A DNA stretch of 64,000 nt, taken from assembly GCF_024362485.1 (NCBI RefSeq), contig NZ_CP101456.1, positions 1,302,001 to 1,366,000 on the forward strand. Reading direction: 5' to 3'. The notes under the pieces are model-generated. The model worked only from the letters and a program-made list of their open reading frames with translations, had not been told where the DNA came from and searched no databases. Origin of the DNA: Natronobeatus ordinarius. Lineage in GTDB: Archaea; Halobacteriota; Halobacteria; Halobacteriales; Natrialbaceae. Shown here piece after piece: positions 1 through 64,000 of this stretch (positions are counted from its first letter, which is position 1; each line of letters begins with the position of its first letter). Both the position numbers and the translations under genes were made by a program.

Positions 1-212
1 CGCGCCTCGGCGGCGTCCTGGCGCCAGTAGGCGGGGTCGTGGTTGAGCGTCTGGCTCATCCACGCTTCGTTGCCGTGGCGGGTGAGCGTCAGACCGGGGT
101 CGTGGTCGATCACCTGGCCCTCCTCGAAGTCCTCGAAGCAGTTGCCCTTCGCTTTGGTCTCGGCCTGTTCAAGCGCCTGTGTGAACGTATCTGGATCTGT
201 CCAATCAGTCAT
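1..212 (-). CDS. mch: Mesaconyl-CoA hydratase, N-terminal part (runs off the window)
   Basis: Only the first 70 codons are present; the gene continues past base 1. The ATG lies at 212-210 and overlaps the end of the methylaspartate ammonia-lyase gene by 8 bases (ATGACTGA). The visible part reads MTDWTDPDTF and later FEDFEEGQVIDH, which is the opening of a MaoC/hotdog-type hydratase. In haloarchaea this enzyme hydrates mesaconyl-C1-CoA to beta-methylmalyl-CoA in the methylaspartate cycle. The assignment rests on this N-terminus plus its place behind mutS, mutE and mal. The active-site Asp/His are outside the window, so the catalytic part cannot be checked here. Confidence 0.8.
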   Translation of the reverse strand, partial: MTDWTDPDTFTQALEQAETKAKGNCFEDFEEGQVIDHDPGLTLTRHGNEAWMSQTLNHDPAYWRQDAAEA

Positions 213-1479
213 CTGCAGTCACCTCGTCTTCGATCTCGCGTCGCTCGCGTGCGCGGCGAGCGACCGTGCGGCGCATCTCGTTTTCGACGATCATGTAGCC
301 TTCGTCGAAGCCCATGCCGGGTTTCGCGAGCACCTGTGCGGCGTTCGTCGCGAGCGCGACGTGAGCGCAGGCGCGTGCGGACGTCTCGGTCTCGTTGCAA
401 GTGCCGCCGAGGTAGGCGCGGGTGTCGGTTCCGTCACAGTACTGGACGGCTCGGGCGCTGCGCTGGATGCCCCCGAGGTCCGGCGTCTTCACCTGGACCA
501 CGTCGGCGGCGCCCGCGTCGACGAACGCTTGCACGTCCGCGAAGGTGTTACACCACTCGTCGGCGACGAGGTCGACGCCGACGCCGGCCTCGGCGAGGCC
601 ATCACGTAGTTCACACATCGCCTCGATCTGTGCCTCGCGATCGCCGACGTCCATCGGGCCCTCGATCTGGATCGGCAGGGGGCCAGCGGCGTCCTCGAGT
701 GCGGCGAAGTAGTCGACGACCTCGGGGCGGTCGTACGGCGCACTGAAGATCTCGCCGATCATGCCGTAGACGTCGATGTGGAGACGGGGCTCGTAGCCGT
801 CGGGGCCGAGTTCCGCAGAGCGGGAGACCAGCCACTCGACGTACTCGAGCAGCGTCTCGCCGTCCGAACCGATCTTCTCCTCGGCGTTGATCAGTCCGTG
901 GGGCAGAACGGGGACGCCTTTGACGAACATCTTCTCGGCGTTGACGTAGCGGTCGTCGCCACTCTGGCCGAACACGGGGATGGGTTCGGTGGCGGGTTCG
1001 GTCCCGAGTTCGTCGGCCAGAACGTCCGTCCGGGTCGTCCCCTCAGCTTCAGCGGCCGCGGCGAGCAACGCCTGGGAGACGCCGTAGCGGATCGCCGTGT
1101 GTAAGCGATCGCCCTCGACGTCCAGCTCCTCGAGCAGTTCGGCGTTCTCGAGGAAGTCCGCTGCATCGCGCCCGACGAGTTCCTCGGCGACCGGCCCCTC
1201 GACGACGGGGGCGTACTCCTCGGCCTGGAACAGTGGATCGCGTCCGCCGGCGCCCGAATACTGGACCGCAGCACAGTCGCCACGGACCACGGTGCCGTCG
1301 GCGAGTTCGAGTTCGACGAGCAGGGCCTCCCCGGCCTGGCGGATCGAGTCGAAGCCGTCGGTGACGGGCTCGCCCACGTAGGCGAAGCCGTCCTGGCTCG
1401 CGCCCCCCTTGATCGCGCGCTGATCGTCGAAGTAAAAGCCCGAGAAGCCGGGCGTGGCGTGGACGCCCTCAATCCGCAT
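205..1479 (-). CDS. mal: Methylaspartate ammonia-lyase
   Basis: Converts (2S,3S)-3-methylaspartate to mesaconate and ammonia, the second step of the methylaspartate route from glutamate. The 424-residue protein is an enolase-superfamily TIM barrel. Visible signature pieces are LHIDVYG, IEGPMD and VADEWCNT, carrying the Asp/Glu/Asp metal ligands, and VKTPDLGGI, carrying the catalytic lysine of the family. The start is set at the ATG before RIEGVHATPG; a longer reading frame adds nine residues with no family support. The ATG overlaps the end of the mutase gene by 11 bases and its stop overlaps the hydratase start, so the genes are translationally coupled. Confidence 0.93.
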   Translation of the reverse strand: MRIEGVHATPGFSGFYFDDQRAIKGGASQDGFAYVGEPVTDGFDSIRQAGEALLVELELADGTVVRGDCAAVQYSGAGGRDPLFQAEEYAPVVEGPVAEELVGRDAADFLENAELLEELDVEGDRLHTAIRYGVSQALLAAAAEAEGTTRTDVLADELGTEPATEPIPVFGQSGDDRYVNAEKMFVKGVPVLPHGLINAEEKIGSDGETLLEYVEWLVSRSAELGPDGYEPRLHIDVYGMIGEIFSAPYDRPEVVDYFAALEDAAGPLPIQIEGPMDVGDREAQIEAMCELRDGLAEAGVGVDLVADEWCNTFADVQAFVDAGAADVVQVKTPDLGGIQRSARAVQYCDGTDTRAYLGGTCNETETSARACAHVALATNAAQVLAKPGMGFDEGYMIVENEMRRTVARRARERREIEDEVTADD

Positions 1480-2932
1480 TGCCAACACCTCCGGCGCCGC
1501 GGCCACGGCCGCTGGGTCGGCCGATCAGTTTCCCGTCGCTGATCGCGTCGACGTCGTCGGCGACCATTCGGAACGACTGTTCGCGTCCCTCGGTTTCGGC
1601 TCGCTGGGAGAGGCGAGCCTTGTGGATCTCCTTGATCTCGTCGTCCATCTCGAGGTCGGCCCACTCGAAGATGCGAACCCGACCGTCGTCGTCTCGAGCC
1701 GGGAGCACCGAGCCCTGTGCGCTGTCGCTGGGGGCGAAGGGGACGTCGAGCGCGCCCGACTCGAAGGCCTTGATGGTGCCCCACGCGACGTCGCCGTCGC
1801 CGTGGTCGAGAATCGTCTCCATCAGGCAGTGGGTCTCGCGTTCGATCAGCTCCTGTTCCTCGTCGACGCCGTCGATGTCGATGTTCTGCTCGATCGCCAT
1901 ATCGATGATCTGTCTCGTCGTTCGCAAGCCGGCGGCGTTCGCCTCCATCGTCGGCACGCCCTGGAACTCCTGGGGAGATTTGGTGATGACCTTGTCGGGG
2001 CGAGCGATCGCCGCCGTCATGCCGCCGAGGCTGATGACGCCGTTGGCGCGGGCCTCGTCCGGCGGGAAGCCGCCCATCCACTCGTGGAAGACCGTCGTGA
2101 CGACGACCTCGTCGGGCAGATACTCGTTGGCGAGTTTCCGCAGGGCGCGCAGGGCGGCGACGTCCTGGACGACGTTGCCGACCTGGCCGTAGCCCAGCGT
2201 GACCGACCGAACGCCCTGGGTGGCCGCGAGCTGGCCCTCGACGATCCCGATCGCGATCGCGATCGACGGCGGAACGAGCGTCCCTGTGAGGGGGCCGAAG
2301 GGCTCGCGGTTGATCCGGACGCCGCGTTCGGTGTAGGCGCCGGCCAGCCGGTCGACGAACTGCCAGTGTTCGATCGTCTCGGCGAGGCCGTGTTCTTTCG
2401 TGTACGGGATGTTGTACGAAATTGGCCCACCCTCGAAGCTCTGGAAGCCGCCCGCGAACGTGATCGCCGCGAGCAGGCGGGCGTCGGGCGTGCCGTGGCG
2501 GACCTCGATCGGGGCGTCGATCGCCTCAATCAGGTCCCGGCAGCCGTCGACGCCGTGGTTGACGGCCGGAAAGCCGTTCAGGGTGTCCTCGTTCGTCTCG
2601 CGGGCCTTCTCGAGGCCGGTCTGGGCTTTCCCGTACTCGTTGTCCCTGGTGTAGGAGTCGATCGTCGTGGGGAGGAGATCGGCCTCGCCCTCGCGGTGGA
2701 GATACTCGAGGAGCTCGATCTGGCTCTCGAGCCGTGGGACGCCCGCCCGTGGCTGCAACAGCGGGTTGTCGGCCGACTCGAGGACTTCCGCGAATCGCTT
2801 CTCGCGCGGGAGCGACTCGTGATAGGCGATCGCCTCGTCGAAGCCGACGTCCGCGCCAGTCGGCCAGTCGGATCGGATTTCGTCGTCGATACGCCGTAGC
2901 TCGTCGGAAGGAATGCGTTCGTCTCGTATCAT
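1469..2932 (-). CDS. mutE: Glutamate mutase, epsilon (catalytic) subunit
   Basis: Coenzyme-B12-dependent carbon-skeleton mutase, large subunit (487 residues). With the small cobalamin-binding subunit encoded just upstream it interconverts L-glutamate and 3-methylaspartate. Full length for the family (about 480). The N-terminal stretch with GADVGFDEAIAYH, the LLQPRAGVPR segment and the TIM-barrel strands with RHGTPDARLL and NIPYTKEHGL match the GlmE/MutE family. It follows mutS by only 9 bases and overlaps mal, so one transcript is likely. No cobalamin-binding motif is present in this subunit, as expected. Confidence 0.93.
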   Translation of the reverse strand: MIRDERIPSDELRRIDDEIRSDWPTGADVGFDEAIAYHESLPREKRFAEVLESADNPLLQPRAGVPRLESQIELLEYLHREGEADLLPTTIDSYTRDNEYGKAQTGLEKARETNEDTLNGFPAVNHGVDGCRDLIEAIDAPIEVRHGTPDARLLAAITFAGGFQSFEGGPISYNIPYTKEHGLAETIEHWQFVDRLAGAYTERGVRINREPFGPLTGTLVPPSIAIAIGIVEGQLAATQGVRSVTLGYGQVGNVVQDVAALRALRKLANEYLPDEVVVTTVFHEWMGGFPPDEARANGVISLGGMTAAIARPDKVITKSPQEFQGVPTMEANAAGLRTTRQIIDMAIEQNIDIDGVDEEQELIERETHCLMETILDHGDGDVAWGTIKAFESGALDVPFAPSDSAQGSVLPARDDDGRVRIFEWADLEMDDEIKEIHKARLSQRAETEGREQSFRMVADDVDAISDGKLIGRPSGRGRGAGGVGNAD

Positions 2933-2941
2933 CTAGCTCGT

Positions 2942-3382
2942 CTAGGACGTGATCGTGGCACGCTCTCGCTCCGTCGTCGTCACCTGCAGGTCTCGCTCGA
3001 GCGCCGCGATCGCCTCTTCGGGGTCGGTCTCGGAGTCGAAGACCCGGTCGAACCCGAGTGCTTCGAACGTCGCACGGGTCTCCTCGAAGTCGTCCTGGCC
3101 GACCGCGAGGTTGCCGCCGATGTAGGTGATCGCGTCGATGCCGTAGGAGTCGAGGACGTCGTGAAAGCCCTGACAGTCCTGCTCGGCGTGACCGTAGAGC
3201 GAGGAGACCAGTACAGCCTCGGCGTCGTGTGCTACTGCGGCCTCGGCGAACTCCTCCTGGGAGGTCTGGACACCGAGGTTCACGACGTCGAAGCCGGCTG
3301 CACTGAACGCTTGCTCGAGGATCGTGATTCCGACGACGTGCGCGTCGGAGCCGATCACACCGAGAACGACCGTTCTGGGCAT
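2942..3382 (-). CDS. mutS: Glutamate mutase, sigma (cobalamin-binding) subunit
   Basis: Small subunit (146 residues) that binds coenzyme B12 base-off through a DxHxxG motif, seen as SDAHVVG near residue 11. Further Rossmann-like B12-binding segments are VSSLYGHAEQD and TYIGGNLAVG. It is not the mismatch-repair protein of the same symbol. Two in-frame ATGs exist, at 3397 and 3382. I chose 3382 because a TTAAGT box at about 3411-3416 on this strand sits some 30 bases before it and the conserved sequence begins right there, but 3397 is possible. First gene of the mutS-mutE-mal-mch transcript. Confidence 0.92.
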   Translation of the reverse strand: MPRTVVLGVIGSDAHVVGITILEQAFSAAGFDVVNLGVQTSQEEFAEAAVAHDAEAVLVSSLYGHAEQDCQGFHDVLDSYGIDAITYIGGNLAVGQDDFEETRATFEALGFDRVFDSETDPEEAIAALERDLQVTTTERERATITS

Positions 3383-3477
3383 TGTATGATCGACCATGAG
3401 GAATAGGGACTTAACTCTAATGGTTTTTCATGATAATACTCCTTATACAGCCTTCCACTCTCTCAGTGAGGGATGGT

Positions 3478-3503
3478 TTCACACCTCGAGTGGTACGTGT
3501 GAA
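3478..3503. promoter_or_regulatory. Inverted repeat between the divergent methylaspartate-cycle genes
   Basis: TTCACAC at 3478-3484 and GTGTGAA at 3497-3503 form a perfect 7-base inverted repeat with a 12-base spacer. It lies in the 175-base gap between the mutS start and the CoA-transferase start, about 55-80 bases before the latter. A dimeric repressor or activator site acting on one or both promoters is an inference; no cognate regulator is encoded next to it. Confidence 0.45.
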
Positions 3504-3557
3504 CATCATCATGATCTATCGTAAAGGTTTTTGAGGCGGTCCATACATCGAGAGGCT

Positions 3558-4739
3558 ATGGGAGCGCTCTCTACCTTACGCGTCCTCGATCTGACGCAGG
3601 TGCTCGCCGGACCGTACTGCACGATGTTGCTCGCGGACATGGGCGCAGACGTCGTAAAGATCGAGCGACCTGGCGGCGACTTCATCCGCCCGAACCCACC
3701 GTTCGCCGACGATCCCGACGAGGAAGCCTACGGCGGCTACTTCCAGAGCGTCAATCGCGGCAAACGCAGCATCGAGCTCGACCTCGGCGACGACGAGGAT
3801 CGCGAGGCCTTTCTCTCGCTGGTCGAGAAGGCGGACGTCGTCGTCGAGAACTACCGCGCGGGCACGATGGAGAAGTTCGACCTCGGCTATGAGACGCTGC
3901 GTGAGCACAATCCCGAACTGATCTACTCCTCGATTCGCGGCTTCGGCGACCCACGGACCGGCGAGACCCACCGACAGGGCCAGCCGTCCTACGACCTTAT
4001 CGCCCAGGCGCTCGGTGGCGTCATGGAGATCACGGGCCAGGCAGACGGCCCACCGACGAAAGTCGGCCCCGGCATCGGTGACCTGTTCACCGCGACGTTG
4101 AACTGCATCGGCATCCTGAGCGCGGTCTACTACCGCGAACAGACCGGCGAGGGACAGTACGTCGACACGGCGCTGTACGACTCGATGATCAGCATGACCG
4201 AGCGCGCGATCTACCAGCAGTCGTACACGGGCGAAGCGCCGACCCGGCAGGGCAACTCCCACCCGACGCTCTTTCCGTTCGACGCCTTCGAGGCCGCCGA
4301 CGGCCACGTCGTCATCGCCGGCTTCGGGACGAACCACTGGACCGCGCTCTGTGAGGAGATCGGCCGACCAGACCTCGCCGAGGAGTACCCCGACCGCGAG
4401 AGTCGCCTCGCACACCGCGAGAACCTCCGCGAGGAGATCGGCGCGTGGACCGCCGAGCGAACCGCCGCAGAGATCTGTGACGCGCTCGAGGGTCAGGTCC
4501 CGGTCGCCCCCGTCCAGAACACCGAGGACATCTTCGATGATCCGCACGTCCACGACCGCGAGATGATCGTCCCGGTCGAACAGCCGGGCGCCGACCGCGA
4601 GGTCGAGATCGCCGGCAATCCGATCAAGATGACGGAGACGCCCCCGCGCGTGCGAGGTCGGGCGCCGCTGCTCGGCGAACACCAGGATGAGGTCCTCGAG
4701 GAGGCGACCGCGGACGCCGAGACGACGGCGGACGACTGA
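3558..4739 (+). CDS. mct: Class III CoA-transferase, probably succinyl-CoA:mesaconate CoA-transferase
   Basis: Member of the CoA-transferase family III (CaiB/Frc type), 393 residues. The N-terminus has the family signature VLDLTQVLAGPYC, followed by DMGADVVKIERPGGD. The catalytic aspartate is Asp175 in GPGIGDLFT. Divergent placement against mutS-mutE-mal-mch points to the haloarchaeal enzyme that activates mesaconate with succinyl-CoA to give mesaconyl-C1-CoA. Other members of this family use different acids, so substrate is inferred from neighbours. The ATG at 3558 has GAGAGG upstream; a longer frame adds nine residues without support. Confidence 0.83.
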   Translation: MGALSTLRVLDLTQVLAGPYCTMLLADMGADVVKIERPGGDFIRPNPPFADDPDEEAYGGYFQSVNRGKRSIELDLGDDEDREAFLSLVEKADVVVENYRAGTMEKFDLGYETLREHNPELIYSSIRGFGDPRTGETHRQGQPSYDLIAQALGGVMEITGQADGPPTKVGPGIGDLFTATLNCIGILSAVYYREQTGEGQYVDTALYDSMISMTERAIYQQSYTGEAPTRQGNSHPTLFPFDAFEAADGHVVIAGFGTNHWTALCEEIGRPDLAEEYPDRESRLAHRENLREEIGAWTAERTAAEICDALEGQVPVAPVQNTEDIFDDPHVHDREMIVPVEQPGADREVEIAGNPIKMTETPPRVRGRAPLLGEHQDEVLEEATADAETTADD

Positions 4740-4807
4740 CTCCGGACGCGCCGGCCGAATCCGCGGAGAAGGTAACGTTTTTGCGCCGGCCACTCCCTTC
4801 TCGTGGT

Positions 4808-5128
4808 ATGGACTGGCCACACGATCCCGACGGCGAGGAGGGGAGCGAGGGCAAGCGCAAGTACGATATGGCGATCATCGCCAAGAAGGTCGACGAGGAA
4901 GAGGACTTCCCGCTTTCCCGGGACGAGTTCGTCGCCGAGTACGGCGACGACCCGATTCGGGTCAATCACCAGAAGGTCGTCGCGCTGAGCGATATCTTCG
5001 CCTACGTCGAGGAAGCGGAGTTCGAGACGATCGTCGACATGCACAAAGCGGTCGGCGCGGCGATGCGCGAGGGTGAGTTCTGGGACTACCACCCGGTCGG
5101 ACCGGACCCCGAGAAGAAGCCGGCGTGA
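4808..5128 (+). CDS. Small haloarchaeal protein, DUF5785-like
   Basis: A 106-residue acidic protein starting MDWPHDPDGEEG. It has no membrane segment and no cysteine pair. I recognise it as a conserved haloarchaeal family, probably DUF5785, whose function is not known. The start at 4808 is favoured over an ATG nine codons earlier because a GTAACGTTTTTGC box lies about 30 bases before it, fitting a leaderless transcript. It sits alone between the CoA-transferase and the GTP cyclohydrolase genes, both on the same strand, but each seems to have its own promoter. Confidence 0.7.
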   Translation: MDWPHDPDGEEGSEGKRKYDMAIIAKKVDEEEDFPLSRDEFVAEYGDDPIRVNHQKVVALSDIFAYVEEAEFETIVDMHKAVGAAMREGEFWDYHPVGPDPEKKPA

Positions 5129-5174
5129 GCCCTCGGGCGTCACGCCCTCATCACGAATCTGGATTACGTATCAC

Positions 5175-5180
5175 TTATAC
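5175..5180 (+). promoter_or_regulatory. TATA box for GTP cyclohydrolase III
   Basis: TTATAC centred 29 bases before the GTG at 5207. This spacing means transcription would begin at or very near the start codon (leaderless), which also supports the GTG start. Confidence 0.55.
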
Positions 5181-5206
5181 GAAGCGGGCCGAAACGCTCG
5201 AGTACC

Positions 5207-5965
5207 GTGACGAACACGCAGGTTACGCTCGTTCAGATCGACAACTACGGCCCGTGGACGGTAACGCCCCAGCCACGACGCGAGGCCGACCTCCAGACAC
5301 TCCAGTCGCGGCTGTACGCCGACATCTCTCAGTTCGTCGGTAACCGCGACGGCTACACCTTCTTCACCCGATTCGACAACATCATCGCCGTGACCAACGG
5401 CCTCGACATGGCGGACCACGCGCTGCTCCAGGAGTCAGTCGGCAACCGCTACCCCGTGACGCTCAGCCTCGGCGTCGCGACCGGGACGACCCCCGTCCAG
5501 GCGCTTTCCGACGCCACCGCGCTCGTACAGGACGCCGGCAGCGCACAGGACAAACACCGACGGGAAGTCCTCGATGGCCGCGTCGTCGAGGCTCCCCACC
5601 GCACCGACGAGGACGTCACGATCGCTCACTTCGACGTCGTCAACGCGACCGGGACGTACACCGACGAACTCAACGCCTTCGATACGTTCATCGAGATCGA
5701 ACAGGGCTACGCCGCACTCATGAAGTACATGCGCCAGGCCCACGACAGCCTCTCGTTTTTCGTCGGCGGCGACAACGTCATCGCCGTCTGTCCTGACCTC
5801 GGTCGCGCGGCGTACGAGGACGCCATCGCCCACGTCGAGGAGACGGTCGACGTAAAACTCCAGGTGGGCGCTGGACACGGCGAGACCGCCCACGTCGCCG
5901 GAATGGCCGCCAAGCACGCGCTCGAGACCTGCCGCGCGGACGGCTCGCGAGTAGAGCTCGCATAG
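5207..5965 (+). CDS. gch3: GTP cyclohydrolase III
   Basis: Opens GTP to 2-amino-5-formylamino-6-ribosylamino-pyrimidinone 5'-phosphate, the archaeal entry to riboflavin and coenzyme F420 (also called ArfA). The 252-residue protein starts with GTG and reads TLVQIDNYGPWTVTP, a strong family signature, then ADISQFVGNRDGYTFFTRFDN. Two halves repeat the same nucleotide-cyclase-like fold: SVGNRYPVTLSLGVATG in the first and VDVKLQVGAGHG in the second. Length matches the family (about 250). Confidence 0.93.
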   Translation: MTNTQVTLVQIDNYGPWTVTPQPRREADLQTLQSRLYADISQFVGNRDGYTFFTRFDNIIAVTNGLDMADHALLQESVGNRYPVTLSLGVATGTTPVQALSDATALVQDAGSAQDKHRREVLDGRVVEAPHRTDEDVTIAHFDVVNATGTYTDELNAFDTFIEIEQGYAALMKYMRQAHDSLSFFVGGDNVIAVCPDLGRAAYEDAIAHVEETVDVKLQVGAGHGETAHVAGMAAKHALETCRADGSRVELA

Positions 5966-6091
5966 TCGTCCCGTTCGTCGATCGGAACGAACGATGCCGG
6001 CAGCCGTCTGCACAGAAATCGTACCTTCGTCGGCCGATTTGAAAAGCCTGCCGGGGGTAGCTTTTAGACCGTCCCTGCGAATTATTCACAC

Positions 6092-6667
6092 ATGGAATCG
6101 GAACTGTCGGTCAGGGACGTCTTGACGAAAGCGTACGTGGCAGCGAGCGAGTCCGACACGGTCCTCGACGCCGTTCAACTGATGCGTGCAGAACGCGTCG
6201 GCTGCGTGCTGGTCGTTCGCGGCTCGGACGTCGTCGGGATCGTCACCGAGTGGGACGTCCTCGGACTCGTCGAGAACGGGCTGGACGCCGACGAAACGAC
6301 CCTCGAGGAACTCATGTCCGCACCCGCCCTGACGATCGACGCCGATCGGTCGCTCGGAGACGCCGCCAACACGATGACGCGAGAGAACGTCCGCAACCTG
6401 GTCGTCGAGGACGACGACGGCCTCCTGGGCGTGATCACCCAGCGTGACGTGATCGCCGCCGCCGGCTCGTTCGGAGCGGTGGCCGCGGCGTCGGCCGATG
6501 AGCCGGCGGTCGGGACGCACTCGAGTCCCGAAACTGACGCCGAACTGCTCCCCAACGGCGGCGACGAGTACACGACCCAGAGCGTCTGTGAGGCCTGTGG
6601 CTCGCTCGCCGACTCGCTCTGGGAGTCGAACGGACAGCTCCTCTGCTCGGACTGCCGAGCCGTCTGA
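6092..6667 (+). CDS. CBS-pair protein with C-terminal zinc ribbon
   Basis: 191 residues. Two tandem CBS domains span about residues 8-60 (VRDVLTKAYVAASESDTVLD) and 75-130 (LMSAPALTIDADRSLGDAAN), a fold that usually binds adenine nucleotides. A short variable linker leads to a C-terminal CEAC-(15 residues)-CSDC zinc ribbon. What it regulates is not visible. A GCTTTTAGACC box about 28 bases before the ATG fits a leaderless start. Monocistronic; the next gene is convergent. Confidence 0.82.
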   Translation: MESELSVRDVLTKAYVAASESDTVLDAVQLMRAERVGCVLVVRGSDVVGIVTEWDVLGLVENGLDADETTLEELMSAPALTIDADRSLGDAANTMTRENVRNLVVEDDDGLLGVITQRDVIAAAGSFGAVAAASADEPAVGTHSSPETDAELLPNGGDEYTTQSVCEACGSLADSLWESNGQLLCSDCRAV

Positions 6668-6733
6668 ACGACGCCGATTCCTTCTCATCGTGTGCCCGCC
6701 GGCCTATCTCCATCAGCGTCACTGGGGACGCGG

Positions 6734-6997
6734 TCAGGATCCGGCGTACTCCCGCCCGAGCGACTCGCTTCCCTCGGCGACGTCGAGCAACGTAACCCAG
6801 GTGTTGAGCGCCGCCCGGAGGGCGGTCACGTCCCGCGCGTCGATCGCGAGCGTCACCGTCTTGCCGTCCCGCTCGATCGTCGTCCGCGAGCGCTCGTCGT
6901 CGATCTCGCCGACCTCTCTCGCAACGCTGTCGGCGACGACGCGCGCGGTCGTCTCGTCGTCGTAGACGAACTCGAGCGTCGCGTCGTGGAAAAACAC
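6734..6997 (-). CDS. pcc1: KEOPS complex subunit Pcc1
   Basis: 87-residue dimerising subunit of the KEOPS complex, which makes N6-threonylcarbamoyladenosine (t6A) in tRNAs reading ANN codons. Family features are the small alpha/beta fold with the TTARVVADSVARE helix and the C-terminal TWVTLLDVAE segment. It starts with GTG, 9 bases after the rpoP stop, with a GGAG Shine-Dalgarno site overlapping that gap, so it is the last gene of the rpl37ae-rpoP-pcc1 operon. That order is common in archaea and supports the call. Confidence 0.85.
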   Translation of the reverse strand: MFFHDATLEFVYDDETTARVVADSVAREVGEIDDERSRTTIERDGKTVTLAIDARDVTALRAALNTWVTLLDVAEGSESLGREYAGS

Positions 6998-7006
6998 GGA
7001 CTCCGG

Positions 7007-7141
7007 CTAGTTGGCGTCGACTTCCTTTACGTCCCGGCTGCGCTCTTTCAGGAGCACGCGGTGTCCGCAGTAGGGACAGCGGACGCCGCCGTACTCGTCC
7101 AGTTCGACGTCGCGCTTACAGCGGGAACACTTGTAGCTCAT
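7007..7141 (-). CDS. rpoP: DNA-directed RNA polymerase subunit P (Rpo12)
   Basis: A 44-residue zinc-ribbon subunit of archaeal RNA polymerase, the counterpart of eukaryotic RPB12/ABC10-alpha. It begins [14 protein letters not shown] and carries both zinc knuckles, CSRC and CPYC, plus the basic [11 protein letters not shown] tail that contacts the assembly platform. The ATG at 7141 is 11 bases after the stop of the L37Ae gene and the TAG ends at 7007. Unlike its ribosomal neighbour it keeps all four cysteines. Confidence 0.93.
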
Positions 7142-7152
7142 GGTCGGTGGGG

Positions 7153-7419
7153 TTACTCGTCTTCGCCGAGAGCGGCGCGGATCGAGCGGCGCACGGTCGC
7201 GCCCGCGGGCGTCTCGGGGCGGTAGGCGCCGCCGGTGAAGAGTTCGCCCGTCTCCTCGTTGCGCCAGATACCGGTGCCGACGCGTTTGACGTCGTCGCCG
7301 TCGACCTGGGCGTTGTGCATGTCCGCTTCGATCTCCGAGACGCGTCGTCGCGAGACGCGGCCGTAGCGTGCGCCAAAGCGGCCAGCGCTCCCGACCGTTC
7401 GCTTTCCTTGCTTGGCCAT
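7153..7419 (-). CDS. rpl37ae: Large-subunit ribosomal protein L37Ae (eL43), zinc ligands absent
   Basis: An 88-residue ribosomal protein of the 50S subunit. The N-terminal basic part ([20 protein letters not shown]) and the C-terminal [12 protein letters not shown] plus RRSIRAAL are typical. The family normally has a zinc ribbon with two CxxC pairs in the centre. Here that stretch reads [17 protein letters not shown] then RNEETGELF, with no cysteine anywhere in the protein. The fold is probably kept without zinc. The ATG at 7419 is followed by MAKQGKRT; a longer reading adds 22 residues with no family support. First gene of the operon with rpoP and pcc1. Confidence 0.92.
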
Positions 7420-7506
7420 AGTACCGCTACGTAACCGAAGCGACCGTAAAAAGCTGTTGAGTTTCGTCCGTCGACCGCCGCCCACACCGCCGGTTCCAGC
7501 GGCCGA

Positions 7507-8376
7507 CTACTCCTCGCGGAGCTCCTTCACTTTCTGGATGTTCCACGCGAAGCCGCGCCCGTCCTCGGTGGGCGTCTCGAGGGCGAACGGTAGCGCGCGC
7601 AGGTCGGGGTGGTTGACGATCGCGCGCATCCCATCCTCGCCGATGTAGCCCTCGCCGATGTGGGCGTGTTCGTCCTTGTGGGTGCCGACGTCGTGTTTCG
7701 AGTCGTTTAAGTGGATGTACTCGAGGTACTCGAGGCCGACTTCGTCGTCGAACCGGGAAACCGTCTCGTCGACGGCCTCGGGCGTGGTGAGGTCGTTGCC
7801 CGCGACGAGCGTGTGGGCGGTGTCGATGCAGATGCCGATGTCGGTCTCGGTCCGGTCGATAATTCCCGCGAGTTCCGAGAACTCCCCGCCGAGTTTGGTC
7901 CCGCTGCCGGCGTCGGACTCGATGAGCAGCCGCACACCCTCGGGGACGTCGAGTTCGTCGATCGCGCTCGCGGCGTTGTCGAGGCCGCCGTCGACGCCCG
8001 CGCCGGTGTGCGCGCCGAGGTGGGTGTTGACGTACGGAATCCCGAGCCGGTCGGCGGCGTCGAGTTCGGCCTGCAGCGAGGCGAGTGACTTCTCCCGGAG
8101 GTCGTCTTTCGGCGTACAGAGGTTGACCAGGTAGGCCGAGTGGATCACCCACGGTCCCTCGAGGTATTCGTCAGACTCCTCGCGGAAGCCCTCGGCTTCC
8201 TCGGTCTCGATGTCGCGGGTCGCCCAGACCTGCGGCGAGGTGGTGAAGATCTGTCCGCAGTTGCCGCCGAAGGCCACCTGGCGGTGAACGGCGTTGCGGA
8301 TGTCGTCGTACGGCGGCGTCTCCGTGTCGGAGGAGACCCGCGAGCCGGAGATCGAAACGTGTGCGCCGACTTTCAT
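7507..8376 (-). CDS. nfo: Deoxyribonuclease IV (AP endonuclease)
   Basis: Class II AP endonuclease of the Nfo family, 289 residues, cutting 5' of abasic sites in base-excision repair. TIM-barrel zinc-ligand motifs are visible: GAHVSISG at the N-terminus, [55 protein letters not shown]. All the trinuclear-zinc His/Glu/Asp positions appear intact. The N-terminal region has a small insertion with [11 protein letters not shown] that is not in the bacterial enzyme. A CTTTCAT-type box lies about 30 bases before the ATG. Probably its own transcript. Confidence 0.94.
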
Positions 8377-8460
8377 GGGCCGGTGTCAGTGCCGAGCGAT
8401 GAAAGGTACTTCGAACCAATCCGGCGATCGCGTGCCGGCACGAACTGGCGTCTCGACGGG

Positions 8461-9624
8461 CTATCCGTCGACCTCGAGCACCGTCGCCGCCGCCTCGCGA
8501 ACCGGCTCGAGGACGTCTTCGGGCGCGTAGACACCGAGGCGCCAGATCTCGCGGGCGCAGGCGTCGAGCCCCGCGACGAGCGAGGATCGGTCTTCGAGTC
8601 GCTGCAGTTCCCCGTCGACGACCACTCTGGCCCGTGATTCGGGGGCGCTGGGATCGCCCGGACTGTCGAGGATCACGGTTTCGGGTGAAACGTCAGCGAG
8701 CTCGGCGATCTCGCGCTCGAGTGTCCGCGTGCGGTCGTAGTCGAGTCCCCTGAAACGCGTGGGGACGTCCTCCCGTCGCACCCACAGCGCCCGTTTGTAC
8801 AGGGTCCGCTCCCGGATCCGGGTCGCCAGTTCCGCCGTCCGCTCGTACTCGGTCAGCGTCGCCAGCAGTTCGGCGTCGGTCAGGCGCGCGAACCGTTCGG
8901 GGTCGACGACGCCGTCGGCGAGCAGCCGTTCGCTCGCCCTGTCGAGCATCGACCCTGCGATCCGGGAGACGTGGTGGCGGTAGACCGTCGCGTTCATCAG
9001 CGTCCGGGCGATCAGGGCGCTCTCGGCCGTCGCCACGTTGCCGGCCTCGAGCGCGAGTTCGCCGTCGACGATCTCGAGGGAGTACAGCAGCCGCGCGTGG
9101 TCGATCGTGCCGTACGGGACGCCGGTGTGGTGGGCGTCCCGCACGAGGTAGTCCATCCGGTCGACGTCGAGCGAGCCGGCGACGAGTTCGCCCAGGGGCC
9201 CGCGGCCGTCGACCGTCGCCGCGACGGCCTCGGGGTCGAGACCGTGGTCTTCGAGGACGGCCCCGAGGTCGGTCTCCTCGAGCAGCCAGCCGATCTCGTC
9301 GTGGTGGCGACCGAGGTGGCGTTCGATGGCCGCCTCGGTCTGGTGGCCGAACGGGCCGTGACCGACGTCGTGGACGAGTGCGGCCGCCCGGAGCCGGCGC
9401 GCGAGCTCGTCGTCGATCGGCAACCGCTCGACGGCCTCGTCGGCGAGGTGATAGACGCCCAGACTGTGCTCGAACCGGGTGTGGTTCGCAGACGGGTAGA
9501 CGAACTGGACCGTACTCAGCTGGCGGACGTACCGGAGCCGTTGCATCGGCGCGGTGTCCAAAAGCGCCTCCGCGGTGGGCTCGAGTTCGATGTAGTCGTG
9601 GACGCTGTCCTTGATCGTCGTCAT
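8461..9624 (-). CDS. HD-domain phosphohydrolase (dNTPase-like)
   Basis: 387 residues. N-terminal MTTIKDSVHDYIELEP leads into an HD domain with MQRLRYVRQLS, ANHTRFEHSLGVYHL, LVHDVGHGPFGHQTE and a later RMDYLVRDAHHTG; these supply the His, His-Asp and Asp metal ligands. This arrangement is that of the SAMHD1/dGTPase-like archaeal proteins that hydrolyse nucleotides. Substrate cannot be told from sequence. The start at 9624 is chosen because the family motif begins there; a longer frame adds 18 residues. Confidence 0.85.
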   Translation of the reverse strand: MTTIKDSVHDYIELEPTAEALLDTAPMQRLRYVRQLSTVQFVYPSANHTRFEHSLGVYHLADEAVERLPIDDELARRLRAAALVHDVGHGPFGHQTEAAIERHLGRHHDEIGWLLEETDLGAVLEDHGLDPEAVAATVDGRGPLGELVAGSLDVDRMDYLVRDAHHTGVPYGTIDHARLLYSLEIVDGELALEAGNVATAESALIARTLMNATVYRHHVSRIAGSMLDRASERLLADGVVDPERFARLTDAELLATLTEYERTAELATRIRERTLYKRALWVRREDVPTRFRGLDYDRTRTLEREIAELADVSPETVILDSPGDPSAPESRARVVVDGELQRLEDRSSLVAGLDACAREIWRLGVYAPEDVLEPVREAAATVLEVDG

Positions 9625-9688
9625 GGCGTCTACACTCTCGGGCGGGCCCTTAGCCGCGGTGGTCCCGGGTGCGGCCACGGCGCCGCCG

Positions 9689-10189
9689 TCACAGGACTTC
9701 GCGATCGATCTGGCGGTAGGTCTCCTCGAGCGAGCCGGAGTTGTCGATCACGACGTGGTCGCGTTCGATCGGCTCGAACGCTCGTTTGAGCTGCAGGTGT
9801 TGTTCGAATTCGGCGTCACTGATGGTCTCGGTGCGGTTCTCGAGGCGTTCCCGGACGACGTCGACGTCACAGGTCACGTGGACGTACACCACGGCGGCGT
9901 CGACCTCACTCGCGAGCGCGGCCGCTCGGTCGCGAAACCGTTTCGAGCGGAACGTCGCGTCGAGGACGACGTCCGCGCCGGCCTCGAGTTCGGATCGCGC
10001 ACAGGCGAGTAGCTCCTCGTAGGTCGCGACGGTCTCTTCGTCGGTGTACTCCGGGTCGGGGAACAGCCGTTTGCGCACCTGGTCGCTGCGGTACCGTTCG
10101 GTGGACAACTGTTCTGCGGTGTAGGCGGACGCGGCGGACTTCCCCACGCCTGGCAGCCCACAGTAGACGATCAGCGTTGGGCGATTCAC
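9689..10189 (-). CDS. P-loop kinase of the AAA_33/zeta-toxin-like group
   Basis: 166 residues, GTG start. Walker A is GLPGVGKS at about residues 11-18, followed by a central DVVLDATFRS segment and HVTCDVDVVRERLENR, the pattern of small-molecule or nucleotide kinases related to polynucleotide kinase and gluconate kinase. It lies 64 bases upstream of the HD phosphohydrolase on the same strand, so a shared role in nucleotide metabolism is possible. Target unknown. Confidence 0.75.
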   Translation of the reverse strand: MNRPTLIVYCGLPGVGKSAASAYTAEQLSTERYRSDQVRKRLFPDPEYTDEETVATYEELLACARSELEAGADVVLDATFRSKRFRDRAAALASEVDAAVVYVHVTCDVDVVRERLENRTETISDAEFEQHLQLKRAFEPIERDHVVIDNSGSLEETYRQIDREVL

Positions 10190-10282
10190 GGTCGTTCGTG
10201 TACGGGAACCTACTAAATCGAACCGATTTCGTGACAGCGTACGGCCGTCACGAGAAGCGTGGCCGGAAACGGTGGCCGGTCG

Positions 10283-11389
10283 TTACCGGACGAACGACTC
10301 TGCCATCCGCTTTGGGAACCCGAGGACGAGTTCGCGGATGCTCCGTTTTTCCTCGTCCGACCGGAGCCGGGCACGCAGCCGCTGACTGAACAGTTCGACG
10401 AGGAAGATGAGCACGAAGATGACGAACAGCGTCGCCATCATGTTGCTGAACTGCCGGAGGTTCTCCTGGGCGGCGACGACCGCCCCGAGCCCGCCGGCAC
10501 CGATGACGCCGACGGTCACGGCCGACCGGACGTTGATCTCGAAGATGTAGAGCGTCCAGGCGATGAACGAGGTCCGCACCTGGCTCAACATCCCGAAGAA
10601 GACGATCTGGGACTTGCCCGCGCCGGTCGTCTGCATGGCTTCGATCGGCCCCTCCTCGAGTTCCTCGAGATCTTCGACGAACAGTCGGCCGAGGTTTCCG
10701 ATCGTGTTCAACGCGATCGCGAGCGTGGCTGCGGCCGCACCGAGGCCCACCAGCGCGACGAAGATGAGCGCCCAGATGATCGCCGGAATCGCCCGGATGA
10801 ACGACATGACCGCCCGGAAGACGAAGTTGATCGGGAACGGCGTCACCCGTTCGGAGCCGAGGATGCTGAACAGCAACGCGAGCGGGAAGCCCAGGATGGT
10901 CCCGACCAGCCCCATCGCGAGGGTCGTCCCGGCTTCGCCGAAGATCGTGAACATCCCGAGTTCCTCGAAGAAAAACGCGTAGACGTCGCCGAGGTACGGC
11001 GGGAACTGGAAGAGCAGCTCGCCGACTTCGGGATCGTACACCAGGTCGTTGTTCACGATGAACTCCCAGTAGGTGCCGACGTCGAGGAACGGGACCCCGT
11101 ACTGGTCCGTCGTCGGGAAGTAATCATCCATCCTGTCGGAGAAGTGATTCCAGGTGAACCGCGTCCGCTCGCTGAAAAACTCCGTCGCAGCGAGCCCCTG
11201 CAGGGTGACGAACGCCAGCCCGGCGACGAGTGCGACCCAGCCGACCGCCCGGCGGCGACGGGTTCGACGGATGTTCTCGAACTGTTCGTTTACGCTCGCG
11301 CTCGCGGACTCGAGCCGTCGAGCGTCGTCGACGCCGCCGTCGGCGATCCGTTCCGTGTCAGTCTGGCGTTCGTCGCGTGAATCGCTCAC
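10283..11389 (-). CDS. phnE: Phosphonate-type ABC transporter permease
   Basis: 368 residues, longer than usual PhnE because of a charged N-terminal extension of about 45 residues and an insertion of about 60 residues between the first and second membrane segments. The binding-protein-dependent transport signature is in the C-terminal half (QTTGAGKSQIVFFGMLSQ), and the final segments VGVIGAGGLGAVV are typical of PhnE. It starts with GTG and overlaps phnC by four bases (GTGA). Forms the membrane channel for the PhnC ATPase and PhnD receptor. Confidence 0.88.
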   Translation of the reverse strand: MSDSRDERQTDTERIADGGVDDARRLESASASVNEQFENIRRTRRRRAVGWVALVAGLAFVTLQGLAATEFFSERTRFTWNHFSDRMDDYFPTTDQYGVPFLDVGTYWEFIVNNDLVYDPEVGELLFQFPPYLGDVYAFFFEELGMFTIFGEAGTTLAMGLVGTILGFPLALLFSILGSERVTPFPINFVFRAVMSFIRAIPAIIWALIFVALVGLGAAAATLAIALNTIGNLGRLFVEDLEELEEGPIEAMQTTGAGKSQIVFFGMLSQVRTSFIAWTLYIFEINVRSAVTVGVIGAGGLGAVVAAQENLRQFSNMMATLFVIFVLIFLVELFSQRLRARLRSDEEKRSIRELVLGFPKRMAESFVR

Positions 11390-12189
11390 AGTGTCGCCCC
11401 CGTTCCGCTATCGGAACGCTCGTGTGTCGGTTCCTGCGGTTCGTTTCCATCTGTGACGAACATCCCGTCAGTGTCGATCTCGCCGTAGATTTCGTCGATC
11501 ACGTCGATAGTGAGGTCCTCACGATAGCCGTCGAAGACCTTCTGGCCGTCGTGGAGGCCGATGAACCGCTGGCCGTACTTTCGAGCGATGTTGACCTGAT
11601 GCAGACTCGTAAACGTCGTCAGGTCCTGCTCGTTCGCTGCCCGCTGGAGGTATCCCATCACGTCCTGTGCACTGCCCGGATCGAGGCTCGCGACCGGTTC
11701 GTCGGCCAACAGCACCTCCGGCAGCTGGGTGAGCGCACGGGCGATCCCGACGCGCTGTTGTTGCCCACCGCTCATCCGTCGGGCTTTCTGCTCGGCTTCC
11801 TCCAGTAAGCCGACCGTGTCGAGCGCCTCGAGTGCACGCTGCTTTTCGGCGTCGTCCTGGAGCTGGAACACGCTCTCGACGAAGCCACTCCGGTTGATCC
11901 CGCCGGAAAGCGCGTTCGAGTAGGCCGTCATGTCGCCGATGATGTTGTGTTGCTGAAATATCATCGCCACTTCCGGCCGCGTCCTCGTCATCGGTTCACC
12001 ATCGATCAACACCTGCCCATCTGTCGGTTCGGTGAGGGCGGCCATACACCGCAAGAGCGTCGATTTCCCCGAGCCGGAGACGCCGAGAATAATGACGAAC
12101 TCCCCTGCCGGGACGTCGAACGAGACGTTATCGAGGGCGACAGTATCGCCGTAGGTTTTCCTGAGATTGTCGACGACAATTTTACTCAT
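11386..12189 (-). CDS. phnC: Phosphonate-type ABC transporter ATP-binding protein
   Basis: 267 residues with Walker A GVSGSGKST, the Q-loop FQQHN, the signature MSGGQQQRVGIARAL and Walker B VLLADEPVASLDP. The sequence around INRSGFVESVF is characteristic of the PhnC subfamily. A C-terminal extension after residue 245 is Ser/Glu-rich and probably disordered. Sits between phnD (39-base gap) and phnE (4-base overlap). Confidence 0.9.
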   Translation of the reverse strand: MSKIVVDNLRKTYGDTVALDNVSFDVPAGEFVIILGVSGSGKSTLLRCMAALTEPTDGQVLIDGEPMTRTRPEVAMIFQQHNIIGDMTAYSNALSGGINRSGFVESVFQLQDDAEKQRALEALDTVGLLEEAEQKARRMSGGQQQRVGIARALTQLPEVLLADEPVASLDPGSAQDVMGYLQRAANEQDLTTFTSLHQVNIARKYGQRFIGLHDGQKVFDGYREDLTIDVIDEIYGEIDTDGMFVTDGNEPQEPTHERSDSGTGATL

Positions 12190-12228
12190 CTATTAGTGTT
12201 GGTTTGCAGTCGCTTCGTTCGGACAGTT

Positions 12229-13365
12229 CTAGATCTCGTCGAAAGCGATGCCGAGGTCCTCGGCGAACTGCCGAACCGGGTCGTAGTCTTCGTGGTCCGC
12301 CGCGGCAACGCCGCTGAACCAGAGCGTGTGGTCGTCGAACTCCTGCCAGTCTGCTTCCTGACTCTCGTCCAGATCGTAGTCGTCGGTGTCGAGGGTCCCC
12401 TCGTTGTACTCCTCGAGCATGTCGTCGGGGAGATCGAGATTGAGCGCGTCGGCCAGGTCGAACGCGTCGTGCTCGAAATCCGACGAATCGGCGTCACGCA
12501 TGAACTCCTCGATGTCGTACCGGAGATCCTCTTCCCAGGCGGCGTTGACGACGATCGGCGCCCGCGGGATCGGTGGCGAGGTCTCCAGCAGTCGCAGCTC
12601 TGGCTCGCGCGATCCGGCGCGGTCGACCTCCGGGGAGATCTCGTAGAGGTCCGGGAACTCCGCTTCGATCTGCTCGTAGGGGACGTGCGGGACGGACGCG
12701 AACTCGCCGGCGCCCGCCGCCGCGATGGTGTCGTCGTTGATGAGCTCTTCGATGGCGCGGTCGTGTGCGACGCCGCTTCGCCATTCGAAGTCTTCGGCAC
12801 CCCCGCCCTGGGCTGCGTTGCCGATGTCGAGTCCGTGCTCCTTGAGCATCCACAGCGGGGCCATCCCGCCCGAGACCGACCCAATGTCGGCCGTGGCGAT
12901 CACTTCGCCTTCGAGCTCCGAGACCTCGGTGATCCCGCTGTCGGCCGTCGTCACGAGCGTCCCGAAGTAGCGTTCCGCACCGAACGCTTCCCGCATCCCG
13001 ACGACGTCGATCTCCTCGGGGCCGAGCTGTGGGACCGCACCCGGCGACGTGTCGGCGAAGACCCTGTCCCCCTCGCTGGCACGGTCGAGCTGTTCCATCG
13101 TCCCGGAGTAACTCTGCGTCGGGACCCCCTCGATTTCGACGTCGAACTCGTCTTCGATCAGCGAGAACAGCGGCTGGTACTGGATCTCGATGTCGATCGT
13201 GTCCTCTGCCGGATTCATCACCCAGGTGATGGTGTCTGCGTCATCGCTCTCACCACTACCGTTGCCGTCGTCGCCCCCTCCAAGACATCCTGCCAGCGCA
13301 ATCGTCCCTACTGCACCGGTCTTGGCCAAAAATCTCCGTCGTGAACTGCTGCTATCTCGAGGCAT
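12229..13365 (-). CDS. phnD: Phosphonate/phosphite-type substrate-binding lipoprotein
   Basis: 378 residues. The N-terminus has a twin-arginine signal (SSRRRFLAKTG), then a hydrophobic run ending in the lipobox ALAGC, so the mature protein is exported folded and lipid-anchored, followed by a Gly/Asp-rich linker. The periplasmic-binding fold contains GVPTQSYSGTMEQL, FADTSPGAVPQL and TTADSGI, consistent with the PhnD family. Whether it takes phosphonate, phosphite or another oxyanion is unknown; no C-P lyase genes are in the window. The upstream A/T-rich stretch near 13370-13400 likely holds the operon promoter. Confidence 0.85.
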   Translation of the reverse strand: MPRDSSSSRRRFLAKTGAVGTIALAGCLGGGDDGNGSGESDDADTITWVMNPAEDTIDIEIQYQPLFSLIEDEFDVEIEGVPTQSYSGTMEQLDRASEGDRVFADTSPGAVPQLGPEEIDVVGMREAFGAERYFGTLVTTADSGITEVSELEGEVIATADIGSVSGGMAPLWMLKEHGLDIGNAAQGGGAEDFEWRSGVAHDRAIEELINDDTIAAAGAGEFASVPHVPYEQIEAEFPDLYEISPEVDRAGSREPELRLLETSPPIPRAPIVVNAAWEEDLRYDIEEFMRDADSSDFEHDAFDLADALNLDLPDDMLEEYNEGTLDTDDYDLDESQEADWQEFDDHTLWFSGVAAADHEDYDPVRQFAEDLGIAFDEI

Positions 13366-13540
13366 CAGTTAACCGATAATAGGGCATGATCAAATAATTT
13401 CTGATTGATGGATATGTATCCCTGTCCCTGGGTACGGTTCAGTATGGACTCGTATGGACTCTTGGTGAGACGGACCCGGTATCCAGGTGCCGTTTCGATG
13501 GAAACCGTGGCACGCCTCGTCGGCAGGCTGGACCGAGCGT

Positions 13541-14440
13541 TCACCACAGCTCGAGTGCCCGCGCCCGGCGGAGGAACTGCTCCTCGGCGGTGACGGCCCC
13601 CTCGAGCTCGTCGTGTCCACACTCGAGCCGTGGTCCGTCGTGTTCACACTCGAGCCGTGGTCCGTCGTGTTCACACTCGAGCCGTGGTCCGTCGTGTTCA
13701 CACTCGAGCCGTGGTCCGTCGTGTTCACACTCGAGCCGTGGTCCGTCGTGTTCACACTCGAGCCGTGGTCCGTCGTGTTCACACTCGAGCCGTGGTCCGT
13801 CGTGTTCACACTCGAGTTCCGGCTCGCTACGACGAACCGGAAAGAGAATCGACAGTTCGTACCGGGCAATTTCGGCGTCGGCGGCGTCGACCAGCCGTTC
13901 GTCTTCGACCGTGGGCTCGAGGTCGAACGCCTCGCAGACGGCCGCCTGGAACCGCTTTTCGGCGTGAGTGTACCCCGGGAGCGATCGCTTGACCGGTGCG
14001 GGAACGTCCGAGACGTACGCCTCGCTCGCGTCGTGGAGTAGCCCCCACCGCTGGGCTGTGAGAGTCCCGTCGCGTGCTTCGACCTCGCGACTGACGTGTA
14101 CCGCGTGGCGAGCGACGCTGTAAAATCGGACGCCATGGCCGGCGAATCGGCTGCAGTTCGAGAGCGCGTGTGCGACGTCCCCGAGGTCGATCCGCTCGGG
14201 GTCCGGATCGAGCGGCGTGATCCGTTCGCCCGAGCGTGTGTCGATGGCGCCGTGGCCGCCGGTAGTCGCCGCGAGCAGTTCCTGGAGTCGACCTGCGACG
14301 GTTTCGAACTGGATCCGCTGGAGCTCGTCGCCCCCGCGAACGGCTCGCTTCAGCGTCGCTACTTCGGTCTCGAGCGCTTCGACTTGCTCGAGGAGCCGGG
14401 ACGAGTCGGTGTCGCCACCGGCGTCGGTTCGGTCAGCCAT
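13541..14440 (-). CDS. HD-domain (YfbR-like) phosphohydrolase with coiled coil and Cys/His repeat tail
   Basis: 299 residues. Residues about 10-60 form a coiled coil (LLEQVEALETEVATLKRAV). The central part is an HD domain with VARHAVHVSRE, GLLHDASEAYVSDV and APVKRSL, as in YfbR-type 5'-nucleotidases. After residue 215 comes RRSEPELE and then seven exact copies of the nine-residue unit ECEHDGPRL, ending ECGHDELEG. The repeat region is encoded by a 27-bp tandem repeat (13621-13809). The start at 14440 is chosen because the region further upstream overlaps the lipoate ligase side and looks non-coding. The tail is probably an expansion specific to this strain. Confidence 0.75.
   Translation of the reverse strand: MADRTDAGGDTDSSRLLEQVEALETEVATLKRAVRGGDELQRIQFETVAGRLQELLAATTGGHGAIDTRSGERITPLDPDPERIDLGDVAHALSNCSRFAGHGVRFYSVARHAVHVSREVEARDGTLTAQRWGLLHDASEAYVSDVPAPVKRSLPGYTHAEKRFQAAVCEAFDLEPTVEDERLVDAADAEIARYELSILFPVRRSEPELECEHDGPRLECEHDGPRLECEHDGPRLECEHDGPRLECEHDGPRLECEHDGPRLECEHDGPRLECGHDELEGAVTAEEQFLRRARALELW
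13621..13809. repeat. Seven exact 27-bp tandem repeats inside a gene
   Basis: The unit ACTCGAGCCGTGGTCCGT followed by CGTGTTCAC (plus strand) occurs seven times without a single change, at 13621, 13648, 13675, 13702, 13729, 13756 and 13783. A degenerate half copy precedes it at about 13601-13620. Because 27 is a multiple of three, gain or loss of units keeps the gene in frame. The perfect identity implies recent expansion by slippage or unequal exchange. No spacers, so not a CRISPR array. Confidence 0.97.
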
Positions 14441-14555
14441 ACTGACTGTCAGCGAACGCGATGGCAAGGACGTTTCCCTCAGCGGCGCGCTCGTGAACGG
14501 GGTGTCGGCCCTGGACGGAGCCGACGCGACGGGCGCGTGTGACGACACGCCGGCG

Positions 14556-15395
14556 TCATCGGTTCGAGGCCTCGTCGAGCACCTCTCGATCCCGAACCCA
14601 CGCGTCGGTCCCGTACTTGCGCGCTGCGAGGTCGCGGGCGGCCTCGAGTTCGTCCTCGCGCCAGGTCCCTGATTCGGCACCGCACCAGTCGGCCAGCGCG
14701 TCGCCGACGTGCTCGACGGCGTCGGCGCGGTCGAGCCCCGACTCGTCACGGATGCTCGTCACCCGGTCAGTGAACGTGTCGGTCCCGAGGCCGTGGTCGG
14801 CGAAGACGCCGAGGTGACGTTCTGGCTCGCGGTCGTAGCTGAGCGAGCCGTGCTGGATGACGACGTCGCGCTGGCGATACTGGGCGTTGCCGCTGAGCTT
14901 GCGCGTCGAGTCGTCGTCGGCCGGCACCACGACGTCGTGGGCCGGGTGGATATCCCGAAGGTAACACGAGGGCTGGTGGATCGACGGCTGTTTCTCGTCG
15001 GCGAAGCGGGCGTCGACGCCCATTCGGGAGAAGGCCTCGAGGATCGGCTCGCAGAACAGCGCGTAACAGTCCATCAGGTCGCCAGGGACCTCCGCGGCGG
15101 GCGCGACGATCGTGTAGGAGATGTCGGCGTACCGATCGTGGTAGATCCCGCCGCCGCCGGTCTGTCGGCGGGTGACGTCGATCCCTTCGCGATCGCAGAA
15201 GTCCCAGTCGACGGAGTCGGCCGCCTGACGGTAGCCCAGCGAGAGCGTGCTCGGCTCCCAGTCGTAGACCCGGACCGTTCGCACGCCGTCTTCGAGTGCC
15301 GTTTCCCCGGCGACTTCCTCGAGTGCCATCTGGATCGCTCCGTCGCGTGGCTCGTCACGAATCAGCCGCCACTCGCGGTCTCCGAGGTCGGTCAT
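14556..15395 (-). CDS. lplA: Lipoate--protein ligase A-type protein
   Basis: 279 residues of the BPL/LPL catalytic fold. Diagnostic motifs are RRQTGGGGIYHDRYADISY (lipoyl-adenylate binding), the catalytic-lysine region KLSGNAQYRQRDVVIQHGSL and a C-terminal accessory part. It attaches lipoate or octanoate to E2 or GcvH proteins, or is a related acyltransferase; the split between ligase and octanoyltransferase cannot be settled here. Upstream of the HD-repeat gene by 115 bases on the same strand. Confidence 0.85.
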   Translation of the reverse strand: MTDLGDREWRLIRDEPRDGAIQMALEEVAGETALEDGVRTVRVYDWEPSTLSLGYRQAADSVDWDFCDREGIDVTRRQTGGGGIYHDRYADISYTIVAPAAEVPGDLMDCYALFCEPILEAFSRMGVDARFADEKQPSIHQPSCYLRDIHPAHDVVVPADDDSTRKLSGNAQYRQRDVVIQHGSLSYDREPERHLGVFADHGLGTDTFTDRVTSIRDESGLDRADAVEHVGDALADWCGAESGTWREDELEAARDLAARKYGTDAWVRDREVLDEASNR

Positions 15396-15572
15396 GCCCG
15401 AAAGGTTGCGGGCGAGGGGGAAAGCGATTGCGACGGTCGCTGGCGGTCGCCGGTCGCCGTTCCGCCGCCCGTGTGCCCGACTCGGCGGCGATTCGACCCC
15501 GTCGCGTCTAATATTTCCGCAACCAATTTCCAGACGCCATCGTTATGGGCATTGGGTCGCTAGTGTTCGAAA

Positions 15573-16529
15573 ATGACTTCCTTCAGAACACTTCTCAGGC
15601 TCTCACCGGCGAATATCTCGGCTGCGTACTTCGTCTTCGGCATCGTGTGGATTCCGAGCACCGACTTGCTGCTGGTTCGCCTGTTCGGCCCAGAACACGC
15701 ACCGACGCTCGTGGGGGTGTTCAAAGGGTGGATCTTCATCGGACTGTCGACGATACTGATCTACAGCGTCTCACGTCTCCACCGCCAGCAGATGGAGTCC
15801 ATCCAGGAGACGCTAGAGACGGCGAATCAGCAACTGCAGGTGTTACACCGCGTCTTCCGCCACAACATTCGAAACGACCTCAACGTGATCCACGGCTACG
15901 CCGAGATCGCCTCGGAACGGACGACAGAGCGGACGGCACAGCTGCACTTAGAAACCGTCAGCCAGACCGCCGAACGAATCATCGACATCAGCGAGAAACT
16001 GAAGGTGATCGAGAAAGTCGACCCGACTCGATCGACCGACGGCACCGTCGACCTCGTTCCCATCGTCGAGGACGAACTGGAACGCATCCGGTCGACGTTT
16101 CCCGAGGTGTCGATTACGGCCGACCTGCCGGAGCAGGCGTGGATCGAGGCGGACGATTCGATCCGGTACGCGATCCAGGAAGTACTCGAGAACGCAGTCG
16201 AGCACAACGACGACGCGCCCGGCCTGTCGGTCTCCGTCGATCGAACGAACGGGAACGTCCGGCTGCAGGTGACAGACGACGGGCCGGGTATTCCACCCGA
16301 CGAACTCCAGTCACTCCAGACGGGCGAGGAGACGGCACTCGTCCACGCGAGCAGCGTCGGCCTCTGGCTCGTCACGTGGATGTGCCGTCTTCACGATGGC
16401 TACGTCCAGTTCGAGACCGAATCCGCCAGCGGAACCACCGTTTCGTTTCACTTCCAAACGGGCTCACAGGCCGCCCTGATGGAGACGCAATCGCACGTGA
16501 CGAAACGGCTCGATTCCATCGCGAACTAG
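15573..16529 (+). CDS. Membrane-anchored sensor histidine kinase
   Basis: 318 residues. Two hydrophobic segments near residues 15-35 and 48-65 anchor the protein, with only a short loop outside, so there is no extracellular sensor domain. A short coiled coil (MESIQETLETANQQLQVL) leads to the H-box FRHNIRNDL with His97, the haloarchaeal type. ATPase boxes are QEVLENAVEHN (N), VTDDGPGIP (G1) and SVGLWLV (G2). No response regulator is adjacent, so it is an orphan. Signal and partner unknown. Confidence 0.87.
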   Translation: MTSFRTLLRLSPANISAAYFVFGIVWIPSTDLLLVRLFGPEHAPTLVGVFKGWIFIGLSTILIYSVSRLHRQQMESIQETLETANQQLQVLHRVFRHNIRNDLNVIHGYAEIASERTTERTAQLHLETVSQTAERIIDISEKLKVIEKVDPTRSTDGTVDLVPIVEDELERIRSTFPEVSITADLPEQAWIEADDSIRYAIQEVLENAVEHNDDAPGLSVSVDRTNGNVRLQVTDDGPGIPPDELQSLQTGEETALVHASSVGLWLVTWMCRLHDGYVQFETESASGTTVSFHFQTGSQAALMETQSHVTKRLDSIAN

Positions 16530-16691
16530 AACTTGGCCACGGGTCGACGACTGCGTGAAACCGACCGATCGCCACCGGGGTTACCCAGCGACTGGGTGTG
16601 GGACGCCGCCCGTCCGACGTCACTCGTGGCCGTCACCGTCCGAAGCGTCCGGTTCCGGTTCGCTTTTCGGGTTCGCCCCGGAAGAGGTGGT

Positions 16692-17561
16692 ATGGACGAA
16701 CGGGCCGCGCTGGCGCTCCTCGAGCGGGAACTCGGACCGGCCGGCGACGACGCCGCCGTCGTCGACGGGCTGGTGCTGACGACGGACATGCTCCACGAGA
16801 CGACGGACTTTCCCGACGGCACGACCCGGTACACGGCGGGCTGGCGGGCCGTCGGCGCGTCGCTCTCGGACGTGGCGGCGATGGGTGCCGAGGCGACCGC
16901 CGCCGTCGCCGTCTACGCCGACACCGCGTTCGACGCCGAGGAGCTGCTCGCGTTCGTTCGCGGCGCGCGCGACATCTGTGAGCGCGTCGGCGCGGCCTAC
17001 GTCGGCGGCGACCTCGACGAACACCGGGAGTTCACCGTCGTCACCACGGCGCTCGGACGGACCGACGATCCCGTCCCCCGGAGCGGTGCGCGGCCGGGTG
17101 ACGTCCTCTGTGTCACCGGCACGCTCGGACGCAGCGCGGCCGCCCTCGAGCTGTTCGACCGCGGCGCACTCGAGCGCGCGAACGAGCTGTTTCGCTTCGA
17201 GCCGCGCGTCGAGGCCGGGCTCGCGCTCGCTCCGCACGCCACGGCGATGATGGACTCGAGCGACGGGCTCGCCCGCTCGCTGCACCAGCTGGCCGAGGCG
17301 TCCGACTGTGGCTTCGCCGTCGACCCGAGTCGGGTCCCGATCGACGAGACCGTTCGGGAACTCGCCGACGACGAGACGGCCCTCGAGCTCGCGACGACCT
17401 TCGGCGAGGACTTCGAACTCGTCTGTACGCTCCCGCCGGGGTCGCTCGAGGCGGCTCGCGAAGGGGCCGACGTTCCGCTCTCGGTCGTCGGCGAGGTCGT
17501 CGAGGAGGGCGTGACGATGGACGGCGAGCCGCTGGCCGACGAGGGGTACACCCACGGCTAG
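16692..17561 (+). CDS. thiL: Thiamine-monophosphate kinase
   Basis: 289 residues of the PurM/ThiL superfamily. It phosphorylates thiamine monophosphate to thiamine diphosphate. Visible motifs: GDDAAVVDG near the N-terminus, LTTDMLHETTDF, GASLSDVAAMGA, YVGGDLDEH, and MMDSSDGLARSLHQL plus GEDFELVCTL in the C-terminal half. These include the metal- and ATP-binding aspartates. The ATG at 16692 is supported by a GCTTTTCGG box about 27 bases upstream; an earlier in-frame ATG at 16533 is not supported. Confidence 0.92.
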   Translation: MDERAALALLERELGPAGDDAAVVDGLVLTTDMLHETTDFPDGTTRYTAGWRAVGASLSDVAAMGAEATAAVAVYADTAFDAEELLAFVRGARDICERVGAAYVGGDLDEHREFTVVTTALGRTDDPVPRSGARPGDVLCVTGTLGRSAAALELFDRGALERANELFRFEPRVEAGLALAPHATAMMDSSDGLARSLHQLAEASDCGFAVDPSRVPIDETVRELADDETALELATTFGEDFELVCTLPPGSLEAAREGADVPLSVVGEVVEEGVTMDGEPLADEGYTHG

Positions 17562-17592
17562 GCTCCGGGAACGTCCGCTGGTCGGCAGTTAG

Positions 17593-17598
17593 TTATAC
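17593..17598 (+). promoter_or_regulatory. TATA box of the toxin-antitoxin operon
   Basis: TTATAC centred about 29 bases before the antitoxin ATG at 17624, giving a leaderless transcript. No clear inverted repeat is seen over the box, although AbrB-type antitoxins usually repress their own promoter. Confidence 0.5.
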
Positions 17599-17623
17599 GT
17601 CGAGTGCGTAGGTACAACCCAGA

Positions 17624-17929
17624 ATGGTGAGTAGTACGACAGAGCCGGAAATCGTACGCGTCTCGCAGAAGGGGCAGGCGACGATTCCGAAGCCCCTTCG
17701 GGAGAAGTTCGGGATCGACACGCCTGGCGAGGTGTTCGTCTACGAGGAAGACGAGCGTATCGTCATCGAGCCCGTCCCGTCGCTCGAGGAACTCGGCGGG
17801 ATCCACGCCAGTGAGGATCACGACCGGGGCGAGGTGCTCGAAACGGTCCGGGAGCTAAAACGTGAGGAACGCGAGGCTGCTGACGAACGCGCCGGTCGGC
17901 TTCGGCCGTCAGGAACCAAGGGCGAATGA
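17624..17929 (+). CDS. vapB: SpoVT/AbrB-type antitoxin
   Basis: 101 residues. The N-terminal swapped-hairpin DNA-binding domain reads VRVSQKGQATIPKPLREKFG, then GEVFVYEEDERIVIEPV. A charged C-terminal helix (about residues 70-90) would bind and block the toxin. The stop overlaps the toxin ATG by four bases (ATGA), the classic coupling of antitoxin and toxin. Pairing and promoter autorepression are inferred from family knowledge. Confidence 0.85.
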   Translation: MVSSTTEPEIVRVSQKGQATIPKPLREKFGIDTPGEVFVYEEDERIVIEPVPSLEELGGIHASEDHDRGEVLETVRELKREEREAADERAGRLRPSGTKGE

Positions 17930-18363
17930 CCGACCGGTACGTGTTCGACGCCGAGGCGATCGTCGCGTACCTCTACGACGAGCCCGGTCGCGACGTCGTC
18001 GAGGGATTCCTCGTGGACGTCCGGAACGGCGCCGTCGAGGGGTTGCTCGCCGAGACCAACGCCGCCGAGGTGTTTTACCTCGTGGCGCGCTTCGAGGGTG
18101 TCGACGACGAGCCGACCGCCGACTCCCTTCGGACCGCCGATCGGGACGTCCGAGCGCTCGAGCGGTGGGGACTTCGCATCGAACGGGCCGACTGGCTGCT
18201 CGCTGCCGAGGTGAAAGCTGACGGTCACGTCTCGTTGGCGGACGCACATGCCGTCTCGCTCGCCCACGAGAACGACGCGACACTCGTCGCCGGGGCCGAC
18301 GACGACTTCGACGCGCTCCCGGTCGACGTCGACGTGGTTCGGTTCCGGGACGAAGGCGTCTAG
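17926..18363 (+). CDS. vapC: PIN-domain ribonuclease toxin (VapC-like)
   Basis: 145 residues. The acidic metal-binding residues of the PIN fold are visible: FDAEAIVAYLYDE at the N-terminus, LLAETNAAEVFY, VSLADAHAVSLA and TLVAGADDDFD. Such enzymes cut RNA, often initiator tRNA or rRNA loops, and are held inactive by the cognate antitoxin just upstream. All four acidic positions are kept, so it is likely active. Confidence 0.86.
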   Translation: MTDRYVFDAEAIVAYLYDEPGRDVVEGFLVDVRNGAVEGLLAETNAAEVFYLVARFEGVDDEPTADSLRTADRDVRALERWGLRIERADWLLAAEVKADGHVSLADAHAVSLAHENDATLVAGADDDFDALPVDVDVVRFRDEGV

Positions 18364-18393
18364 CACTCACCGATTCAGGGACGGACGTCGCAA

Positions 18394-19485
18394 TCAGGGC
18401 GCGAACCGCGAGACCATCGTCCGGAGGTGCTCCCTCGAGAAGAAGGAACTCGGCCGATCCATGTGGACGCCGATCTCGCCCGAGAGCGCCCGCAGGCCGA
18501 CCCGCTGGATCGGTTCGGGGAGCGAGTAGGCCCGTCGGATCTGGTGGCCGAGTTCGATGTCCCGTTTCAGATCCGTTCGCCAGGCGTGTTCGTAAGCGGC
18601 GAGCGTCGTCGGCCGATCGGGATCGATCTCGCGGGCGGCGTGGTCGGCGCTCGTCATCCCGTAGAGGATGCCGCCGCCGGTGAACGGCTTGGTCTGGGCG
18701 GCGGCGTCGCCGATCAGAAAGCCCCGGCGGGTGGTGACGCGGTCGGGCGGACCGATGGGGATCGCGCCCGAACACCGGTGGGAGACGTCGACCTCGTAGC
18801 CGTCGATCAGCTCCTCGAAGTGGCGGTTGACCTCGACGCCCGGCGGCGCGGCCAGGCCGTACTCGACGCCCGCCTCGCCGCGGGGGATGCGCCACGCGAA
18901 AAAGCGCGGCGGGGTGAGGTGGACGTCCACGAAGTCCTCGTGATCGGGCTCCTCGGCGAAGGCGAGCACGCCGTGGAGCAACTCGGCCGGTTCGGGCAGC
19001 GAGAGGGCGTCGCGTACTCGGGAGCGCGGCCCGTCACAGCCCGCGATCATCTTCGCTTCGTGCACCTCGCTCCCGTTGGGCCCCTTCGCCGTCACCTCGA
19101 CGTGGTCGGCGTACTCCGTGATCGCGGTGACGGTGTGGCCGTCCCTGACGTCCGCCCCCGCCTCGCTGGCGAGCTCTGCGAGGTGGCGGTCGAGGCCCAC
19201 GCGGTCGATGACGTTCGAGACGACCTCGCGTTTGTAGAACGGGTACGCCCGACTTCCAGGTCCACGGACGTGAAATCGCGCCCCGTAGATCTCGTTCTGT
19301 AAGAGCGTCGCTCGAGCGTCCGCGCCGGCGAACGACCAGACGTCGGTGCTGACGTGGCCCGAACAGGCCAGCGGCTCGCCGATTCGCCCCTTCTCGAGTG
19401 CGAGGACGTCGTACCCCTCTTCGGCAGCTCGCCGGGCGAATCGCGCCCCCGGCGGACCGACGCCCACGACGACGAAATCGTACAT
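18394..19485 (-). CDS. Geranylgeranyl reductase family flavoprotein
   Basis: 363 residues. FAD-binding N-terminus FVVVGVGPPGARFARRAAEE with an acidic strand end (LALEKG), then the GRIGEPLACSGHV motif, CDGPRSRVRDAL and GFLIGDAAAQTKPFTGGGI, all typical of digeranylgeranylglycerophospholipid reductases and related menaquinone-chain reductases. It saturates isoprenoid double bonds, most likely of archaeal lipids or quinones. The start at 19485 (MYDFVVVG) is preferred to one 18 codons earlier, because it begins exactly at the Rossmann fold. Confidence 0.87.
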   Translation of the reverse strand: MYDFVVVGVGPPGARFARRAAEEGYDVLALEKGRIGEPLACSGHVSTDVWSFAGADARATLLQNEIYGARFHVRGPGSRAYPFYKREVVSNVIDRVGLDRHLAELASEAGADVRDGHTVTAITEYADHVEVTAKGPNGSEVHEAKMIAGCDGPRSRVRDALSLPEPAELLHGVLAFAEEPDHEDFVDVHLTPPRFFAWRIPRGEAGVEYGLAAPPGVEVNRHFEELIDGYEVDVSHRCSGAIPIGPPDRVTTRRGFLIGDAAAQTKPFTGGGILYGMTSADHAAREIDPDRPTTLAAYEHAWRTDLKRDIELGHQIRRAYSLPEPIQRVGLRALSGEIGVHMDRPSSFFSREHLRTMVSRFAP

Positions 19486-19530
19486 ACCCGTCACGTCTCC
19501 GCCGGGGGTAAAGAGTCTCTCGAGTGTTCC

Positions 19531-19574
19531 GGCCGTCATCCAGGGCTTTTAGCGGCCGTCACCCAGGGCTTTTA
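19531..19574. repeat. Duplicated 21-bp promoter segment
   Basis: GGCCGTCATCCAGGGCTTTT plus A at 19531-19551 recurs at 19554-19574 with a single change (T to C), period 23 bp. Each copy ends in CTTTTA. In the second copy this continues TTTATG about 30 bases before the ATG of the HTH/zinc-ribbon gene at 19604 and is its probable TATA box. The first copy could give a second start site or duplicate a regulator site. It lies between divergent genes. Confidence 0.7.
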
Positions 19575-19603
19575 TGCCGGCGGCGACCACTCGGTATCCA
19601 GCC

Positions 19604-20488
19604 ATGGCTGACGAACCGAACCCGGAGGCCGACACCCTCTCGCCGCCGGAGGCGTTCGCCCTCGTCGGCGACGAGGTGCGAACGGCGGTGCTCCGGATCC
19701 TCCTCGAGCGATACGAGCACCAGCCGCTGTCGTTCTCCGAGCTGTACGAGGCGGCCGACGTCGACGACAGCGGGCGGTTCAACTACCACCTGCAACGACT
19801 CGTCGGTCACTTCCTCGAGCGGACGGACGAGGGCTACCGGCTCCGAGATCCGGGTCGAAAGCTCGCACACGCTATCCTCGCCGGAACCTACACCGATTCC
19901 CCTTCGATCTCCCGAACCGACGCGCCCGGGACGTGTTATGCGTGCGGGGAGACAGCGCTGGTGGCGTCCTACGGGGACGAACGCTTTGCGATCGAGTGTG
20001 CGGCCTGCGGAGAGGACGTGCTGACCGTCTCCTTTCCCCCGGCCGGGGTGACGAGCCGACCGCCCGAGGCTGCGATCGAGGCGTTCGACCGGTGGTCGAC
20101 CAGACAGGCGGCGCTCGTCGCCGACGGTATCTGTCCGGCGTGTGCGGGCGCGATGGACGCCTCCGTGACGTTCGAGCCGCCGGACTCGCTGGCCGTCGAC
20201 GTCCTCCCGAAGTTTCGCTGTCGGGTCTGTTCGTACGTCGGCCACGTCTCGTTCGGCTCGGTCGCCATCCACCGCGAGGACGTCCTGTCGGTGCTCCATC
20301 GACACGGCTGGGAGCGCGACCGGGTCTACTGGTCGATCGAACACTGCGTGACCGACGCGCACACGACGGTCGAGTCGACGGACCCGGTCCGGATCAGCGA
20401 AGCGTTCCCGCTCGAGGAGGCCACCGTCTCGGTCACCTTCGACGAGGACGTCGGGGTGGTCGACGTGGCGGAACGTCCCGAGGAGTGA
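19604..20488 (+). CDS. ArsR-like winged-helix regulator with tandem zinc ribbons
   Basis: 294 residues. Residues about 12-85 form a winged helix (AFALVGDEVRTAVLRILLER; YEAADVDDSGRFNYHLQRL). The rest has two zinc-ribbon pairs, CYAC-CAAC and CPAC-CRVC, around a conserved middle segment. A paralogue lies at 22395 on the other side of an ABC exporter, and the same layout occurs in haloarchaeal DUF7351-type proteins. Metal or ligand sensing is an inference. It has its own promoter over a duplicated segment and precedes the ABC genes by 71 bases. Confidence 0.8.
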   Translation: MADEPNPEADTLSPPEAFALVGDEVRTAVLRILLERYEHQPLSFSELYEAADVDDSGRFNYHLQRLVGHFLERTDEGYRLRDPGRKLAHAILAGTYTDSPSISRTDAPGTCYACGETALVASYGDERFAIECAACGEDVLTVSFPPAGVTSRPPEAAIEAFDRWSTRQAALVADGICPACAGAMDASVTFEPPDSLAVDVLPKFRCRVCSYVGHVSFGSVAIHREDVLSVLHRHGWERDRVYWSIEHCVTDAHTTVESTDPVRISEAFPLEEATVSVTFDEDVGVVDVAERPEE

Positions 20489-20559
20489 CCGGCCTGGCAC
20501 CTCGAGCGTCGGCACGGGGAACCGAACGGCTTACGCCGGACCGGCCGATAGCCGCGTGC

Positions 20560-21504
20560 ATGAAAGCCGTAGTCGCCGCGGAGGGGCTTCGAAAGACGTA
20601 CGGCGACACCGTGGCGCTCGCCGGCGTCTCGCTGTCGGTCGACCAGGGCGAGGTGTTCGGGCTCATCGGCCCCAACGGGGCCGGGAAGACGACGCTCGTT
20701 CGGTCGCTCACCGGAACGGTCGAGCCGGATGCGGGAACGGCCCGGGTGCTCGAGGACCGACCGTCGGCCGTCGACCGGGACCGCCTCGGCGTCCTCCCCC
20801 AGAACTTCGCGCCGCCGGCGCGTCTCACTGCCCGCGAACTGCTCACCTACTACGCCGGCCTCTACGAGGACGCACGCGACCCCGAGACCGTCCTCGCGGA
20901 CGTGGGGCTCGCCGACAGCGGGGATACCTGGTACGAGGAGCTCTCCGGCGGCCAGCAGCGCCGGGTCTGCGTCGGCTCCGCGCTCGTCAACGACCCCGAC
21001 GTGCTCTTTCTCGACGAGCCGACGACCGGCATCGACCCCGCCGGCCGACGAACCGTCTGGCGGCTGATCGAGGCGCTCGCCGAGGCCGGCACGACGGTCT
21101 TTCTCACCACCCACGACATGGCCGAGGCCGAGCGCTTAGCCGACCGCGTCGGGCTGCTCGCCGCCGGCGAGCTCGTCGCCCTTGGGACGCCCGCGGCGCT
21201 CGTCGCCGACCACGGCGGGCCCAGCCGGCTCACCGTCGAGACGGACGCCGACCCCGCCGTCTTCGACGACCTCGAGTACGCCACCACGCCGACTCCCGAC
21301 GGCGTCGTCGTGCGCGCCGTCCCGCCCGCGGAGATCGGCTCGGTGGTCGCCTACCTCGAGGACCGCAACGTCACCTACACCGGGCTGTCGTGGGCCGAAC
21401 CCGACTTAGAGGACGTCTACCTCGAGCTGGCCGACGACGCGGAACTCGAGCGAACGCGCCGGCAGGCGGGACGCCAGCTCGCCGCCACCGGAGGTGACCG
21501 ATGA
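20560..21504 (+). CDS. ABC-2-type exporter ATP-binding protein
   Basis: 314 residues. Walker A GPNGAGKTT, signature LSGGQQRRVCVGSAL, Walker B VLFLDEPTTGIDP and an H-loop TTHDMAEAE. The C-terminal 90 residues form the small domain usual in DrrA/CcmA-type drug or antibiotic exporters. The ATG at 20560 begins MKAVVAAEGLRKTYG; the much longer open frame upstream overlaps the regulator gene and is not coding. Its stop overlaps the permease start (ATGA). Confidence 0.9.
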   Translation: MKAVVAAEGLRKTYGDTVALAGVSLSVDQGEVFGLIGPNGAGKTTLVRSLTGTVEPDAGTARVLEDRPSAVDRDRLGVLPQNFAPPARLTARELLTYYAGLYEDARDPETVLADVGLADSGDTWYEELSGGQQRRVCVGSALVNDPDVLFLDEPTTGIDPAGRRTVWRLIEALAEAGTTVFLTTHDMAEAERLADRVGLLAAGELVALGTPAALVADHGGPSRLTVETDADPAVFDDLEYATTPTPDGVVVRAVPPAEIGSVVAYLEDRNVTYTGLSWAEPDLEDVYLELADDAELERTRRQAGRQLAATGGDR

Positions 21505-22274
21505 GCCGATACGCACGCATTCGTGCCGAGGCGCGGGCGGACTGGTCGTCGTTCCTCCGGCGGCGGACGGCCGTCTTCTTCACGTTCTTTTTCCCCATCA
21601 TCCTGATCGTCATCTTCGGCGCACTCGTACGGACCGACCCGACCGGCGAGGGGCTGTTCGCCGAGCCGCCGGGCTACTACGTCCCCGGCTACCTCGCGAC
21701 CGTCGTGCTCTTCACGCCGCTCTCCCGGCTGGGGAGCGAGGTGGCCCGCCACCGCGAGGGAAGTCGCTTCGAGAAACTGGCGACCACGCCGCTGTCGAAG
21801 ACCGAGTGGCTGTTCGCCCAGACCGTCGTCAACACGGCGATCATCGGCATCGCGAGCCTGCTCATCCTGGTGCTCGTCCTCGCGCTGACGGGCGCCGAGA
21901 TGGTCTTCTCGCCACTTTTGGTTGCCTACGTCGTCGTCGGCTCCGTCTGCTTCTGTGGCTTCGGCGCCATGCTCGGCAGCTACACCGACTCCCGGGACGG
22001 CGCCGTCGCCGCCAGCAACACCATCGCCCTCCCGCTGCTCTTTCTCTCCGAGACGTTCGTCACGCTCGAGCAACTACCCGGCTGGTTCGCCCCGCTGGTG
22101 AACCTCTCGCCACTGACCTACTTCGCCCGCGGCGTGCGGGCGGCGACCTACCCCGGCGCGGAGACGCCAGCGATCGCGGGCGTCGATCCCGCGATTGCGA
22201 ACCTGTTGATCCTCGCTGCGGTGGCCGTCGTCGCGTTCGCCTTCGGCGCGCGGTCGATCCCCCACACCGACTGA
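21501..22274 (+). CDS. ABC-2-type exporter permease
   Basis: 257 residues with six predicted membrane segments, beginning RTAVFFTFFFPIILIVIFGA and ending in LLILAAVAVVAFAFGARSIP. The family motif region GSEVARHREGSRFEKLATTPL follows the second segment. Works with the ATPase immediately upstream to export an unknown substrate, or to affect membrane or cell-envelope components. Translationally coupled to the ATPase by a 4-base overlap. Confidence 0.88.
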   Translation: MSRYARIRAEARADWSSFLRRRTAVFFTFFFPIILIVIFGALVRTDPTGEGLFAEPPGYYVPGYLATVVLFTPLSRLGSEVARHREGSRFEKLATTPLSKTEWLFAQTVVNTAIIGIASLLILVLVLALTGAEMVFSPLLVAYVVVGSVCFCGFGAMLGSYTDSRDGAVAASNTIALPLLFLSETFVTLEQLPGWFAPLVNLSPLTYFARGVRAATYPGAETPAIAGVDPAIANLLILAAVAVVAFAFGARSIPHTD

Positions 22275-22394
22275 TCGTCGGCGTCGGATCTTCGGTGGTC
22301 GCTTCGCTCCCACGTCGTCGCTCGCAGGGGACGTCCACGCTTCTCCCGAGCCGGGGGAACGATACATTGTCCTCGAGGCCGAACCCGGATTCGA

Positions 22395-23420
22395 ATGTCC
22401 GCCAACGATGACCACGACGGTGACGGGGAGACGGCCGACTCGAGGTCCGACGAGCGGAGCTCCCTGACCGACGGGCCCGACGTGACGGCGGTTTCGAAAC
22501 CCAGCGACGCCTTCCAGGCACTCGGGAACGAGGTCCGAATGGGCGTCCTCGAGACGATGCTCGAGCGCCACGACGCCGGCGAGCCGCGGGCGACGTTCTC
22601 CGAACTGTTCGCGGCGTCGGACGTGGAGACCACCGCGGGCTTTTCCTACCATCTCGAGCAACTCGTCGGCCCGTACCTCCGGAAGACCGACGACGGCTAC
22701 GCGTTCACCTACGCCGGGCTGACGCTCGCGCGGGCGATCGCGGCCGGCGCCTACACCCGTCGGGTCGACCACGACGGCGTCGCCCTCGAGGAGCGATGTC
22801 CGTTCTGCGACGCCGAGGCGCTCGAGGCGCGCTCGAACGACAACGTCGTCAGCGTCGGTTGTCGGGACTGCGGACGGACGCTGTTGCGTCTCGGCTTTCC
22901 GCCGTCGGGGCTCGAGGCCCACGGCGACCGCTTCCTCGAAGCGTTCGACCGCCACCACCGTCACCGGCTGGCGCTCATGCGCGACGGCGTCTGTCCGGAG
23001 TGCAGCGGCGACGTCGTCGCCCGCGCGACCGCGCCGGCCGAGCCGGTGGCCGACGCGCTCCCCGACTCGCTGGCCGACCACGTCCAGGCGTCGTTCGAGT
23101 GTCAGCGATGCGGGTACGACCTGCGCTGTCCAATCACCCTCTCGCTGCTCGAGTACCCCGCCGTCGTTTCCTTTTACCACGACCACGGCGAGGCGATTCG
23201 CGACCGTCGCATCTGGAACGTCGGCCACGAGTGGGCCGAAACGGTGCTGTCGGAGGACCCGCTCTGCGTCCGCGTCGTGACCGAACTCGACGGGGGGGCG
23301 CTCGCGCTGTACGTCGACGCCGCGCTGCGCGTACTCGAGGTCCAGCGAACGAACGGCTCACCGTCGTCCGGTTTCGACTCGGCGACTCCTGCATCGAGAT
23401 CGGCCGACCGAACGCCGTGA
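22395..23420 (+). CDS. ArsR-like winged-helix regulator with tandem zinc ribbons (paralogue)
   Basis: 341 residues, same architecture as the protein at 19604: an acidic N-terminal tail, a winged helix (AFQALGNEVRMGVLETMLER; TTAGFSYHLEQLVGPYL), then zinc ribbons CPFC-CRDC and CPEC-CQRC. The two proteins share matched segments such as the FPP(S/A)G motif before the second ribbon. The C-terminal tail after residue 315 is Ser/Pro-rich. Positioned 120 bases after the exporter permease, on the same strand. A likely gene duplication bracketing the exporter. Confidence 0.8.
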   Translation: MSANDDHDGDGETADSRSDERSSLTDGPDVTAVSKPSDAFQALGNEVRMGVLETMLERHDAGEPRATFSELFAASDVETTAGFSYHLEQLVGPYLRKTDDGYAFTYAGLTLARAIAAGAYTRRVDHDGVALEERCPFCDAEALEARSNDNVVSVGCRDCGRTLLRLGFPPSGLEAHGDRFLEAFDRHHRHRLALMRDGVCPECSGDVVARATAPAEPVADALPDSLADHVQASFECQRCGYDLRCPITLSLLEYPAVVSFYHDHGEAIRDRRIWNVGHEWAETVLSEDPLCVRVVTELDGGALALYVDAALRVLEVQRTNGSPSSGFDSATPASRSADRTP

Positions 23421-23466
23421 ACCGGGCGTCAGCGTGTTTTATTGCGCTAGCATGCATTGTCTTACC

Positions 23467-24288
23467 ATGGCGCGCGATATCGCTCCTTCACGAACCGACG
23501 AACCGATCGCCGACGTCGCGTATCTCGCGCGGTCCGACCACCGGGTTCCGACGCTCGTCGCGATGACGGACCGTCCGCGAAGCCGGTCCGAACTCTGTGA
23601 GCTGACCGGCGTCTCGTCGTCGACGATCCGACGAACGCTCAGGGAGTTCGAGGCCCGCAACTGGATCCGCAAGGACGGCTACCGGTACGAGGCGACGCGA
23701 CTGGGAGAGGTCATCGCGTTGGGGATGGAGGAGCTGATCGAACGGGTGGAAACCGAACGGAAGCTACGCGACGTCTGGCACTGGTTGCCGGACGCGGTGA
23801 CCGAGTTCACGATCGACACGTGGTCGGCGATGACCGTCACCGTCGCCGAACCCGACGCACCGTACCGTCCGGTGAACCGGTTCGAGTCGCTCCTCCGGAC
23901 GACGACCGAGTTCCGGTTTCTCCGTCCCGAGGTCGCGTTGATGGAGCCCTGTCTGGGCGTTCTCTGTCGGCTGATCGAGGGCGGCACAGAGATCACGCTG
24001 ATCGACCGGCCGAGCTGTCACACGTACTTCTTTTCGACGTATCCAGAGCGAAGCTCCGAGATGGTGGCCCAGGAGAACTTCACCGTGCTCGAGCACGACG
24101 ACCTCCCGCCGTACGGCATTGGGCTCCTCGACGACCGGGTCGCCATCAGCTGTTACGAGCGCGACAGCGGGACAGTCCAGGCGGTGATCGACACCGACGC
24201 CCCGGCGGTCCGTGACTGGGCAGCGGCGGTGTACGCGTCGTTCGAAGCCGAGGCCCGACCGCCTACGTCCGAACCGCTCCCCGAGTGA
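23467..24288 (+). CDS. Winged-helix regulator with FilR1-type C-terminal domain
   Basis: 273 residues. The N-terminal part (RSDHRVPTLVAMTDRPRSRS; TGVSSSTIRRTLREFEARNW) is a winged helix. The C-terminal half (VRFLRPEVALMEP-like region, then SCHTYFF and VAQENFTVLEHDDLPPYGIG) resembles the FilR1/methanogen regulator ligand domain found in many haloarchaeal regulators. The ATG at 23467 is supported by a TTTATT box about 29 bases upstream. Third regulator in a row; target not known. Confidence 0.78.
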   Translation: MARDIAPSRTDEPIADVAYLARSDHRVPTLVAMTDRPRSRSELCELTGVSSSTIRRTLREFEARNWIRKDGYRYEATRLGEVIALGMEELIERVETERKLRDVWHWLPDAVTEFTIDTWSAMTVTVAEPDAPYRPVNRFESLLRTTTEFRFLRPEVALMEPCLGVLCRLIEGGTEITLIDRPSCHTYFFSTYPERSSEMVAQENFTVLEHDDLPPYGIGLLDDRVAISCYERDSGTVQAVIDTDAPAVRDWAAAVYASFEAEARPPTSEPLPE

Positions 24289-24295
24289 CGCCCGC

Positions 24296-24769
24296 TCACC
24301 GCGAGCGCGACGCTCTCGCCGGCCCACGACGGTCGTCGGCCTCCTCGAAGCCCGACCTGCCGCGGCCGCGGGCCGGACTCCGCGCTCGTGCCGACAGGAG
24401 CCCGACCACCAGTCCCGAGACGGTTCCGCTCAGCATCACCAGCGCGCTGCGCTTCGAAATGTGCCCTCGAAGGCCCGCGTGGGCCACCATGACCGTGTCC
24501 AGGGCGTCGACCACGAGCGCCACGCGGTCCCAGTCGCGTCGCTTCGACGCCGTCAGCTGGCCGATTCCGAGGCCGACCGCCCGGATACAGGCGTAGCGAA
24601 GGGCGACCGCGTTCGATCCGTCGGCGGACAGTCCGTACCAGCGCCCGAGCAGTCGGGGAGACAGGATGCCGATCGTGCCGAACACCACGCGAACCCACGG
24701 CAACAGTCGTGATACGTCGGCGACCGAGACGGGCGCGTTCGTCGACCGCACTCGAGTCGATTCGGCCAT
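24296..24769 (-). CDS. Small membrane protein of unknown function
   Basis: 157 residues. Four hydrophobic segments lie at about residues 23-42, 58-76, 84-100 and 108-125; the remaining C-terminus is basic and rich in Arg/Ser/Gly. I do not recognise the family. Stop is 8 bases from the end of the convergent FilR1-like gene, so the two transcripts probably meet there. Confidence 0.6.
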   Translation of the reverse strand: MAESTRVRSTNAPVSVADVSRLLPWVRVVFGTIGILSPRLLGRWYGLSADGSNAVALRYACIRAVGLGIGQLTASKRRDWDRVALVVDALDTVMVAHAGLRGHISKRSALVMLSGTVSGLVVGLLSARARSPARGRGRSGFEEADDRRGPARASRSR

Positions 24770-24881
24770 ACGGTGCTCCTCGAGGACCGTTCACGAGAAC
24801 CTCCGTGGGACATACGCAGGGTGATTATAGGCTGAAACTGGAACCCGTCCCCGTGACGGCTCGCCGGCGAGTGCCACCCCG

Positions 24882-25637
24882 TCAGCTCGCGGCCTCGAGC
24901 GCGTCGTCGATCGTCGCCGTCGAGAGTCGGTCGACCGCTGGCGGGGCCACGGAGACGGTACAGACGTCGAGGTCGGCCGCCGACAAGGGTTCGTCAGTCG
25001 ATGCCGCGAGCGCCTCGAGCGCGACGTGAACGCCCCGATCGGCGTCGATCGACGCCGAGCCGTCACGTCCGCCGGCGAGTCGGTCCTCGAGGACTCGGCG
25101 CAGGTCGGCCGAGGACTCGCCGATCGCGCCGGCTCGCCAGCCGGTGGCCGTACCGCTCGGATCGACCTCGTAGAGCCCCGGCCGACCGGGGTCGTCGGGC
25201 TGGATGCCGTCGACGCCAGCGACGAGCAACGCCGTGCCGAACGGTCGGGAGCCGCCGGTCTGGGTGTGCTCCTGGACGTGGTCCGCCACGGCCGTCGCGA
25301 GCGAACTGGCGGTGATCGGTTCGCCGTAGCGTAATCGGTGGCGCTGGCTCGTCTCTCGAGCGAGGTCGACGAGCGTCCGGGCGTCGGCGGCGTGGCCCGC
25401 GGAGGCGACCGCGAGCCCCTCGTCGATCCGGTGGATCTTCTCGACGCTCGTCGGCTCGAGCAGCGGCGATCGAACCCGCTTTCGGGCAGCGAGAACGACC
25501 CCGTCGGCGGTCCGGACGCCGACGCTCGGCGAGCCGCGGGCGACGGCCTCACGGGCGTACTCGACCTGGTAGAGCCGTCCGTCCGGCGAGAAGATCGTCT
25601 GCCCGCGGTCGTAGGCCTGCTGGCGCGTGCGATCCAT
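24882..25637 (-). CDS. psmA: Proteasome alpha subunit
   Basis: 251 residues. The alpha-type N-terminal helix and gate read QQAYDRGQTIFSPDGRLYQ then VEYAREAVARGSPSVGVRT. This is the structural ring subunit of the 20S core that binds the PAN/Cdc48 ATPases. In place of the usual basic-rich AADKR it reads AARKRVRSPLLEP, and the C-terminal part is more divergent than in the main haloarchaeal alpha subunits I know. It is encoded 2 bases after psmB, an unusual direct linkage, so this pair may be a second proteasome set rather than the housekeeping one. Confidence 0.88.
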   Translation of the reverse strand: MDRTRQQAYDRGQTIFSPDGRLYQVEYAREAVARGSPSVGVRTADGVVLAARKRVRSPLLEPTSVEKIHRIDEGLAVASAGHAADARTLVDLARETSQRHRLRYGEPITASSLATAVADHVQEHTQTGGSRPFGTALLVAGVDGIQPDDPGRPGLYEVDPSGTATGWRAGAIGESSADLRRVLEDRLAGGRDGSASIDADRGVHVALEALAASTDEPLSAADLDVCTVSVAPPAVDRLSTATIDDALEAAS

Positions 25638-25639
25638 CG

Positions 25640-26455
25640 TCAGTACACCCCCTCGTCGTCCGTTCGCTCCTGCGTTCCTCCCCGGTTCGGTCCGTCGGTC
25701 GCCGCCTCGAGCGGCGGGCCGGCCTCGAGGTCGTCGAACCGCTCCAGGTCGATCCCGTCGGCGGTGATCGTCGCGATCGTCAGCCCGTCGCCGCTCGCGG
25801 TGTCGCGCGCCGCCGCGCTCCGGACGGTCGTCGCCGCGACGGTGCGAAGGGTCTCGACTGACGCCTCGGCGTCGTAGGCGTCCTCGAGGACGCCGTAGGC
25901 GAGTTGCATCCCGCTGCCGCTCGCGGCGTACTCCGTTCGCAACACGCCTCCGCCGAGATCGACGTCGTAGACGGCCGGTTCCGTATCGAACCCGGCGAGC
26001 ACGGGGTCGAGCACTTGGTAGGGACCACCACGGAGGAGGTTGCCGGCGACCGTCGCCACCGTCTCGACCGGCATCGGCCCGCCGTGGTGAAGCTCGTACC
26101 GCTTCGCCTCGAGCCGCAACCGCCGGAGGAACGACTGGGCGTCACCCACGCTCCCGGAGAACGCGAGCGCCGTCCGGTCGTCGATCGGCTCGACCTTCTG
26201 CACCGAACGGTTCGTGACGAACCGTCCGGCCAGACTCGCCCGGGTGTCGGCGGCGAGGACGACCCCGTCGGCGCCAGTCAGCGCGAGAATCGTCGTCCCG
26301 GTCGTCACCGGCGTTCCGGTTTCGTCGGCGTCGGACCGCGCCGGGACGCGTCGCTGGTCGAATCGCGAGCCGCCCGTAGACGGTCGGCCTCGAGTCCGGT
26401 CGGTAGCCGTTCCCGTCGGACCACCCTCGGTCAAGTCGTCGTATCGGTGTCGCAT
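25640..26455 (-). CDS. psmB: Proteasome beta subunit precursor
   Basis: 271 residues. A propeptide of 53 residues, rich in Arg, Thr and Gly, ends at TTG before the catalytic threonine Thr54 (G/TTILAL), which would be exposed by self-cleavage. Conserved catalytic neighbours are AADTRAS (Asp17 equivalent) and SVQKVEPID (Lys33 equivalent, shifted by one). The SGSVGDAQ motif completes the N-terminal-hydrolase fold. Upstream lies a perfect 18-bp A/T-rich palindrome. Its stop is 2 bases from psmA, so both subunits are made from one message. Confidence 0.9.
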   Translation of the reverse strand: MRHRYDDLTEGGPTGTATDRTRGRPSTGGSRFDQRRVPARSDADETGTPVTTGTTILALTGADGVVLAADTRASLAGRFVTNRSVQKVEPIDDRTALAFSGSVGDAQSFLRRLRLEAKRYELHHGGPMPVETVATVAGNLLRGGPYQVLDPVLAGFDTEPAVYDVDLGGGVLRTEYAASGSGMQLAYGVLEDAYDAEASVETLRTVAATTVRSAAARDTASGDGLTIATITADGIDLERFDDLEAGPPLEAATDGPNRGGTQERTDDEGVY

Positions 26456-26491
26456 CGACTGCTGAGAGGGCCTCCGGGGACGTATATGTTA

Positions 26492-26509
26492 GCTAAAATA
26501 TATTTTAGC
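26492..26509. promoter_or_regulatory. Perfect 18-bp palindrome at the proteasome promoter
   Basis: GCTAAAATATATTTTAGC is a perfect palindrome at 26492-26509, 37-54 bases before the psmB ATG. It contains a TATA-like core (ATATATTTTAG) that reads equally in both directions. It could be the core promoter, an operator for a dimeric regulator, or both. Transcription in the plus direction would run towards the 3' end of the VOC gene and is not needed by any gene there. Confidence 0.6.
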
Positions 26510-26571
26510 CGCGAGGGCGTACGAAGTCGATCGCATCCCAGCACGCGGTTCTCGGACGTATTGGCTGGTGA

Positions 26572-26922
26572 CTATATCGGCTCCGTCTCGTGTAAGAACG
26601 TCTGGAATTCGACTGTCCGACCCTCGGGGTCCTCGGCGAAGAACTGGTAGATCTGGTACCGGTCGTTCTCGTGCGGGTCGTCGGTCGCGTACGCGGCCAG
26701 CGTCCCGTAGGCGTCGTCGACGTCGGCGCTCGTCTCGACCACGAACGTGAGAATTCCGTCGGTGTCGGCCTCCTCCCGGTCGCAAAAGCCGAACAGCAGG
26801 TTGTCGTATTGCAGGATCGTACAGTCGGGCTGCTCGAGCCAGACCGACGCGCCGACGTCGGTGCAGTAAAAGTCGACGACCTCCTCGAGCGCTTCCGTCG
26901 CGAAGAAGACGATTCCGGACAT
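26572..26922 (-). CDS. VOC-fold (glyoxalase/dioxygenase superfamily) protein
   Basis: 116 residues, two beta-alpha-beta-beta-beta modules: GIVFFATEALEEVVDFYCTDV with DCTILQYDNLLFGF, and ILTFVVETSADVDDAY with FFAEDPEGRTVEFQTF. The final DPEGRTVEFQ is a VOC signature. Metal ligands are not clear, so the reaction cannot be predicted. The start at 26922 is chosen for the family position of MSGIVFF. Confidence 0.75.
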   Translation of the reverse strand: MSGIVFFATEALEEVVDFYCTDVGASVWLEQPDCTILQYDNLLFGFCDREEADTDGILTFVVETSADVDDAYGTLAAYATDDPHENDRYQIYQFFAEDPEGRTVEFQTFLHETEPI

Positions 26923-27010
26923 GCCCGAACGTGTGTCGCGTCGGCTCAAAAGGATTGACCTCGAAATCGACCTCGGTGGATTTATCGGCTTTCCTAAACG
27001 AACGAGCGGT

Positions 27011-28492
27011 ATGCGCCGAGCGTCGCTTTCACTGGTCCTCGCTTTCCTCGTCGTCCTCGCCGGCTGTGGCGCTCCCGTCGCTGACTCGGCTGACGTCGAC
27101 GAACCAGACGTGCGAGCCGACGGTGCGGCCGCCGACGCGGAGCCGACGGCTGATGGGAACTCTGAACAGGGCTCCGACGACGACCGCGACGAGCGAGCCG
27201 AGGACGAGGCAGACGAACTCGACGACTCGTCAGCCGGCCTCGAGGTTCGCGGCGGCGAGCTGCCGTTCGACGAGAACCGGACGTTCGAGCGGGTGCAGGA
27301 ACTCCTCGAGGTCGAGCTACGGCCGCCCGTCGTCTACGTGCAGGAGCCCCTCGGGACGCCGCGCGGCGTCGAACGAAACCCCTCGAGTTTCTACGCCGTG
27401 ATGAACGTCTCGCTGCCCGACCCGGACGACACGGGCGACGAGCTCGGCGTCGGCGGGGTCGCCAGCGCGATGAACGCCGTCTACGTGATGCCCGGCGACG
27501 ACGCCGACCCCGCCGAGGTCGAGCGGGTGCTCGTCCACGAACTCGTTCACGCCGCCCAGTTCCAGCAGCGAGTTCCACAGGCGTTCCACGACAGCGTGCC
27601 GTCCGCTCACCAGGGGACGACCGACGCCGACCTCGCCTCCGTCAGCGTGATGGAAGCCGGGGCCGTCTACGGATCGACGGCGTACACCGACGCGTACGAC
27701 GCCGACGTCGAACCCGAAGGAGCGCTCCTCGAGCGCCTCTACCCGGACGCCTCGCCGGGGACGAAGCTGGTCTGGGGGCCGTACTACTACGGCTACCAGT
27801 ACGTCGACGAACGCTACGACTCGCCGGCCGAGCACTGGGCACTGTACGAGGACCCACCGGTGACGATGCGAGCGGTCATGGCGGGCGACCGCGGTTCCGA
27901 GACCGAACTCGAGCCGTTCGGGGTTCGGCTTGCGGCCGGCGACACGAACTGGCGCCTCGCGGACACCGACACCAAGGGGGCGTTCGTCACGAAGCAGGTG
28001 CTCGGAACGGAGCTCGAGGCGGCCGAGAGCCGGGACGTGACGAGCGCCTGGGCGTACGACCGGCTCGTGCGCGCCAGCCACGACGACGTGGACCTCGATG
28101 GCTACGCCTGGTCGATCCGCTTCGAGACGGCCGAGGACGCCGAGGCGTTCGACGCCGCGGTGACCGACTACCTCGACTCGCGAGCGACGAGCGTCACTGT
28201 CGATGGCGAATCGATCGACGGCGACGTACCGGTCGCCGAGCGCGAGACCGCGACGTGGTACGCCGACGGCTACGCGTACGGCCTCTCGAGCGTCGACGAC
28301 CGGACGGTCGCGATCCTCGCGGGCCCCGACGCGTTCGTCGAGTCGGCGGCGGTCGAGTCGGCCGGCCGGTCGGACGTCCGCGTCGTCGTCGACCCCGACC
28401 GGGACGAGCGCGCGTCGTCGGTCGCTGCGCCGGCCGTCGAACCCGACGGTCCCGTCCCGGCCGCCACCGCACCGCGAGGGGCCGCCCCGTGA
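27011..28492 (+). CDS. Secreted Hvo_1808-type lipoprotein with HExxH motif
   Basis: 493 residues. An N-terminal Sec-type signal (RRASLSLVLAFLVVL) ends in the lipobox LAGC, so the mature protein is lipid-anchored at the cell surface. An acidic Asp/Glu/Ala-rich linker spans about residues 20-75. The zinc-protease-like motif HELVH is at residues 176-180 in a helix VLVHELVHAAQFQQ, as in the haloarchaeal Hvo_1808 family. A third metal ligand is not certain, so protease activity is an inference. A GATTTATCG box lies about 28 bases upstream. Its last codons overlap the next gene by four bases (GTGA). Confidence 0.82.
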   Translation: MRRASLSLVLAFLVVLAGCGAPVADSADVDEPDVRADGAAADAEPTADGNSEQGSDDDRDERAEDEADELDDSSAGLEVRGGELPFDENRTFERVQELLEVELRPPVVYVQEPLGTPRGVERNPSSFYAVMNVSLPDPDDTGDELGVGGVASAMNAVYVMPGDDADPAEVERVLVHELVHAAQFQQRVPQAFHDSVPSAHQGTTDADLASVSVMEAGAVYGSTAYTDAYDADVEPEGALLERLYPDASPGTKLVWGPYYYGYQYVDERYDSPAEHWALYEDPPVTMRAVMAGDRGSETELEPFGVRLAAGDTNWRLADTDTKGAFVTKQVLGTELEAAESRDVTSAWAYDRLVRASHDDVDLDGYAWSIRFETAEDAEAFDAAVTDYLDSRATSVTVDGESIDGDVPVAERETATWYADGYAYGLSSVDDRTVAILAGPDAFVESAAVESAGRSDVRVVVDPDRDERASSVAAPAVEPDGPVPAATAPRGAAP

Positions 28493-29130
28493 GTGACCGT
28501 CGACGCGCCGCGGCCGGCTGTGGGATCGCCGCCGCCGTCATCACGCTCGGGTCGATCGCCCTCGCGACCTTCCTCGCCCTGCCGGAGACGTTCACCTGGT
28601 CCGAACGGGCGCTCTCTGACATGGGGCGGTACGGCGCGGAGACGTTCTGGCTGTTCAACGGCGGGCTGGTCGCCGGCGGCATGATCGGGCTCCCTTTCAT
28701 CTGGCTCCTGTGGACGGCGGCGCGAAACGTACTCGAGCGAGTCGGAACCGCCCTTTTCGCGGCCGGGCTCGTTGGGATGGCCTTCGTCGGCGTCTTCTTC
28801 CTCGAGCACACCGAGTGGTACCTCGAGACCGACCTGCACGTTCCGGCGGCGGCGCTCACGTTCGGCTCGGTGCCGATCGCACAGCTGGTGCTCGGGGCGG
28901 GCGCGATCCGGGCTGGCGAGCGCAACTGGGGTCGACTCACGGTCCTGTTCGGGCTCGCACACGTGGTCGTGTGGGGTGGCTGGCTCTGGTATCTCACGTC
29001 GATCGCCACCCGGCCCATGGCGTGGTTCGCCGTTCCCGAGTTCCTCGCCGCGGCGCTCTTTGGAGGCTGGACGGTCCTGCGAGCGCGTCGAACCCTGTCC
29101 GCGGCCGAAAGTGGCACGCGTTCGCGGTAG
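28489..29130 (+). CDS. DUF998-type membrane protein
   Basis: 213 residues with a GTG start inside the stop region of the preceding lipoprotein gene. Six hydrophobic segments are visible, starting AAGCGIAAAVITLGSIALAT and ending in AVPEFLAAALFGGWTVL. The SERALSDMGRYG segment after the first membrane helix is the DUF998 signature. Function unknown. Coupling to the lipoprotein gene suggests a joint envelope role. Confidence 0.75.
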   Translation: MSDRRRAAAGCGIAAAVITLGSIALATFLALPETFTWSERALSDMGRYGAETFWLFNGGLVAGGMIGLPFIWLLWTAARNVLERVGTALFAAGLVGMAFVGVFFLEHTEWYLETDLHVPAAALTFGSVPIAQLVLGAGAIRAGERNWGRLTVLFGLAHVVVWGGWLWYLTSIATRPMAWFAVPEFLAAALFGGWTVLRARRTLSAAESGTRSR

Positions 29131-29203
29131 AAGCCAGTACGGGCCGGATTTTGCGATTGCTGCCCACACAAACCTTAACTCGCGACCCTTCATACTGACG
29201 CCC

Positions 29204-29482
29204 ATGCACAAGGACGAACTTCTCGAGCTTCACGAGCAACTCGTAATCATCATGGAGTACTTCGCCGACCGCGACGAGGTCGAGGATGGGCTCTTCGAAC
29301 CGTACCGCGAACTCGACGTCGACCCCTCCCACGTCCACAAATCGAAGAGCGAGCACAAACACGCCGTTTTCGTCCTGGGCAACGCGCTCGCGAACGCGAT
29401 GAGCGAGGACGAGTTCTCGAGCGCCGGCCGGATCGGCAAACGAATGGAAGAGCTCGCCGACGACGCCGAATCGAAGATCTAG
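29204..29482 (+). CDS. UPF0058 family protein
   Basis: 92 residues, helical, starting MHKDELLELHEQLVIIMEYF and containing HVHKSKSEHKHAVFVLG, hallmarks of the haloarchaeal UPF0058 family (His- and charge-rich; function unknown). A TTAACTCG box about 27 bases before the ATG fits a leaderless start. The gene's TAG overlaps the first CTAG of the tandem structured repeat downstream. Confidence 0.85.
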   Translation: MHKDELLELHEQLVIIMEYFADRDEVEDGLFEPYRELDVDPSHVHKSKSEHKHAVFVLGNALANAMSEDEFSSAGRIGKRMEELADDAESKI

Positions 29483-29650
29483 TACTCCGCCAAGCGTCGA
29501 CTGCAGGGTCGAACTGGCTTTCGGCGACGGATTCGACCCGACAGATCAGGCTTGGCAACGCACTAGTACCGCACCCAGCGTCGACTGATGAGTGAAATCG
29601 GATGACAGCCATCGATTTCACCCAGCAGTTCAGGCTGGGCTCGCCACTAG
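29479..29650. repeat. Two tandem 84-bp palindromic elements with paired-base changes
   Basis: Two copies, 29479-29562 and 29563-29646, each starting CTAGTAC and closed by a third CTAG at 29647-29650, with a period of exactly 84. Both can fold as a nested hairpin. Outer stem: GCCAAGC with GCTTGGC (copy 1), CCCAGC with GCTGGG (copy 2). Inner stem: GGGTCGAA with TTCGACCC (copy 1), GTGAAATCG with CGATTTCAC (copy 2). The stems differ in sequence but keep pairing, while GCGTCGACTG and TCAGGCT between them are conserved. This is the pattern of a structure under selection, or of a structured mobile repeat. Confidence 0.8.
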
Positions 29651-29771
29651 GGCGCCATCGAACGTCGGCCGGTACGTCGAGCCGGGCACCTGCGATCGGT
29701 TCCACTGATACGTTCAGGTTCGACGGACTGCTAGGCGAAACGTATTTGGTCCGTATCCGGCTTGTTGGATT

Positions 29772-32222
29772 ATGGACTCGCGCACGCAAGAGCGCGTCGA
29801 ACGCTGGGATTCTCGCCCGTTCAGTGGCGGCACAGACGGGCTCTCTGATCTCGCCGATCGGGGTTTCTCGGGAGCGATCCACGCGAACGGCGCGTGGCTG
29901 TTCGTGCTCAATGGCCGCACCGTCGGCGTCTTCGGTGGCGACCTCGAGGACGTCACGGACGGCGCTGGAACGCTCTACGAGGCCCCCGACCCGGCGCTTC
30001 CGTTGCTCGCCGCGATGGAGACGAGGGGCGGAGAGACGAGAGCGAAGTACTACACCAACGAGACGCCACTCGAGGAGGTCGACGAGACGCTCACCGACGG
30101 CTCGTTCACGGGCTACGTCGAACTGAGCGAGAAAGTTCTGAGCGGCGATTACTACCTCGTCTACTACGGCGGCCGGCGGATGGCCGCCGCCTACATCGGC
30201 AACGCCGAACGCCTCATCACCGACGACGAGGCGTTCGAACGAGCCGCCGACGAGGTCGGGATCTACGAGGTGATCGACGTCGACGTCGACGTCACCGACC
30301 TCCGCGAGCTCGCCGACCCAGGGCCCGACGTGGGGGACGAGCCATCGACGGCGTCGACGGCGGCGGCCGACGTCGACTCATCGGCTGCCGACAGCGACGA
30401 CGAGTCGGCTGCCAACTCGAGCCCACCGACGGACCCCGCGCCGGCTGACGACGCACTCGACGTGGATTCGGGTATCGAACCACTCGACGTAAACTCGGGT
30501 ATCGAACCACTCGACGTGGACTCGAGTGGCGACGAATCAGCTTCGGACTCGAGTGAGGGGTCGCCGGCACCGAGTGAAGCGGTGGCTGACGACGACGAAC
30601 CTGGGATTACCACCGCGGACGACCGACCGGATGATCCGTCGGCGCCGGGAATCACCGACTCGTTGGAAGCCGTCGGTGACGCGGACGAGCGGGCGGCTGC
30701 CTTCGAGGCGGACGACGAGTCGGTGTCCGCCACTGACGCCCAGCCGGCTGCCGACGCGGCGGACGATCCGCTCGACCACGTGCGTGAGTCGACCGAGGAA
30801 CCCGTTGTGGCGACCGAGAGCGAGTCCGACGACTCATCGGCGGCAGACGCTTCCGACGGGTCGCCGATCGAGTCCGCCGAGTCGCCCGTCGAGTCCGCCG
30901 AGAGTGCGGATGTAGCGGAGTCGACGGACGCCGATTCAGACCTCGAGGAACAACTCAAACAGGAAGCGCGCTGGCGGGAGACCAGACGCATCCCGTCGAT
31001 CGATCCGGACAACACGAGCGACAGAGACGCCGAGTCGCGTCGTCGCTCGTCCCGTCGGTCCTCGACTGAGAAGCGGCAGTCGTCATCGACGACCGAGGCG
31101 TCACAGTCGAGCGCAAGGACGCGAGCGGCGTCGGACGCTACTCGAACGCAGGCATCGAACGCGCGCGAAGCGGACCGCTCCGATGCTCGACCAGCGGCGA
31201 CGGACGCGCGTCGGCGATCGGCGGCCGTCGACTCACGCACACAGGCGGGGTCGGAGTCGCCAGGGTCGGGGCGTTCCGAACGCGTCGAACAGTTCACACA
31301 GCGTATCGAGACGCTCGAGAACCGGTGTGAAACGCTGAGCGCACAGCGTGATGAACTCCTCGAGGAGCGCGACCGCCTCAAGTCGGCGAATCAGGATCAG
31401 TCGGCGACGATCGAACGGCTCCAGTCGCGGATCGACGAACTCGAGGCGGAACTCGAGCGCGCCCGCTCGTCCGGCGGTGCGGGCACGGGAGGGGGCACAC
31501 AGCTGTCGGCGACCCAGGCGCTCGAGGGGACGAACCTCTTCGTCCGGTACGACTCGAAGAGCCGAGCGACACTCGCGTCGGCTCACGCCGGCGAGGCAGA
31601 CGCGAGCGAGGTCGACTCGAACTTGCGGCTCGAACACCACACGGAGTTCGAGGACGCGGACGCGGTCGTCGACGGGGAGGCCTACGAGGCGTTCTTGCCG
31701 GCGACGATGGAGTACCAGACGGTCGAGTGGCTCATCAACACGCTCGTCTACGAGATCCGCGACACCGGGCGCGGCGACGACCTGGGCGATCTGTACGACG
31801 CGATCCCACGCATCGACCGTGCCGAATTCGACGCGCCGATCTCGCTCGCAGAGGACGACACCGAGGACGTTCCCGACGAGGTTCGCTTCGACGTCGTCGC
31901 CTACGACAAGATGGGGAACCCGCTCGTCGTGCTTGTCCTGAACGACTCGCGCGAGCCGGCGAGCCGCGAGCTGCTCGAGGAGCTCGAGGCGTCGGCCTCG
32001 GCGGTGAAGGCGAACTACCCCGACCTCGCGGCGGCGCTGGTCGTCACCTCGAGTTTCTTCGAGCCGGGCGCGCTCGAGGTCACCGAACAGGCGACCAGCG
32101 CCGGGTTCCTGCGCCGCGGGTCGAAGCTGAGTTACGTCAACCTCTCGCGAAAACAGGGCTACCACCTGTGTCTGGTGGAGGCGCGCTCGGGCGGCTTCCA
32201 CGTGACCGTTCCGGAACTCTAG
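29772..32222 (+). CDS. Large haloarchaeal protein with acidic linker and coiled coil (DUF7527-like)
   Basis: 816 residues. Residues 1-175 form a globular domain (RWDSRPFSGGTDGLSDLADR; GAIHANGAWLFVLNGRTVGV). Residues about 180-400 are a low-complexity Asp/Ser/Ala linker, probably disordered, containing a small 27-bp tandem repeat. Residues about 400-500 are Arg/Ser-rich. A coiled coil follows near 505-565 (RIETLENRCETLSAQRDELL). The C-terminal domain (575-816) contains TNLFVRYDSKSRATL and VVLVLNDSREPASRELLEEL. I recognise it only as a conserved haloarchaeal family, probably DUF7527; function unknown. A cytosolic scaffold or regulator is a guess. No signal or membrane segment. TATTTGG box about 27 bases upstream. 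Confidence 0.72.
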   Translation: MDSRTQERVERWDSRPFSGGTDGLSDLADRGFSGAIHANGAWLFVLNGRTVGVFGGDLEDVTDGAGTLYEAPDPALPLLAAMETRGGETRAKYYTNETPLEEVDETLTDGSFTGYVELSEKVLSGDYYLVYYGGRRMAAAYIGNAERLITDDEAFERAADEVGIYEVIDVDVDVTDLRELADPGPDVGDEPSTASTAAADVDSSAADSDDESAANSSPPTDPAPADDALDVDSGIEPLDVNSGIEPLDVDSSGDESASDSSEGSPAPSEAVADDDEPGITTADDRPDDPSAPGITDSLEAVGDADERAAAFEADDESVSATDAQPAADAADDPLDHVRESTEEPVVATESESDDSSAADASDGSPIESAESPVESAESADVAESTDADSDLEEQLKQEARWRETRRIPSIDPDNTSDRDAESRRRSSRRSSTEKRQSSSTTEASQSSARTRAASDATRTQASNAREADRSDARPAATDARRRSAAVDSRTQAGSESPGSGRSERVEQFTQRIETLENRCETLSAQRDELLEERDRLKSANQDQSATIERLQSRIDELEAELERARSSGGAGTGGGTQLSATQALEGTNLFVRYDSKSRATLASAHAGEADASEVDSNLRLEHHTEFEDADAVVDGEAYEAFLPATMEYQTVEWLINTLVYEIRDTGRGDDLGDLYDAIPRIDRAEFDAPISLAEDDTEDVPDEVRFDVVAYDKMGNPLVVLVLNDSREPASRELLEELEASASAVKANYPDLAAALVVTSSFFEPGALEVTEQATSAGFLRRGSKLSYVNLSRKQGYHLCLVEARSGGFHVTVPEL
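30454..30526. repeat. 27-bp tandem repeat within the coiled-coil protein gene
   Basis: Copies start at 30454 and 30481 and a partial third at 30508, each opening CACTCGACGT and spelling the nine-residue unit PLDV(D/N)SGIE. Two bases differ between the first two copies. Like the repeat at 13621 it has a 27-bp period and preserves the frame. Confidence 0.8.
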
Positions 32223-32495
32223 TCCGGTAGCCGTGAGCTGACGGGCCGGTCGCGTTCTGGATCGTTCGCGGACTGGCTTCTACGGCGGAGTTCGTTTTCA
32301 CGCGTCCCGACCCCCTCGAGCCGTCCTCGCGGTGCGCGAAGCGAGCCAGTCATACAGACCGCTGTCCGTCAGTTCCGGCGCAACCGCGACCGTGGGGCGG
32401 CTGGGCGGATAACTCGCTACAGCAATCCGTATCACTCAGCCACAGCTCCTGGCGTGTCGGTTCCGAGCAAGAGACGGCAGGATGGTGAAACCGTG

Positions 32496-32801
32496 TTAGC
32501 CTTCGATTTCTGCGACGTCTTCGATCTTCATTCCCTCGAGCTTGTCGATGATCTCGTCGATCTTGCCGTCGAGTTCGTCGACGAATTCGGCCGTGCGGTC
32601 GGTCTTGATCGCACCCTGGCTGGAGGGCTCGATGAGGTTTTCCTCCTCGAGAACGCGCAGCGAGTACCGAACTTTGTGGTGGGGGTAGCCCGTCTCGTTC
32701 GACATCTTCACGATTCCGATCGGCTCGTTCTCGATCACCATCCTCAGAACCTGCAGATGGCGTTCCAGCATATCAACTTCCTTCTCAAGTCTGTCTATCA
32801 T
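32496..32801 (-). CDS. Small winged-helix regulator
   Basis: 101 residues. An N-terminal amphipathic helix (MIDRLEKEVDMLERHLQVLR) probably dimerises. The winged helix reads GIVKMSNETGYPHHKVRYSL with wing EEENLIEPSSQGAI. The C-terminal helix (VDELDGKIDEIIDKLEGM) may also pair. A TTTAAAAG box about 30 bases before the ATG is one of the better TATA matches in the window. Function unknown; a conserved haloarchaeal type. It lies upstream of, and divergent from, purA with about 230 bases between. Confidence 0.78.
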   Translation of the reverse strand: MIDRLEKEVDMLERHLQVLRMVIENEPIGIVKMSNETGYPHHKVRYSLRVLEEENLIEPSSQGAIKTDRTAEFVDELDGKIDEIIDKLEGMKIEDVAEIEG

Positions 32802-33028
32802 GGCATTTGTTAACTTGTCTTTGTTCCTTTTAAAGGTTGCCCTCTGCGGGTGAGAGAATCACTGGTAACCCGAATGTGGGTTATGTCAGTAGTTAACGCT
32901 TCTGGTTCGGTCATCGTATGCCGGCAGCGGTAGCCCGGTGGGCTACGCACGGTCGTGCGCACCGACCGTCCCGAACGACTGCCCAGACCGTAATCGGTTT
33001 ATCGGCCGGGGAAGAACCCGACGCTGTC

Positions 33029-34390
33029 ATGATCGTCACAATCGTCGGGTCACAACTCGGCGACGAAGGCAAAGGTGGCGTCGTCGACCTCTACGGCGAC
33101 GCCGCCGACGTCGTCGTCCGCTATCAGGGCGGCGACAACGCCGGTCACACCGTCGTCAGCGACGGTGAGAAGTACAAGCTCTCCCTCGTGCCCTCCGGCG
33201 CGGTCCGGGACAAAGTCGGCGTGCTCGGCAACGGCTGCGTCGTCAACCCCGAGACGCTCTTTTCCGAGATCGACGCGTTGCGCGAGCGCGGCCTCGAGCC
33301 GGACGTCCGCGTCGCCGAGCGCGCGCACGTGATTCTCCCCTACCACCGCGTTCTCGACGGGATCGAAGAGGACGAAAAGGACGACCTCGCCGCCGGAACG
33401 ACGAAGCGCGGCATCGGCCCGACCTACGAGGACAAGGCCGGACGCCGTGGCATCCGCATCGGCGACCTGCTCGATCCCGACACCCTCCGGGAGCGTCTCG
33501 AGTACGTGGTCCCCCAGAAGCGGGCTCTCGCCGAGGACGTCTTCGGCGTCGAAACCGGTGAGGAGTTCGACGTCGAACACCTCTACGAGACCTACCGCGA
33601 ATACGGCGAGCGCATCGCCGACGAGGGGATGGCCGTCGACTGCGGCACCTACCTCCAAGAGCGAATCGACGCGGGCGACAACGTGATGCTCGAGGGCGCA
33701 CAGGGGACCTCGATCGACATCGACCACGGCATCTACCCCTACGTTACCTCCTCGAACCCGACGGCGGGTGGCGCCTGCGTCGGCAGCGGCCTCGGCCCCA
33801 CGGTCGTCGGCCAGGGTGAAGTGATCGGCATCGTCAAGGCGTACCTCTCGCGGGTCGGCACCGGCCCGCTCCCCACGGAACTCGGCGGTGTCGAGGGCCA
33901 GACCCCCGGCTACGACTCCGAGGCGGCCGAGGGCGAGGAAGAAGCACTCGCGACGTACATCCGTGACGAAGGCGGTGAGTACGGCACCGTCACCGGCCGA
34001 CCGCGCCGCGTCGGGTGGCTCGACATCCCCATGTTGCGTCACGCCGCGCGCGCGAGCGGCTTCACGGGCCTCGTCGTCAACCACCTCGACGTGCTGGCGG
34101 GTCTCGACGAAGTGAACGTCGGCCACGCCTACGAGCGCGAGGGCGAGGAGCTCCTGACGATGCCACCCACGACCGAGCAGTGGGGCGAGTGTGAGGCCAC
34201 CTTCCGCACCTTCGACGGCTGGCCCGAGGTCGACTGGGCCGAGGTCGCCGCCGAGGGCTACGAGGCCCTCCCCGAGAACGCTCGAACGTATCTCGAGTAC
34301 CTCGAGGCCGAACTCGACGTCCCCGTCTACGCCGTCGGCGTCGGGCCCGGTCGCGAGGAGACGGTCGTCGTCGAGGATCCCTTCGAGTAG
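33029..34390 (+). CDS. purA: Adenylosuccinate synthetase
   Basis: 453 residues. Converts IMP, aspartate and GTP to adenylosuccinate, the first step to AMP. P-loop and GTP motifs at the start read VGSQLGDEGKGGVVDL, then QGGDNAGHTVV, TTKRGIGPTYEDKAGRRGIR, and EGAQGTSIDIDHGIYPYVTS. C-terminal TGRPRRVGWLDIPMLRHA and the base-binding region are present. The ATG at 33029 is preferred because GDEGKG must lie near the N-terminus and a GTTTATC box sits about 29 bases upstream; an earlier in-frame ATG adds 37 unsupported residues. Confidence 0.95.
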   Translation: MIVTIVGSQLGDEGKGGVVDLYGDAADVVVRYQGGDNAGHTVVSDGEKYKLSLVPSGAVRDKVGVLGNGCVVNPETLFSEIDALRERGLEPDVRVAERAHVILPYHRVLDGIEEDEKDDLAAGTTKRGIGPTYEDKAGRRGIRIGDLLDPDTLRERLEYVVPQKRALAEDVFGVETGEEFDVEHLYETYREYGERIADEGMAVDCGTYLQERIDAGDNVMLEGAQGTSIDIDHGIYPYVTSSNPTAGGACVGSGLGPTVVGQGEVIGIVKAYLSRVGTGPLPTELGGVEGQTPGYDSEAAEGEEEALATYIRDEGGEYGTVTGRPRRVGWLDIPMLRHAARASGFTGLVVNHLDVLAGLDEVNVGHAYEREGEELLTMPPTTEQWGECEATFRTFDGWPEVDWAEVAAEGYEALPENARTYLEYLEAELDVPVYAVGVGPGREETVVVEDPFE

Positions 34391-34496
34391 CCACTCGGAA
34401 CCTCGTCCGCGAACGGCCGGTTTCGTCGCCTGCGGCGGCGGATCCGAACCCGCGGTTCTCGCGTTCAGTCCTTCCACCCTTCGCGCTCTCACGCGA

Positions 34497-35501
34497 TCAC
34501 GTTCGCTCTCCTTCGGTCTGCCCCTGGTGGCGTCCCTCGGCCTGTCCCAGCCCGGGGATGGCGACTCGAGTCTCGATACGGCTCATGATGGCCGTGGCGG
34601 TCAGGACGATCGCGATGTAGACGATCGCGAGGCTCGCGTAGATCGCTGTGTACTCGAAGGTCCGCGAGGCGATCCGGGAAGCCCGGAAGTAGAGTTCGGG
34701 GACCGTGATGAACGCTGCGAGCGAGGAGTACTTGATCAGGTACACCAGCTCGTTCGTCCACGCCGGAATCGCATAGCGCAGCGTCTGGGGCAAGACGACG
34801 TAGCGGATCCCCTCGAACTGTGAGAGTCCGACCGAGCGGGCGGCGGTGAGCTGTCCCCGGTCGACGCTCTCGAGGGCGCCACGGATGTACTCGGCCTGGT
34901 AGGCAGAGCTGTTGATCGTAAACCCGATTATCGCGATGATAAACGCCTGGTCGGGGATCGGACCCTGGCCGACCGTCTCGACGCCGTGGAGCCAGACGGC
35001 CAGCGGGAGCCCGAAGTAGAGCACGAACAGCTGGACGAGCAGCGGCGTCCCCCGGATGAGTTCGATGTACCCGAGGGCGGGCCACCGTAGCGGACCGCCG
35101 TAGACCCGGACGACCGCGAGCGGAACGGCGATGAGGAGCCCGAGGAGGATGCTCACGACGGTGAGAACGATCGTATACCACGCGCCGGCGGCGAGCGCGG
35201 GTGCGATGTCGACCGCGACGGCAATCATGCCGACGAACGAGCCGATCCACTCGACGACCCCCGCAAGAGGGCCGTATACGTCCGCCGAGGCGACGATATC
35301 CACCGCGAGCCCGTCGATCGGTTCGCGCTCGAGCGGCTGCTCGCCGGCACCGGGACCGACCCCGAGCCGCGAGAGGACCCAGTCGTTCGTCCACTGGGCG
35401 AGCAGCCACACCCAGAACGCGACCGCGGCCAGCCCGACGAACAGTCTCCTGGCAGGAATCTCGGGCAGTCGCAGCCGTCTCACGTCGATCTCACTGGCCA
35501 T
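34497..35501 (-). CDS. Polar amino-acid ABC transporter permease
   Basis: 334 residues, His/Glu/Gln/Arg/opine-type (HisM/GltK family). About 100 residues of N-terminal extension with one hydrophobic segment precede the permease core. The core signature is RSVGLSQFEGIRYVVLPQTL. Its start overlaps the ATPase gene by 11 bases, so it is the last gene of a four-gene importer operon with a second, different permease (36285-37022). Confidence 0.88.
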   Translation of the reverse strand: MASEIDVRRLRLPEIPARRLFVGLAAVAFWVWLLAQWTNDWVLSRLGVGPGAGEQPLEREPIDGLAVDIVASADVYGPLAGVVEWIGSFVGMIAVAVDIAPALAAGAWYTIVLTVVSILLGLLIAVPLAVVRVYGGPLRWPALGYIELIRGTPLLVQLFVLYFGLPLAVWLHGVETVGQGPIPDQAFIIAIIGFTINSSAYQAEYIRGALESVDRGQLTAARSVGLSQFEGIRYVVLPQTLRYAIPAWTNELVYLIKYSSLAAFITVPELYFRASRIASRTFEYTAIYASLAIVYIAIVLTATAIMSRIETRVAIPGLGQAEGRHQGQTEGERT

Positions 35502-36285
35502 GGATCGTCTGGAAGAACTCGCGGGTTCGCTCCCGCTCCGGTTCCCCGAACATCCGCGCTGGTGGGCCGCGCTCGACGACTCGCCCGCCCTCGAGGAACG
35601 TGACGCTGTCGGCGGCCGATCTGGCGAAGCGCATCTCGTGGGTGACCACGATCATCGTCATCCCCTCCTCGACGAGTCGTTCCATCACCTCGAGGACGCT
35701 GTTCGAGAGTTCGGGATCGAGCGCGCTCGTCGGTTCGTCGAACAGCATGAGCTTCGGGTCCATCGCGAGCGCCCGGGCGATCCCGACGCGCTGTTTCTGC
35801 CCGCCCGACAGCTGTGCCGGGTACGACTCCGTCTGGTCGGCCAGCCCGACCTTCTCGAGTTCGCGGTCGGCGCGCTCGCGGGCCTCTCGCTTGCCGAACC
35901 CGCGCACCCGACGCAGTCCCAGCGTGACGTTCTCTCGCGCCGTGAGGTGGGCGAAGAGGTTGATGTCCTGGAAGACCATTCCGACCTGCTGGCGCAGTTC
36001 GTCGACGTCCGTCCCGTCGTCGGTCACGGGGACGCCGTCGAGGTAGATGGTGCCGCGATCGATCTCCGTGAGGCGGTTGATACACCGCAGCAGCGTCGAC
36101 TTGCCGCTGCCCGACGGGCCGACCAGCACCTCGACGTCGCCCCGGTCGACCGTGAGGTCGATCCCCCGGAAGACCTGTTCGTCCCCGTAAGACTTCCAGA
36201 CGTCCTCGATACGCAACAGCGGCTCCCCGTCGGCGTGCGGTCGGTCGTCGGTTCGCATCCGGTCGTCCGTGGGTCGTGCCGTCAT
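35491..36285 (-). CDS. Polar amino-acid ABC transporter ATP-binding protein
   Basis: 264 residues. Walker A GPSGSGKST, Q-loop FQDINLF, signature LSGGQKQRVGIARAL, Walker B LMLFDEPTSALDP and H-loop VTHEMRFARS. The subfamily (GlnQ/HisP) fits a binding-protein-dependent amino-acid importer. ATG at 36285 shares one base with the permease stop (TGATG); a GTG three bases earlier is an alternative. Confidence 0.92.
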   Translation of the reverse strand: MTARPTDDRMRTDDRPHADGEPLLRIEDVWKSYGDEQVFRGIDLTVDRGDVEVLVGPSGSGKSTLLRCINRLTEIDRGTIYLDGVPVTDDGTDVDELRQQVGMVFQDINLFAHLTARENVTLGLRRVRGFGKREARERADRELEKVGLADQTESYPAQLSGGQKQRVGIARALAMDPKLMLFDEPTSALDPELSNSVLEVMERLVEEGMTMIVVTHEMRFARSAADSVTFLEGGRVVERGPPARMFGEPERERTREFFQTIHGQ

Positions 36286-37022
36286 CACCCCTCACCCGGG
36301 ATTGCGTACCGGTCGTTGACGAAATCCAGCGTGCGGTTCGTCGAGACGGTCAGGACGAAGTAGATCAGGCTGGCAAAGAGGAACAGCTCCAGCGCGGCGG
36401 TGGTCTGCTGGGTCATCAGGTCGTGGGAGCGTCGAAGCAGTTCGCCGAGGCCAATCGCGAAAGCGATGCTCGTGTCCTTTAACACGATCGTGAACTCGTT
36501 CTGGAAGCCGGGGACACTCCGGCGCAACGCCTGCGGGACCAGCACGTACCGGATGGCCTTCCACTTCGAGAGGCCGATCGACTGTGCGGCCTCGAACTGA
36601 CCGGGGTCGATGCTCTGGAGCGCGCCCCGAAAGATCTGGGACTGGTAGGCGGCGCTTCGGACACCCAGCGCGAGTATCGCCGCCTGGAACGGCTCGCTCA
36701 CCGGCAGGACGAACAGCCACTCGAGCGGAAACACGAAGAACGTGAAGACCATGATCACGAGGATCGGCGTCCCACGGATCACTACGCCGGCCTTTCGGAC
36801 GAACGCACTCGAGTACCGCCCGCCGTAGCGTTCGATCGCCCCCGCCGGGAACCCGAGGGCGAACCCCAGGACGATGCTCGTCGCCGTCAGCGCGACGGTA
36901 ATGAGCGCCCCGTAGAGTAAGTACTCGCGGTTGCGAAGGACGAACTCCCAGTCCTCGGCGGCGACGGCGGCGACGGGTTCGATCGTCTCGAGCGGGAGCG
37001 CCGTCGACGTGAGTCCGATCAC
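36285..37022 (-). CDS. Polar amino-acid ABC transporter permease
   Basis: 245 residues, GTG start 1 base after the binding-protein stop. HisQ/HisM-type permease with signature QSIGLSKWKAIRYVLVPQAL and four to five membrane segments, the first near LYGALITVALTATSIVLGF. Pairs with the ATPase and the second permease; two different permeases suggest a heterodimeric channel. Confidence 0.9.
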   Translation of the reverse strand: MIGLTSTALPLETIEPVAAVAAEDWEFVLRNREYLLYGALITVALTATSIVLGFALGFPAGAIERYGGRYSSAFVRKAGVVIRGTPILVIMVFTFFVFPLEWLFVLPVSEPFQAAILALGVRSAAYQSQIFRGALQSIDPGQFEAAQSIGLSKWKAIRYVLVPQALRRSVPGFQNEFTIVLKDTSIAFAIGLGELLRRSHDLMTQQTTAALELFLFASLIYFVLTVSTNRTLDFVNDRYAIPGEG

Positions 37023-37023
37023 G

Positions 37024-37911
37024 TCAGCCGGACCACTCCGAGACGAGTTCGTTGGTTTCGTCGCCCTCGTCGTCGCCGTCTGCGTCGACCTCGTCGTCCT
37101 CGTCGTCTTCGACTTCCTCCCCGAACCACTCCGAGACGAGTTCGTCGTACGTGCTGTCCTCCTCGATCGCCGCGAGTCCCTCGTTTATCGCCTCGAGTAA
37201 CTCCTCGTCCTCCTGGCGAACTCCCAGGCCGAACTCTTCGCCCGTCTCGTGGACGAACGCCACCTCGACGGCCCGCTCGTCGGCGAACGTCTCGCCGACC
37301 GGCTCGTCGATGACGATGGCGTCGACGATCCCGCGCTCTAAGTCCTCGACCGCCAGGACGTAGCTGTCATACGAGGAGTAGTCGGCGTCGTCGATACGTC
37401 CCTCCTCGATCAGCTCCTCCTCGACGACCCCCTCGCCGGTGGTGCCGACCTGCGCGCCGACGGCCTGGCCGTCGAAGTCCTCGAGCGACTCCGGCTGGAA
37501 GTCGACCCCCTCGGCGACCAGCACCGACTGGTCGGCGCTGAAGTAGGGGTCGGAGAAGGCGATCTGCTCCTCGCGTTCCTCCGTGATCGTCATGGCCGCG
37601 GCGATCAGGTCGATGCTGCCGTCCTGCAGGGCCGGGATCAGCGATCCGAACTCCATGTCCCGCCACTCCTCGAGTTCGTACCCCTCGGCCTCCTCCAGTA
37701 CTGCTTCGGTCAGGTCGACGTCGAATCCGACGATCTCACCGTCCTCGATCATTTCGAACGGTGGAAAGCCTGCTTCGGTCCCGACGACGACGCCCTCTGC
37801 ATCTTCCGCGTCGGTCTGGAGGTAGCCGGCCGTGAGCGCCAGGAGTGCGACACTCCCGCTGTACTGAAGTGCGTCTCTCCGGGTTAGCGTGCTGCTGTTC
37901 GCGTCCGTCAT
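37024..37911 (-). CDS. Amino-acid ABC transporter substrate-binding protein
   Basis: 295 residues of the SBP family 3. Twin-arginine signal TLTRRDALQYSGSVALLALT ends without a lipobox cysteine, so unlike most haloarchaeal binding proteins it may be released or held by the uncleaved signal. Binding-site motifs: GTEAGFPPFEMIEDGEIVGF, DLIAAAMTITEEREEQIAFS and GAQVGTTGEG. The C-terminal tail is highly acidic (about 25 residues of Asp/Glu). The start at 37911 was chosen because it precedes the signal peptide; the upstream A/T-rich stretch (37925-37975) holds the promoter. First gene of the importer operon. Confidence 0.88.
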   Translation of the reverse strand: MTDANSSTLTRRDALQYSGSVALLALTAGYLQTDAEDAEGVVVGTEAGFPPFEMIEDGEIVGFDVDLTEAVLEEAEGYELEEWRDMEFGSLIPALQDGSIDLIAAAMTITEEREEQIAFSDPYFSADQSVLVAEGVDFQPESLEDFDGQAVGAQVGTTGEGVVEEELIEEGRIDDADYSSYDSYVLAVEDLERGIVDAIVIDEPVGETFADERAVEVAFVHETGEEFGLGVRQEDEELLEAINEGLAAIEEDSTYDELVSEWFGEEVEDDEDDEVDADGDDEGDETNELVSEWSG

Positions 37912-38040
37912 GGGGTTTTGTACCCTTTCCAGTGGCTTAATTTCCCGGGGAGTTAATATGTTATTATCGGGAACGTACGGATTTCGAACTGGTCGCAAGG
38001 TCGGCAGGCGGGGACGGTGGTTCGTTCCACCGTCGGCGTC

Positions 38041-38862
38041 TCAGCCCGACTCCGGCGCGAGCACGTCGATCACGCGCGCGACGTTCTTCGAGAACGCCCG
38101 GATGAGTTTGTCCTCGGAGACGTCGAGCGTGAGCAGTTCCATGACGGCGACGTTCGGGTGGCAGGCGGGTGCGCCGCTGCCGAAGAAGACCCGGTCGGGG
38201 TGTTCGAGGAGGGCGCGCTCGAGCGGTTCGCGGTACCGGACGAAGCTGGTGTCGAGGTAACAGTCGTCGACGTGCTCGAGGCGGTCGATCATCTCGTGCA
38301 TCAGGTCTCGATCGAGGGGATGACCGCCGAAGTGGGCGACGACGACGGGGAACGATCGGTCGAGAATCGTCTCCGCGAGCGTTTCGGGCGGGGCATCGAT
38401 CCCGCCGGTGACCAGCAGCGGAAGGTCGACGTCCTCAAGGACGGCGAGGACCTCCTCGTCCGGGAGTCCGTCGACGGCGGGATCGAGCGTAAAGCCGTGA
38501 AAGCGGTCGTCGTACGCGTATCGTTCGACGTCTCGGGGTGTGGTGTGCCACTCCTGGCGTCGCGTGACGGCGTTCCGGAGACGGCTGGTCGGATCCCGTT
38601 CGGGCGACCGGGTGCCGTTGATACGGGCGAACGCGACGAACGGTCGTTCGACGCTCAATCGGGCGACGCCGTTGTTGGGACCGACGTAGCTCGTCTCGGG
38701 TGCCGGTTCCGGCGAGACGACGGCCGTCACGATTCCTGCCTGGTGGAGTTCACGCTCGAGGCGGTCCGGCGAGATGGCCAGCCCCCGTCCCCGTTTCCCC
38801 GGTGCGGGCGTCAGTCGCGCGTTGACGTCGACGACGCGAAACCCGTGTTCCAGCTCGAGCAT
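38041..38862 (-). CDS. Amidohydrolase-type TIM-barrel protein
   Basis: 273 residues when started at MLELEHGFRVVDVNARL. Amidohydrolase-2 family features include a proximal VDVNARLTP in place of the usual DxHxH, a central DRFHGFTLDPAVDG, VVVAHFGGHPLDRDL and YLDTSFV, and the terminal FFGSGAPACHPN. The missing N-terminal HxH suggests a weakened or different metal site. A GAGATATGG box about 27 bases before 38862 supports this start; ATGs at 38934 and 39006 are possible. Divergent from the thermosome gene. Confidence 0.7.
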   Translation of the reverse strand: MLELEHGFRVVDVNARLTPAPGKRGRGLAISPDRLERELHQAGIVTAVVSPEPAPETSYVGPNNGVARLSVERPFVAFARINGTRSPERDPTSRLRNAVTRRQEWHTTPRDVERYAYDDRFHGFTLDPAVDGLPDEEVLAVLEDVDLPLLVTGGIDAPPETLAETILDRSFPVVVAHFGGHPLDRDLMHEMIDRLEHVDDCYLDTSFVRYREPLERALLEHPDRVFFGSGAPACHPNVAVMELLTLDVSEDKLIRAFSKNVARVIDVLAPESG

Positions 38863-38981
38863 CCGTTCGAGGTTACGATGCGAGCCATATCTCGTTACCG
38901 GCCACCGTCGCCCGCCCCGACTGTTGGGTTCCATCGACCCGCGCGGAATCGCCAGAGGGAGGCGAGTCTGGAGAGAAACAC

Positions 38982-38988
38982 TTATATA
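38982..38988 (+). promoter_or_regulatory. TATA box and ribosome site of the thermosome gene
   Basis: TTATATA at 38982-38988 in a CACTTATATAGAAGTG context, followed by GAGGT at 39012-39016 just before the ATG at 39024. Leader of about ten bases. CACTT and AAGTG flanking the box form a short inverted repeat around it, as seen in haloarchaeal heat-shock-type promoters; that is an inference. Confidence 0.6.
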
Positions 38989-39023
38989 GAAGTGCTGACG
39001 ATACATTTAGTGAGGTTTCAACA

Positions 39024-40601
39024 ATGGCACAACAGCGACGCATGGGCGGACAGCCCCTGTTCATCCTGAGCGAGGACAGCCAGCGAACACAGGGCCGTGA
39101 CGCGCAGTCGTCGAACATCATGGCCGGAAAAGCGGTCGCCGAGTCGGTACGAACGACGCTCGGCCCGCGTGGTATGGACAAGATGCTCGTCGACTCGAGC
39201 GGGGACGTCGTCATTACGAACGACGGTGCGACAATCCTGAACGAGATGGACATCGAGCACCCCGCCGCGCAGATGATCGTCGAGGTCTCCGAATCCCAGG
39301 AAGAGGAGGTCGGCGACGGGACGACCACGGCCGCCGTGATCGCGGGGAACCTCCTCGCAGAGGCCGAGGACCTCCTCGAACAGGACGTCCACGCGACGAC
39401 GATCGTCGAGGGCTACCACGAGGCCGCCCGGATCGCACTCGAGGCCGTCGCCGAGCAGGTGCTCGAGGCCGACGTCGACGACGCGCTCTTAGAGCAGGTC
39501 GCCGAGTCGAGCATGACGGGCAAGGGCACCGGCGGACTGACCCCCGCCGAACTCGCCGAGACCGTCGTCGAGGCGATTCGCCACGTCGAGAGCGACGACG
39601 GCGTCGCACGTGACGACGTCTCCGTCCACACCCAGGTCGGTGCCTCCTCGAGCGCCACCGAGCTCGTCCCCGGCATCGTCATCGACGAGGAGCCGGCCCA
39701 CGACGAGATGCCGAGCGAGGTCGAGGACGCCTCGATCGCCATCCTCGACGTCGAACTCGAGGTCCGCACCGGTGAGGTCGACGCCGAGTACACGATCGAC
39801 TCGATCGATCAGCTCAACGCTGCCCTCGACGCCGAAGAGCAGGAACTACGCGGCTACGCCGAGACGATCGCCGACTCCGGCGTCGACGTGCTGTTCACGA
39901 CCGACGACGTCGACGACCGTGTCGCCGCCTACCTCGCCAAGGAAGGCGTCCTCACCTTCGCGGACCTCGGCAACAAGGACGCCCGCAAGATCGCTTCGGC
40001 GACCGGCGCCAGCCGCGTCGGCGCACTCGCCGACCTCGAGGCCGAGGACTTCGGCCACGCCGACCGCATCCGCACCGAGACGTTCGGCGGCGACGACCTC
40101 GCGTTCGTCGAGGGCGGCGCCGCGGCAGAGGCCGTCACCGTCTTCGTCCGTGGTGGCACCGCACACGTCGTCAGCGAACTCGAGCGCGCCATCGGCGACG
40201 CCTTAGACGTCGTCGCGACGGCGCTCGAGTCCGGCGAGGTTGTCCCTGGCGCGGGCGCGACCGAGATCGCCATCGCCGACGAGATCCGCTCGGCGGCCGC
40301 CGGCATCGAGGGCCGCAAACAGCTCGCCGTCAACGCCTTCGCCGACGCGCTGGACGTCGTTCCGCGCACGCTCGCGGGCAACACCGGCCAGGACCCCATC
40401 GACGCGCTCGTGGACCTTCGTGCCGCCCACGAAGCCGAGGGTCGCGCCGGGCTGATCACCCAGGGCGAGGACGTTACGATCGACGACCCCGTCGAGTACG
40501 GCGTCGTCGACCCCGCGGACGTCAAGCGCGAGGCCGTCGAGAGCGCCACCGAGGCCGCGACGATGATCGTCCGCATCGACGACGTCATCGCCGCCGAGTA
40601 A
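39024..40601 (+). CDS. ths: Thermosome subunit (group II chaperonin)
   Basis: 525 residues, ATP-driven protein folding in a double-ring complex. Family motifs in order: [53 protein letters not shown] (nucleotide-binding Asp), [20 protein letters not shown] and [14 protein letters not shown]. Length is typical. The acidic composition and absence of a Gly-Met tail are normal for one of the several haloarchaeal subunit types. Own promoter (TATA at 38982). Confidence 0.95.
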
Positions 40602-40611
40602 CGCCCGCCCG

Positions 40612-40636
40612 AGTCCGTTCACCGCCGTTTTTTCGT
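40612..40636 (+). terminator. Probable poly-T terminator after the thermosome gene
   Basis: A run of six T at 40628-40633 follows a GC-rich stretch 26 bases after the thermosome stop. Archaeal termination often needs only such a T-run. Confidence 0.4.
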
Positions 40637-40717
40637 CGGGTTCGTCAGTCTGTTCCGTCGCGCCGACCCGTATCGGCTGTTACTGTTATGTGCTATCACG
40701 GAACATTTCCAGGTGCT

Positions 40718-41092
40718 ATGGCCACTGACGGGCCGACTGGAGGCGGACGACGCGTCGACGACGCTGCCGGGCGGCCAGTGTACTACGACGACTGCGCGGG
40801 GACCTACCACTCGTGGGTCGACGACGCTGTGTGCGAACCGGTGAGTACGACACTGCTACTCGTGGTCTCGTCGATTCAGGGGGTTGATCCGCTCGAGCTC
40901 GACGACCTCACGGCCGCCGTCGATCCCGACGCGTTAGAGTCGCTCTTCGATCACTGGCAGGCCGGGACCGAATCCGGCGCAACGGTGTCGTTCACCTTCG
41001 CCCAGTGTACCGTGACCGTCCACGATACCGGCGAGCTCGTCGTCGAACCGGTCGAGCGATCGTCCGGAGACGACCACGCGGCGCCGACCTGA
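40718..41092 (+). CDS. HalOD1 output-domain protein
   Basis: 124 residues, a stand-alone HalOD1 domain: PVYYDDCAGTYHSWVDD, VVSSIQGVDPLELDDL and SFTFAQCTVTVHDTGELVVE. Such domains are proposed signalling outputs in Halobacteria; function unproved. The start at 40718 is favoured because TTATG near 40685 lies about 30 bases before it; an ATG ten codons earlier is an alternative. Ends 33 bases before the convergent SAM-hydrolase stop. Confidence 0.72.
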   Translation: MATDGPTGGGRRVDDAAGRPVYYDDCAGTYHSWVDDAVCEPVSTTLLLVVSSIQGVDPLELDDLTAAVDPDALESLFDHWQAGTESGATVSFTFAQCTVTVHDTGELVVEPVERSSGDDHAAPT

Positions 41093-41125
41093 CGCGGTAC
41101 GGTCACAGCGGAGTGAGGTCGGACC

Positions 41126-41941
41126 TCACTCGCAGCGCCCGTCGTCACCGAACTCGAGCACGACCGCGTCGCCGGCCTCCAGGCCGAACGCCGCCTCGCC
41201 CCGTCCCTGATTGACGTCGAGTTCGACGTTGCCGTGACTGCCCACGGTCGCCAGCCGCTCGCTGGGCTCGACGGCGGCGAACGTCTCGCCGACCGGGACG
41301 CACTCGCCGTTGGCGACGACGACCTCTCGCCCCTCGAGGTAGGTGCCGGAAACGTTCGTGATCACGTTACCGAAGCCGTCGACGACCAGCACTTCGCCGA
41401 CTGCGCGCTCGCCGTCGACCGTCGCCTCGGGGAGCTCGAGGTCGACCCAGTCGTCGGTCAGAGAGAGGTACGGGAGCGTCTCGAGGGAGTCGACACCGGT
41501 TTCGTGAACGTCGGCGGCCGCGGGGGCGAAGACGTCTCGGCCGTGGAAGGTGGTGCTCTTTTGCCCACGCGAGCGGCCAGTCCGCTCGGGACGGAGGTCG
41601 TCGTGGTCGTCGTCGACGAGGAACGCCTCAAGCGGGGCGTCGACGGCGAGTTCTCGGGCTACCGGGAACAGCACGCCGTTGTCCGGTCCGACGAGGGCGT
41701 GGTTGCCGGCCCGGACGACGAGCGCGTTTCGGTCGGTGCCGACGCCGGGATCGACGACGACGAGGTGGACCGCTGGCGGGAAGTACGGCAACAGCTCGCG
41801 GAGCCAGAACGCCGCGGCACGGATATCGCCGCGGGGGAGGTCGTGCGCGACGTCGACCAGGCGGGCGTCGGTTCGTCGGAGGATGACGCCGCGCATGGCG
41901 GCCGGATAGGGGGTGCCGAAGTCCGAGGCGAGCGTGAGCAT
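41126..41941 (-). CDS. SAM hydroxide adenosyltransferase (DUF62 family)
   Basis: 271 residues. Hydrolyses S-adenosylmethionine to adenosine and methionine; the same fold includes the fluorinase and chlorinase. N-terminal LTLASDFGTPYPAAMRGV, then VHLVVVDPGVGTDR, HALVGPDNGVLFPVA and TTFHGRDVFAPAAA match the hydroxide-adenosyltransferase type. The C-terminal domain with DGFGNVITNVSGT is typical. One base separates its ATG from the stop of nadM upstream, so the two are co-transcribed. Confidence 0.88.
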   Translation of the reverse strand: MLTLASDFGTPYPAAMRGVILRRTDARLVDVAHDLPRGDIRAAAFWLRELLPYFPPAVHLVVVDPGVGTDRNALVVRAGNHALVGPDNGVLFPVARELAVDAPLEAFLVDDDHDDLRPERTGRSRGQKSTTFHGRDVFAPAAADVHETGVDSLETLPYLSLTDDWVDLELPEATVDGERAVGEVLVVDGFGNVITNVSGTYLEGREVVVANGECVPVGETFAAVEPSERLATVGSHGNVELDVNQGRGEAAFGLEAGDAVVLEFGDDGRCE

Positions 41942-41942
41942 C

Positions 41943-42479
41943 TCACCGGTCGTTCGCGTCGTACTGGCCGTTCGAGTCGCTCTCGCTCACCATCTGGATG
42001 CGTTCGATGCCGCCGATCTCGTCGACGACCTCGACGACGGCCTCGGGGACGAGTCGCTGCCAGTCCTCGTCGCGGATCATTCGCTCGCGGACCTCGGTCC
42101 CCTCGAGCACCTCGCGGTTGAACATCGGCGACTGGCGGACTGGAACGCCGGCCTCGCGAAAGAGCTGGATGACGAGCGGGTTGTTCGAGTAGGCGACGTC
42201 GAAGTCGGGGCTCATGCTCTGGACGTGACTCACCCACACCGAGTTGCGCTCTAAGTCCTCGATCGGGACGGCGTAGGTGACGAGGTCGAAGTCGACGAGT
42301 GCTTTCGTGATCATCATGATCCGTTCGCCAGCGGTGAACGGGTTTTTCACCGAGTGTGAGTCGCCGGCGCTTCCGATCCCGAGGACGAGTTCGTCGACGT
42401 CCTCGGCGATCCGTTCGACCATGCTGTGGTGGCCGTTGTGGTACGGCTGGAAGCGACCGATGTAAAAGCCCCGGCTCAT
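41943..42479 (-). CDS. nadM: Nicotinamide-nucleotide adenylyltransferase
   Basis: 178 residues. Makes NAD from NMN and ATP. Nucleotidyltransferase motif GRFQPYHNGHHSMVE at the N-terminus, then GSAGDSHSVKNPFTAGERI, the archaeal NadM type; the C-terminal acidic tail is long. A TTAAGG box about 28 bases before the ATG gives a leaderless start. First gene of the two-gene unit with SAM hydrolase, joining NAD and SAM-linked adenosine chemistry. Confidence 0.93.
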   Translation of the reverse strand: MSRGFYIGRFQPYHNGHHSMVERIAEDVDELVLGIGSAGDSHSVKNPFTAGERIMMITKALVDFDLVTYAVPIEDLERNSVWVSHVQSMSPDFDVAYSNNPLVIQLFREAGVPVRQSPMFNREVLEGTEVRERMIRDEDWQRLVPEAVVEVVDEIGGIERIQMVSESDSNGQYDANDR

Positions 42480-42643
42480 GCTCGTATCTTGCCGTTCTGC
42501 CCCTTAAGACTGGCGAGGTCGGCTGGCGGCCGGAATTGCCGAATTCACAGGATCTGACGCTCGAGCCGACGGCCTGGCGTCGGTCGTGAGGGAGAAAGTA
42601 TATCAATCGCAGTCCCTTCGGTTCGAGTACTGAACACAGTTCT

Positions 42644-44833
42644 ATGAGTAACGACACGAACGTTAACGACCCTCCCGAAGACTCGAGCCAGGATGCTCCC
42701 GACGAGGAGCAGACGGAGCGAGCGGGAGACGCCCGGTCGGTCCTCGAGGAGGACGGCCGGGACGACGTCGTCGATCGCCCCAGCGAGTCCCTCGACGATC
42801 CCGATGAGTGGGACGAGGACGGGCGCGACGACGACTTCGAGAGCGGCGTTGACGAGGAGGAAGACGACATCGAGACCGTCGAGGACCTCGGGAGCGAGGT
42901 CGAGGTCGATCCCGGCGTCGAGATCGACGAGGAGGCCGCCGAGGATGATCTCGTCGGTGGGCTCAAGATCGACTCGACCGAGGACATCGAGGTCCCCGAT
43001 CGGCTCGTCGACCAGGTGATCGGACAGGACGAGGCACGGGACATCATCATCAAGGCTGCAAAACAGCGCCGCCACGTGATGATGATCGGCTCGCCCGGGA
43101 CGGGTAAGTCGATGCTGGCGAAGGCGATGAGCCAGCTCCTGCCGAAAGAGGACCTCCAGGACGTCCTCGTCTACCACAACCCCGACGACGGCAACGCGCC
43201 GAAAGTCCGGACGGTTCCCGCCGGCAAGGGCGAACAGATTATCGAAGCGCACAAAGAAGAGGCCAGAAAGCGCAACCAGATGCGATCGATTCTGATGTGG
43301 ATCATCATCGCGATCGTCATCGTCTACTCGATTCTCGTCGGCACCATCCTTCTGGGTATCATCGCGGCGGGTGTCATCTGGCTCATCTTCCGGTACACCT
43401 CTCGCGGCACCGACGCGATGGTGCCGAACATGATCGTCAACAACGGCGATCAGCGCACCGCGCCGTTCGAGGACGCCACCGGCGCCCACGCGGGTGCACT
43501 GCTCGGCGACGTCCGCCACGACCCGTTCCAGTCCGGCGGTATGGAGACGCCGAGTCACGACCGCGTCGAACCCGGCTCGATCCACAAGTCCAACAAGGGC
43601 GTGCTGTTCGTCGACGAGATCAACACGCTCGACGTCCGCACCCAGCAGAAGCTGATGACGGCGATCCAGGAGGGCGAGTTCGCCATCACGGGCCAGTCAG
43701 AGCGCTCCTCGGGTGCGATGGTCCAGACCGAGCCCGTCCCCTGTGACTTCATCATGATCGCTGCAGGGAACTTAGACGCGATGGAGAACATGCACCCCGC
43801 GCTGCGCTCGCGGATCAAGGGCTACGGCTACGAGGTGTACATGGAGGACACCATCGAGGACACCCCCGAGATGCGCCGCAAGTACGCCCGCTTTATCGCC
43901 CAGGAAGTCGAGCGAGACGGTCGCCTGCCCCACTTCACGCGCGAGGCAGTCGAGGAGGTACTTCTCGAGGCCAAACGCCGTGCCGGCCGAAAAGAGCACC
44001 TCACGCTCCACTTCCGCAACCTCGGCGGACTCGTCCGCGTCGCGGGTGACATCGCCCGCGCGGAAGACGCCGAGTTCACGACTCGCGACCACGTCCTGCA
44101 GGCGAAAAACCGCTCGCGCTCGATAGAACAGCAACTCGCCGACGACTACATCGAACGGCGCAAGGACTACGAGCTGCAGGTCACCGAAGACGGCGTCGAG
44201 GGCCGCGTCAACGGCCTCGCCGTCATGGGAGAGGACTCCGGTATTATGCTCCCGGTGATGGCCGAAATCGCGCCAGCCCAGGGTGGCGGAAAAGTGATCG
44301 CCACCGGGCAGCTCAAGGAGATGGCCGAGGAGTCGGTCCAGAACGTCTCGGCGATCATCAAGAAATTCTCCGACGTCGACCTCTCGGAGAAGGACGTTCA
44401 CATCCAGTTCGTCCAGGCCGGCCAGCAAGGTGTCGACGGCGACTCCGCCTCGATCACCGTCGCAACGGCGGTCATTTCGGCACTCGAGGACATCCCGGTC
44501 GATCAGTCGATCGCGATGACCGGCTCGCTGTCGGTCCGCGGGGACGTCCTCCCCGTCGGCGGCGTCACCCACAAGATCGAAGCGGCCGCGAAAGCCGGCT
44601 GTGAGAAGGTCATCATCCCGAAGACCAACGAACAGGACGTGATGATCGAAGACGAGTACGACGAAATGATCGAGATCATCCCGGTCTCGAACATCAGCGA
44701 AGTGCTCGAGGTCGCCCTGATCGGCGAGCCCGAGAAGGACTCGCTGCTCGCCCGGCTCAAGCAGATCACCGGATCGGCGTTCGACCAGCAGGTCGCCAGC
44801 GGAACCGGTGGCCAGAGCCCGAGCCCACAGTAA
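42644..44833 (+). CDS. lonB: Membrane-anchored ATP-dependent protease LonB
   Basis: 729 residues. An acidic N-terminal extension (about 100 residues) precedes the AAA+ domain with Walker A GSPGTGKS near 149-156. Two adjacent membrane segments near residues 216-252 ([20 protein letters not shown]) are inserted in the AAA domain, as in archaeal LonB. Walker [11 protein letters not shown], sensor [20 protein letters not shown]. The protease domain has the Ser-Lys dyad: Ser601 in GDSASIT and Lys644 in THKIEAA. Essential in haloarchaea and linked to carotenoid and lipid control in other species. Stop abuts the next gene without a gap. Promoter box AGTATATC near 42597. Confidence 0.95.
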
Positions 44834-45781
44834 ATGCCGCAGTGGGGGACGTTCGCCGGACTGACGGGCGTCGTCCTCGCACTCCTTCTGGCGCTGTCGT
44901 ATCTCACCCAGACCGCCTTCGACGCCGACCGATCGACTGTCGAGCACGCGGACGAGTCGCCAGGACACGACGGCGTCGGTTCGCCCCTCGAGGACGGCAC
45001 CGACGCCCCACTTCATCCCGGCTGCGGACCGGTGGAAGATCGAGCCGACTCGAGCGACCGTGAGCCGGCTGTGGACCCGAGCTCCGAACTCGAGACGCCC
45101 GTCGAACCGACCGGCGGAGACGAACGCGAGCGGGCCCCGGCTGAACCCGGGCCACCGGAATCGCTGTCGACTGGCGAGTTACTCGCGAACGTCGCGATCT
45201 CCCAGGGGCTCTTCGCGGGGCTGCTGCTCGGCGCGATCGTCTACACGGGAATTCCGGCCGCAGCGCTCGGGATCGCGTTCACGCGCGAGTACCTCGTCGC
45301 CGGCCTCGTCGTCGGTACCGTCCTCGGCCTCGTCCTCTACGTCGCGAACGAACTCGGTTCGGCGAGCGCGAAGCGACTCGGATTCGACCCCGACGAGACG
45401 CTGCGGGAGCTGCTCGCGCCCGAGTCGGCCGGCGGCTGGCTCGTCCTCTTGCTCGTCGTCTTGCCGATCATCGCGGTCTTCGAGGAACTGCTCTTCCGGG
45501 CGGCGCTGATCGGCGCGCTCTCGGTGGGCTTCGACCTCTCGCCGTGGCTGCTCGCAGTCGGCTCCTCGATCGCCTTCGGCGTCGGCCACGGGATGCAGGG
45601 ACGGGTCGGGATCGTCGTCACCGGGACGCTCGGGTTCGCCCTCGCGGCGGCGTTCATTCTCACCGAGAGCTTGCTGGTCGTGATCGTCGCTCACTACCTG
45701 ATCAACGCCCTCGAGTTCGTCGTCCACGAGGGGCTCGGCCTCGAGTGGACGGAAACCCTCAGAAGCGATAGTGGTCGTTGA
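44834..45781 (+). CDS. CPBP-type intramembrane protease (CAAX-like)
   Basis: 315 residues. One N-terminal membrane helix, an acidic linker of about 90 residues, then about six helices. Catalytic motifs: FEELLFRAAL with the EExxxR core at residues 217-222, FGVGHGMQGRVG (second motif) and VVIVAHYLINAL (third). This is the Abi/CAAX-prenyl-protease family; glutamic-type protease in membranes. It begins at the base after the lonB stop, so it is very likely co-translated with it. Its last codons lie inside palindromic element A. Confidence 0.85.
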   Translation: MPQWGTFAGLTGVVLALLLALSYLTQTAFDADRSTVEHADESPGHDGVGSPLEDGTDAPLHPGCGPVEDRADSSDREPAVDPSSELETPVEPTGGDERERAPAEPGPPESLSTGELLANVAISQGLFAGLLLGAIVYTGIPAAALGIAFTREYLVAGLVVGTVLGLVLYVANELGSASAKRLGFDPDETLRELLAPESAGGWLVLLLVVLPIIAVFEELLFRAALIGALSVGFDLSPWLLAVGSSIAFGVGHGMQGRVGIVVTGTLGFALAAAFILTESLLVVIVAHYLINALEFVVHEGLGLEWTETLRSDSGR

Positions 45782-45888
45782 AACGAGCGACACCCGATCA
45801 CAACCGACCGGTCAGCCTTCGCAACGAGGCCGAGGCTGGCCGCGGACGTTCGTGATCGGGTGTGCACTGACGTTTAACGACTATTATA
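45768..45888. repeat. Palindromic intergenic element A (three nested stems)
   Basis: About 121 bp. Middle stem ACACCCGATCAC (45790-45801) pairs perfectly with GTGATCGGGTGT (45852-45863). Inner stem CGGTCAGCCT pairs with AGGCTGGCCG (one G-T). Outer arms GTCGTTGAAACG and CGTTTAACGAC pair with a bulge. It overlaps the 3' end of the protease gene, and its right edge (ACTATTATAAG) supplies the TATA box for the gene at 45915. Related in layout to element B. Confidence 0.85.
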
Positions 45889-45914
45889 AGGGAGACGACC
45901 CCGTCGTCGGTGAC

Positions 45915-46262
45915 ATGAGTGGTCTCGAGGAACTTCCGGAGTCGGTCCACCGGATGTTGCTGTTCGCGGTCGTACTGTACTTCGGCCTGGTTATCTACGG
46001 TGGCGTCGCCGGCAACCCACTGGCGCTGTTCGCCTCGCAGGTGCTGTTCGGCCTCATCGCGATCGGCCTCGGTGGACTCCTGGTCCGGCAGGCGGACGGC
46101 GAACGGTCGCCGATCCTCGCCGCGGGCGTCAGCCTCGCCATCGGCGGGGCCGCCCAGCTGGCGTGGTTCGTTTTCCCCAACCGGATACTCAACGACATCG
46201 CCTCTATTGGCGTCATCGTCGGCATCGTCCTCTACGTCTACGCCGTCTGGGTCGCCGATTGA
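45915..46262 (+). CDS. Small four-helix membrane protein of unknown function
   Basis: 115 residues starting MSGLEELPESVHRML. Four hydrophobic segments are evident: LLFAVVLYFGLVIYGGVAG, LFASQVLFGLIAIGLGGLLV, a third near AAGVSLAIGGAAQLAWFV and a fourth IASIGVIVGIVLYVYAVWV. I do not recognise a family. TTATAA about 27 bases before the ATG gives a leaderless start. The gene sits exactly between two palindromic elements of the same type and orientation, about 500 bp apart. Confidence 0.75.
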   Translation: MSGLEELPESVHRMLLFAVVLYFGLVIYGGVAGNPLALFASQVLFGLIAIGLGGLLVRQADGERSPILAAGVSLAIGGAAQLAWFVFPNRILNDIASIGVIVGIVLYVYAVWVAD

Positions 46263-46264
46263 TA

Positions 46265-46387
46265 CTATAGTACTCGTTGAAACGATTTATACCCGGTCAC
46301 AGCCGAGCGGCAGCCTCGGCCTCGTCGGCGAGGCTGCCCGCCAACGGTCGTGACCGGGTGTGCAACGACTTTCAACGGTTACTATAG
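46265..46387. repeat. Palindromic intergenic element B (three nested stems)
   Basis: 123 bp bounded by CTATAG on both sides. Outer arms CTATAGTACTCGTTGAAA and TTTCAACGGTTACTATAG pair with one bulge. Middle stem ACCCGGTCAC pairs with GTGACCGGGT. Inner stem GGCAGCCTCG pairs with CGAGGCTGCC. Compared with element A, the middle stem has an A-T to G-C swap that keeps pairing, and the inner stem differs on both sides. Begins three bases after the stop of the small membrane gene. Confidence 0.88.
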
Positions 46388-46487
46388 CGGGTGAACATCC
46401 GCGGATTTTCATCCCCGGTATGATCAGCGGGATCTGATGTGTGTCGTCGATACCATTAAGTGAGACGGTACTGCTGTTCGACGCCGG

Positions 46488-47387
46488 TCACACGACCCCG
46501 GAAGTGACGATCATGATGAGAAATCCCACAACAAAGAGGACAACACCGACGGCGCCGTTCCAGCTGACTGTTCGGGTCAGTGTCTCACCATACGTTGAAG
46601 CGCTAAAGATCGCAGTCGCGTCGACGGTTCGTTCCGATCCGGAACCGGTAACTCGGCCGAGAACGCCGACCGTGTCTCCCGGTTGTAGACAGTGTTCGGT
46701 GTACCTGCTGTGCCGTTCGTCGATCGGGTTGGCACGTCCGTAGCGGAGTCGGTGGGCCATCGACACCGACTCCTGAGCATCCGATTGTGCACATGTCGGG
46801 AGCGTAAGTCGTGAATCGGTTGGATCGATCGCGATCGTTCCAGTGTCGTCTTCGAGCAGAAACTGCTGGTGGTCGGTCGACCGATCGTCGACGGTCCAGA
46901 ACGTATGGGCATCCGTTTCGGCCCGGAGGTTCGTCTCGAGTCGAGCATCGTAGGCTACACATGGCGTGTTACTGTACGGCGTTTGCAAAAGCGACCCGGC
47001 AGTGCCGGCGACAGTCCCAGTCAGTGTGACGATATCACCGTCGAAGCTATCCCGGACTGTCGATGCGGTACCAGCAGTGAACTGTCGGTACTCGCCGTAT
47101 CTCCCGGCGGCGATCCCGGCGAGTGTGCCGCCAGCGATCAGCAAGACGAGACCGACTTCGTATGCGGTGATCCCATACCGCTCGATCGCCGGTGAGCCGC
47201 CGGCGACCGTCAGGCCGATCGCACTCGCGCAGATGATCACCACACCGGCCAGCGTCGTTCGGTTGAGTCCGTGTCGGTGGGCCACGAGACGGAGTGTGGT
47301 TACGGTTCCAGTTCTGACGACAACCGCGTAAAGTAGTAGTACAAAAACCGAGACGAGAAGACTAAATTCGAGAACTGCACCGATCAT
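46488..47387 (-). CDS. GIDE-like membrane protein (MULAN-type domain)
   Basis: 299 residues. Three N-terminal helices (LLVSVFVLLLYAVVV; TLAGVVIICASAIGLTVAG; VGLVLLIAGGTLAGI) and one C-terminal helix (VGVVLFVVGFLIMIVTSGV). The central region has TGTVAGTAGSLLQTPYSNTP and FLLEDDTGTIAIDP, the GIDE/MULAN beta-domain of mitochondrial E3 ligases, here without a RING. Base composition is poorer in GC than its neighbours and codon use is more even, a sign of transfer. TATA-like CTAAATAAC about 25 bases upstream. Confidence 0.72.
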   Translation of the reverse strand: MIGAVLEFSLLVSVFVLLLYAVVVRTGTVTTLRLVAHRHGLNRTTLAGVVIICASAIGLTVAGGSPAIERYGITAYEVGLVLLIAGGTLAGIAAGRYGEYRQFTAGTASTVRDSFDGDIVTLTGTVAGTAGSLLQTPYSNTPCVAYDARLETNLRAETDAHTFWTVDDRSTDHQQFLLEDDTGTIAIDPTDSRLTLPTCAQSDAQESVSMAHRLRYGRANPIDERHSRYTEHCLQPGDTVGVLGRVTGSGSERTVDATAIFSASTYGETLTRTVSWNGAVGVVLFVVGFLIMIVTSGVV

Positions 47388-47424
47388 TAGTCAAATGTTA
47401 TTTAGCCCATGGATAATAGTGTTG

Positions 47425-47491
47425 GTTCCGACGAATGTCGTTTCTGTCGGCCGGTTCGACAGGCGATAGCAGCTGTCAGCGATCGGAACCG
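47425..47491. other. Hairpin-rich intergenic segment
   Basis: GGTTCCGA at 47425-47432 pairs with TCGGAACC at 47484-47491, enclosing CTGTCG and CGACAG. It lies beyond the stop of the alkyltransferase-like gene and upstream of the GIDE-like gene; both run on the minus strand. Terminator-like stem or regulator site. Confidence 0.4.
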
Positions 47492-47581
47492 ACCGCACCT
47501 GTCGCTCTTCGATCGAAAGTAGGTGAGAGGAGTGACTCTAACGACTCAACTCGACGCCGCCTAGCGATTAAACAGCGCCGA

Positions 47582-48052
47582 TCAGAGCCCCTCGAGCGAG
47601 CGGAGCTTCTGTTCGACCGCGGGCGGCGCCGCGCTGGGTCCGTCGCGGACGCGGTGGTCGGGGATGAGCAGCGGGGTGGGGTTCTCGTCGAGCGCCGTCC
47701 GAACGAGGATCAGGTCGTCGTCGTCCTCCGGATCGAGTTCGGGCGTCATTCGGGCGAGCGCCGTCACGCTCACCTGCTCGCCGTAGGGAATCGACCGAAC
47801 CGCCTCGAGGACCGCCCGCTGGTCGGTCGGGACGGTGAGCGCGATCTGCACGTCCTCGAAGTCGACCTCGGTCACGCCCTCGAGATACTCGAAGATACGA
47901 TCGAGAAGGGGGTGATCGTTCGCCGCGTCGGCCTCGGCGTGTTCGGGAAACGAGACGGAAAGGACGCGCCCGCTCGCGATGCCGAGCTGAACGAATCGCT
48001 CGAGGTACGTCGATTCCCTCGCGTAGATCCCTGCTTCCGATGCCGCTTCCAT
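47582..48052 (-). CDS. Alkyltransferase-like (MGMT-fold) protein without the active cysteine
   Basis: 156 residues. The C-terminal half matches the O6-methylguanine-DNA methyltransferase DNA-binding fold: VLEAVRSIPYGEQVSVTALA, then LLIPDHRVRDGPSAAP. The family active site PCHR(V) is PDHRV here, with Asp132 in place of the nucleophilic cysteine, so it cannot accept alkyl groups. By analogy with ATL proteins it may bind alkylated bases and recruit repair, or simply regulate. The start at 48052 begins MEAASEAGIYARES. Divergent from trpC with about 95 bases between. Confidence 0.8.
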   Translation of the reverse strand: MEAASEAGIYARESTYLERFVQLGIASGRVLSVSFPEHAEADAANDHPLLDRIFEYLEGVTEVDFEDVQIALTVPTDQRAVLEAVRSIPYGEQVSVTALARMTPELDPEDDDDLILVRTALDENPTPLLIPDHRVRDGPSAAPPAVEQKLRSLEGL

Positions 48053-48119
48053 GTCCGGCCGGAGGGTCGGCGGCGACTTGAACGTTCGCCAGTTCGCGCG
48101 CCGATGGCGCAAGGTTTTT

Positions 48120-48143
48120 GTACATATGAGTACGTCGATGTAC
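48120..48143. promoter_or_regulatory. Inverted repeat at the trpC promoter
   Basis: GTACAT at 48120-48125 and ATGTAC at 48138-48143 form a perfect inverted repeat with a 12-base spacer. It spans bases -28 to -5 from the trpC ATG, next to the TATA-like GGTTTTTGTACATAT, so a bound protein would block transcription. Autoregulation or tryptophan control is inferred. Confidence 0.5.
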
Positions 48144-48147
48144 AACA

Positions 48148-48954
48148 ATGAACTCAGATGGTGCGGTCGCGCCTGCGGTGGCGTCGATCCTCGAGGCCGC
48201 CCGGAAGCGAGCGGGAGGTGAGCGCGTCTCCGTCGACGCCCGACCGGTTCGGGAGGTGCTCGCCGCCGCGGCCGACGACGGCCGCGCGCCGGTGATCGCG
48301 GAGGTAAAGCCGACGAGCCCGACGACCGACGGGACGCGTCAGGACGATCCGGTCGACCTCGCCCGGGCGATGGTCGCAGGCGGCGCAACCGCCATCTCCG
48401 TCCTCACCGAGCCGACGCACTTCGGCGGCTCGCCGGAGGCGCTGACCCGCGTGCGCGAGGCGGTCGACGTTCCCGTCCTTCGCAAGGACTTCGTCCTGCG
48501 CGAGGAACACCTGGACGTCGTCGAGGCCGACCTGCTGCTCCTGATCGTCGCCTTCGTCGAGGACGAACTCGAGTCGCTGCTCGAGGCCGCCCGCGAGCGT
48601 GGATTCCAGCCGCTCGTGGAGGTCCACGATGTCGACGAACTCGAGACGGCGCTCGAGGCGGGCGCGGAGCTCGTCGGGGTGAACAACCGGGATCTGACGA
48701 GACTCGAGGTCGACCTCGACACCTTCGAGCGGGTGGCCCCCCACGTCCCCGACGACGTGACGCTGCTCGCCGAGAGCGGCATCTCGACGCCCGAGGACGT
48801 CCGGCGGATGCGCGAGGCGGGCGCCGACGGCCTGCTGGTCGGGAGCGCGATCATGGACCACGGCGGCGAGGGCGACGTCGAGGCGAACACGCGGCGGCTG
48901 GTCGAGGCCGTTGCAACGGCGAGCGACGACACACGGGTGACGGAGAACACATGA
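48148..48954 (+). CDS. trpC: Indole-3-glycerol-phosphate synthase
   Basis: 268 residues, TIM barrel. Motifs: [63 protein letters not shown] and [16 protein letters not shown]. The catalytic lysines and Glu are kept. Converts carboxyphenylaminodeoxyribulose phosphate to indole glycerol phosphate. First gene of trpCBA, coupled to trpB by an ATGA overlap. Confidence 0.95.
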
Positions 48955-50234
48955 GCGAGAGCACGTTCGGCAACTACGGCGGACAGTACGTACCGGAAGC
49001 GCTGATGCCGGCCGTCCAGGAGCTCGAGGACGCCTACGAGCGGTACGTCCTCGGAAACGAGGACGGCTTCATGGACGAGTTCCGCGAACGGATGCGCGAG
49101 TTTGGCGGGCGGCCGACGCCGCTCCAGCGCGCGGACCGACTGAGCGAGCGCTACGGCCGGGAGATCTACCTCAAGCGCGAGGACCTCGTCCACGGCGGCG
49201 CACACAAACTGAACAACGCGCTCGGCCAGGTCCTGCTCGCGAAGTACATGGGCAAAGAGCGGATCATCGCCGAGACCGGTGCGGGCCAGCACGGGACGGC
49301 GACCGCGATGGCCGCCGCCCACCTCGAGATGCCCTGTGAGATCTACATGGGCCGCACCGACGTCAACCGCCAGCGGCCGAACGTCTACCGAATGCGGATG
49401 AACGGCGCCGCGGTCAACCCCGTCGACGCGGGTCGGGGCACGTTGAAAGAGGCGATCAACGAGACGATGCGCGACTGGGCGACGACCGTCGAGACGACCC
49501 ACTACGTCATCGGGAGCGTCGTCGGCCCCCACCCGTTCCCGACGCTGGTCCGGGACTTCCAGGCCGTCATCGGCGAGGAAGCCCGCGAGCAGGTGCAAGC
49601 GCAGGCGGGTCGGCTGCCCGACAGCGTCGTCGCCTGCGCCGGTGGCGGCTCGAACACGATGGGGGCGTTCCACGCGTTCGTCGACGATGTGGAGAGCGCG
49701 GAGCCATGCTCCGCGGATGACTCGAGCGGGCAGGGCCCGCGAGAGCACGTGGCGCTCTACGCCGTCGAGGCCGGCGGCTCGAGCCTCGAGATCGACGAAG
49801 AGGCGGGTCTCGCGCCAAACTCGGCGACGCTCTCGACGGGTACCGACGGCGTCCTCCACGGCGCGATGACGAAGCTGCTCCAGAGCAACGAGGGCCAGAT
49901 CATGGAGTCACACAGCGTGAGCGCCGGCCTCGACTACGCGGGCGTCGGCCCCGAACTCTCCCACCTCGTCGAGTCCGGCCGCGTCACGCCCGTCAGCGTC
50001 GACGACGACGCCGCGCTGAACGCCTTCCACCGGCTCTCGCGGCTCGAGGGGATCATCCCGGCGCTCGAGTCGAGCCACGCGCTCGGCTTCCTTGAGGAAC
50101 GGCACGAGGAGCTTGGCGACCTGGTCGTCGTCAACGTCTCCGGCCGGGGCGACAAGGACCTCGAGACCGTCCTCGAGGAGACCGAGAAACGCGACCTCGA
50201 GGCCGCGCCGGACGTGGAGGTGTTCGACCAATGA
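48951..50234 (+). CDS. trpB: Tryptophan synthase beta subunit
   Basis: 427 residues. PLP enzyme joining indole and serine. The PLP lysine is in [13 protein letters not shown], followed by [25 protein letters not shown] and the phosphate-binding [13 protein letters not shown]. Compared with usual TrpB there is an insertion of about 20 residues just after that loop ([15 protein letters not shown]), acidic and likely on the surface. The final part with [13 protein letters not shown] is normal. Overlaps both neighbours by 4 bases. Confidence 0.95.
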
Positions 50235-51055
50235 CCCGTGAGAGCGAGATCGAGCGGGCGATCCGAAAGAACCACCCTGCGCTCATCACCTACCTCACCG
50301 CGGGCGACCCCTCGCTCGAGGACACCAAAGCGTACGTCGAGGCGCTCGATCGTGGCGGGGCGGACCTGATCGAACTCGGCCTGCCCTTCTCCGAACCGAT
50401 CGCGGAGGGGCCGACGATCCAGGCGGCGATCAACCGCGCGCTCGAGGCCGGGACGACGCCGGAGGGCGTTTTCGAGCTGGTCGAGGACCTCGACGTCGAG
50501 GCGCCGCTGCTGGTGATGACGTACTACAATATGATCCTCCAGTATGGGACGGGTGCGGACCCGGATCCGTTCGTCGAACGGGCCGCCGAGGCCGGCCTCG
50601 CGGGGCTCATCATCCCGGATCTTCCCGCCGAGGAGTCGGGACCGCTGCGCGCGGCCTGTGACACCCACGGCCTCGACCTCGTGTTCATCGTCGCGCCGAC
50701 GACCGACGGCGAGCGCCTCGAGACGATCATGTCCCAGGCCTCCGGCTTCGTCTACGTCCAGGCGCGACTCGGCACGACCGGCGCGCGCGCGGACGTCTCG
50801 ACGGCGACCCACGACAGCCTCGAGCGCCTCGCCGAGTACGACGAGGTGCCCAAGGCGGTCGGCTTCGGCGTCAGCGAGGGCGACCACGCCGCCGAAATCG
50901 TCCAGGCGGGCGCCGACGGCGTCATCGTCGGCAGCGCCCTGATCGACCTGATCGCCGAGGGCGACGAGCCGGCGGCCGCCCTCGAGGCGAAAGCGCGCGA
51001 ACTCAAACGCGGCGCCGACCGTGGGACAACGATGCCCGAACCAGAACAGCCTTAA
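50231..51055 (+). CDS. trpA: Tryptophan synthase alpha subunit
   Basis: 274 residues. Cleaves indole glycerol phosphate to indole, passed to TrpB. Motifs include [62 protein letters not shown] and [21 protein letters not shown]. The catalytic Glu/Asp (ELGLPF; DLP) are kept. ATGA overlap with trpB. The C-terminus extends past the barrel by about 25 charged residues. Confidence 0.95.
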
Positions 51056-51081
51056 CTGGAAGCTTGCTACCCTCTCTCATC

Positions 51082-51876
51082 ATGAACGCAGGACTCGACG
51101 CACGACTCGACCGGATCGGAACCGACGGAAAGTACCTCATCGTCCCGATGGACCACGGCATCACGCTCGGAGCAGTCACGGGACTGCGCGACATCGAATC
51201 GACGATCGACGCGGTGACACGCGGCGGCGCGGACGCCGTACTGACACAGAAAGGAATCGCCCCGCGCGTCCACCCGAACAAGAACGAGAAGGGCTACATC
51301 GTCCACCTCAACGCCTCGACCTCGATCGGCCCGGACTCGAACGACAAGCGCATGACCGGCACGGTCGAGGAGGCCATCCAGGTCGGCGCCGACGCCGTCT
51401 CCTTTCACATCAACGTCGGCTCGAACTACGAACCCGAACAGCTCACCTGGCTCTCCGAGATTACCGCCGACGCCGCCCGGTACGGCATCCCCGTCCTCGC
51501 GATGGCCTACGCCCGTGGCCCCGACGTCGAGGGTGACGACCCCGAGGCGCTCGGTCACGCCGTCCGTCTCGCCGAGGAAGTCGGCGCCCACGTCGTCAAG
51601 ACCGGCTACAGCGGCGACGCCGAGAGCTTCGAGTACGTCGTCGACTCCACCCGTCTGCCGGTCGTGATCGCCGGCGGCTCCCGGGGCACCGACCGCGAGA
51701 CGATCGAGATGGTCCGCGGCGCGATGGACGCCGGCGGCGCGGGCGTCTCGATGGGACGGTCGATCTTCCAGCACGAAGAGCCCGAAGCGATCGCCCGCGC
51801 CGTTTCCGGCGTCGTCCACGACGACCTCGAGACCGACGAGGCGCTCGCCGAGGCCGGGCTCGCGCTCGAGGCCTGA
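51082..51876 (+). CDS. aroA': 2-amino-3,7-dideoxy-D-threo-hept-6-ulosonate synthase
   Basis: 264 residues, class I aldolase of the archaeal shikimate entry: condenses 6-deoxy-5-ketofructose phosphate with aspartate semialdehyde. Motifs: IVPMDHGITLGAV, VLTQKGIAPRV, VHLNASTSIGPDSNDKRM, and the Schiff-base lysine in AHVVKTGYSGD. Follows trpA by 26 bases, so it may share the transcript, tying aromatic precursor supply to tryptophan. An earlier ATG (51064) adds six residues without support. Confidence 0.9.
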   Translation: MNAGLDARLDRIGTDGKYLIVPMDHGITLGAVTGLRDIESTIDAVTRGGADAVLTQKGIAPRVHPNKNEKGYIVHLNASTSIGPDSNDKRMTGTVEEAIQVGADAVSFHINVGSNYEPEQLTWLSEITADAARYGIPVLAMAYARGPDVEGDDPEALGHAVRLAEEVGAHVVKTGYSGDAESFEYVVDSTRLPVVIAGGSRGTDRETIEMVRGAMDAGGAGVSMGRSIFQHEEPEAIARAVSGVVHDDLETDEALAEAGLALEA

Positions 51877-51953
51877 TACGGTCTATTGTGATTCGTTACC
51901 GGTGATCGCCGCCCGTTCGAGCGATCACCGGTAACACGTTACAATGATCCGTA
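51877..51953. repeat. Palindromic intergenic element C
   Basis: 77 bp. Core stem GTTACCGGTGATCG (51895-51908) pairs perfectly with CGATCACCGGTAAC (51922-51935); loop is 13 bases. Outer arms TACGG and CCGTA plus TATTGT and ACAATG extend the palindrome with small bulges. It starts directly after the aldolase stop and lies between convergent genes. Layout (A/T-rich outer arms, GC stem near ACCGGT/ACCCGGT) resembles elements A and B, though sequences differ. Confidence 0.8.
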
Positions 51954-51986
51954 TGGCTACCGTTCTCGCAATTCTCGCCGACCGAC

Positions 51987-52907
51987 TCACCGAATCCCGA
52001 GCGGATCGCGCTCGATGAGGTGCTCGACCACCGCCGAGCCGACGTTCGCGGCGTTTTCGACGGCCAGTTCGAGACTTTCGGGGACGCCCTCGAAGCTCTC
52101 GTCGACCGACTGGTCCGGCGCGGGTCGATCGTAGTTCGCGACGGCGCGGACGCTCAGGTAGCGCTCGAGGAGTCCGAATCGCTCGAGGGCGGTCGCCGTC
52201 GCGGCGTCTTCCATCTGGGTCGTCGCGTAGGGGGCGACGTCGTAGGCCTCACAGAGCCACTCGACCTGGCGGGCGACGCCCGCGCCGTGCCAGAACTCGT
52301 CGCCAGTGACCGTCGTCCCGACGGCGACGGCAGGCGCGTCGTCGCCCGCGTCCGGATACCGTCGCTGGTACTCGCGGGCGGTCTCGTCTACGGACAGGCC
52401 GACCCCGTCCGCGGCGGCGACTGCGGCGTCGACGAGTTCGCCGTTCAGGTGGGTGACGGCGTTCTCGGGCTGGTAGGTGAGGACGTCGATCCACGAGTGG
52501 TCTCCGTCGCGTCCCCAGCGGTGTTTTCGATCCCAGTCGAGGATCGCGTCGGCGACGAACACGGAGCCGAGCGCCGCCGTCGCCGGCGACGCACCCGCGA
52601 TGCCCGCAGAGACGACGTACGCCGACTCGAGGTCGATCCCCGGGTTCGTCAGCAGGCTGGTGACGGTCGTCGCCGCCTCGCGCTTGCCGAGTCCGGTCGT
52701 CGTGACGGCGACGCCCGTTTCGGTCAGGTAGACCGGTGAGTCGGCACCGGGCACCGCGAGGGCGTCGACGAACTCGTTGCGCTCGAGCCACGGCCGCCGT
52801 TCGTCGAGCGGTGGGTCGAACGCGACCGCTGGGAGGACGAGTGCCGACGGGCGGACGGGGTCGTGGGGCTCGGGCGATCGTGGTTCCGGAAGGTCGAGGT
52901 CCGTCAT
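51987..52907 (-). CDS. Nucleoside phosphorylase-like protein (NUP family)
   Basis: 306 residues. Resembles the family once named purine nucleoside permease, but it has the fold of nucleoside phosphorylases: VAVTTTGLGKREAATTVTSL, SAYVVSAGIAGASPATAALG and VFVADAILDWDRKHRWG. No signal peptide or membrane helix is present, so a cytoplasmic phosphorylase role is likelier than transport. Conserved MEDAATATALERF in the C-terminal half. Substrate not assigned. Confidence 0.75.
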   Translation of the reverse strand: MTDLDLPEPRSPEPHDPVRPSALVLPAVAFDPPLDERRPWLERNEFVDALAVPGADSPVYLTETGVAVTTTGLGKREAATTVTSLLTNPGIDLESAYVVSAGIAGASPATAALGSVFVADAILDWDRKHRWGRDGDHSWIDVLTYQPENAVTHLNGELVDAAVAAADGVGLSVDETAREYQRRYPDAGDDAPAVAVGTTVTGDEFWHGAGVARQVEWLCEAYDVAPYATTQMEDAATATALERFGLLERYLSVRAVANYDRPAPDQSVDESFEGVPESLELAVENAANVGSAVVEHLIERDPLGIR

Positions 52908-53035
52908 CGGTCGTGCCTCCGCGCGACGGCGAGAAGTATCCTCGGTCTGCGGGGGCGGGTTGCTGTCTCGAGCGATCGGCGCAGTTGTTCGGCGGAGCCG
53001 AAACGGTTACTTCGGCCCCGTTCGATCGCCCGACC

Positions 53036-53584
53036 GTGACCGCCGACGTCCCGGTCGAGGAGGCGATCATTGCTGAGGCGCGCGTCCACGCCCGATCGGT
53101 CGACATCGACGTCGACCTCGAGCGCGTCGAGTGGGCCGTCTCGAGCCGTGCCCGGCGGCGGGCGGGTGCCTGCCGGTGGGACGCCGAGCGCGAGATCGCG
53201 ACGATCGTCCTCACTCGGCAGGCGTACGAGGCCTACGACCCGGAGGCGTTCGCAGCGGTGGTCCGTCACGAGCTCGTCCACGCCTGGGAGTTCCAGCGCT
53301 TCGGCGAGTCGGGGCACGGCCCGCGGTTTCGCGAGCAGGCGGCGCGGATCGACGCGCCGCGTCACTGCGAGGCGTTCGCCCGGCCGCGGTACGTCCTGCG
53401 GTGTCTCGACTGCGACTGGCGCGCCGGCCGCCACCGGGCGTCAAAGCCCGTTCGCACGCCGGAACGCTACCGCTGTGGCTCCTGTGGTGGCGACTACGAG
53501 GTCGAACACGTCGACAGCGGACGGACGTGGACGTGTGCGAGCGGGTACGGTGGCACGAAGTCGGCGCTGGACAACCGGTGGTGA
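53036..53584 (+). CDS. SprT-like zinc metalloprotease-domain protein
   Basis: 182 residues, GTG start. Core SprT motif VVRHELVHAWEFQRFGESGHG with His78-Glu79 and His82, and a third ligand in HGPRFREQA. The C-terminal zinc ribbon reads CLDC and CGSC. Relatives cleave DNA-protein crosslinks (SPRTN) in eukaryotes; the archaeal role is inferred. GGTTACTTC about 27 bases before the GTG fits a leaderless start. A longer frame upstream overlaps the divergent gene and is not supported. Confidence 0.82.
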   Translation: MTADVPVEEAIIAEARVHARSVDIDVDLERVEWAVSSRARRRAGACRWDAEREIATIVLTRQAYEAYDPEAFAAVVRHELVHAWEFQRFGESGHGPRFREQAARIDAPRHCEAFARPRYVLRCLDCDWRAGRHRASKPVRTPERYRCGSCGGDYEVEHVDSGRTWTCASGYGGTKSALDNRW

Positions 53585-53621
53585 CCGGAGTTTCGCTGTG
53601 GAAGGAGCTTTGACGGCCGAT

Positions 53622-53888
53622 TCACTCGCCCTCCAGCTCGCCTCCGGCGTCGAGTTCTGGGTCAGTTTCGGACTCGAGTTCCGGCTCGGCTTCGGACTCG
53701 AGGTCCGGCTCCGGGGTCGTCGAGATCGTTTCCGGATGGAGCTCAGAACCGTCGGCGCCTCGGAGCATCTCGGTCTCACAGACGGCACACTGGAACGGGT
53801 ACGCCGGCACGCGATCGTCCACGAGGAGTACCTCGTACTCGCCGGGATGTCGCCACTGATGGCCGTACAGGCGGCAGTGCCAACTCAT
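53622..53888 (-). CDS. Small zinc-finger-like protein
   Basis: 88 residues: MSWHCRLYGHQWRHPGEYEV, then FQCAVCETEMLRG. Cys5, His10 and the CxxC form a possible zinc site. The C-terminal half is Glu/Asp/Pro-rich and likely disordered (repeated ELESE-type units). Starts at 53888; a longer reading into the upstream spacer is not supported. Function unknown. Stop is near the convergent SprT-like gene's end. Confidence 0.6.
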   Translation of the reverse strand: MSWHCRLYGHQWRHPGEYEVLLVDDRVPAYPFQCAVCETEMLRGADGSELHPETISTTPEPDLESEAEPELESETDPELDAGGELEGE

Positions 53889-53968
53889 GTCGTGAGAGAC
53901 GACCCCACGGCGGTTAACGGTGTTGGGTGCCTCGACGGGAGGTATCGGTTCACGCAGCCGCGATTCGA

Positions 53969-54541
53969 CTACCCGATTCGAATGGCCATCTCCTGTTCGA
54001 AGCTCTCGGTGCCACAGAGTTCGAACCCGACGTTCTCGTACAGGGCGATGGCGGGACCGTTCCACCGCTCGACCGTGAGCCAGACGTGTTCGATCCCGCG
54101 GTCGCTCGCGTAGCCGAGGAGGTGCTCGAGCAGCTGGGTGCCGATGCCGGCTTGCTGGTAGCGCTGGTGGACGAAGATCGCGAGCTCCCACTCGACGTCG
54201 CCGAGGTCGTCGATCGCGTCCGGATCGTCGGCGTCGGGGACGAGCGTGGCGTGGCCGGCGACGGCGTCGTCCTCGAGGGCGACGACGTTGACGCCGCCGG
54301 CGAAGATCGGCTCGAGCCAGTCGCGGATCCGCTTCTCGCCGGTCGGCGGGATGCCCTGTGCGCGGTCTGCGGGATCGAACTCGTCGTACATCTCGACGAG
54401 GGCGTCGACCTGTCGCTCGTCACCCTCCTCGAGCGAGCGGACCTCGATCGAGCGCCCTTCACCGTCGGTGAATCGCGTGGGCGGTGACGGGAACGGGCCG
54501 GCCGTGTCGTCGGGGTAGAGGCGCGTCGCCGTCATCGTCAT
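53969..54541 (-). CDS. GNAT-family N-acetyltransferase
   Basis: 190 residues. Acetyl-CoA-binding motif A: WELAIFVHQRYQQAGIGTQL (Q/R-x-x-G-x-G/A type), with motif B WNGPAIALYENVGFELCG. Substrate unknown. The ATG at 54541 overlaps the stop of the universal stress gene (ATGA), so they are coupled. Confidence 0.82.
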   Translation of the reverse strand: MTMTATRLYPDDTAGPFPSPPTRFTDGEGRSIEVRSLEEGDERQVDALVEMYDEFDPADRAQGIPPTGEKRIRDWLEPIFAGGVNVVALEDDAVAGHATLVPDADDPDAIDDLGDVEWELAIFVHQRYQQAGIGTQLLEHLLGYASDRGIEHVWLTVERWNGPAIALYENVGFELCGTESFEQEMAIRIG

Positions 54542-54906
54542 CGAACCAGTTTGACCGACGTCGTCGCGTTCAACAGGACGAACTCCGTGATCGGCCCGAT
54601 CCGAATCTTCCCCATCGGACTCTGTTTGCCGCCGCCGATTACCAGCTGGTCGAACTCGCCTCGCTCGGCGAACTCGACGAGGGCGCTGCCTGGATCGCCC
54701 TCGAGCGTCTCGAACGCGGCGTCGATCCCGGCCTCCTCGAGCAGCGTTTCGGCCTCGTCGCGGATCTCGGTCGGGGACCGTCCCGTCTCTGGCTTCTCGA
54801 CGATCGCGACCGTGAGGTCGTCGCCCGCCTCCTGTGTCCGGTCGATCGTCTCCCGTAGCGCTCGCATCGATTCGTCGCTGCCGACGATTCCGAGTAAGAC
54901 GTCCAT
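54538..54906 (-). CDS. Universal stress protein (UspA family)
   Basis: 122 residues, one Usp domain: MDVLLGIVGSDESMRALRET, DDLTVAIVEK, and the ATP-binding-like VIGGGKQSPMGKIRIG. The family's serine and glycine positions are mostly kept, so it may bind ATP. Upstream of and coupled to a GNAT acetyltransferase, a pair that could modify proteins under stress, though that is conjecture. Confidence 0.82.
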   Translation of the reverse strand: MDVLLGIVGSDESMRALRETIDRTQEAGDDLTVAIVEKPETGRSPTEIRDEAETLLEEAGIDAAFETLEGDPGSALVEFAERGEFDQLVIGGGKQSPMGKIRIGPITEFVLLNATTSVKLVR

Positions 54907-55075
54907 AGGCCGAGTGTGAGCCGACGGAGGAAAATAATTGCGCCGGTCAGAGACGGGAGTCCGCGCCGGTCGTGCCCACGCCCGCCTCCGCGATCGGCGC
55001 TCGAACTGTGTCAACAGCGACCATCCCTTGCGTGGGACGACGACGTTAAGACGGTGTGGCGAAAAGTTCCGTGGA

Positions 55076-56476
55076 ATGAGTGACGAGACGCTCGACGTCG
55101 TCGAATTTCTGCTCACAACGAGCGTCTACTCCGACGACAGATCGCTGGACGAGAACGACTTGCCGCCGGCAATTCGCCGCGTCTACTGGACCGGAACCGG
55201 CGGGAACGACGGACCGAACGACGACCGATCCCGACGGCGCGGCATCGAACGCCCCCTCTCGGCGACGACTGGCACGGCTCGACAGGCGACCGGCATCGAC
55301 CAGCCCTGGGAGGCCGTCTCCGGGCTGATGTTCACCGATCGGGACGAGTTCTCGGGAGCAATCAAGCTCACCGAACGCGAGCTAGCCGAACGCTGGTTCA
55401 CAGAGCGCGCCGACGAGGAGCGACTGATGGCCAACCCGACGCTCGCGAAGCACTTCGAGGACCACGAAGCGTTCGACCTCGACTACGAGGTTGCGCGTGA
55501 GGCGAACCGCCCCATCCAGGCCGACCGCGTCTGGATCGACGGCCTCCTCGAGGAGTACTTCGGTGACGACGAGGACGACCAGGAGATGCTCGACTTAGTC
55601 GAGGTTCGGGCGCCCGAGGAGGTCGAGATCACGCTCGACGACCTCGTGTTGACCGACGACCAGGAACTCGAGATCGAGAAGATCGCGAAGGCGATCGAAC
55701 ACCGCGACTACTTGGCCGACATCGGGCTGCGCGAGATCGGCAAGCTGCTGTTCGTCGGGCCGCCGGGCACCGGCAAGACGTCGACCGCGCGGGCGCTGGC
55801 CCGGGACATGGATCTCCCGTTCGTCGAGGTCAAGCTCTCGATGATCACCTCCCAGTACCTCGGAGAGACGGCGAAGAACGTCGACAAGACGTTCGAGGTC
55901 GCCAAACGGCTCTCGCCGTGTATCCTCTTCATCGACGAGTTCGACTTCGTCGCCAAAACGCGACGCAGCGACGAACACGCCGCACTCAAACGCGCCGTCA
56001 ACACCCTGCTCAAGAGCATCGACGACGTCTCGCTGATCCAGGACGACGTCTTACTCATCGGCGCGACCAACCACCCCGACCAGCTCGACGCCGCCGCCTG
56101 GCGACGCTTCGACGAGATCGTCAACTTCCCCAAACCGGACGGCATCATGCGCGCGGACATCCTCCGGATCATCACCCGGACGATGGACATCGAGGAGTTC
56201 GACCCCGCCGCCATCGCCGAGGCCACCGAGGGGCTCACCGGCAGCGACCTTCGGATGGTGCTCCGGGAAGCCGTCCTCGAGGCGCTCACCGAAGATCGGA
56301 CGACGCTCACCCAGGAAGACCTCCTCGAGGCCGTCGCTGACTTCGAGGAGCGAGACAACTTAAAGAACATGGATATGATCGAGGGCGACCACGAGGCGCT
56401 CGTCGCCGGCGGCGACCTCGGTGCGGCGAGTGGCGACGGGCACGACCACGACCACGATCACTCGCACGACCACTGA
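55076..56476 (+). CDS. AAA-type ATPase with His-rich C-terminal tail
   Basis: 466 residues. One AAA module, related to CDC48/ spastin-type: Walker A VGPPGTGKTST, Walker B CILFIDEFDFVA, sensor ATNHPDQLD and arginine-finger region AAWRRFDEIVNFP, then the LTGSDLRMVLREA C-terminal lid. The N-terminal 200 residues are a specific, unassigned domain. The tail after residue 450 is Gly/Asp/His-rich (GDGHDHDHDH), likely to bind nickel, cobalt or zinc. A single-ring unfoldase or remodelling ATPase is likely; partner unknown. GTTAAG box about 29 bases upstream. Confidence 0.85.
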   Translation: MSDETLDVVEFLLTTSVYSDDRSLDENDLPPAIRRVYWTGTGGNDGPNDDRSRRRGIERPLSATTGTARQATGIDQPWEAVSGLMFTDRDEFSGAIKLTERELAERWFTERADEERLMANPTLAKHFEDHEAFDLDYEVAREANRPIQADRVWIDGLLEEYFGDDEDDQEMLDLVEVRAPEEVEITLDDLVLTDDQELEIEKIAKAIEHRDYLADIGLREIGKLLFVGPPGTGKTSTARALARDMDLPFVEVKLSMITSQYLGETAKNVDKTFEVAKRLSPCILFIDEFDFVAKTRRSDEHAALKRAVNTLLKSIDDVSLIQDDVLLIGATNHPDQLDAAAWRRFDEIVNFPKPDGIMRADILRIITRTMDIEEFDPAAIAEATEGLTGSDLRMVLREAVLEALTEDRTTLTQEDLLEAVADFEERDNLKNMDMIEGDHEALVAGGDLGAASGDGHDHDHDHSHDH

Positions 56477-56544
56477 CCGCACGGCGGCTCACCGCGCCCG
56501 CCCACGTCGCCACCCTTTTGCCCACACCGTCCCCACTCGAGCCC

Positions 56545-56916
56545 ATGACCGCCGACCGGAACGTCTTCGGGACCGAACTCGAGCCCTGCAGCACCGATCC
56601 GACGACGGGGTACCTGCGCGACGGCTGCTGCCGACGCGTCGACTCGGACCGGGGTCGCCACGAGCTCTGTGCCGTGATGACCGAGGAGTTCCTCGCGTTC
56701 TCCCGGGCGCGGGGCAACGACCTCATCACGCCCCGTCCCGAGTTCGACTTCCCTGGACTCGAGCCGGACGACCGCTGGTGTCTCTGTCTCGAACGGTGGC
56801 TCGAGGCTGTCGAGGCAGGGCGCGCACCACCAATCGTGCTCGAGGCGACCCACGAGGCGGTGTTGCGCGACGTCGAGCCGGACGTCCTCCGCGAACACGA
56901 GTACGACGGCGGGTAG
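56545..56916 (+). CDS. DUF2237 family protein
   Basis: 123 residues. Signature NVFGTELEPCSTDPTTGYLR with DGCCRR and later EFLAFSRARGNDLITPRPEF and DDRWCLCLERW. Four or five cysteines suggest metal or disulfide chemistry; no known function. The ATG at 56545 fits the family start. Confidence 0.8.
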   Translation: MTADRNVFGTELEPCSTDPTTGYLRDGCCRRVDSDRGRHELCAVMTEEFLAFSRARGNDLITPRPEFDFPGLEPDDRWCLCLERWLEAVEAGRAPPIVLEATHEAVLRDVEPDVLREHEYDGG

Positions 56917-57021
56917 TGGGCTCGAGTAACACCCTTATGATCTGCCACCCAACGGGGCCGACATGAACGAGTCGCGCCGTCGCGAGGACGTGGGAGGAGC
57001 ACCACGGGGTGACGGGTGAGG

Positions 57022-57846
57022 ATGCGCGTCACGCTGCTCGGCACCGGTGACACGACGGGGACGCCGACCGTCGGCTGTGACTGTGACACCTGTACGGCCG
57101 CCCGCGAACGAGGCCTCGAGCGCACGCGCTTTTCGGTCCACGTCGAGAACGAGCGAACGGGCGAAGCCCTCCTCGTCGACGCCAGCCCCGACTTTCGGTA
57201 CCAGTTCCTCCGCGACGAGGTTCCCCTGCCGGACGCCGCGATCATCACACACGTTCACTTCGACCACCTCGACGGGCTAGGCAACGTCTTCCGACTCGTC
57301 GACACGCTCGAGGTGCTCGCGGCCGACGAGACCGACCCCGAGACCGGCCAGAGCGTCGCCGAGACCGTGGCCGAAGACTACCACTACCTCGACGCGGTGG
57401 CGGTCCACCCGACGACGCCGCTCGAGCTGACCCGGGTTTGCGGGTTCGACGTGACGCTGGTGCCGGTCGATCACCCGCCGCTCGTCTGCTACGGGCTGAC
57501 GATCGAGGAGCCGGAGACGGGCGCGAAGCTGTCGATCACGGGCGACACGAGCTACGCCATCCCCGAGCCATCCCGGGAGGCGCTCGCCGACCCCGACCTG
57601 CTGCTCGCCGACGCGATCGTCCCTGCCCACCTCTGTTCGTACCACCCAGCCGGCGGCCGCCACGAGGACGCCGAGGGCACGCCGCGGACGTTCGGCCGAA
57701 AACACATGACTCGAGAAGGGGCGCTCTCGCTCGCCGAGGAGCTGAACGCGAGCGAGGTCAGGCTGGTCCACGTCGCCCACTACTACCCGGCCGACGAGGC
57801 GTTCGAGGAGCCACTCGCCGTTGACGGCGAGGAGTACGTACTCTGA
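57022..57846 (+). CDS. MBL-fold metal-dependent hydrolase (PhnP-like)
   Basis: 274 residues. Metallo-beta-lactamase fold with ITHVHFDHLDG (HxHxDH), DTSYAIP and HVAHYYPADEAF (later ligands). N-terminal GTGDTTGTPTVGCDCDTC adds a Cys cluster as in PhnP, a cyclic phosphodiesterase. The ATG at 57022 begins MRVTLLGTGD; a GTG two codons earlier is possible. Substrate not assigned. Confidence 0.83.
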   Translation: MRVTLLGTGDTTGTPTVGCDCDTCTAARERGLERTRFSVHVENERTGEALLVDASPDFRYQFLRDEVPLPDAAIITHVHFDHLDGLGNVFRLVDTLEVLAADETDPETGQSVAETVAEDYHYLDAVAVHPTTPLELTRVCGFDVTLVPVDHPPLVCYGLTIEEPETGAKLSITGDTSYAIPEPSREALADPDLLLADAIVPAHLCSYHPAGGRHEDAEGTPRTFGRKHMTREGALSLAEELNASEVRLVHVAHYYPADEAFEEPLAVDGEEYVL

Positions 57847-57874
57847 TCGGGTGTAGCCCCCGGCGTGCGTTTTC

Positions 57875-58852
57875 TCAGCTGAACCGATCGAGGCCAGACT
57901 GCCGCCGTTTTTTCCCCGCCGGATCGGCGACCCACAGCGTTTGGCGATCGCGCTCGGCCTCGAGATCGACGTCGGGGCTATCGCCGGGCTCGTACCCGTC
58001 ACAGTCCGGCCCGCACTCGGCGCCCGCGTCGACGACCCGCCCCTTCCACGCACAGAACGGCAGCGTCGCGCCGCTCGAGTCGTCGGGGGTGCAGGCCCGA
58101 CAGCCAGGAAACGCGAACGTTCGCCACCCCTTCCCGTAGGCGCGTTCGGCCAGCCGGCGGCGGGCACGCGCTTTTTCCGCCGGCGAGACGACGGCGATGT
58201 CAGTTCGGACGGGGTGGTCCTCGAGCGGTTCGACTCCGGGCTCGTCGACGGGAAGCGGCGTCGGTTCGCGAACGACGTCGATCTCGAGGGGACCGTCGCC
58301 GTCGCGGTGGATCCGCCAGACGCCCACCTCGTCGGGAATGCGGTTGAGGTGCGCTCTCGTCACGTAGCTCTCGGTCGCGAGGATCGCCTCGTCGACGAGC
58401 GCGAGGCTGACGTCGGTTCGCAGCTGGAACTCGAGGTCGCCCGGCCGGCCGAGGTCGGGTTTGTTCTCGATCCCGACGAGTCGGCCGAACCACTCCGGGT
58501 AGCGCGCGACCTGTCGGACGTACTCGCGGCCGTTGCGTCGCTCGGCCTCGAAGAAGCCGATCTCGAGGGCGCGCTCGGTGGCCCGGCGGGCCGCCTCGGG
58601 GTGACAGTCGAAGGCGTCCTTCCAGTACCGGGCCCGGCCGGGGCCGACGGCCGACTCGATCGCCGCGTCGGGAATCGAGGCGTCCGTGATCGCGACGCGC
58701 TCGTCGAACTCGGGACCCGGCTCGACGCAGATCACGTCGAGGATCCGCCCGCCCGGGTTCGCGACGCTCGCGCCGAGTTGCCGGGCGAGGATTCCGTCGC
58801 GACGCTCCTCGAGTGTGGCACACAGCTCGAGTTCGAACGCGAACTCGCTCAC
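57875..58852 (-). CDS. DUF5787-like protein
   Basis: 325 residues, GTG start. Reads SEFAFELELCATLEERRDGI, then GGRILDVICVEPGPEFDER, and a C-terminal cysteine-rich part (GCRACTPDD, AECGPDCDGYEP). I recognise it as a haloarchaeal conserved family of unknown function; the early DVICVEPG pattern recalls restriction-endonuclease-like nucleases (D-x(n)-ExK), which is a guess. Convergent with the MBL-fold gene. Confidence 0.68.
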   Translation of the reverse strand: MSEFAFELELCATLEERRDGILARQLGASVANPGGRILDVICVEPGPEFDERVAITDASIPDAAIESAVGPGRARYWKDAFDCHPEAARRATERALEIGFFEAERRNGREYVRQVARYPEWFGRLVGIENKPDLGRPGDLEFQLRTDVSLALVDEAILATESYVTRAHLNRIPDEVGVWRIHRDGDGPLEIDVVREPTPLPVDEPGVEPLEDHPVRTDIAVVSPAEKARARRRLAERAYGKGWRTFAFPGCRACTPDDSSGATLPFCAWKGRVVDAGAECGPDCDGYEPGDSPDVDLEAERDRQTLWVADPAGKKRRQSGLDRFS

Positions 58853-58905
58853 GGCAGGAGAGAGGGCCGAGCGGGTGAAAAGCGCGCGGGTTCGACGACG
58901 CCGAT

Positions 58906-59268
58906 TTAGCGATCCGGTCCGCCGAGGTGGCCGTGATCCACCCCGTCGAACCGGCGGCGGTCGAGTCGTTCGGGCGGCTCATCGTCCGCTCGAGGGGCGT
59001 CACGGGTGGGTTGTTCGAGTCGAGCGAGGAGCAGTCGACCGACTCGACTCGTGGCGAGGGGAATCGCGAGCGCGAGTCCGAAGCCCACGAGGAGAGCGAC
59101 CGGAACGAGCACCGGCGACGGCCACGGGAGTGCGTTGGCCACTGTAGCCGCACCGAGGATGCCGGCGACGAGCGAGACGGTCGTCAGCAGCGAGACGGCT
59201 GCTTCGGTAGCGAGGCTCCGTTCGTTCTTCGATCCGGGGGGAGACGGGGGTGGGGTGATCGGGTCCAT
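58906..59268 (-). CDS. Small two-helix membrane protein
   Basis: 120 residues. Helices near residues 23-45 (AAVSLLTTVSLVAGILGAAT) and 50-72 (PVLVPVALLVGFGLALAIPL). Pro-rich N-terminus and acidic/Arg C-terminus on the inside. No family recognised. TAA stop. Upstream CTTATTGG box on the minus strand is about 33 bases before the ATG. Confidence 0.55.
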   Translation of the reverse strand: MDPITPPPSPPGSKNERSLATEAAVSLLTTVSLVAGILGAATVANALPWPSPVLVPVALLVGFGLALAIPLATSRVGRLLLARLEQPTRDAPRADDEPPERLDRRRFDGVDHGHLGGPDR

Positions 59269-59323
59269 CGGCCTTCGAGTGAACGGAGGGGTGGTACGCC
59301 AATAAGTGTAATCTGAAAAACAC

Positions 59324-59345
59324 TTCTGTACGCGGCCGTACAGAA
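59324..59345. promoter_or_regulatory. Inverted repeat upstream of the small membrane gene
   Basis: TTCTGTAC (59324-59331) and GTACAGAA (59338-59345) form a perfect 8-base inverted repeat with a GCGGCC spacer. Lies between the small membrane gene start and the end of the next gene on the same strand. Operator, or terminator hairpin of the upstream gene. Confidence 0.5.
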
Positions 59346-59414
59346 ATTCGCTTCAGTACGTTCACGGACGGTTCCCGCGATCACCGTGGACGTCGCTGCG
59401 ATGCGTCGTCCGAC

Positions 59415-60401
59415 TCAGGCCGGACTCATCACCGAGTACGCCGCTGCGTACCCCAGTAGACAGCAGCACGCGGCCACGAGCGCGGTGACGCCCCAGACGG
59501 CGATCGCGTCTCGAGGTCGCGCGTGGAGATTCGGAACCCGGTGGACGGTGGCGACGGCGCCGAGAATCGACCCCACGGCGACGACGCCGGCGGCGAACCC
59601 GTACGCCAGCTGGAACGTCGGCGGCGGGACGAACGAGACGGCGCCGGCGTAGCCGAATCCGGCGAGTGCGACCGGATGCATCGTTTCGCGAACGGTGCGC
59701 CCAGTCAGCCGGACGGCGACGAGCGCCGCCACGATGCCGAGTGTGACTTCGATGCCGAACGCGACGAGCAGGTTGTACGTCGGCTCGGCCGAGAAGTAGA
59801 GCCGGTCGATCGGCGGCTCGGACGACAGCGGGTAGAGGAACGCCGGCGGATGCCCCATCCAGACGTCGCCGAAGGGATGTGAGAGGATTCCGACCGCGGC
59901 GGCCCCACTGACCTCGAGCGGGGTTAGTCCCCGCCGAAGCGCCCACCACGCGACCGCGAGTGAGGCGCCAAGGAAGAGCCCCATCGTCACGAGCCCGAGC
60001 AGTTCGTCGGTCGAGAGCGCGACCGCCACGAGGAGCCCAATCAGCAGCATCGAGCCGATCGCCGGCAGAGCGGCGCTCCAGAGCGGTGTCGTCGTCCGGC
60101 GGCGGTAGGCGTCTGAAAATCCGAAGACGACGAGCACGGCGAGCCCGCCGGTGAGCAGCGAGTGAGTCAACGTCCGGTGGACGATCCACGACTCCGGCCA
60201 GACGTACTCCGTCGTGGGGAAGACGTTCGTCGGCCCGGCCCGCGCGATCACGTAGACCGTGTGCCACATGTCGATGTCGGGAACCATTCCGTACACGCCC
60301 GCGACCACGCCGACCAGGAGTGCTCGCCGACGCTCGAGGCCGGCCCACCGCGCGACGGGCGCCGCGAGCGCGAACGCGAGCAGTGCGTGTCCGAGGTACA
60401 T
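59415..60401 (-). CDS. Membrane-bound metal-dependent hydrolase (YdjM/DUF457 type)
   Basis: 328 residues with about seven membrane helices. N-terminal MYLGHALLAFALAAPVARW, then GMVPDIDMWH and HRTLTHSLLTGGL, and ILSHPFGDVWMGHP. The metal-ligand His/Asp positions (PDID, HRTLTHS, SHPFGD) are those of the YdjM/LexA-binding family. Substrate unknown. Confidence 0.82.
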   Translation of the reverse strand: MYLGHALLAFALAAPVARWAGLERRRALLVGVVAGVYGMVPDIDMWHTVYVIARAGPTNVFPTTEYVWPESWIVHRTLTHSLLTGGLAVLVVFGFSDAYRRRTTTPLWSAALPAIGSMLLIGLLVAVALSTDELLGLVTMGLFLGASLAVAWWALRRGLTPLEVSGAAAVGILSHPFGDVWMGHPPAFLYPLSSEPPIDRLYFSAEPTYNLLVAFGIEVTLGIVAALVAVRLTGRTVRETMHPVALAGFGYAGAVSFVPPPTFQLAYGFAAGVVAVGSILGAVATVHRVPNLHARPRDAIAVWGVTALVAACCCLLGYAAAYSVMSPA

Positions 60402-60500
60402 CGATGCCGGGTGTCCTCACTCGAGTGTTCTGTAGTTATCGATCGGCCGGGGTCGGCGGTCGGATGGCGACCCGGTCTCGGCCGCTCCCGCCGACACGGT

Positions 60501-61520
60501 TCAGCCGTACCAGCGAATTTCGTCGGCGCGGTGACGACTGTCGTACGCTTCGATCCCCTCACCGAGGGCCCACCGGACGCGGAAGTCGTCGTACAGCGTC
60601 GAGTACATGTAATCGAGAAACGTGACCGGGATCACGAGTTCGCCGTCGACCCGGCGGACGCTCGCGAGGAGCAGGTAGTAGTGTTTGTGCCGGTAGTCAC
60701 AGACGTATCCCGTGAACACCGGGTGGGTCTGCTCGGGAGCGGGGATGGCGTGAAACGCTTCCATCGCACGACGGGTCAACTCGGTGCAAAAGAGCCCGTC
60801 GTTCTCCCCGGCCACGAGCGCTTCGAAGTCCGCCGGCGACTCGAAGTGACGGCGAAGGTCACGACGCCCGAAGATGACGTTGTCCTCGATCGATCCCGCC
60901 ACGTACCGGGCCACGTCGTACGAGGAGTACTCGCGGAAGCCTTCGGCCAGCCCCGTGACGAGCGCCCGGGTGTCGGCCGGATCGACGCCCGCGAACGTCT
61001 CGACGAGGCCGGGGTCGACCGCCGCGATCCGTCGGCCCCGAAGCGCCGACGCCGTGAACGGTCGCGTCGATTCGGACTCGAGCCGGTCGAAGAACGCCGG
61101 GGACTGGTCGTAGACGAACCGAACCTCCCCCGCTTCGAGCGCCGCGAGGTCGGCGACGAGTTCCTCGAGCGGCCCGCCCTCGAGCTCGAGGTCGTCGTCG
61201 ACGGTGGCGGCGTCGACAGGATCGTCGGCGGCCGGGTCGAACTCGGCGATCCGCTCGTCGTCCCGGACCGAGATGACTCCGTCGTGCTGTTCGATCCGGT
61301 AGTCCTCGGCGGTTGCGACGTGCTCGCCCGATGGGGAAAGTCCGCCGGAGACGACCGAGTCGAGGTCCTGGATCGTCAGGTTCGTTCCCGTGAAGCGGTC
61401 GTAGCCGAGAAAGACGTTGTAGATCGCCACACCGCTTCCGACAGTCGCCCCGCCACCGACGGCTCCCGCGAGTAGCTGGCGACGGGTCAGTTCGACGTCA
61501 GTCACGCTTTCTGGATTCAT
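60501..61520 (-). CDS. Tat-exported protein of unknown function
   Basis: 339 residues. Twin-arginine signal LTRRQLLAGAVGGGATVGSG. The mature part has YDRFTGTNLTIQDLDSVVSG, a middle region with acidic segments, and a C-terminal part CDYRHKHYYLLLASVRRVDG. No family recognised. It overlaps the end of the decarboxylase gene by 23 bases if started at ATG 61520; a GTG at 61505 would reduce the overlap to 8. Either start keeps the signal. Confidence 0.68.
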   Translation of the reverse strand: MNPESVTDVELTRRQLLAGAVGGGATVGSGVAIYNVFLGYDRFTGTNLTIQDLDSVVSGGLSPSGEHVATAEDYRIEQHDGVISVRDDERIAEFDPAADDPVDAATVDDDLELEGGPLEELVADLAALEAGEVRFVYDQSPAFFDRLESESTRPFTASALRGRRIAAVDPGLVETFAGVDPADTRALVTGLAEGFREYSSYDVARYVAGSIEDNVIFGRRDLRRHFESPADFEALVAGENDGLFCTELTRRAMEAFHAIPAPEQTHPVFTGYVCDYRHKHYYLLLASVRRVDGELVIPVTFLDYMYSTLYDDFRVRWALGEGIEAYDSRHRADEIRWYG

Positions 61521-62226
61521 CGTCGTCGGGCAAAGTCGTTTCGTCACTACCGTCGTCGACCGAACCGACGGATGGACGGGCGGTCTCGAGAACGACCGTC
61601 TCACCGGCCGTCACCGACTCGCCGAGGTCGACCGCGAACTCTTCACAGTTGACCGTGCGTGGAACACAGACGTCGACGCGGCTTCCGAACGCGATGTGAC
61701 CGATCCGATCGCCGCGCTCGAGTTCGTCTCCCGGTTCGACGTACGGGTAAATGCGACGGGCGAACGCCCCTGCGACGAGCGTGACTTCTCGAGGACCCGT
61801 GAGTGCGTCGGTAACGTCGTGCTCGCTCCCGGGACCGTCCGCCGGATCTTCGGGCGCGAAGCGGACGTGGACCCGTTCGTTTCGGTCGGAGTCTTTCGAG
61901 AACGCTGGCTTGTGTGCACCCGGAACGTGCTCGACCGACTCGACTACGCCATCGAACGGTGCCCGGACGACGTGGACGTGCCAGACGTTCATGAAGACGC
62001 CGAGGCGGACCTGCTCCTCTTCTTCACGGCGAACGGAGACCGTCCCGTCAGCCGGCGAGACGACGCCGGTGGGCGGTGGCGTCCGCTCGGGATCGCGAAA
62101 AAAGAGGAGGACGAACGCTCCGAGGGCGAGTGCGAGGACGCTCGCCGTGACGCTGAAGATGAGGGCGAACGGCGCGGCGAGCAACGGGACGATGGCGTAC
62201 CGCCAGGCCCCGGGCGCGAACTTCAT
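61498..62226 (-). CDS. pssD: Archaetidylserine decarboxylase proenzyme
   Basis: 242 residues. PSD family: GVVSPADGTVSVRR, FMNVWHVHVVRAPFDGVVES, HVPGAHKPAF and IGHIAFGSRVDVCVP. Self-cleavage at the FGS serine creates a pyruvoyl group; the enzyme then makes archaetidylethanolamine. Two N-terminal hydrophobic segments anchor it. In haloarchaea this protein works with archaeosortase-dependent surface anchoring and PssA, neither of which is in the window. Overlaps the downstream Tat protein. Confidence 0.88.
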   Translation of the reverse strand: MKFAPGAWRYAIVPLLAAPFALIFSVTASVLALALGAFVLLFFRDPERTPPPTGVVSPADGTVSVRREEEEQVRLGVFMNVWHVHVVRAPFDGVVESVEHVPGAHKPAFSKDSDRNERVHVRFAPEDPADGPGSEHDVTDALTGPREVTLVAGAFARRIYPYVEPGDELERGDRIGHIAFGSRVDVCVPRTVNCEEFAVDLGESVTAGETVVLETARPSVGSVDDGSDETTLPDDDESRKRD

Positions 62227-62556
62227 GTCGCGAGAGACGTGGGGTGGTCCTTTGGCCGTTTCGGGATAGTTTGCAACCGAGTGCTGGTTGTCGGCGGCTA
62301 CACACGGGTCGGACTACGCCGAGCGCCGACCACCGCTTCGGCGCTGGCGACGCTGCTGAATCGTCAGCGGGCCGTTCCCGTCGGAGCCGGCTGTATTCGA
62401 GCCGTACAACGAACTCGAGGTGTTGGGCTGCTCTGCCTGTCAAACCGGCTCACTCATCCGACGACTTCGGCTTCGCGACGCTTGTCCGTTGTAAATTTTA
62501 ATACAGTATTCTATTACAGAACAACACTATAACTACTTGAATCAATGATGGTCACA
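62227..62556. other. 330-bp intergenic region
   Basis: No gene I can support. Codon structure is absent in all frames; small open frames here are by-products of GC. The last 60 bases are A/T-rich (TTTTAATACAGTATTCTATT near 62497-62516), giving the promoter of the surface protein, with a TATA-like TATAACTAC about 28 bases before the ATG at 62557. Confidence 0.5.
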
Positions 62557-64000
62557 TGAACGAGAGGGTTCGTACAGTCGAATCGAGATCGTCGCGTTCG
62601 GTCGGTTTGAATGATCGAACGCCGGATATCACTCGAGCACTGGGGTTCACCGCTGCCATCGTCACCGTACTGGCTCTGGTAGCGGTCGGACTGACGGTCG
62701 CCCCGGGAGTCGTCGTGGCCGACGAGGCCGACGGCGCCCCCGATCCGGACGACTACGAGGATATCCTCGAGCACATGGCGGGCGACGGCTCCGCCGACGA
62801 TCCGTACGTCGTCACGAACGTCACGGAGTTGCAGGCGGTCGCAGGTGACCTCGAGGCCGACTACGTCCTCGGGGCAGACGTCGACGCGAGCGCGACGGCA
62901 ACCTGGAACGGCGGAGACGGCTTCTCCCCGATCGGCGACGAGGACGAACGCTTCGCGGGCACCTTCGACGGCGACGGTCACACCATCGAGGGACTCACCA
63001 TCGACCGAAGCGAGTCGTTCCTCGTCGGTCTGTTCGGGGTCACCGAGGGAACCGTCGAACGCGTCGGCCTCGAGTCGGTATCGATCGAGGGTGACTCACG
63101 CGTTGGTGCACTCGCCGGATACCACGACCACGACGGCGAGGTGCGCGAGTCGTACGCGACCGGCACCGTCACTGGCAACGGAGACCGCGTCGGTGGGCTC
63201 GTCGGAGAGAACTATGCCGACGTGGATCAGTCGTACGCGACTGGCACCGTCACTGGCCAATCGTTTTGGGTCGGCGGGCTTATTGGGCGGAACTTTGGCA
63301 ACGTGGATCAGTCGTACGCGACTGGCACCGTCACCGGCAACGGAACCGAATTCGGGGGGCTTATTGGGGGGAACTTTGGCAACGTGGATCAGTCGTACGC
63401 GACTGGCACCGTCACCGGCAACGGAACCGACTCCGGGGGGCTTATTGGGGGGAACTTTGGCAACGTGGATCAGTCGTACGCGACTGGCACCGTCACCGGC
63501 AACGGAACCGACTTCGGTGGGCTCATTGGGAGACACGAGATTGGCCACGTGACCGATTCCTACTGGGACCGCGAAACGACCGGTCAGCACTCCTCGAGCG
63601 GGGTTCCGGACCGTTACGGACTCACCACCTACGAGATGACCGGTTCGGAGGCGACTGCCAACATGAATCTCTCGTTCCCAGGAACGTGGGACGTCATCGA
63701 TGAGGGCACCGTCGTCTCGTATCCCTTCCTCAGCCAAAACCCACAGGAGCCGGCACCTGGCTACGAGGAGCGCTTCGCCGGCGGCGACGGGAGCGAAGCC
63801 ACTCCCTACGAGATCGAAACCTGGCACCACCTCGAGAACGCTCGATACGAACTCGAGGCGAACTATACGTTGATCGGCGACCTCGATTCGGAAACCGACG
63901 GCTACGACGATATCGCGAGCGAGAACGCAGACGACGGGGCCGGATTCGATCCCATCGGATCGGACGGTTCGACCCCGTTCGAAGGAGCGTTCGACGGGAA
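62557..64000 (+). CDS. Secreted GLUG-repeat surface protein (runs off the window)
   Basis: At least 481 residues, C-terminus outside. A signal sequence with a long positively charged N-region precedes a hydrophobic stretch (GFTAAIVTVLALVAVGLTVA) and a likely cut after VVVA before DEADG. Then comes a beta-rich domain (WNGGDGFSPIGDEDERFAG; FDGDGHTIEGLTI). From about residue 185 a run of GLUG motifs of 27 residues (SYATGTVTGN, GGLIGGNFGNVDQ) is followed by a conserved end (DSYWDRETTGQ) and a second copy of the opening domain. Probable cell-surface adhesin or enzyme. Surface anchoring cannot be seen. Confidence 0.82.
63221..63544. repeat. Near-identical 81-bp GLUG tandem repeats
   Basis: CGTGGATCAGTCGTACGCGA starts copies at 63221, 63302, 63383 and 63464, a period of exactly 81. 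Copies 2 to 4 differ by a few bases, mainly where the residues read EF, DS or DF. Recent duplication within the coding region. Confidence 0.92.

Follow-up and report, generated by a model that had tools for sequence, protein, structure and literature searches.

The described systems that come closest to the repeats considered here are the insertion sequences of the IS630 family, together with their MITEs, the small mobile repeats (SMRs) of Haloquadratum, and the palindromes that depend on Y1 (HUH) transposases. For IS630, the preferred target is the TA in CTAG (Tenzen and Ohtsubo, 1991, as cited in PMC2170065), and work on ISY100 showed that this TA is duplicated (PMC2170065). The SMRs of haloarchaea are 80-110 bp long, have inverted ends, and reach up to 54 copies per genome; they are described as leaving no target duplications, having ends unlike those of known transposons, and inserting into other mobile elements (PMC3119063). 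REP/REPIN elements (RAYT) and PATEs (IS605-type) are small, non-autonomous palindromes, often extragenic, that follow Y1 chemistry and carry a GTAG tag or near-terminal palindromes, again with no target duplication. The literature searched, as distinct from ISfinder entries, yielded no treatment of haloarchaeal IS630 MITEs.

Here, we analysed a window of 64,000 nucleotides from the genome of Natronobeatus ordinarius (NZ_CP101456.1, positions 1,302,001 to 1,366,000 of the forward strand), in which an array of 84-bp units begins within the stop codon of a UPF0058 gene. These units are very probably MITEs of an insertion sequence of the IS630 family (Tc1/mariner superfamily). They share with IS630 elements and their MITEs similar ends, CTAG flanks with a TA target, a lack of genes, and many dispersed copies, whereas they differ in being very short, in keeping a fixed 82 bp plus TA despite differing stems, in covariation of an inner stem that lies beyond the shared ends, in showing a minority of CTNAG sites, and in that a match to the transposase was not found in the host. 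The features of the array, in window coordinates, are as follows.

29204..29482, plus strand: UPF0058 gene, 92 aa (PF01893, E=2.2e-34)
29480-29482: TAG stop of the UPF0058 gene, within the first CTAG (29479-29482)
29480..29481, no strand: TA inside CTAG 29479-29482, putative target duplicate by analogy with the IS630 filled/empty pair L189/L187
29482..29563, plus strand: probable MITE copy 1, subfamily A, 82 bp between TAs (PWM score 89.1; fold z=-4.8)
29482..29503, plus strand: left inverted end of copy 1, GTACTCCGCCAAGCGTCGACTG, matching the termini of intact IS630 elements from relatives
29542..29563, minus strand: right inverted end of copy 1, GTGCGTTGCCAAGCCTGATCTG (minus-strand read), taken from the sequence
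29564..29565, no strand: TA common to copies 1 and 2, in CTAG 29563-29566
29566..29647, plus strand: probable MITE copy 2, subfamily B, 82 bp (PWM score 92.2; fold z=-6.2)
29648..29649, no strand: TA common to copies 2 and 3, in CTAG 29647-29650
29650..29731, plus strand: probable decayed MITE copy 3, in the 84-bp register of copies 1 and 2 and bounded on the right by CTAG 29731-29734

Fewer CTAGs than expected occur in the window (18 against about 80), and four of them are spaced by exactly 84 bp, at 29479, 29563, 29647, and 29731. The initial annotation had described two adjacent 84-bp units with the same fold and different stems, bounded everywhere by CTAG, and both the CTAG spacing and the sequence agree with this, as they do with the stems it had listed (the outer GCCAAGC/GCTTGGC of copy 1 becomes CCCAGC/GCTGGG in copy 2, with a corresponding change in the inner stem) and with the kept segments, including TCAGG. 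Overlooked in that count of two was the third unit (29647-29734, CTAGs included), which the fourth CTAG, another 84 bp on, reveals as a decayed copy. In fact, this is the top PWM site in the window after copies 1 and 2 and their reverse reads, and it is identical to the nearest full copy at 50 of 80 bases; its unusual fold is gone (z=-0.2 against shuffles). Copies 1 and 2 lie head to tail, each a long hairpin in which the stems differ and the length and layout are equal, with predicted RNA fold energies of -40.4 and -41.2 kcal/mol, respectively; not one of 200 shuffles folded as well as either. Within copy 1, the left and right ends disagree at conserved positions. After these, the highest-scoring independent site in the window (16526-16613) consists of a CTAG and, behind it, a stretch with weak similarity to the element profile, and it may be a decayed copy.

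Copies elsewhere were studied through searches and fetched genome stretches. A lack of other copies was to have counted against the earlier proposal, and we found 24 dispersed matches in the window's genome, mostly single copies flanked by CTAG or CTNAG, the majority of subfamily A and a few of subfamily B, which has the other inner stem; copy 1 is about 92% identical to dispersed copies of its own genome. Matches occur in 14 of the 60 relatives searched, being weak in a few and including tandem pairs in some, and genome G013 is rich in copies, with 194 half-sites. A search with the left-end pattern gave at least 120 loci, and among the matches listed by name these are from Natrialbaceae, bar about two chance-like bacterial ones; no element was found in the viral contigs searched. 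The family is spread through many genera of Natrialbaceae. Its unit measures exactly 84 bp in 176 of the 182 elements whose right end could be recognised, and at 82 bp, with no transposase gene and multiple dispersed copies, the elements have the attributes by which MITEs are recognised. CTAG stands at both junctions in 92 of 117 distinct cores, and CTNAG at both in eight, with N identical on the two sides in seven of these, which suggests TNA duplication as a minor mode. Such CTNAG targets are without TA and atypical for IS630, and they count against the IS630 reading.

The IS630 partner was first found by following the sequence outward from MITEs in two relatives, where a similar end is followed by a reading frame, and complete elements were recovered by a search for the DDE_3 family. 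Two intact IS630 elements of about 1.21 kb in genome G017 (L222 and L233) lie between CTAGs and have ends of about 22 bp (GTACCGTTCCAGGCGTCGAGTG / GTACTGTCCCAAATGTCGACAG and GTAGCTTCCCAAGCGTCGAGTG / GTACCGTCCCAACCGTGGACAG) that are closely similar to those of the MITEs; the ends of these two, and of L240 and L242, align with the MITE ends, the left one at about 18 of 22 bases as judged by eye. The L222 and L233 products match HTH_32/HTH_23 and DDE_3 (Pfam) and IS630 NF033545 (NCBIfam), and their transposase is divided into two frames of 160 and 235 aa meeting at AAAAAAA, an arrangement that suggests programmed frameshifting in a haloarchaeal IS630. Related IS630 elements in G002 and G026 have the ends GTGCGCTyGCAAGCGTCGACTG, which are there confined to the IS ends, and we sought and did not find MITEs with the GTGCGCTyGCAAGyGT ends of this subgroup. 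Pairs of CTAG or CTNAG in the fetched loci that carry inverted ends at a distance of 0.1-3 kb included no autonomous element. Genome G013 has, besides, a third tandem unit of 106 bp, CTAGTACCATCCCAAGCGTGGACCGACTAGTTGAG...GACTTGGGACGCTACTAG (L030 1669-1778 and L305 686-900), which looks like a deletion derivative of group-1 IS630 ends.

We infer that the MITE is moved by this group of transposases through cut and paste. In this scheme, a DDE transposase of the IS630 family, acting in trans, would bind to the inverted ends of about 22 bp, excise the 82-bp element, and reinsert it at the TA of CTAG, duplicating the TA, with the TNA of CTNAG as a less frequent target. Each copy would thereby restore CTAG at both of its edges, at whose border the next copy could insert, and it is this restoration that would account for the head-to-tail arrangement and its constant 84-bp spacing.

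Comparisons of sister species bear on both the target and the mobility. At L189, as against the empty site L187 in a sister species, a CTAG bordering a MITE has an IS630 in its TA, which is duplicated exactly, and the displayed flanks are identical, though this IS630 is of a second group and not that of the MITE. For the MITE itself there is one clear case, present in G062 (L193) and absent at the collinear site of G061 (L268), with flanks about 95% identical and the empty-site target altered, such that the duplication is unreadable base by base. Other matches to joined flanks, at 72-86% identity, go in the same direction and are too divergent to read. G061 also holds what is left of an IS630 of the matching group, interrupted in its left part by a further insertion; this remnant adjoins two MITEs, where the G062 site has one. 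This presence and absence between sister species supports mobility of the MITE, as far as genome comparison can tell. Moreover, the overlap of the first CTAG with the UPF0058 stop, which had been pointed out at the outset, turns out to be one case of a wider pattern: counting high-GC3 frames of 80 codons or more, we found an in-frame TAG stop at 32 edges of 105 CTAG-flanked elements (about 30%), against 2-5 in each of the control frames. Since the element begins with G, the UPF0058 gene would have kept its TAG stop after the insertion, and landing in CTAG with regeneration of TAG stops suggests spread with little damage.

The group-1 transposase has no match in the window's genome, and none in the copy-rich G013. 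Those IS630 elements of the window's genome that can be delimited (L208, L226, and L299) belong to the second group, with TAGTAA... ends, and neither two further IS630 regions checked there nor those checked in G013 show MITE-like ends. The MITE and a close IS are found together in few genomes only (G015, G016, G017, and G061), which, like the missing transposase, counts against the IS630 reading. Because the matching transposase was not found there, the copies in the window's genome look orphaned, and at present they look incapable of moving, except with the help of another IS630; MITEs often persist after their IS has gone. The second group itself is represented in the window's genome by six closely similar IS630 matches (G000:C1 105200, 1984302, 3287654, 3486201, 3613050, and 3630162), five of them nearly equal in score, and as delimited it is about 1.06 kb long with the ends TAGTAACCGTTAGAA / TAGTAAAAATTAGAA.

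The earlier proposal of selection on structure was right in that the covariation is real. Stem pairs swap letters and stay Watson-Crick, as at 32-57 (CG 71, GC 42), 33-56 (GC 73, AT 41), and 36-53 (TA 49, CG 48), and on a minimum spanning tree, which is not a phylogeny and makes event counts approximate, there are 31 double changes in the stems, 26 of them from pair to pair (slid controls 0-1), along with 122 single changes by which a pair is lost or regained. Together, these changes mean that pairing is maintained, though loosely. Structure is not the sole constraint, however, as the 88-nt unit has near-invariant mismatches at positions 6/83, 18/71, and 20/69. The right-arm motif of the MITE, CTGAACTG, is present at one end of the L243 IS630 as CCTGAACTG, so the mismatches may mark left against right, and their conservation suggests that they reflect the identity of the left and right transposon ends. 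For the stem covariation itself, structure selection and template-switch correction between the arms are both possible causes, and template switching between palindrome arms is possibly the simpler one. That the hairpin as such is selected, with a folded or helically phased element required, we regard as rather unlikely. If it were so, the 84-bp period (about eight helical turns) and the covarying inner stem outside the shared ends would represent the needed fold, which might have a role in the synapsis of close ends by the IS630 transposase, or a host role behind stops. A second family of elements (CTATAG..., 82 bp at CTAG), unrelated in sequence, is laid out in the same way, with an outer stem, an internal loop, and an inner stem, which fits selection on the hairpin.

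A noncoding RNA and a processing or terminator unit had also been proposed, next to a mobile palindrome that targets CTAG, and it is the last of these three candidates that the evidence bears out; the other two are unsupported, side effects of that kind being possible. A structured noncoding RNA, RNA-processing site, or transcription terminator kept for its hairpin, with dispersal secondary, would explain the strong folds of copies 1 and 2, the compensatory changes far in excess of the slid controls, and the location of some copies directly 3' of stop codons. We nonetheless consider it highly improbable, given that the window has no match in Rfam 15 at the gathering score, that the ends and target of the element are those of IS630 transposons, that near-invariant mismatches persist within the hairpin, and that the element is present in one sister species and absent in another. 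Covariation between the arms of a palindrome is not, on its own, evidence of RNA function, and what appeared to be a structured RNA becomes a mobile element whose transposase family can be named.

The SMR-A and SMR-B repeats of Haloquadratum walsbyi resemble the present elements in size (80-110 bp), inverted ends, tens of copies, haloarchaeal hosts, and lack of genes. An SMR-type repeat, with a mechanism unrelated to transposons, is a very remote prospect here, as the present elements have IS630-like ends and apparently duplicated flanks, and are set apart from SMRs, as these are described, by apparent target duplication and the relation to a transposon. As probable MITEs of IS630, they provide a hypothesis that can be tested for short mobile repeats in haloarchaea, the mover of which has been termed enigmatic (PMC3119063).

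A mover of the Y1 (HUH) type (RAYT or IS200/IS605 TnpA), acting on REP/REPIN-like or PATE-like palindromes, is extremely improbable: the elements are indeed palindromic, non-autonomous, often extragenic, and arrayed, and Y1 transposases occur in 29 of 41 genomes searched, yet the flanking N of CTNAG is duplicated in seven of eight cases where Y1 transposition makes no target duplication, copy-rich G013 has broken Y1 genes only, the single Y1 gene of the window's genome sits in an IS605 element without these ends, and a survey of complete genomes found archaeal Y1 transposases of the IS200 subclass only (PMC6006769). A CGTC-tagged REP (PMC3733652) had been considered and was abandoned after the IS630 ends matched.

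The second palindromic family mentioned above has the form CT-ATAGTAGCCACTGAA...TTCAGTGGCTACTAT-AG and was seen at L167, L178, L103, L123, and L176. By pattern it occurs in 9 of 61 genomes, including G002, G008, G018, G020, and G035, and its ends are loosely like those of second-group IS630 elements (TAGTAGnCGTTAGAA). In all pattern matches, 82 bp lie between CT and AG, and the elements often adjoin those of the first family.
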